DNA of 20,657 nt from a virus: IMG/VR virus record IMGVR_UViG_3300036045_000524, positions 1 to 20,657 of that record. The stretch is one strand, 5' to 3'. The translations under genes were made by a program, and so were the position numbers. A model generated the notes under the pieces. The model was not told where the DNA came from, ran no database searches, and saw nothing but the letters and a program-made list of their open reading frames with translations. Positions 1 through 20,657 of this stretch are shown here, in pieces; the stretch's first letter is position 1, and each line of letters starts with the position of its first letter.

Positions 1-1572
1 TCAAGGACGCGACCCGTACCCGCATAAAGTGGTATCGCTCACAATGTCACCGACGGGTAGTCGGGAGAGGTCCACGACCGAGGAGAGCTGCCAGCGGGGA
101 TCGTGGCCGTGCCGCCAGACCTGGACGCGGATGCCGAGCAGGTCCATCAGCAGGCGTCGCTCCTCCCAGGTGAGCGCGTCGAGGTTCGCGGCCATGCGGG
201 CGCGCCAGGCGTCGAGATCGAGGAGCTGCCGGCGCGAGGCGTGCAGCGCGGCCTGGCGGGCGAGGAGCTGCTCGCGCTCGGCGTCGACGGCGCGCTGCTG
301 GCGGGTGGACTGCTCTAGCTCGCGGAGGAGCAGCGCGGCGGCCTGGTCGTCGTCGGTGAGGGCGATCCGGCGGGCCAGTCGATCGAGAGTACGGCTGATC
401 TCGGCGGTGCGAGCGTCGAAGCCGCTCAGCTCGTCGGGGCTGGCGGTGTCCTGCTGGAGATCAGCCAGCGCCTCTTGGATCACGCCCGGCTGGGTCATGA
501 TCATCCGGACGTGCTCCCAGACGATCCTATCGAGCCGCGGGGCGCTGATGGTCGGGACACTGTCACAGCTACGGGTGTCGCGCGGACGGCGCGATTGGCC
601 ACAGACATAGTCGCTGACCTTGCTGGCATGGGGCCGATGGACCATCGTCCAGCCACAGACCCCACAGCGCGCGTAGCCGCCCCGGAGGAGCGCCGCCTCC
701 GGGGTTTGCGCGTTGCGCGTCGCCCGGGCCTGGTTGGCGGCGAGGGTGGTCTGGACGGCCTGCCAGGTGGGGCGGTCGATGATCGGCGGGACGGTACCCT
801 CTGGGAGGCGGTGGGCCTTCTCCAGATCCAGCCGCTGGCTGTAGCCGGGCTTGGAGCGGTTGTAGCCCCAGCCGTAGGCGTCGCCGGCGTAGGCCGGGTT
901 GCGGAGGACGTTCCGGACGGTGGTGAAGCTCCAGGTGGCCTTGCCAGTCGGGGAGGGGATGCCGGCGGCGGCGAGCTCGGCGACGATGCCCCGGATGGTG
1001 GCCCCGCCGGCGTGGGCGGCGTAGATCTGGCGGACGACGACGGCCTCGGGCGCATGGATGTCGAGCTGGCCGCGCTGGTCGTCTCGCCAGCGGTAGCCGT
1101 AGAGGGGCTTGCCGGTCGGCAGCAGTTTGCCCGACTGGACGCGGGCGAGCTTGCCCCTGGTGGTGCGTTCTCTGATCTTCTCGTGCTCGATCTCGGCCGC
1201 GAAGGCGCGGGCACTGCGGATCAGCCGGCCGACTGGGGTGTTCTCGAAATCCTCGGTGACGAAGGCGAGGCTGACGTCATGCGTCTCCAGCTCCTCGACC
1301 AGGATGTAGAGGTGGGCTTGGTGACGGCTGAGGCGATCCACCGCGTAGCAGAGGACGATGTCCACTGCGCGGGCACGGACCAGCTCCCGGAGGGTCGAGA
1401 GGCCAGGGCGCTCCTGATACTGCGTGCCGGTGTGGGCGTCTCGGAAGACGCCGACGACCTCCCAGCCCCGCCCGGCGGCGTACTCGCGGCAGCGGGCTTC
1501 CTGGGTGACGAGGGAGGTGCCGTCCTCCTCCTGCTGGGAGGACGACACGCGGCAGTAGATCGCGCAGCGCAT
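1..1572 (-). CDS. int: Large serine recombinase (phage integrase)
   Basis: Site-specific recombinase that would join attP to attB through a serine-DNA intermediate. The 523-residue protein has the resolvase N-domain first (about 1-150): YCRVSSSQQ places the nucleophile at Ser10 with Arg8, and DRLSR (79-83) supplies further active-site arginines. A recombinase domain follows (about 155-290), then a zinc beta-ribbon with Cys303, Cys306, Cys324 and Cys336, and a charged helical coiled-coil region (about 385-450), the usual order for large serine integrases. I chose the ATG at 1572 because the N-domain begins exactly there. The frame stays open for 42 more codons, but these lie inside the upstream nuclease gene. 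No clear Shine-Dalgarno is visible; the upstream gene stops 4 nt before this start, so translational coupling is likely. The window begins at its stop codon, so the adjacent attachment site is not visible. Confidence 0.96.
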   Translation of the reverse strand: MRCAIYCRVSSSQQEEDGTSLVTQEARCREYAAGRGWEVVGVFRDAHTGTQYQERPGLSTLRELVRARAVDIVLCYAVDRLSRHQAHLYILVEELETHDVSLAFVTEDFENTPVGRLIRSARAFAAEIEHEKIRERTTRGKLARVQSGKLLPTGKPLYGYRWRDDQRGQLDIHAPEAVVVRQIYAAHAGGATIRGIVAELAAAGIPSPTGKATWSFTTVRNVLRNPAYAGDAYGWGYNRSKPGYSQRLDLEKAHRLPEGTVPPIIDRPTWQAVQTTLAANQARATRNAQTPEAALLRGGYARCGVCGWTMVHRPHASKVSDYVCGQSRRPRDTRSCDSVPTISAPRLDRIVWEHVRMIMTQPGVIQEALADLQQDTASPDELSGFDARTAEISRTLDRLARRIALTDDDQAAALLLRELEQSTRQQRAVDAEREQLLARQAALHASRRQLLDLDAWRARMAANLDALTWEERRLLMDLLGIRVQVWRHGHDPRWQLSSVVDLSRLPVGDIVSDTTLCGYGSRP

Positions 1573-1576
1573 GAGG

Positions 1577-3091
1577 TTACGGCAAGCTCTCGCAGGCGAC
1601 GCCGTCACCGTCCTGGTCAAGGCCGTACGGATCAGATCCCGGACCACCGCCGTTATCCTCAAAGAATTCCTGGGCCTCATCCTGGGTGTCAAAATCACTG
1701 CAATTCACGTCGCCACTCGGCGGAGGTGGATTGGGATTCGGAGGCTCGGTTGGGGTCGCCGTTGGTGCTGGTGGCGGAGTCGGTGTCGAGGTCGGCTCCG
1801 GAGTCGGTTCACCGTCCTCGCACGCTGACCAGAGCCCGCGGCCCTGAGCCTGCGCTTCGGACTGAGCCGCCGCGAACTGCTGGCTGTAGGCGACGTCTGG
1901 CGGGTAGGTGCTGGCGTAGGCGTATCCCTCGCGCACGAGCCAGTCGTTGACCATGATGCCGTCCACCCAGACGTAGCGTAGCAGCCGCCCGAACTGGTCG
2001 GTCTCCGAGACATCTCGCTGGAGCTCGACCATGCGCCCCTCCACCAGTGCCGCGTTGGCGTCGGTTGCCTCTTGTCCATAACACTCGAGTCCGCCCGAGA
2101 CCTCCGGTGTGTCGATCCCGATGTAGCGGACGCGGTACTCAACTCCGTCGATCAGCACGTCGATGGTGTCGCCATCGATGATGTCGACCACCTGCGCCGG
2201 CTGGCGTGGCGGCGTGGGCTGATCACCATAGCGCCAATCGTGATAGTGCTGTCCAACGTTGCCGGCCTCGACTTGCCACTCCGACGCGTTGGTCGGCGTG
2301 TAGGTCAGGCAACGCCGCTCGAAACACTGGAGCAGGACATCCTTCGGCACGCCGCCGACCGCGACCATGGTCCAATATGCCTCAGTGATCGGCCGGCCAG
2401 TCGCGAAGAAGGGATTTTCGAAGAGCGGCGCTTCGAGGTAGCCGCTATCCTGGTAGACGACGCCGCGACTGGTCATGAACGTCCAGAAGGGCGTGGCAAT
2501 GTAGTGGTTGGTGATGTCGTCATAGGTGCCGGTTCGGACACCCCAGGAGCCGAGCGCTGGGTCATCGCTGACCTGGCCGTCCTGGCCGACCCGCTCGGTG
2601 ATCAGGGCATCCGCCGTGCCCTGGTCGTCTCGCAGTCCAGCGAGCGTCGCGTAGGTGATGCTCGCGCCTGGGTCGCCGGCGACGCCGATCTCGGCTGGCT
2701 GGCGCTCCTCGAATTGGTCGTCGCCGACCTGCATCCGGCCGGTCATCAACTCGACCACCAAGAGACCGTTGGTGACGTACCAGATCGAGTTTTGATCCCC
2801 ATCGGGATAGGTGATCTCCATCCGGGCCTTGTCGTAGTACTGGACGGTCCGCACGCCGCCCGGCGACTCGGCGTAGGGCTCGGAGAGCGCTCCCGTGTTG
2901 GCCTGGGGTCCCCACATCCAGGTGCGGATCGCCCGGCCTTCGGCGACCGGCTTGTCAGTCCGGTCCCAGGTCGCCTGAAACGCCGGGGTTGCCGGGACCT
3001 CGGCCGTCGCCACGATGGCTGAAGTCAGCACCAGTAGGGAGCTCAACATCAGCACGATCCAGCGGTAGTGCTGGTGGAACAATCCTCGCAT
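1577..3091 (-). CDS. Secreted or anchored thermonuclease with Excalibur domain
   Basis: Probable calcium-dependent extracytoplasmic nuclease of 504 residues. A hydrophobic signal or anchor segment covers about 10-30, with ATA before a likely cleavage site. Residues about 31-295 form a domain ending in [21 protein letters not shown], which I recall from Thermomicrobia/Chloroflexota secreted proteins; its function is unknown to me. Residues about 299-424 are a staphylococcal-nuclease domain with the catalytic set present: Asp308 in DGDT, Arg322 and Glu330 in [10 protein letters not shown], and Arg369 in DQFGR. A Pro/Thr linker (427-460) leads to an Excalibur domain (461-504) with DxDxDGxxCE at 492-501 and Cys464/Cys500 to pair. 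The ATG at 3091 is preferred over the one at 3121 because GAGGGG lies 7 nt upstream of it. It is co-oriented with repressor, peptidase and integrase, so expression during lysogeny is expected. Confidence 0.93.
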
Positions 3092-3139
3092 TACATTCCC
3101 CTCTCTACAGTTGGACGCCAATAAACTCGCCTTCCTCCT

Positions 3140-3499
3140 CTACATGCTTCGGAACGACTCCGACCATATTGGGAACCTCTCGGCAAACAAATTCGCCTGT
3201 ACCTCAAACTTCGTTACCGTGAGATTCCCCTGTGGCCGCGTCATCCACCAATGGAATGATCCCGCGTGAAGAAGATAGTGGCCGATCTCGTGCCAGGCCG
3301 CTCGGGCCTGGACAATCCGGTGCCAGCGCGTCGAGACGATCAGGTGCCCCTTGATAATGTAGGCTTGTACATGGCACGGGAGATCAAAGAATGTGACTGT
3401 GAGTCCCAACTGTTCGGCGCAGTCCGGCCACTGATCATAGCGGAAGCATCCGAGAGATTTGCGCAACCGCTGGATACAGTCCTCTACTACCCAGCCCAT
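3140..3499 (-). CDS. ImmA/IrrE-family metallopeptidase
   Basis: Probable zinc peptidase that inactivates the phage repressor on induction, as ImmA does to ImmR in ICEBs1-type elements. The 119-residue protein carries HEIGH at 70-74 (HExxH) and a downstream Glu99 in FEVQANLFAERF, the usual third zinc ligand and helix of this family (Peptidase_M78). The N-terminal half (LGLTVTFFDLP...GHLIVSTRW) has the family's strand pattern. It starts 8 nt after the repressor stop codon and is clearly in the same operon. It is shorter at the C-terminus than many family members but has all the catalytic elements. That it acts on the neighbouring repressor is inferred from gene order. Confidence 0.9.
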   Translation of the reverse strand: MGWVVEDCIQRLRKSLGCFRYDQWPDCAEQLGLTVTFFDLPCHVQAYIIKGHLIVSTRWHRIVQARAAWHEIGHYLLHAGSFHWWMTRPQGNLTVTKFEVQANLFAERFPIWSESFRSM

Positions 3500-3507
3500 A
3501 GCCGACC

Positions 3508-3855
3508 CTAGCCCTGCTTGCTGAGAATTTGCTGTGCGATGGCGATAAGGACGTGTTTGTCCTCGTCGGTGAGTTTATCCGAGCTGGTGGCCCAGAAATG
3601 GGTGAACGGGTCAGCCAAATCGTCCTCTTCCCCCGATGTATTGACTAACCGATGTACCGGAACACTGAGAGCATCGGCTATTCTGACCAACGTCGAGAAC
3701 GATGTCGCCTTCGTCCCCTGCTCAATCTGGGTCCAGTAGGACCGTGACAACGCCGCTTTGTCGGCTGCCTCCCGCTGAGTCAAGCCGATGGTGCCTCGAA
3801 ATTCCTTGATTCGCGCACCGAGTTTACGGCGGTCTATAGACTCCTTATCCTCCAT
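3508..3855 (-). CDS. XRE-family lysogeny repressor (ImmR/CI-like)
   Basis: Probable phage repressor of 115 residues. Residues about 11-70 are a Cro/CI-type HTH: ARIKEFRGTIGLTQREAADK, then SRSYWTQIEQG as the recognition helix region. The acidic C-terminal tail (76-115) has no LexA-type peptidase domain, consistent with inactivation by the adjacent ImmA-like peptidase rather than by self-cleavage. The start is uncertain. ATG 3855 follows GGGAG at only 2 nt spacing, and a possible -10 (TACACT, 3868 to 3863) would make the transcript nearly leaderless, as for lambda cI from PRM. ATG 3885 would add 10 residues but directly abuts the operator. It is divergent from the Cro-like gene at 3938. Confidence 0.88.
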   Translation of the reverse strand: MEDKESIDRRKLGARIKEFRGTIGLTQREAADKAALSRSYWTQIEQGTKATSFSTLVRIADALSVPVHRLVNTSGEEDDLADPFTHFWATSSDKLTDEDKHVLIAIAQQILSKQG

Positions 3856-3862
3856 GTCTCCC

Positions 3863-3891
3863 AGTGTATCGGCAGGGGTTGACATGAGTAA
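3863..3891 (-). promoter_or_regulatory. Weak repressor promoter candidate
   Basis: On the minus strand TTACTC (3891 to 3886) and TACACT (3868 to 3863) are 17 bp apart. The -10 matches the consensus at four positions, while the -35 is poor and overlaps the operator. Initiation 7 nt below the -10 would fall at the ATG at 3855. This is offered as the maintenance promoter of the repressor; the weak -35 could mean it needs activation by the bound repressor. Confidence 0.3.
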
Positions 3892-3908
3892 CACTAGAGT
3901 GTTACTTT
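3879..3908 (+). promoter_or_regulatory. Early rightward promoter candidate
   Basis: A perfect -35 TTGACA (3879-3884) is followed after 18 nt by TACTTT (3903-3908), with TG one base upstream giving an extended -10 (TGTTACTTT). Transcription would start near 3915 and read into the Cro-like gene at 3938, whose Shine-Dalgarno AGGGAGGT lies at 3923-3930. The 20-bp palindrome sits between the two promoter elements, so a bound repressor would block the polymerase. Confidence 0.6.
3887..3906. promoter_or_regulatory. Candidate repressor operator, 9-2-9 inverted repeat
   Basis: AGTAACACTAGAGTGTTACT consists of two perfect 9-bp inverted arms around an AG centre. It lies in the divergent region between the repressor and the Cro-like gene, inside the spacer of the rightward promoter and over the presumed -35 of the leftward one. 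This is the expected position for a CI/Cro-type operator controlling both directions. It was read directly from the sequence; binding is inferred. Confidence 0.75.
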
Positions 3909-3937
3909 TAGGAACATGATGTAGGGAGGTTAGAGAC

Positions 3938-4222
3938 ATGACGCAAGCCCGCCTAATCGAGATCCTGGATGAACGCCGAAAAGCCGAAGGGTGGACCGAC
4001 GCACGATTCTGTGAGGAGGTTGGAATCAACCGGACAACGTGGTCGCTCGCGCGGTCCGGTCATCGGCAGATCAGTCGGCGGACTCTATCGGCGCTTACCC
4101 GGCGCTTCCCAGAGTACGCTGACCAGTTCGTCTTTTTTTTGGTTTCTGATGTTGATAATAGCGACTGTAAGGTTTCCAGTATCACCCTTTCCCCTCTCGT
4201 CGCGGAGCCGGCCGGTGTCTAG
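3938..4222 (+). CDS. Cro-like HTH protein
   Basis: Small DNA-binding protein (94 residues), first gene of the early operon and divergent from the repressor, the position of Cro. Residues about 4-57 show the XRE fold: LIEILDERRKAEGWTDARF, EEVGINRTTWSLARSGHRQ as turn and recognition helix, then RRTLSALTRRFP. The tail after residue 65 is hydrophobic then polar and looks unrelated to the family. It is encoded by a strikingly AT-rich stretch containing eight consecutive T (4133-4140). Loss of one base there would move the reading frame into the open frame of the next gene, up to 4406. AGGGAGGT is 7 nt upstream of the ATG. Its role as Cro is inferred from position. Confidence 0.8.
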   Translation: MTQARLIEILDERRKAEGWTDARFCEEVGINRTTWSLARSGHRQISRRTLSALTRRFPEYADQFVFFLVSDVDNSDCKVSSITLSPLVAEPAGV

Positions 4223-4406
4223 CACTCCACTAGCAACCGACCAGCCCATTGCCGGCCAGCTCCCGGCGCGGGAGGAGCCAAGCCCGGAGGAGGCGTTCCT
4301 AGCCGTCCTCAAGGCGCTCACAACCATCGCTGAGCAAGCCAGTATGGCCGCAGCGGACATGCAGATCATCATGGAGCACATGCCTGCTGAGGAGTCCGAG
4401 TCATGA
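4215..4406 (+). CDS. Small early protein, unknown function
   Basis: A 63-residue protein from a GTG start; I do not recognise it. The start is supported by GGAG (4204-4207) 7 nt upstream and by an 8-nt overlap with the end of the Cro-like gene. The stop TGA overlaps the next ATG as ATGA, the typical coupling in this operon. The C-terminal two thirds (PSPEEAFLAVLKALTTIAEQ, then a Met-rich stretch) is predicted helical and amphipathic with an acidic end. Small, charged proteins at this place in other phages include excisionases and antirepressors, but nothing here proves either. The same frame is open upstream through the T8 tract of the preceding gene. Confidence 0.6.
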   Translation: MSSTPLATDQPIAGQLPAREEPSPEEAFLAVLKALTTIAEQASMAAADMQIIMEHMPAEESES

Positions 4407-4669
4407 GCGGCTCGATCATTCCCGAGCATGTCCGGCGGGACCCGCGCTGGCGCTCGCTGATGCGGAAGCTGCTGGCCGACCCATCTGAATCCTCCACCTC
4501 TTCTCCTCTCCCTGGTGATGCCGGGCTCTCATCGTCCGGCGTCACCGACGACCAGCGGAGCGCGGACGGGACTGTCCCCCTGCCCGTGCAATCTCCGGCT
4601 TCGCTGGTCCTCGGTGGCGAGGGTATGGACCTCGTCGAGCGAGATCGTGAAGGGAGTGCGGTCATGTAA
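4403..4669 (+). CDS. Hypothetical early protein, Ser/Pro-rich tail
   Basis: An 88-residue product of unknown function. The start overlaps the preceding stop (ATGA), which is the main support. The first 30 residues (SGSIIPEHVRRDPRWRSLM) look like an ordinary basic helical segment. From about residue 31 the sequence is rich in Ser, Pro, Thr and Gly and looks disordered, so the true gene could be shorter or the frame could be eroded. A 179-nt stretch without a confident gene follows. Confidence 0.5.
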   Translation: MSGSIIPEHVRRDPRWRSLMRKLLADPSESSTSSPLPGDAGLSSSGVTDDQRSADGTVPLPVQSPASLVLGGEGMDLVERDREGSAVM

Positions 4670-4789
4670 CCCATCAGGCTGACCCAATCACGCGTGCCGG
4701 GCGACGTGGCCTGGCGCTCGGGAAGAACCGGCGGCGGTGGACCCGCCCTCGCCGCCGACATTCAGGGTAGCGGACGGGCGAGGCTGATG

Positions 4790-4833
4790 AATGAGCCATG
4801 AATGAGCGGGAAATGCATTTGGAATGCATTCGC
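4790..4833 (+). repeat. Four-copy 11-bp phased array upstream of an early gene
   Basis: The tetramer AATG recurs exactly every 11 bp at 4790, 4801, 4812 and 4823. The first two units read AATGAGC and share ATGAATGAGC (4787-4796, 4798-4807). The last two read AATGCATT, itself a perfect 8-bp palindrome (4812-4819, 4823-4830). The array ends just before GGGAGG (4834-4839), the Shine-Dalgarno of the gene at 4849. The spacing puts each unit on the same DNA face, as in operators or iterons. The rest of 4670-4848 holds no gene I can support and only a GC-rich hairpin at 4729-4757. Confidence 0.55.
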
Positions 4834-4848
4834 GGGAGGGAGCAGGGA

Positions 4849-5190
4849 ATGCCCACACACGCGCGCTTGGCCGACACGACGGTCAAGGAGGCGATGCAGG
4901 CCGAGGACGCCGCGGCGTCGCTGGCCCGGCTGGTTGAGAAGGCCGCGTCCGACGGGGAGATCAGCGCCGAGGAGGTGTCACAGATCAAGGGGGCCGTCCG
5001 GCGGGTGACGCGGGAGGCGCGGGACGTGGTGAAGGCGGCCGAGGAGGCCAACGTCGGAGAGCTGCTCTTTGGCTCGTACCTGACGGGCAAGCCGCTGAAC
5101 CGCCACGTGGCCGGGAAAGCGGCCGAGCTGGGGCTGCTGACGACGCCGGTCATCGGGATGATCGGCATAGAAAACGGCCTGGTGAGCTAG
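4849..5190 (+). CDS. Helical early protein, unknown function
   Basis: A 113-residue protein that I do not recognise. It is almost wholly predicted helical: residues about 5-80 alternate acidic and basic heptads (QAEDAAASLARLVEKAASDG, then VRRVTREARDVVKAAEEA), suggesting a helical bundle or coiled coil. A short Gly-rich C-terminal part follows (FGSYLTGKPLNRHVAGKAAE, then a hydrophobic end). No cysteines, membrane segment or catalytic motif are seen. ATG 4849 is preferred over the in-frame ATG at 4798 because GGGAGG at 4834-4839 is 9 nt before it and the extra 17 codons would read through the phased array. The stop codon lies in the loop of a 10-bp hairpin. Confidence 0.75.
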   Translation: MPTHARLADTTVKEAMQAEDAAASLARLVEKAASDGEISAEEVSQIKGAVRRVTREARDVVKAAEEANVGELLFGSYLTGKPLNRHVAGKAAELGLLTTPVIGMIGIENGLVS

Positions 5191-5203
5191 GGACTCACCA
5201 GGC
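5177..5203 (+). terminator. 10-bp hairpin over a stop codon, no U-tract
   Basis: GCCTGGTGAG (5177-5186) and CTCACCAGGC (5194-5203) are perfect complements around the 7-nt loop CTAGGGA, which contains the TAG stop of the upstream gene. No T-run follows, so it is not a canonical intrinsic terminator. It may instead be an mRNA processing or stability element, a transcription attenuator or a protein-binding site before the gene at 5226. Confidence 0.4.
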
Positions 5204-5225
5204 GACCAGCAAGAAAGGTGTACGT

Positions 5226-5912
5226 ATGGTCACGAGTATAGCAGATGGACAGGTGGTGATCGGGCCAAGGCTCCGGGAGGCGGCGCTCGCGGCCGTTGCG
5301 CTCCATGGCGAGCGGGAGATCGAACGGCGACAGAAGCGGCAGGCCATCGTCGCCAAGCGGTTCCAGAATCTGGTCTCCGAGGCGCTGTCTCTCGACTTCG
5401 GCGTCCCGGTCGATCCAGACGACATCCCGGTCGCGTGGGACGACCCGTCCATCGAGGGCTACGACGCCGGCGAGAACCGGATCCGGACCAGCCTGACGCT
5501 GGACGACGGACTGGTCTACGAGGCCGAGACCCGGTGCGCCGCGGGGTTCTGGCAGCCACACCCGACGCTGCACGCCCATATTGAGGTGCTCTGCCTGGGG
5601 TGCCACGAGACGATCTATCTCCACAACCCGGACCTACTCAGTCTCGGGCGGCTGCTGGCCAGCGGGCCGCGCTGCCTCCCGTGTCAGTGGACGGGTGAGG
5701 GGGAGGAGGGGGGCATGAGCGAGATGCCAGCGGTGTATCTGGCCGATGGACCGAGTCTGACCGATCCCGAGTACCGCGCCATCGTGGCGGCGTGCCGGGC
5801 CGACACGCCGGTCCTGCCGGCGATGAGCTATGAGCAGTGGGCGTGGATGATCGACCTCCGCGACACCCTCACCCAGATCGACGAGAGGGCGTGCGATGCG
5901 GCGGCTGATTGA
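5226..5912 (+). CDS. Zinc-ribbon early protein, unknown function
   Basis: A 228-residue protein with no family I can name. A basic helical N-terminal region (about 15-55) precedes an acidic middle. CLGC at 123-126 and CLPC at 150-153 form a four-cysteine zinc-ribbon candidate, and His113, His116 and His118 lie just before it. The C-terminal 60 residues are a separate-looking helical unit rich in Trp and Tyr. AAAGGTG lies 5 nt upstream of the ATG. A very strong purine-rich Shine-Dalgarno stretch (about 5700-5711) precedes the in-frame Met164 at 5715, so a separate 65-residue product from an internal start is possible. The end overlaps the next gene by 17 nt. Confidence 0.75.
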   Translation: MVTSIADGQVVIGPRLREAALAAVALHGEREIERRQKRQAIVAKRFQNLVSEALSLDFGVPVDPDDIPVAWDDPSIEGYDAGENRIRTSLTLDDGLVYEAETRCAAGFWQPHPTLHAHIEVLCLGCHETIYLHNPDLLSLGRLLASGPRCLPCQWTGEGEEGGMSEMPAVYLADGPSLTDPEYRAIVAACRADTPVLPAMSYEQWAWMIDLRDTLTQIDERACDAAAD

Positions 5913-6123
5913 CGAGCGGCCCCGGCGGCGTCAGCCGCTGTCGCCCGGCGTCGAGGCGACGCTGACGACCGGCGTCTGGCTGGCCGGGATCGGCGGCTTC
6001 GTGCTGGTGGCCGGGCTGTTGGGCGTCGAGACCGGCGGCCGGCTGATCCAGGCCGGGGCGGTGGTCTGTGGAGCGGTCGGCGGGCTGATGCTACTGATCT
6101 CGGCGATGGGCGGTGAGTGGTAG
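5896..6123 (+). CDS. Small two-TM membrane protein
   Basis: A 75-residue protein with a basic N-terminus (RRLIDERPRRR) and two hydrophobic segments, about 22-43 and 50-71, separated by a short polar turn. The predicted topology is a hairpin with both ends in the cytoplasm. GAGAGGG lies 7 nt upstream of the ATG and the start overlaps the preceding gene. Its function is unknown. The early-operon position argues against a classical holin, which would normally be a late gene; superinfection exclusion or membrane anchoring of replication are possibilities only. Confidence 0.7.
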   Translation: MRRLIDERPRRRQPLSPGVEATLTTGVWLAGIGGFVLVAGLLGVETGGRLIQAGAVVCGAVGGLMLLISAMGGEW

Positions 6124-6222
6124 GTGGACGAGGAGCGCCGCTGCCACGTCCTCGTCTGGCTCCTGGTGGGGCTGGCCATCGAGGCCGCGGTACTCCTGCT
6201 GCTCCTCGCCACGCTGACCTAG
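6124..6222 (+). CDS. Tiny single-TM protein
   Basis: A 32-residue product from a GTG directly abutting the preceding TAG. The first seven residues are charged (DEERRC) and the rest is one continuous hydrophobic helix (VLVWLLVGLAIEAAVLLLLL). No strong Shine-Dalgarno is evident beyond a G-rich stretch, so termination-reinitiation from the upstream two-TM gene would be required. It fills the gap before the gene at 6239 almost exactly. The pairing of two membrane microproteins suggests a joint function, but this is speculative. Confidence 0.5.
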   Translation: MDEERRCHVLVWLLVGLAIEAAVLLLLLATLT

Positions 6223-6238
6223 AGAAGGGGGTATCGAT

Positions 6239-6952
6239 ATGGCACTGCGAGAGGTGATTGACCGGGAGACCGGCGAGATCATCGACTATCCGGTCCGGGG
6301 CGTCGAGCGGCGGACCGACGAGGAAGCGCTGGCGCGGATCGGCCAGCACCTAGTCCACCGCTACGTCTACGAGATCGAGGTCTGGAACTCGCGCGAACGG
6401 CGCTACATGACCCAGCAGAGCCTGACCCAGGCGGGGGTCGTGGCCATCGCCGGGGCGATGGGCGGTCTGGTGGTGAGCCTGCCGGTCTGGGAGCGGGACG
6501 ACGCCGGGGTGACCTGCACCGTGCCGGCGACCGACCAGGCGGCTGGGCTGACCGTGTACGGCTGTAGCTACACGCCGTTCTGGACGGAGGGGCAGGACGG
6601 GCGACGGTTCGAGAACCGCAACGCCCACGCGGCGGCGCTCGGCCGAGCCCAGCGCAACGCCTTGCGGCAGCTCCTCTCGCCAGGCGTCGTCGATCAGGTG
6701 ATCGCCTGGTACCTGGAGAGTCCCAAGCGCCCGCCACCGCCGCAGCGGCAGGGCGGCGGGAAGCGCCAGGCCCAGCCGAGCGCCGAGGAGCAGGCCGAGA
6801 TCGACCGTCTCATGGCGAGGATTGAGGAAGCCAGCCCCGAGGAGCTGAACCGCCAGGTGCGGGCCGAGATCGCCGGAGCGGTGATCCGCGAGAAGACCGG
6901 TCTCTGGTCCGCCTTCCACGCCCGTGGGAAGGCGCTGCGCGATGACGGATAG
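6239..6952 (+). CDS. Possible single-strand annealing protein (Rad52/Sak-like)
   Basis: A 237-residue protein. The central part (about 55-165) has a pattern I associate with phage annealing proteins of the Rad52/Sak superfamily: SLTQAGVVAIAGAMGG, a beta-rich stretch containing TVYGCSYTPFW, then ENRNAHAAALGRAQRNALRQ, the Ala-rich DNA-binding helix type seen in that fold. A Pro/Gln linker (about 165-178) leads to a helical, acidic C-terminal tail that could bind partner proteins. GAAGGGGGT precedes the ATG. Immediate neighbours are a Pol X nucleotidyltransferase and the replication genes, which suits a recombination role. The family call is from pattern only and is tentative. Confidence 0.45.
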   Translation: MALREVIDRETGEIIDYPVRGVERRTDEEALARIGQHLVHRYVYEIEVWNSRERRYMTQQSLTQAGVVAIAGAMGGLVVSLPVWERDDAGVTCTVPATDQAAGLTVYGCSYTPFWTEGQDGRRFENRNAHAAALGRAQRNALRQLLSPGVVDQVIAWYLESPKRPPPPQRQGGGKRQAQPSAEEQAEIDRLMARIEEASPEELNRQVRAEIAGAVIREKTGLWSAFHARGKALRDDG

Positions 6953-7556
6953 GGCGCTGATCCCGGCCGAGACGGCCCAGGCGGCGGCGCGGGACCTCCT
7001 GGCGCTGCTGGAACCGGCCTGTGCCCGGCTTGAGATCGCCGGCTCGCTGCGGCGGGGCGTCGAGGCGGTCAAGGACGTCGAACTGTGCGCCGCCCCGTTG
7101 ACGGACGCGATCCAGAGCGGGCTGTTCGGCGAGACGCAGACGGTGAGCCGGCTAGAGGGCCTGGTCGCGTCGCTGCTCCGGATCGGGCGGCTGTCGCCCC
7201 GGCTCGACACGAACGGGGTGCAGCGGCTAGGGCCGCGCTACAAGGCGCTGCTGTATCAGGAGATCCCGGTCGACCTGTTCATCACCGACGCGGCGCGGTG
7301 GGGCGCGATCTACGCGATCCGGACGGGACCGAGCGGGTTCAGCCATCTCTGCGTGACCTCGCGCGCGCTGGATGGGGCGATGCCGTACGGGATGCGGCAG
7401 CAGGACGGCGGGCTCTGGCATGGCGACATGCAGTTGGAGACGCCCGAGGAGGAGGACTGGTTCCGCGCGCTCGGCCTGCCCTGCTGGCCTCCTCATGAGC
7501 GGACGGAGGAGCGCCTGCGGGCGTACCTCGGCGAGCGACGGGAGGCGCGGCGATGA
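6942..7556 (+). CDS. Pol X-type nucleotidyltransferase
   Basis: A stand-alone phage nucleotidyltransferase (204 residues) of the DNA polymerase beta palm type, likely adding nucleotides to DNA ends or filling gaps. IAGSLRRG (32-39) is the GS motif. Asp45 and Glu47 in KDVEL, with Asp111 in VDLF, give the metal-binding acidic triad. RWGAIYAIRTG (119-129) and the C-terminal LGLPCWPPHER (178-187) match the usual ending of phage Pol X proteins, so it appears complete. The 8-kDa lyase domain and PHP domain of cellular Pol X are absent. ATG 6942 is chosen because GGAAGG lies about 10 nt upstream; an in-frame ATG at 6924 would add six residues. It overlaps the previous gene by 11 nt. Confidence 0.85.
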   Translation: MTDRALIPAETAQAAARDLLALLEPACARLEIAGSLRRGVEAVKDVELCAAPLTDAIQSGLFGETQTVSRLEGLVASLLRIGRLSPRLDTNGVQRLGPRYKALLYQEIPVDLFITDAARWGAIYAIRTGPSGFSHLCVTSRALDGAMPYGMRQQDGGLWHGDMQLETPEEEDWFRALGLPCWPPHERTEERLRAYLGERREARR

Positions 7557-7774
7557 GGGGGACTGAGCGGCGGTCCGCGTTGCTCGCGGCCATCGAGCAG
7601 TACTGGGCGCGGCACGGCTACGGCCCCTCGATCCGGGACCTCGTGGCGATGACCGGCTGGAGCAGCACGTCGGTGGTGGATTACCACCTCCGGGAGTTGC
7701 ACGGCCATGGGCTGATCGACTGGGATCGACGGGTGGCGCGGTCGATCCGGGTTCGAGAGCGGGTGGCGGCGTGA
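7553..7774 (+). CDS. LexA-like winged-helix protein
   Basis: A 73-residue protein consisting of only a winged HTH of the LexA N-terminal type: helix 1 ALLAAIEQYWARHGYGPSIR, then DLVAMTGWSSTSVVDYHLRE as the recognition helix, then a short wing (GLIDWDRRVARSIRV). The S24 autoprotease half of LexA is missing, so it cannot self-cleave. It may act as a transcription factor or compete with host LexA at SOS boxes. Start and stop overlap both neighbours by 4 nt (ATGA upstream, GTGA downstream), so it is translated with the nucleotidyltransferase and methyltransferase. Confidence 0.8.
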   Translation: MRGTERRSALLAAIEQYWARHGYGPSIRDLVAMTGWSSTSVVDYHLRELHGHGLIDWDRRVARSIRVRERVAA

Positions 7775-9714
7775 TCGAGGCTGAGCCGGGACTGCAACTC
7801 GCGCCCCCCTTCCCCTGGTTCGGAGGAAAGTCAAGACGAGCGGCTGACATCTGGGCGCGGCTGGGTGACCCGACCAATTATTGTGAACCCTTCGCCGGGG
7901 CGCTCGGCTGCCTGCTCCAGCGTCCCCACCCGCCCCGGATCGAGACGGTCAACGACATCGACGCCTACATCTGCCTGGCTCCAGAGACTCGGTTGCTGAC
8001 TGAAGATCTGCGATGGAAGCCATGCGTTGATGTTGCCGTTGGAGACCGATTGATCGGGTTCGATGAATTCAACACAGGCCAGCCTGTGGGCAAGTTCGGT
8101 GCTCCAAGTCGATATCGACATTGGCAAATGACGACAGTTACAGCAGTCCGGCGCGTCGTCAAGCCGTGTTATCGCTTGACGTTTGATGATGGGACCACGG
8201 TGGTTGCTTCAGCTGACCATCTCTGGCTGGGAGGTTCTCACCGACCAGGAAATCATGGTGGACGTGGATGGCGGTGGCTAAAAACCGAGTCGTTGGTCTG
8301 TAATCGGGCGACGCAGCGCAGTTGGATATTGAAACTCTGCGATGTCATAGAGCCTGAAGACTCATACGATGCCGGGTGGCTAGCAGGCTTTTTTGACGGC
8401 GAGGGCAACTTCCGTAAAGCGCCAGGCTGGCGTGTTGGAGTGACACAACGTTTAGGGTTGGAAGCCGATCGAGCGCAGCGGCTACTGATTGAGCGTGGCT
8501 TTGACCTGGGAATTACCCGCAGTGTTCAAGAGCGCAATCATCCGGTGCTCAACATCTGTATCAACGGTGGCATGCGGGAAACGTTGCGATTCCTGATGCT
8601 GACGAGACCTGAACGATTGATTCGGGCTTTTCAGGTCCAAATCCCGCACTTGTCACTGTATGCCCGCGCTCGCCAGGCAGTTGGGCTTGTAGCCAAAGAG
8701 TTCCTTGGAGACCTGGAAGTCGTCGCTATTACCACCGAGTCTCATACGTTTGTGGCAGAAGGACTCGCATCTCATAACTGCAACGCCTTCCGCGCCATCC
8801 AGCACGATCCCGACGCGGTGGCCCACTACGCCGACCGGCCGGTTTTTGAGTCGGACCTGCACGCCATCCATAGCTGGCTGATCCGGACCGGGCGAGAGCG
8901 GGTGGCGCGGATCGAGGGCGACCCGGAGTACTACGACGCCCAGGTGGCGGGCTGGTGGCTGTGGGGGATCTGCTGCTGGATCGGCTCCGGCTGGTGCTCG
9001 GGACGCGGCCCGTGGCAGGTGGTCGACGGGATGCTGGTGGATAGCCGCGTTGAGGGGGATTTTCCGGGAGACGCCCGTACCGGCGTCGAGCGAGCCCGCC
9101 CCCACCTGAGCCATGCAGACGGTCAGGGCGTCCTCCGCCAGGGTGTCGAGCGCAAGCGCCCGTCGCTGGGCGGCGACAACGCCGGGCGCGGGGTGAATCG
9201 GAAGGTCCCGCTCACCAGTGGGCGGGACTACGGGCGGGGTGTCACGCGTCCGATGCCGCACGTCAAGGGCGACGACGCTGGCCTGGGCGTGAACCGCCCA
9301 GGCCAGGACCTCACCGCCTACATGCGGGCACTCAGTGACCGGCTCCGGCGCGTCCGGGTCTGCTGTGGGGACTGGACGCGGGTGATGGGGCCGAGTGTCA
9401 CCACCGGCCACGGTGTGACGGGCATCCTGCTGGATCCGCCCTATCGCCAGTATGGCCGCGCCAGAGACCTCTACCGGATGGAACGCGACCTCAACGACGA
9501 CGTGATGGCCTGGGCGCTGGAGCACGGGGACGATCCCAGGCTCCGCATCGCGCTGTGTGGGCTGGTCGATGAGTACGCCATGCCCGAGACCTGGGAGCGG
9601 GTGGTCTACCGGACGACGGGGATGCGCAGTGACGGCCAGGAGGCGATCTGGTACTCGCGGCACTGCCTGCGGCCGGCCGAGGCGGTGACGCAGATCGGGC
9701 TGGGGGGGCTATGA
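7771..9714 (+). CDS. DNA adenine methyltransferase interrupted by an intein
   Basis: Precursor of 647 residues from a GTG start. After removal of the 269-residue intein (68-336) the mature enzyme would have 378 residues. It is a D12-class N6-adenine methyltransferase: FPWFGGKSR (14-22), CEPFAGALG (38-46) as the SAM-binding motif I, NDIDAYI/CNAFRAI across the splice junction, and the catalytic DPPY at 555-558. Between about 437 and 510 lies a tandem repeat with a 16-residue period. A host-type restriction partner is not present, so a role in protecting phage DNA or in regulation is more likely than a restriction-modification pair. The exteins have the high G+C of the neighbours; the intein does not. 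The start overlaps the LexA-like gene by 4 nt and the end overlaps the initiator gene by 4 nt. Confidence 0.92.
   Translation: MIEAEPGLQLAPPFPWFGGKSRRAADIWARLGDPTNYCEPFAGALGCLLQRPHPPRIETVNDIDAYICLAPETRLLTEDLRWKPCVDVAVGDRLIGFDEFNTGQPVGKFGAPSRYRHWQMTTVTAVRRVVKPCYRLTFDDGTTVVASADHLWLGGSHRPGNHGGRGWRWLKTESLVCNRATQRSWILKLCDVIEPEDSYDAGWLAGFFDGEGNFRKAPGWRVGVTQRLGLEADRAQRLLIERGFDLGITRSVQERNHPVLNICINGGMRETLRFLMLTRPERLIRAFQVQIPHLSLYARARQAVGLVAKEFLGDLEVVAITTESHTFVAEGLASHNCNAFRAIQHDPDAVAHYADRPVFESDLHAIHSWLIRTGRERVARIEGDPEYYDAQVAGWWLWGICCWIGSGWCSGRGPWQVVDGMLVDSRVEGDFPGDARTGVERARPHLSHADGQGVLRQGVERKRPSLGGDNAGRGVNRKVPLTSGRDYGRGVTRPMPHVKGDDAGLGVNRPGQDLTAYMRALSDRLRRVRVCCGDWTRVMGPSVTTGHGVTGILLDPPYRQYGRARDLYRMERDLNDDVMAWALEHGDDPRLRIALCGLVDEYAMPETWERVVYRTTGMRSDGQEAIWYSRHCLRPAEAVTQIGLGGL
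7972..8778 (+). mobile_element. LAGLIDADG intein in the methyltransferase
   Basis: In-frame protein intron of 269 residues that should excise itself and join the two methyltransferase halves. Block A begins with Cys68 (CLAPETRLL). Block B is TVVASADHLWL with His150 and Ser in place of the usual Thr three residues before it. A homing-endonuclease motif AGWLAGFFDGEG is at 201-212; I see only one clear LAGLIDADG motif. Block F is LEVVAITTESHTFVAEG and block G ends in His335-Asn336 followed by Cys337. All splicing residues are present. Base composition is lower than the flanks: 33 of 60 G+C in 8041-8100 against 42 of 60 in 9001-9060, which supports separate ancestry. Confidence 0.93.
9082..9297 (+). 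repeat. 48-bp-period coding repeat in the methyltransferase
   Basis: The protein motif GV[ENT]R recurs at residues 438, 458, 474, 490 and 506, spaced 20, 16, 16 and 16 residues, each followed in most copies by a Pro, then Gly/Asp-rich residues. The coding DNA therefore repeats with a 48-bp period from 9142 on. Copies are diverged. It lies between the second conserved block (WCSGRGPW) and the VCCGDW/DPPY region, so it is an insertion in the target-recognition part of the enzyme. Confidence 0.7.
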
Positions 9715-10664
9715 CATCGTGGTTCCGCTCCTGGCATGGAGCTCCGACCGACACGAAGTGGCTCGCCGTCGCGCAACGGGCGGGCGTCGCGCCGATTCTG
9801 GTGATGGGGACGGCCTGGGCGCTCTTTGACTACGCCAGCCAGCACGAGGAGCGGGGTTGTGTCGAGGGGTTCGACGCCGAGGGGTTCGCCGCCCTGAGTG
9901 GGACCACGGAGTCCGAGATCGTCGCGGTGATCGACGCCATGACTGCCAAGGGGATCATCACCGGCGGACGTCTCACCGCCTGGGAGAAGCGCCAGCCGAA
10001 GCGCGAGGACGACTCGACTGATCGAACGCGCCGGTACCGAGAGCGGCGATCCGAGCGCGTCACCGACGACGCTGGTGACGATGTGACGCATGGTGACGCA
10101 GCGCGACGCGACGTCACGCTCCAGATACAGAGAAGAGAAGAACTAGAGACAGAAGAGCGTGGTACTGACGTACCACGGAGGCATCGCGATCCCGACCCGC
10201 CGCCTGAGCCTGTCGCTCCGGCCCCGGAACCGCCGCCCGGGCAGCCGTACGGGCTCTACGTGGCGCTCTGCGAGGAGCTCGAGGCCGACGAGTCCGGCTT
10301 GTCGCCGTCGTTCAAGCGCCAGCAGCTCGGGATCGCCAAGCGACTGCTGGAGCAGGGCTACGGAGAGGACAAGGTCCGCCGCTGCCTGCGGTTCCTGCGC
10401 TCCCAGACCTGGCGGACGGGACCAATCGACCTGCGGACGATCCAGGCCGAGATCGGCAGGTGGGAGCTGAACGGCGAGCCGTCCGAGGAGCGTGCCAGGG
10501 CCCCCAACGGACGGCATCCGCCGCCGGGGTCTGGCCGGGCGGCGATCCGAGAGTTTTCCCGAATCATGGACGAAATCGAGGGGGTGACGCGTGAGGAGAG
10601 AGACGTTCGAGCGGCAGATGAGCCTGCTGTCGTCGATGTGGCCTACCGCGCCCGTGACGGCTGA
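9711..10664 (+). CDS. Phage replication initiator
   Basis: A 317-residue protein of the phage replisome-organiser type. The N-terminal 95 residues form a winged-helix DNA-binding domain (DTKWLAVAQRAGVAP, then FAALSGTTESEIVAVIDAM, then KGIITGGRLTAWEKRQPKR). A charged, probably disordered linker (98-178, Arg/Asp-rich then Pro-rich) follows. A helical domain at about 180-255 (SPSFKRQQLGIAKRLLEQG, TIQAEIGRW) is in the place of the helicase- or loader-binding part. The gene for the G39P-like loader follows immediately, overlapping by 74 nt. The DNA encoding the linker holds GTGACG repeats, a purine-rich tract and an inverted repeat, so the origin is probably inside the gene, as in lambda O. The start overlaps the methyltransferase stop (ATGA). 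Confidence 0.75.
   Translation: MTSWFRSWHGAPTDTKWLAVAQRAGVAPILVMGTAWALFDYASQHEERGCVEGFDAEGFAALSGTTESEIVAVIDAMTAKGIITGGRLTAWEKRQPKREDDSTDRTRRYRERRSERVTDDAGDDVTHGDAARRDVTLQIQRREELETEERGTDVPRRHRDPDPPPEPVAPAPEPPPGQPYGLYVALCEELEADESGLSPSFKRQQLGIAKRLLEQGYGEDKVRRCLRFLRSQTWRTGPIDLRTIQAEIGRWELNGEPSEERARAPNGRHPPPGSGRAAIREFSRIMDEIEGVTREERDVRAADEPAVVDVAYRARDG
10058..10157. other. Candidate replication origin inside the initiator gene
   Basis: GTGACG occurs at 10075, 10083 and 10093, a variant GCGACG at 10103, and inverted copies CGTCAC at 10058 and 10112. The units at 10083, 10093 and 10103 are 10 bp apart. Directly after this block, 10121-10157 is AT-richer and nearly all purine on the plus strand. Iterons followed by an asymmetric purine tract inside the initiator gene is the layout of lambda ori in gene O. 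Repeats are short, so the assignment is moderate. Confidence 0.5.
10158..10177. repeat. 8-bp inverted repeat next to the origin candidate
   Basis: CGTGGTAC and GTACCACG are perfect complements around TGAC. The element begins where the purine-rich tract of the origin candidate ends and lies within the linker-coding part of the initiator gene. It could be a protein-binding site or a hairpin. Confidence 0.5.
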
Positions 10665-11100
10665 GCGGCTGGCGGCCTACTGGCTGGTGCTTCAGGACCT
10701 CGACGATGGGGTGATGACCAGCGCGGTCGAGCGGGGCTTGCGGGAGTGGCGCTTCTTCCCGGTGCCGGCCGAGATCCTGACCCAGGCCCGGCTGGTGGTG
10801 GCGGAGCGGCTGCGGGTCAGGGACGCCGACAGCGCCTGGAACGCGGTCCTGGCGGTAGCCCGTGGCTGGGCCGAGCGGGGCCGGCCGGTGCGACACGAGT
10901 TCTCCGAGCTGGAGTGGCAGGCGGTGGCGACGATTGGCGGGATGCGGGCCGTCGCGCTGACCGAGACCGACGAGCTGGACTACCTCCGGCGGGCGTTCAT
11001 CGAGATCTACGAGCGGATGTTGACCCGCGAGCTGAGTGAGGCCGTCGCGCTGGGCGCGGCCATCCCGACGCCGGTTCCGATCAGCGCCGGGCGGCGCTAG
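10591..11100 (+). CDS. Helicase loader, G39P-like
   Basis: A 169-residue protein resembling the SPP1 G39P family that loads the replicative helicase onto the origin. Typical features are an ETFERQ...LLSSMWPTAPVT start, then ERLAAYWLVLQDLDDGVM and the conserved WRFFPVPAEI block (about 48-62). The C-terminal half is helical and less conserved. GTG 10591 is chosen because the family-like N-terminus starts there and GAGGGGGT lies 6 nt upstream; ATG 10618 would cut it off. No replicative helicase gene is seen in the window, so it probably recruits host DnaB. It overlaps the initiator gene by 74 nt in another frame. Confidence 0.7.
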   Translation: MRRETFERQMSLLSSMWPTAPVTAERLAAYWLVLQDLDDGVMTSAVERGLREWRFFPVPAEILTQARLVVAERLRVRDADSAWNAVLAVARGWAERGRPVRHEFSELEWQAVATIGGMRAVALTETDELDYLRRAFIEIYERMLTRELSEAVALGAAIPTPVPISAGRR

Positions 11101-11129
11101 GGCTGGCGAGACGACGAGGAGGTGCTGAG

Positions 11130-11699
11130 ATGGTGGCGAGTGTGACCCTGAGCAATGGCGAGCGGTCTCGGTCGGTGACGATCGGGCCCGAGGCGGCGAC
11201 GCGCTTCTTAGAGGCGACGGGCGATCCGGACGAGCTGCCCACGCTGGAACCGCCCTACCCGATGGTCATGCCCTACCGCGAGTCCGACGCCTTGGAGCGG
11301 CGGGCCAACGCCCTGATCAGGCGACACGAGGAGCTAGCGCCGCTGGAGGATTTGTCCATCGCCTATCTCTGGCGGCAGAAGGGCAAGAGCTACGTGGCCC
11401 GGACGATGCTGGCGACCGACCTGCTCGCGCACTATAGCCGGGCGGACATCGTCATCTGGCTGGCGGCCGACTACGCCCATGAGCAGGCGCTGAACGACCG
11501 GGGCATCGAGGCGCTGCTGTATCGGCAGCTCTGCTACATCGAGGTCGACGAGGAGAAAAAGGGCTTCAAGCTGCGAAAACCCGATTTCGTCGGGTTCTTC
11601 CAGGAGATCGAGCGCTACGGGCTCTACTCGGAGGACCTGCGGGATCTCAAGCGCGTCTTCCAGGAGCACCTGCCGGGCTTCGAGGGCCGATTGCCATGA
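11130..11699 (+). CDS. Phage metallopeptidase-family protein with lost zinc motif
   Basis: A 189-residue protein. Residues about 60-168 follow the pattern of the putative phage metallopeptidase family (PhageMetallopep): LEDLSIAYLWRQKGK, then ADIVIWLAADYA, a helix ending ALLYRQLCY, and the closing DFVGFFQEIERYGLY. In that family the helix normally ends in D-H-E-L-C-H. Here the HExxH positions read Arg132, Gln133 and Tyr136, so zinc binding and catalysis should be lost. The frame is otherwise intact and GAGGAGGT precedes the ATG by 7 nt. It may now be a binding or regulatory protein. The family call is from pattern memory. Confidence 0.7.
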   Translation: MVASVTLSNGERSRSVTIGPEAATRFLEATGDPDELPTLEPPYPMVMPYRESDALERRANALIRRHEELAPLEDLSIAYLWRQKGKSYVARTMLATDLLAHYSRADIVIWLAADYAHEQALNDRGIEALLYRQLCYIEVDEEKKGFKLRKPDFVGFFQEIERYGLYSEDLRDLKRVFQEHLPGFEGRLP

Positions 11700-12079
11700 G
11701 GATCATCTCCTTCGCCTGGACGGCGCCGGCGCTGCTGGCCGGGGCCAAGACCGTGACGCGGCGCGATTGGGACGACGACTACGCGGCGCGGTTCCGTCCG
11801 GGCGAGATCATCCAGGCGTACGACCGCTCGCCACGGCACCACGGGAAGCCAATCGCGCTGATCCGGATCGTCTCGGTCCGCAAAGAGTCGAACCGCGAGG
11901 CTCCGATCAGCGATTGGGAGGCTGAGGGGTTCGCCTGGTTTTGCGCGCATCCGGACCGGCTGCCGAAGCGGGACCGGGTGGGCTATCTCAACACGATCCA
12001 GCCGGAGTCGTTCGACTTGTTCCGCCGCAGTCCTGGCGCGATGTGGGTGTGCCGGTTCGAGCTGGTGGAGGTGCTCTGA
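11696..12079 (+). CDS. ASCH-domain protein
   Basis: A 127-residue protein of the ASCH (PUA-like) fold, a small beta-barrel thought to bind RNA or nucleotides. The opening ISFAWTAPALLAGAKTVTRRDW is the characteristic first helix and strand of phage ASCH proteins (SF..T..A...G.KTVTRR). GEIIQAYDRSPRHHGKPIAL is the barrel strand with a conserved Asp, and the C-terminal VCRFELVEV is the last strand. It is full length for a single-domain member. It overlaps the preceding gene (ATGA) and the next gene by 1 nt. Substrate and role in the phage are unknown. Confidence 0.78.
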   Translation: MRIISFAWTAPALLAGAKTVTRRDWDDDYAARFRPGEIIQAYDRSPRHHGKPIALIRIVSVRKESNREAPISDWEAEGFAWFCAHPDRLPKRDRVGYLNTIQPESFDLFRRSPGAMWVCRFELVEVL

Positions 12080-12585
12080 TGGTCTACGCGGCGACGACCA
12101 CGGTGCCGGTCGAGCGAACGCGGGGCGAGATCGAGCAGCTCCTGAAGGCGTGGGGCGCCGACGCGTTCGCCTTCGGCTGGGACTCGACGATCAATGCGAC
12201 GGCGGTTTCGTTCCGAATCAAGGGCGTCTACTACAAGTTCCGCGTCCCTCTGCCGGACATCAACGACGCACGGTACCGCTACGACCGGAGCCACCGGCGT
12301 GGGACGGATCAGCAGGTCCGCAACCGTCTGGCGCAGGCCGAGCGCTCGGCCTGGCGGGCGACGCTCTTCGTGATCAAGGCCAAGAAGGAGAGCGTCGAGA
12401 GCGGGATCGAGTCGTTCGAGCAGGCGTTCCTCCCGCAGGTCATGCTCCCGGACGGGACGATCTACGGCGATTGGGCTGAGGTGGAGATTGAGGACATGTA
12501 TGCGACTGGCCAGATGCCGAGAGCGCTCCCCGGAACTGGGCTCGCGTTGGGAGCGGGAGCGAACTACGTCGAGGCGGGGCCATGA
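12079..12585 (+). CDS. Conserved phage protein, unknown function
   Basis: A 168-residue protein; I have the impression of a widespread phage family (opening TTTVPVERTRGEIEQLLKAW, then FGWD) but know no function for it. The N-terminal 70 residues alternate strand and helix and contain GVYYKFRVPLPD. A basic stretch of Arg and Gln (about 72-96) precedes a helix with FVIKAKKESVESGIESFEQA and a hydrophobic segment FLPQVMLPDGTIYGD. Basic and aromatic content suggests nucleic-acid contact, which is an inference only. Start and stop overlap both neighbours (TGATG upstream, ATGA downstream). Confidence 0.75.
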   Translation: MVYAATTTVPVERTRGEIEQLLKAWGADAFAFGWDSTINATAVSFRIKGVYYKFRVPLPDINDARYRYDRSHRRGTDQQVRNRLAQAERSAWRATLFVIKAKKESVESGIESFEQAFLPQVMLPDGTIYGDWAEVEIEDMYATGQMPRALPGTGLALGAGANYVEAGP

Positions 12586-12914
12586 GCGGGTTGATGACGA
12601 TGCACGAGTACCGCGCGGCGCAGGCAGCCGAGATGGCCGAGCGCGAGCTCCAGGATGCGGTGATGGCCCTGGGGAGGTATCTCGGCTACCGCTGCTACCA
12701 CACCCACGACAGCCGCCGGTCGGAGCCGGGATTCCCGGACCTGGTCCTGGCACGTCCGGGCCGGGTGGTGGTGGCCGAGTTGAAGCGCGAGACGGGCCGG
12801 CTCACCGACGATCAGCAGGACTGGCTGGAGAGGCTGGGCGGTGCGGGGATCGAGTGTCATATCTGGCGTCCGTCCGACTACCTAGACGGGCGGATCGAGG
12901 AGGTGCTGCGATGA
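12582..12914 (+). CDS. VRR-NUC domain nuclease
   Basis: A 110-residue PD-(D/E)xK nuclease of the VRR-NUC family, a fold used to cleave branched DNA structures. Glu22 in ERELQDAV, Asp53 in GFPDLVLA, and Glu66 with Lys68 in VVVAELKRE make the active site; Gln79 in LTDDQQDWLERL is the usual trailing residue. The single domain is complete. It is placed late in the early operon, next to replication and recombination genes, which suits Holliday-junction or flap processing. It overlaps the preceding and following genes by 4 nt each. Confidence 0.88.
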   Translation: MSGLMTMHEYRAAQAAEMAERELQDAVMALGRYLGYRCYHTHDSRRSEPGFPDLVLARPGRVVVAELKRETGRLTDDQQDWLERLGGAGIECHIWRPSDYLDGRIEEVLR

Positions 12915-13141
12915 GCGGGACGGAGACCTCTCTCCGTGGCTACTGGTTGGTGGAGTGGAGGAAGCCGCCGGTCGGCGTGGACCGGGTGACGCATACCCAG
13001 CGGTTCTACCCGACTCGGGAGGCACTGCCGGCCTACGTGCGGCGGATTTTCGACGGGGACCGTGAGAAGCCGCTCGAGGGGTGCTGGGGCGGGCGCTGCC
13101 TGCGGCTGTGGAGGGGCTATGCGGATGAGCACCCTGACTGA
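12911..13141 (+). CDS. Small aromatic-rich protein, unknown function
   Basis: A 76-residue protein with no recognised family. It is rich in Trp, Tyr and Arg: GYWLVEWRKPPVGVDRV, then THTQRFYPTREALPAYVRRI, ending in a Cys/Gly stretch (EGCWGGRCLRLWRGY). It may be a compact beta-alpha fold. The start overlaps the VRR-NUC gene by 4 nt and the end overlaps the LuxR-type gene by 23 nt, so expression is tied to both. Confidence 0.6.
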   Translation: MSGTETSLRGYWLVEWRKPPVGVDRVTHTQRFYPTREALPAYVRRIFDGDREKPLEGCWGGRCLRLWRGYADEHPD

Positions 13142-13580
13142 TCTGCCCGTGCGCCAGCGCGAGGTGGCCCTGCTGGTGGCCGACGAGCTGACCAATGGCG
13201 AGATCGCCGAGCGGCTCTTCATCGCCGAGCAGACGGTCAAAACCCACATGTCCGAGCTGTATCGAACCTTGGGGATCGCCGGGACGGATGGGAACCGCCG
13301 GATGCAGGTCGCTCGCTGGGTCTGGGAGCAGCAGCGGCCCACGCTCTCGGTGGACGCGGCGGACCCGGTGAATCGGGTGCTGGCTGAGGCGCGGCTCATG
13401 GTGTCTGGCTACCAGATCCCGCAGACAGCCCAGGGGACGACGCTCGGGCTGAGCGTGCTCGTGGCTGAGGCGGCGGTCATGGCGGGCCGGAGTGACCCAA
13501 AGCGTCTTCGGATCCAGCTCCTCCACGTGGCGGCGGCCGCGCTCGCCGGGGTGCTGGCGCATGAGGGCGAGGCGGGCTAA
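13119..13580 (+). CDS. Stand-alone LuxR-type HTH regulator
   Basis: A 153-residue protein. Residues about 9-70 are a GerE/LuxR HTH: VRQREVALLVADELTNGEIA, then AERLFIAEQTVKTHMSELYR, then TLGIAG. There is no receiver or autoinducer domain in front. The C-terminal 75 residues are Ala-rich helices and may mediate dimerisation. GGAGGGG just upstream supports the ATG at 13119; ATG 13125 is an alternative. As one of the last genes before the terminator and late operon it is the best candidate in the window for a late-gene activator. It overlaps the upstream gene by 23 nt and the next start by 1 nt. Confidence 0.82.
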   Translation: MRMSTLTDLPVRQREVALLVADELTNGEIAERLFIAEQTVKTHMSELYRTLGIAGTDGNRRMQVARWVWEQQRPTLSVDAADPVNRVLAEARLMVSGYQIPQTAQGTTLGLSVLVAEAAVMAGRSDPKRLRIQLLHVAAAALAGVLAHEGEAG

Positions 13581-13705
13581 TGCACCCCTATGTGAAGGCG
13601 ATCCTCGTGGCGCTATCGGCCGGACTGGTGTCTGGGGTCGTGGGGTGGATCGGGGTGTTCTGCTATCTAGCCTGGCGGCTGTCGCGAGATGAGGGTGGAT
13701 CATGA
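13580..13705 (+). CDS. Small single-TM protein
   Basis: A 41-residue product starting at TAATG, so its ATG shares a base with the upstream stop. After a short polar start (HPYVK) it has one long hydrophobic helix of about 25 residues (AILVALSAGLVSGVVGWIGV, then FCYLAW) and a charged tail (RLSRDEGGS), giving an N-out or N-in single-span topology. The small size and position recall a phage membrane microprotein; a holin role is possible but unsupported. The stop overlaps the next ATG (ATGA). Confidence 0.6.
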   Translation: MHPYVKAILVALSAGLVSGVVGWIGVFCYLAWRLSRDEGGS

Positions 13706-13800
13706 GTGAGGGCGGCCTGCGGCGCTGGGAGTGCCGCTGTGGCAGGACACCGATTCTCCTCGCCATTCAGGGGAAGGATGGCCCATATGACAAGGACTGA
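13702..13800 (+). CDS. 32-residue Cys-pair microprotein
   Basis: Starts by ATGA overlap with the preceding stop and ends 14 nt inside the next gene. The product contains WECRCGRTPILLA, a CxCG knuckle like one half of a zinc ribbon of the Com type. Only two cysteines are present, so it would need to dimerise to bind metal. The coding call rests mainly on the overlap pattern. Confidence 0.4.
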   Translation: MSEGGLRRWECRCGRTPILLAIQGKDGPYDKD

Positions 13801-13996
13801 CCTGATCCTGTTCGCGGTACGCGATGAGCTCAACGAACGGCGCGCCGAGATCGACGCGTCCGAGGGGTTGACCAGCGTGATGATCCTGGTCAAGCTCGGG
13901 GCGTCGGGCAAGCCACGCGAGATCATGGTTCGACCGGAGACGCACCGGCGGCTCGGGTCATCCGGCAACGAATCTGCTACACTGCTAGACAACTAA
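13787..13996 (+). CDS. Hypothetical protein, last gene of the early operon
   Basis: A 69-residue protein with an alpha-beta pattern: helix TDLILFAVRDELNERRAEI, strand VMILVKLGASGKPREIMVR, and a polar tail. I recognise no family. GGGGAAGG ends 9 nt before ATG 13787, and an alternative ATG at 13778 would add three residues. It is the last plus-strand gene before the 84-nt control region and terminator. Confidence 0.6.
   Translation: MTRTDLILFAVRDELNERRAEIDASEGLTSVMILVKLGASGKPREIMVRPETHRRLGSSGNESATLLDN
13955..13983 (+). promoter_or_regulatory. Weak late-region promoter candidate
   Basis: TGCTACACT (13975-13983) is an extended -10, with GGGTCA 17 bp upstream matching only three positions of TTGACA. 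The poor -35 would suit an activator-dependent promoter. Transcription would begin about 13990 and meet the terminator at 14030 before the HNH gene. The -10 hexamer is identical to the one proposed for the repressor gene. Confidence 0.25.
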
Positions 13997-14029
13997 CATC
14001 CCGCTCTCTCGGCTGAGTCGCATTGTGAG

Positions 14030-14063
14030 CCGACTGCCCTCTCGGGTCAGTCGGTTTCTCTTT
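14030..14063 (+). terminator. Intrinsic terminator between early and late operons
   Basis: CCGACTG (14030-14036) pairs with CAGTCGG (14048-14054). Two further pairs form inside after one mismatch, with a small loop, and the stem is followed by TTTCTCTTT (14055-14063). It lies in the 84-nt gap between the last early gene and the HNH gene, so it would end early transcription or act as a gate for late transcription. Confidence 0.65.
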
Positions 14064-14080
14064 GTGTCAGGACTCAGTCG

Positions 14081-14494
14081 ATGCCGTACCGTCCAGCCAC
14101 GCCATGCCGACACCCTGGCTGCCCCGCCCTCACCCATGACGGTTACTGTCCGCTGCACCAGAGAGTCCGGCTTGACCGCCGTCCCTCGTCAGCACGTCGA
14201 GGCTACGGCTACGGGTGGCAGGTGCTCCGCGCGCAGGTCCTCGGTGAGGAGCCCGCCTGCCGGGGGTGTGGGCGTCCGGCGACGGAGGTGGACCACATCG
14301 TTCCATTGGCCGAGGGTGGCACGCACGCCCGTTCTAACCTCCAGTCCCTCTGCCGGAGCTGCCATGCCAAGAAGACCCGCGCCCAACGGGAGGGGCGGGT
14401 AAAAAGTTGTGACAATAATCACAATCTAGACCGCCGCCCCCACACTGCTCAGACGACCGCGAAATCGGAGGGGAAAAAGTCCGGTGGTTGGTAG
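14081..14494 (+). CDS. HNH endonuclease, packaging-associated
   Basis: A 137-residue HNH nuclease of the type found beside terminase genes in HK97-like phages, where it assists genome cleavage during packaging. Zinc ligands are Cys60/Cys63 (CRGC) and Cys91/Cys94 (CRSC). The active site is EVDHIVPLAEGG with Asp71-His72, followed by Asn86 in SNLQSLC and His95. An additional N-terminal CRHPGC...YCPLH pattern (9-26) looks like a second small zinc site. The C-terminal tail (about 105-137) is polar and encoded by a locally AT-rich segment carrying a CRP-like site. It overlaps the small terminase gene by 11 nt. Confidence 0.93.
   Translation: MPYRPATPCRHPGCPALTHDGYCPLHQRVRLDRRPSSARRGYGYGWQVLRAQVLGEEPACRGCGRPATEVDHIVPLAEGGTHARSNLQSLCRSCHAKKTRAQREGRVKSCDNNHNLDRRPHTAQTTAKSEGKKSGGW
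14408..14423. promoter_or_regulatory. CRP/FNR-type operator candidate
   Basis: TGTGACAATAATCACA has the perfect TGTGA-N6-TCACA architecture of CRP-family sites, with T and A flanking symmetrically. The 6-bp centre is AT-rich in an otherwise G+C-rich region. It lies in the tail of the HNH gene, 60 bp before the small terminase start. It may be fortuitous because it is coding sequence (K-S-C-D-N-N-H-N). Confidence 0.35.
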
Positions 14495-14972
14495 GCAGCC
14501 GAAGCCGACCGCTTTGAAGGTGCTGCACGGCAATCCGGGCAAGCGCCCACTGCCTGCCAGCGAGCCAAAACCGCCGCAAGGAGCAGCGAAACCGCCCTCC
14601 TGGCTGGGGAAAGATGCGCGGCGGATCTGGCGGATGGTCGCGCCGACGCTGGAGCAGATGGGATGTCTGACGACGGCCGATACCCACGCCTTCGCGCTGC
14701 TGTGCGACGCCTACGCCGAGTACCAGGCCGCGCGCAAGGTGATCGATGACAAGGGCGCGACCTATGAGTCCGTCACCGAGCACGGTTCGATCATGATTCG
14801 CCAGCGACCGGAGGTGGCCATCGCGGCCGACGCCTGGAGGCGGGTCGAGCGGATGATGACCGGCTTCGGGATGACGCCGAGCTCACGCGGACGGGTCCAG
14901 GTCCCGCAGAAGGCGGACGAGAAGAGCCCATTCGAGGAGTGGTTGAGTGGTAGTAGTAGCCGCGCCAGTTAG
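14484..14972 (+). CDS. terS: Terminase small subunit (P27 family)
   Basis: DNA-recognition subunit of the packaging motor, 162 residues from a GTG with GGAGGGG 9 nt upstream. The Gly/Pro-rich basic start GRQPKPTALKVLHGNPGKRP is the hallmark of P27-type small terminases. The helical core follows (APTLEQMGCLTTADTHAFAL, then LLCDAYAEYQAARKVI), with the RQRPEVAIAADAWRRV and FGMTPSSRGRV blocks toward the end. It is complete in length. It overlaps the HNH gene by 11 nt and the large subunit by 26 nt. Confidence 0.92.
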   Translation: MVGRQPKPTALKVLHGNPGKRPLPASEPKPPQGAAKPPSWLGKDARRIWRMVAPTLEQMGCLTTADTHAFALLCDAYAEYQAARKVIDDKGATYESVTEHGSIMIRQRPEVAIAADAWRRVERMMTGFGMTPSSRGRVQVPQKADEKSPFEEWLSGSSSRAS

Positions 14973-16644
14973 GAGCCAGACGACCGCCTACGCGGAATCG
15001 GTCGTCGCCGGTGAGATCGTCACCGGGCGGCTAGTCCGGCTGGCGTGCGAGCGGCATCTCACCGATCTCCAGCTAGGCCACCTGCGTGGGCTTCGATTCG
15101 ACGAAGAGGCGGCCGAGCGATCCATTCGGTTCTTCGGATTCCTGCGCCAGTCCAAGGGTGAGTGGGCCGGTCAGCCGTTGGAGCTCCAGCCTTGGCAGGC
15201 GTTCATTGCCGGGTCGGTGTTCGGCTGGAAACAGCGCGACGGGACGCGACGGTTCCGCTCCGCCTACAACGAGATCGCCCGGAAGAACGGGAAATCGACC
15301 CTCAGCGCCGGCATCGGACTCAAGCTCGCATTCTTCGATGACGAGCCAGGGGCCGAGGTGTATGCCGCGGCGACCAAGCGCGACCAGGCGATGATCGTCT
15401 GGAGCGAGGCGAAGCGCATGGTCGAGAAGACGCCGGAACTCCGGGGGATGATCCGCGCCTTCGTCGGGAATCTCCACCGGGAGGAAACCGCCTCGAAGTT
15501 CGAGCCGCTGGGGGCCGACGCCGACACGTTGGACGGGCTCAACATCCACGGCGGGATCGTCGATGAAGTGCACGCCCACAAAACCAGGGCGGTGCTGGAC
15601 GTGCTCGAAACGGCGACCGGCTCACGGCTTCAGCCGCTGATCTTCTACATCACGACCGCCGGCTACGACCGGACCTCGGTCTGCTGGGAGCTGCACGAGT
15701 ACTCGACCAAGGTCCTGGAGGGCCTGGTCGAGGACGATTCGTTCTTCGCCTACGTCGCGGCGCTCGACGAGGGCGACGACTGGACCGACGAGACCGTCTG
15801 GGTGAAAGCCAACCCGAACCTGGGCGTGTCGGCAAAGCTCGACAAGCTTCGGCAGGAGTGCAAGCGGGCGCAGGAGGTGCCCGGCCGGCAGAACGCGTTC
15901 AAGCGGCTGCACCTCAACGTCTGGACCGAGCAGGCCGACCGCTGGATCGACATGACGCGTTGGGACGAAGGCGATCTGGCCGTCGATCCAGGCGAACTCG
16001 CCGGCGCGACGTGCTTCTGCGGCCTCGACCTCTCGACCACGACCGATATCACGGCATTCGTGGCCGTTTTCCCGGACGACAGTGACGGATTCGACGTGTT
16101 GGCGCACTTCTGGGTTCCGGAAGAGGGGATTCGAGCGCGTGCCCGGCGGGACCGGGTGCCCTACGACCTCTGGGAGAGCCAGGGCTCCATCACCGCGACC
16201 GAGGGCAACGTCGTCGATTACGACGCGATTCGGGAGCATATCCGGGAGTTCGCCGAGCGCTACCGGGTGGTCGAGATTGCCTACGACCGCTGGAACTCGA
16301 CGCAACTCGTGACCCAGCTCCTCAAGGACGGCGCGCCAATGGTGCCGGTCGGTCAGGGGTTCGCCTCGATGGCCGGGCCGATGCGCGACCTCGAGGGGCT
16401 CATCGTCAGCCGGCGGCTCTACCACGGTGGCAACCCCGTCCTGCGTTGGATGGCGGCCAATGTCGCGGTCGAGCAGGACCCGGCCGGCAACCTCAAGCCC
16501 TCGAAAGCCAAATCTACCGAAAAAATCGACGGGATCGTCGCGATGGTGATGGCGGTGGGACGGGCGATGCTCCACCAAGAGCAGCCCGACGACACGCCAG
16601 CACCGCCAATGTTTTTCCTTCCGGGGGTGAACATCCGTGTCTGA
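14947..16644 (+). CDS. terL: Terminase large subunit (HK97 type)
   Basis: Packaging ATPase and nuclease, 565 residues from a GTG. The ATPase domain has the adenine-motif region QPWQAFIAG (81-89), Walker A ARKNGKST (111-118), Walker B IVDE (204-207) and a coupling motif near ITTAG (235-239). The nuclease domain has Asp361 in GLDLSTTTD, Asp447 in AYDRW and Asp528 in EKIDGIVA, the RNase H-like metal-binding set. Length and motif order match full HK97-type enzymes. It follows the small subunit with a 26-nt overlap and precedes the portal with one small membrane gene between. Confidence 0.96.
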   Translation: MVVVAAPVRSQTTAYAESVVAGEIVTGRLVRLACERHLTDLQLGHLRGLRFDEEAAERSIRFFGFLRQSKGEWAGQPLELQPWQAFIAGSVFGWKQRDGTRRFRSAYNEIARKNGKSTLSAGIGLKLAFFDDEPGAEVYAAATKRDQAMIVWSEAKRMVEKTPELRGMIRAFVGNLHREETASKFEPLGADADTLDGLNIHGGIVDEVHAHKTRAVLDVLETATGSRLQPLIFYITTAGYDRTSVCWELHEYSTKVLEGLVEDDSFFAYVAALDEGDDWTDETVWVKANPNLGVSAKLDKLRQECKRAQEVPGRQNAFKRLHLNVWTEQADRWIDMTRWDEGDLAVDPGELAGATCFCGLDLSTTTDITAFVAVFPDDSDGFDVLAHFWVPEEGIRARARRDRVPYDLWESQGSITATEGNVVDYDAIREHIREFAERYRVVEIAYDRWNSTQLVTQLLKDGAPMVPVGQGFASMAGPMRDLEGLIVSRRLYHGGNPVLRWMAANVAVEQDPAGNLKPSKAKSTEKIDGIVAMVMAVGRAMLHQEQPDDTPAPPMFFLPGVNIRV

Positions 16645-16840
16645 GCCGCGCTTCAACATCCTGGACACCATCGAGATCGCCGGTCTCTGCCTGGCGGTGA
16701 TCGGGCTGGCCCTGATCCCGCTGGGCGTTGGACTCTGGTCACTGCCGGCCGGCCTCGTGGTGGCCGGCGTCGAGGCGATCGGGATCGGCGCGCTCCTGAT
16801 CTGGGCCGGCAACGGCGGGCTGATCGGAGTGCGCCAGTGA
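16637..16840 (+). CDS. Small two-TM protein between terminase and portal
   Basis: A 67-residue protein from a GTG that overlaps the terminase stop by 8 nt; its own stop overlaps the portal start (GTGA). Two hydrophobic segments (about 11-33 and 37-58) with a minimal turn predict a membrane hairpin. I know no function for it. Small genes in this position exist in HK97-like phages, but most are not obviously membrane proteins. Confidence 0.65.
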   Translation: MSEPRFNILDTIEIAGLCLAVIGLALIPLGVGLWSLPAGLVVAGVEAIGIGALLIWAGNGGLIGVRQ

Positions 16841-18114
16841 TCCTCTCGCGGCTCGTCAGCCAGCGCAACATCACCATATCGAGCATCAATAACCCCAGCA
16901 TGCCGCTGTTCCAGGCACTGACCGGGGGCGGGACACAGATCGCCGGCGTGACGGTCAACCCCGAGACAGCGATGCGGGTCATGGCCGTGCACGCCTGCGT
17001 CCGGCTGATCGCCGAGGCCATCGCCGCCCTGCCGCTCGGCACCTATACCGGCATCGGCGACGCCCGCCGTCCGGTCCGGGTCGGCACCGAGTCCTACGTC
17101 TGGGGTGAGCCCAACCCGGAGATGACCCGGCAGGAGTTCTGGGAGCAGGTACTCGAGGCCCAGCTCATCGACGGCAACGGCTTCATCTACACGCCGCGGA
17201 ACGGGGCCGGGGAGATCGCCGAGCTCTGGCCGCTGCCGCCGCGCGCGATCAACCCGGAGCGTGCCAAGGACGGCGGGCTCCACTACGAGATCCAGGGTGA
17301 GCGTACTCAGGACAGCACGGCCATCGTCCACATCCCGGCTTACCGGCAGGCGGGCGCGCTGCGGGGCGTCTCGCCGATTGGGCGGGCGCGGCTGGCGATT
17401 GGCCTCAGTATGGCGGCCGAGAGCTTCGGGGCGAACCTCTTCAGCCAGGGCGCGACGATGTCCGGGATCATCAAGACCAAGGCGGACATGAACGTCGACG
17501 AGGCCACACGCTTCCTGGCGATCTGGAACCTCCAACACCAGGGCGTCAGCAACGCGCACAAGACGGGCTTGCTGACCAACGACGCTGATTGGGTCCAGAC
17601 CTCGATCCCGCCCGACGACGCCCAGTTCCTGGAGACTCGGCGCTACCAGGTGGCCGAGATCGCCCGGCTCTACCGGGTGCCGCTGCACATGATCAACGAA
17701 ACCGAGCGCTCGACCTCGTGGGGCTCTGGGCTCGAGCAGCTCAACATCGGTTTCGTCATCTACACGCTGCTGACCTGGATCCGACGCAACGAACAGGCCG
17801 TCTCGAAGTGGCTCTTGCCGACCCGGACGCGCTACGCGCTCTTCAACCTCAACGGGCTGCTGCGGGGGGACAGCCAGGCGCGGGCAGCCTTCTACCGTGA
17901 GGGGCGAACTGGCGGCTGGCTGTCGATCAACGACATCCGGCGGCTAGAGGACATGCCGCCGATCGAGAACGGCGACGACTACCTCCAGCCGCTCAACATG
18001 GCCCCGGTCGGCTCTCCGGCGGCGAAGGGGCTGGGCGACGGCGATGATGACGCGAACGTGAACGGCAACGGCAACCGGGACGATTTCCGCGCCCTGATAG
18101 GAGCGACAGCATGA
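16837..18114 (+). CDS. Portal protein (HK97 type)
   Basis: Forms the dodecameric ring at the head vertex through which DNA enters. The 425-residue protein starts with GTG. Family hallmarks are the helix AMRVMAVHACVRLIAEAIAA and PLGTY near the start, the LIDGNGFIY segment with the following WPLPP turn, the block with AYRQAGALRGVSPIGRARLA, and the later QVAEIARLYRVPLHMI with EQLNIGFVIYTLLTWIRR as the stem helices. The C-terminus is acidic and Asn-rich (GDGDDDANVNGNGNRDD), probably disordered. It overlaps the protease gene by 4 nt. Confidence 0.95.
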   Translation: MILSRLVSQRNITISSINNPSMPLFQALTGGGTQIAGVTVNPETAMRVMAVHACVRLIAEAIAALPLGTYTGIGDARRPVRVGTESYVWGEPNPEMTRQEFWEQVLEAQLIDGNGFIYTPRNGAGEIAELWPLPPRAINPERAKDGGLHYEIQGERTQDSTAIVHIPAYRQAGALRGVSPIGRARLAIGLSMAAESFGANLFSQGATMSGIIKTKADMNVDEATRFLAIWNLQHQGVSNAHKTGLLTNDADWVQTSIPPDDAQFLETRRYQVAEIARLYRVPLHMINETERSTSWGSGLEQLNIGFVIYTLLTWIRRNEQAVSKWLLPTRTRYALFNLNGLLRGDSQARAAFYREGRTGGWLSINDIRRLEDMPPIENGDDYLQPLNMAPVGSPAAKGLGDGDDDANVNGNGNRDDFRALIGATA

Positions 18115-18881
18115 GAACGCGACAGCGAGCCAACGGCGCGCCTGAGCGGGAGACGCGCGCCTTCGCGATCCGCGACCTCGAGGTCCGAGCGGCGAGGGAC
18201 GACGACGGCGCGATCCCGATGAGCGGGTATGCCGCCGTCTTCAACTCGCGCTCACACGTCCTCTGGGACTGGTGGGAAGGCTCATTTGTCGAGGAGATCG
18301 AGCCCGGCGCGTTCGCCAAGACCATCCAGGAGAGCGATGTCCGGCTCCTGATCAACCACGACCCGAACCTCGTGCTCGGCCGGACTCGCTCGGAGACGCT
18401 CAGCCTGACCGAGGACGATACCGGGCTGCTGGTCGATGCCGAGATGGGGCCGACCAGCTACGCCCAGGATCTAGCCGTCAGCATGCAGCGCGGCGATGTC
18501 TCGCAGATGTCGTTCGCCTTCCGGGTGATCAAGGACGACTGGAGCGAGACCGAGGAGGGCTTGCCACTCCGACGGCTGCTGGAGCTGCACCTCTTCGACG
18601 TGAGCGTCGTGACCTTCCCCGCCTACGAGGAGACCAGCGCCGGGCTGCGTAGCCGGCAGTTCGAGTCGCCCCAGGACATGGAGTCCTGGCTGGAGCGGCT
18701 CATCCAACAGGAGATCACGCCAGCGAGCCTTCCGGTGCTTCGAGCCGCACGCACAGCACTCGAAGCGCGGTTGGCGGAAGCCGAGCCGCCCGCACAGCAC
18801 TCGGCCGACCTGGACTGGTGGGACCGTCGTCATCGGAGTGTGGCAGCCCTGCACGGGCTGGAAATCGGAGTAGAAGCGTGA
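18111..18881 (+). CDS. Prohead protease (HK97 gp4-like, U35)
   Basis: Serine protease that matures the capsid, 256 residues. The catalytic residues are visible: His83 in LLINHDP, Ser134 in VSQMSFAF, and an acidic residue Glu158 in LLELHLFDVSVVTFPAY. The fold core begins with SGYAAVFNSRS and EEIEPGAFA. A helical C-terminal extension (about 185-256) follows the catalytic domain and may be a scaffold or be removed on maturation. It starts by ATGA overlap with the portal gene and ends by GTGA overlap with the capsid gene. Confidence 0.94.
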   Translation: MRTRQRANGAPERETRAFAIRDLEVRAARDDDGAIPMSGYAAVFNSRSHVLWDWWEGSFVEEIEPGAFAKTIQESDVRLLINHDPNLVLGRTRSETLSLTEDDTGLLVDAEMGPTSYAQDLAVSMQRGDVSQMSFAFRVIKDDWSETEEGLPLRRLLELHLFDVSVVTFPAYEETSAGLRSRQFESPQDMESWLERLIQQEITPASLPVLRAARTALEARLAEAEPPAQHSADLDWWDRRHRSVAALHGLEIGVEA

Positions 18882-20158
18882 ACGAACGTGAACTGATCGA
18901 GGCTCGAAACCGGCTGTGGGCGCGGATGCAGGAGCTGATGACCCGCGCCCGTGACGAAGGACACAGCCTCTCGGCCGAGGAGGCCGAGGAGTACGACCGG
19001 CTGGAGGGTGAACTTCAGGAGCGCACCGCTGAGCTGGAGCAGCTCCGGACCGACACCGACCGGGAGCGGCGCTTCGCCGACCTCGAGCGCGTCCAGCGTG
19101 ACGTGCGGCTCTTGCCGAGCGCGAGCGACCCGGCCCGGATGACCCCGGCCGCGCTGATTCAGACCCGGGAGTACGCCGATGCCTGGCTCGCCTACGCGCG
19201 GAGCGGCATGGCCTCGCTCTCGGGGGAGCAGCGCTCGATGCTCCAGTACGGCTACGTGCCCGTCGAGGGCGGCGAGCAGCGGGCGCAAACCCTGGCGACC
19301 GGCGCGGGCGGCGGCTACCTGGTGCCGGACGCCTTCCGGAACGTGATCGTCGAGACGATGCGGTTCTATGGTGGCATGCGCCAGGTCGCGCAGGTCATCA
19401 CGACCGAGACCGGGGCCGACCTGCCGTGGGTGACCAACGACGACACCGGCAACGAGGGCGAAATCCTCAACGTCGACGCCAGCAACCCAAGCTACCAGGA
19501 CGTCGTCTTCGGCCAGAAGACACTCCGCTCCTACCCCTTCTCGTCGAAGTGGGTCAAGGTACCACTCGTGCTACTGAACGATAGCTTCATCGACCTGGGC
19601 GCGTTCCTCGGACGGAAGCTGGGCGAGCGCATCGGGCGGCGCGAGAACCGCGCCTACACGACTGGATCGGGGACGGGGGAGCCGGAGGGCGTCGTCACCG
19701 GCGTCTCGGTCGGCAAGCTCGGCGCGAACGGCCAGACGACCACCGTCACCTGGCAGGACTTCGTCCACCTCACGCACTCGATTGACCGGGCCTACCGCAA
19801 CGAGCGCTCGCGTTTCATGGCGCACGATCTGACCATCGCGGCGGTGCGGCTGATGGTCGACGGCGACGCCCGGCCGCTCTGGGAGCCGAGCATCCAGGCG
19901 GGCCAGCCGGACACGCTCTTCGGCTACCCGATCACCTACAACAACGACATGCCGCAGATGGCCGCCAACGCCAAGAGCATCATCTTCGGCGATTTCGAGG
20001 CCGGTTACGTCATCCGCCAGGTGATGGGCATCTCGGCCGTGCGGGCCGAGGAGCGCTTCATCGACAACCTCCAGGTCGGGTTCCTGAGCTGGGCGCGGAT
20101 GGACGGCATGGTCCAGGACCCGAACGCGTTGCGCGCCTACCAGAACGCCGCCTCCTAA
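18878..20158 (+). CDS. Major capsid protein (HK97 fold)
   Basis: Shell-forming protein of 426 residues. The GTG at 18878 is chosen because GGAG lies 7 nt upstream and the start overlaps the protease stop. Residues about 1-75 are a highly charged coiled coil (EEAEEYDRLEGELQERTAEL), the delta domain that acts as an internal scaffold and is cut off by the protease. The capsid domain follows, with the Gly-rich ATGAGGGYLVPDAF N-arm, PFSSKWVKVPLVLLNDS in the P-domain, TTGSGTGEPEGVVTG, and the A-domain ending FGDFEAGYVIRQVMGI. Full length for the family. A 49-nt gap with a short hairpin follows. Confidence 0.96.
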   Translation: MNERELIEARNRLWARMQELMTRARDEGHSLSAEEAEEYDRLEGELQERTAELEQLRTDTDRERRFADLERVQRDVRLLPSASDPARMTPAALIQTREYADAWLAYARSGMASLSGEQRSMLQYGYVPVEGGEQRAQTLATGAGGGYLVPDAFRNVIVETMRFYGGMRQVAQVITTETGADLPWVTNDDTGNEGEILNVDASNPSYQDVVFGQKTLRSYPFSSKWVKVPLVLLNDSFIDLGAFLGRKLGERIGRRENRAYTTGSGTGEPEGVVTGVSVGKLGANGQTTTVTWQDFVHLTHSIDRAYRNERSRFMAHDLTIAAVRLMVDGDARPLWEPSIQAGQPDTLFGYPITYNNDMPQMAANAKSIIFGDFEAGYVIRQVMGISAVRAEERFIDNLQVGFLSWARMDGMVQDPNALRAYQNAAS

Positions 20159-20207
20159 CCGGGGTAGCTGAGACAGCGGCCGGAAGGCCACGTAGAGAGG
20201 TTGAATC

Positions 20208-20657
20208 ATGACCATCCAGGCGCTCAGCGAGCACCTCAAGATCACGAAGGCCGGCAACGCCTCGGCCGCCGGTGTGACCGCCGTCAACTCCGACGCGGTG
20301 GACATGCTCGGCTACGACGGCGTGTTGCTCTTCGTCGCGGCCGGGGCGATCACCGCCGGTGGCGTCCAGAGCGTCAAGGCGCAGGTCGATACCGTGTCGA
20401 ACTTTGCTTCGCCGGAGGACCTGGCCGGGACGGCGATCGCCATCGCCGACGACGACGACAACCAGATCTTCGTGCTGGACATCCAGCGGCCGCCCCAGCG
20501 CTACGTGCGGCTGGTGATCAGCCGGGCGACCCAGAACAGCGCCTTCGGCGAGATCTACGCGATCCGGTACAAGGCGCGGTCTGGACCACAGGCCAATAGC
20601 GTGACCGACACCAGCACCGTCGAGGTGCACGCCGACCCGGTCGTTGGTACGGCCTAA
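20208..20657 (+). CDS. Capsid-adjacent structural protein
   Basis: A 149-residue protein, complete, ending at the window edge. It is almost all beta-strand with small residues: SAAGVTAVNSDAVDMLGYDG, LLFVAAGAITAGG, VLDIQRPPQRYVRLVISR, GEIYAIRYKAR. I recall this pattern (S.AVDM.G..GV...V..G.IT then LDI..P..RYVR) directly after the capsid gene in several HK97-like phages, where it is usually unnamed. A head-decoration or minor head protein is the most likely role. GAGAGGT lies 7 nt upstream of the ATG. Confidence 0.75.
   Translation: MTIQALSEHLKITKAGNASAAGVTAVNSDAVDMLGYDGVLLFVAAGAITAGGVQSVKAQVDTVSNFASPEDLAGTAIAIADDDDNQIFVLDIQRPPQRYVRLVISRATQNSAFGEIYAIRYKARSGPQANSVTDTSTVEVHADPVVGTA

Follow-up and report, generated by a model that had tools for sequence, protein, structure and literature searches.

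The closest described relatives of the intein reported here reside in unrelated proteins. Terminase-like proteins of C1 (Bxz1-like) mycobacteriophages carry inteins of the ET08 gp239 type, which show homology over the full length of our intein (269/269 residues), are likewise 269 aa long, and have Cys1, an SHN/THN end and one LAGLIDADG motif, but differ in their ~34-38% identity, their terminase-like host and a Ser at the +1 position. Portal-protein inteins of Gordonia phages (Jormungandr gp8) also show full-length homology, one motif and an HN end, and differ by 34-35% identity, the portal host and a +1 Thr. The Rv2578c-type radical SAM inteins (NCBIfam NF038136) match the whole insert (E = 9e-18), but their host is a cellular radical SAM protein. 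In a reporter assay, splicing was observed for Pham3880-g, the type of intein in C1 terminase-like proteins (PMC5050341). From its cluster, annotation and gene number, ET08 gp239 would belong to the same family as ScottMcG gp245 (Pham3880-g), and this experimentally spliced type of relative is only ~35% identical to the intein studied here.

Inteins in phage DNA methyltransferases have been described in mycobacteriophages, where DNMT-1/2 inteins contain a LAGLIDADG endonuclease (PMC5050341, PMC9957025) and their history has been treated in detail (PMC9957025). The DNMT-1/2 host Dorothy gp75 is an N6_N4_Mtase (PF01555, E = 2.4e-30), in contrast to the PF02086 extein of our locus, and its intein matches ours weakly and over 33 residues only. 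In the open-access literature we found neither an intein in a D12/Dam methyltransferase nor related inteins a few residues apart. A preliminary reading made from the DNA letters (hereafter the sequence-only reading) had considered a D12-class methyltransferase, at its conserved NDxD block, an unusual place for a phage intein; this needs the correction that inteins in phage DNA methyltransferases are published, although of the N6_N4_Mtase kind. As regards location, the inteins of a protein are usually close kin when they share a site and often strongly diverged when their sites differ (PMC2814812), and at the MCM-d site a +1 proline, as opposed to serine, goes with resistance to invasion (PMC10643990).

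The window analyzed here is the whole 20,657-nucleotide IMG/VR virus record IMGVR_UViG_3300036045_000524, read on one strand, 5' to 3'. It harbors a D12-class adenine methyltransferase gene with an insert in frame (Table 1), and the open reading frame runs through all of its 647 codons without interruption. The GTG start of the methyltransferase overlaps the stop of the upstream gene, and the two are probably translationally coupled.

Table 1. Coordinates of the methyltransferase precursor gene, its parts and its upstream neighbor in the window
Feature	Position	Strand	Details
Small HTH gene	7553..7774	+	Matches to phrog_3502 and phrog_362 (transcriptional repressor); stop overlaps methyltransferase start
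Precursor gene, D12-class adenine methyltransferase with in-frame intein	7771..9714	+	647 aa, GTG start
N-extein	7771..7971	+	67 aa; FGGK AdoMet motif 7819-7830, NDID 7951-7962
Intein	7972..8778	+	269 aa, precursor residues 68-336
Splicing (HINT) domain, N-terminal part	7972..8364	+	Cys1 codon 7972-7974; block B His83 codon 8218-8220
Single LAGLIDADG homing-endonuclease core	8365..8649	+	Residues 132-226 (model); LAGFFDGEG at 8380-8406
Splicing domain, C-terminal part	8650..8778	+	TIGR01443; His268-Asn269 codons 8773-8778
C-extein	8779..9714	+	311 aa; first residue is the +1 Cys (8779-8781); DPPY motif 9433-9444

The intein begins CLAPETRLLTEDL and finishes ...FVAEGLASHN, after which comes Cys, and the joined extein of 378 aa reads ...ETVNDIDAYI/CNAFRAI..., where the slash marks the junction. 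The lengths, junctions and joined sequence put forward by the sequence-only reading for a low-G+C intein were thereby confirmed to the base, as was its claim that the exteins rejoin cleanly: 82 relatives of the joined protein (the 80 best viral contigs and two phage records) can be aligned gap-free over the junction, and the insert is missing from all of them. At the position that follows the window's insertion site, these methyltransferases, with the window counted (n = 83), have Ala in 59 cases, Ser in 12, Cys in 7, Val in 3, and Thr and Ile in one each. When the insert was searched against inteins, NCBIfam intein models and known phage inteins matched it end to end. The rSAM_Rv_intein model covers residues 67-339, and with them the whole insert (E = 9e-18), at a score far under the cut-off set for the whole protein, as there is no radical SAM portion here. 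The intein_Cterm model (TIGR01443) matches above its cut-off.

Joining the exteins also settled the identity of the host. The full open reading frame before joining yielded Pfam matches to MethyltransfD12 and LAGLIDADG_3 that were both sub-threshold; the joined extein passes the gathering cut-off of PF02086 (23.4 bits, cut-off 22), and the E-value for phrog_56 (DNA methyltransferase) went from 3.5e-13 before joining to 4e-19 after. This match supports the earlier assignment of the host to the D12 class and of the site to the conserved NDxD block. The FGGK, NDxD and DPPY motifs are all present in the window's methyltransferase, and ETVNDxDxxxxNFWRA is among the best-conserved segments in 40 aligned relatives, with N52 and D53 invariant. 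The host fold was examined on a model of a close empty relative (L006) standing in for the window protein (mean pLDDT 76, low confidence mainly in the variable region 149-223). In this model a strand (48-53) terminates at NDxD and is followed by a helix (56-67), and E. coli Dam has the same fold (Z = 20.4, 2.8 A over 226 residues). The nearest known host enzymes are E. coli Dam, DpnM and T4 Dam, which share the FGGK, NDxD and DPPY motifs at ~14% sequence identity. In Dam enzymes, the acidic motif after the strand that ends in NDxD contacts AdoMet. The unspliced precursor is expected to be inactive because the intein would split the cofactor pocket.

The residues proposed earlier for splicing are all in place, with Cys1, block B His83, and His268-Asn269 followed by Cys in an SHN/C junction, and the four intein residues are invariant across 42 related inteins. 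Block B reads SADH, with Ser where Thr is usual three positions before the His; the same Ser is found in relatives including the Gordonia one. A class 3 intein was considered and rejected on the presence of Cys1. Judged by these residues and the matches above, the insert is identified as an intact intein of the class 1 type that resides in the gene for a methyltransferase of the Dam/D12 class, and we take its presence in the window as not due to chance. The AlphaFold model of the intein (pLDDT 92.3) displays HINT beta segments split around one LAGLIDADG unit. Its splicing domain resembles the Ssp DnaB mini-intein (Z = 18.3, 1.8 A over 132 residues) and Mtu RecA and other inteins (Z ~18).

The endonuclease core is complete in the model, with an alpha-beta-beta-alpha-beta-beta-alpha order of elements (H132-144, E145-150, E152-160, H163-174, E179-186, E190-197 and H200-211). 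Its match to PF14528 is weak in the window intein (E = 0.0085, 16.8 bits, cut-off 22.5) and reaches 22.4 bits in the intein of contig L153, described below. All five D12 inteins known to us from this study retain the LAGLIDADG motif and its acidic Glu144 (DGEG), and the one-motif build is conserved among related inteins. The single core is thus the normal build of this intein family and not a sign of decay; the complete core in the model led us to reject the decaying half offered as one option by the sequence-only reading. By analogy with known single-motif LAGLIDADG enzymes, the single core suggests that the endonuclease may act as a dimer. A search of the target for dyad symmetry gave no clear pseudo-palindrome, the best arrangement pairing 6/11 positions, weakly and off-centre.

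The intein is distinctly lower in G+C (54.5%) than the extein parts (66-71%) and the 600-base flanks (~71%), and its GC3 is 52% as compared with 78-88% in the exteins. Only one in 397 sliding segments of 807 nt in the window is as low. Within the intein family, 49/57 members (window counted) are below their own flanks, by a mean of 4.7 points over the family, and the window intein has the second most extreme deficit. Since low G+C relative to the flanks is shared by so many of the family, the recent arrival that had been read from it does not follow; the low G+C is compatible with a donor of lower G+C and gives no date for the arrival.

A second island of low G+C (~55%) is located at 3000-4250 and contains genes for an ImmA-like metalloprotease (3140-3499, minus strand) and an XRE-type repressor (3508-4029, minus strand). 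Together with a serine integrase gene in the same region (1-1698, minus strand), these form a temperate phage immunity/integration region. Between the integrase and ImmA-like genes lies a gene for a large protein (1577-3121, minus strand), into which the integrase open reading frame, as listed, extends with its 5' end. Residues 311-437 of the large protein match a nuclease domain (phrog_20876), and a further C-terminal match, to phrog_27159, spans residues 470-512. Elsewhere in the window, an HNH endonuclease gene (14081-14494) directly precedes the genes for the terminase small (14484-14972) and large (14947-16644) subunits; next come genes for the portal, head protease and capsid.

Further carriers were sought by scanning two degenerate junction patterns against 2.9 million viral contigs. 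Both patterns coincided in exactly two contigs, L153 and L154, each encoding a D12 methyltransferase whose intein occupies the same site as in the window. A profile scan added two D12 carriers, L152 (intein 55% identical) and L155 (51%), so that four further D12 carriers, on other viral contigs and with inteins ~51-56% identical to the window's, are at hand. The sequence-only reading had missed these four carriers and, with them, a second insertion site 9 bp away. Exact peptide patterns from the insert alone recovered no relatives among the viral contigs, the patterns probably being too strict. A profile of the five inteins gave nothing at E = 1e-20 in 396 genomes of Actinomycetota (the phylum of L126, which may not be that of the phage's host), and a plasmid search gave no match.

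Inteins in the window, L153 and L154 occupy site a, NDxDxx[ILV]/CN, and those in L152 and L155 occupy site b, NDxD/C[FY], three codons (9 bp) upstream. The joined readings at site b are NDMD/CFVANFWRAL and NDLD/CYLANFWRSL, and a separate junction pattern for this site detected the same two contigs only. The site-b reading is not forced, since insert-less relatives have the same Cys (L048 and L024 for L155; L067, L062 and L054 for L152). Site b holds a Cys in 31 of the 83 methyltransferases and site a in 7, with no enzyme having both (chance of no overlap = 0.03, a statistic that ignores relatedness). All five inteins directly precede the sole Cys of the two positions in their host. Most simply, this lineage of inteins would be restricted to those places within one conserved target that offer a usable +1 nucleophile.

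When 75 inteins were placed in a tree, those of the D12 enzymes formed a single clade of five (100/100) with no non-D12 intein inside, and the same clade was recovered at 100/100 in a tree of 25 rows. The site-b inteins L152 and L155 paired at 100/99 in the larger tree, and this pair nested weakly with the site-a intein of L153 (91/41 with 75 inteins, 84/72 with 25 rows); monophyly of the site-a inteins was not rejected (AU p = 0.56, 25-row tree). In a quick version of the host tree, the hosts of the five inteins were scattered and formed no clade, with five label changes, at least three of them forced by starred branches. The L155 host paired with the empty L048, and the L152 host fell inside a starred 15-row clade that was otherwise empty. 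One intein clade in scattered hosts means either that the intein was transferred among divergent methyltransferases or that it was lost a great many times. Pairwise identities among the five carriers are similar for inteins (~52-68%) and hosts (48-63%), and therefore the moves are not dated as recent.

Outside the D12 genes, compact relatives of these inteins, mostly of 238-286 aa, occur in a wide range of phage proteins, portal and terminase-like ones included. Single-motif inteins on four contigs (L162, L163, L164 and L167; 4001 onwards) share the site DY/CN in a large phage protein, with ~630-650 aa ahead of the site. Three related inteins (L192, L193 and L199) are located in short proteins, 46-53 aa after the start and 89-97 aa before the end, amid AAEKAV-type repeats, a site that does not look conserved and is unusual for an intein.

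Overall, the data are very probably best explained by a class 1-type self-splicing homing intein with one LAGLIDADG core, of a single lineage that occupies two points in Dam-like methyltransferases. Family membership by sequence, the junctions, the predicted fold, the clade and both sites come directly from the data, and from the residues, model and relatives of the window intein we infer splicing, DNA cutting and homing. Splicing would proceed by an N-S acyl shift at Cys1, transesterification to the +1 Cys and cyclization of Asn269, with His83 and His268 assisting, and would convert a precursor presumably without activity into the free intein and a 378-aa methyltransferase. As judged from the family, the endonuclease core, probably dimeric, would cut intein-less D12 genes at ETVNDxDxxxxNFWRA, and the intein would be copied into the cut gene. 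In different phages, the one lineage lies at two points of this gene 9 bp apart, each time directly before the Cys codon that the host has available.

An ordinary in-frame domain insertion in the methyltransferase, for instance a target-recognition extension that is never removed, would agree with the continuous open reading frame across the insert, but it is exceedingly improbable in view of the presence of every splice-junction residue, the full-length homology to inteins of unrelated proteins and the interruption of the NDxD motif region. We rejected it on the gap-free junction of the 82 relatives that lack the insert. It is unlikely, too, that splicing has been kept while the endonuclease core is inactive, so that the intein is fixed, inherited vertically and persists as it is not cleanly losable. 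A LAGLIDADG_3 match under the family cut-off, the similar intein and extein identities among carriers and the lack of a detectable symmetry in the DNA target would all fit such an element; against it are the motif with Glu144 in all five D12 inteins, the complete core in the model, the dispersal of carriers among intein-less methyltransferases and the placement of the hosts of the site-b inteins in two different clades.

How the two sites came about is a more evenly balanced matter. Two independent invasions by a related intein from outside the gene are quite conceivable, if somewhat short of an even chance, given that the sample contains only five D12 inteins, that relatives were drawn from a limited set through pattern scans, and that the AU test allows monophyly of the site-a inteins (p = 0.56). 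The 100/100 clade of D12 inteins, free of non-D12 members whether 75 or 25 inteins are compared, speaks against them, and two hits within 9 bp would be a coincidence unless the specificity of the endonuclease directed both. For the single-lineage origin, we put at even chances the proposal that the lineage shifted its point of insertion by three codons exactly, settling before whichever position has Cys. A possible route would run through microhomology of a TGC codon in the recipient with the TGC codons at the two ends of the intein. If this is true, the position of an intein would be set by the +1 nucleophile needed within a shared endonuclease target, and not fixed once.

What is new here is the presence of four more D12 carriers and of two sites within one intein clade. 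Dam-like adenine methyltransferases, which are common phage genes thought to act in anti-restriction, join the hosts of phage inteins, and five natural carriers together with many natural empty alleles of the D12 methyltransferase are now available. That one clade uses two sites separated by three codons runs counter to the pattern of divergent inteins at different sites (PMC2814812). The D12 sites offer a ready test of the +1 nucleophile versus the endonuclease cut in deciding the position of an intein, for which the +1 proline of MCM-d (PMC10643990) is a precedent of limitation by the +1 residue.
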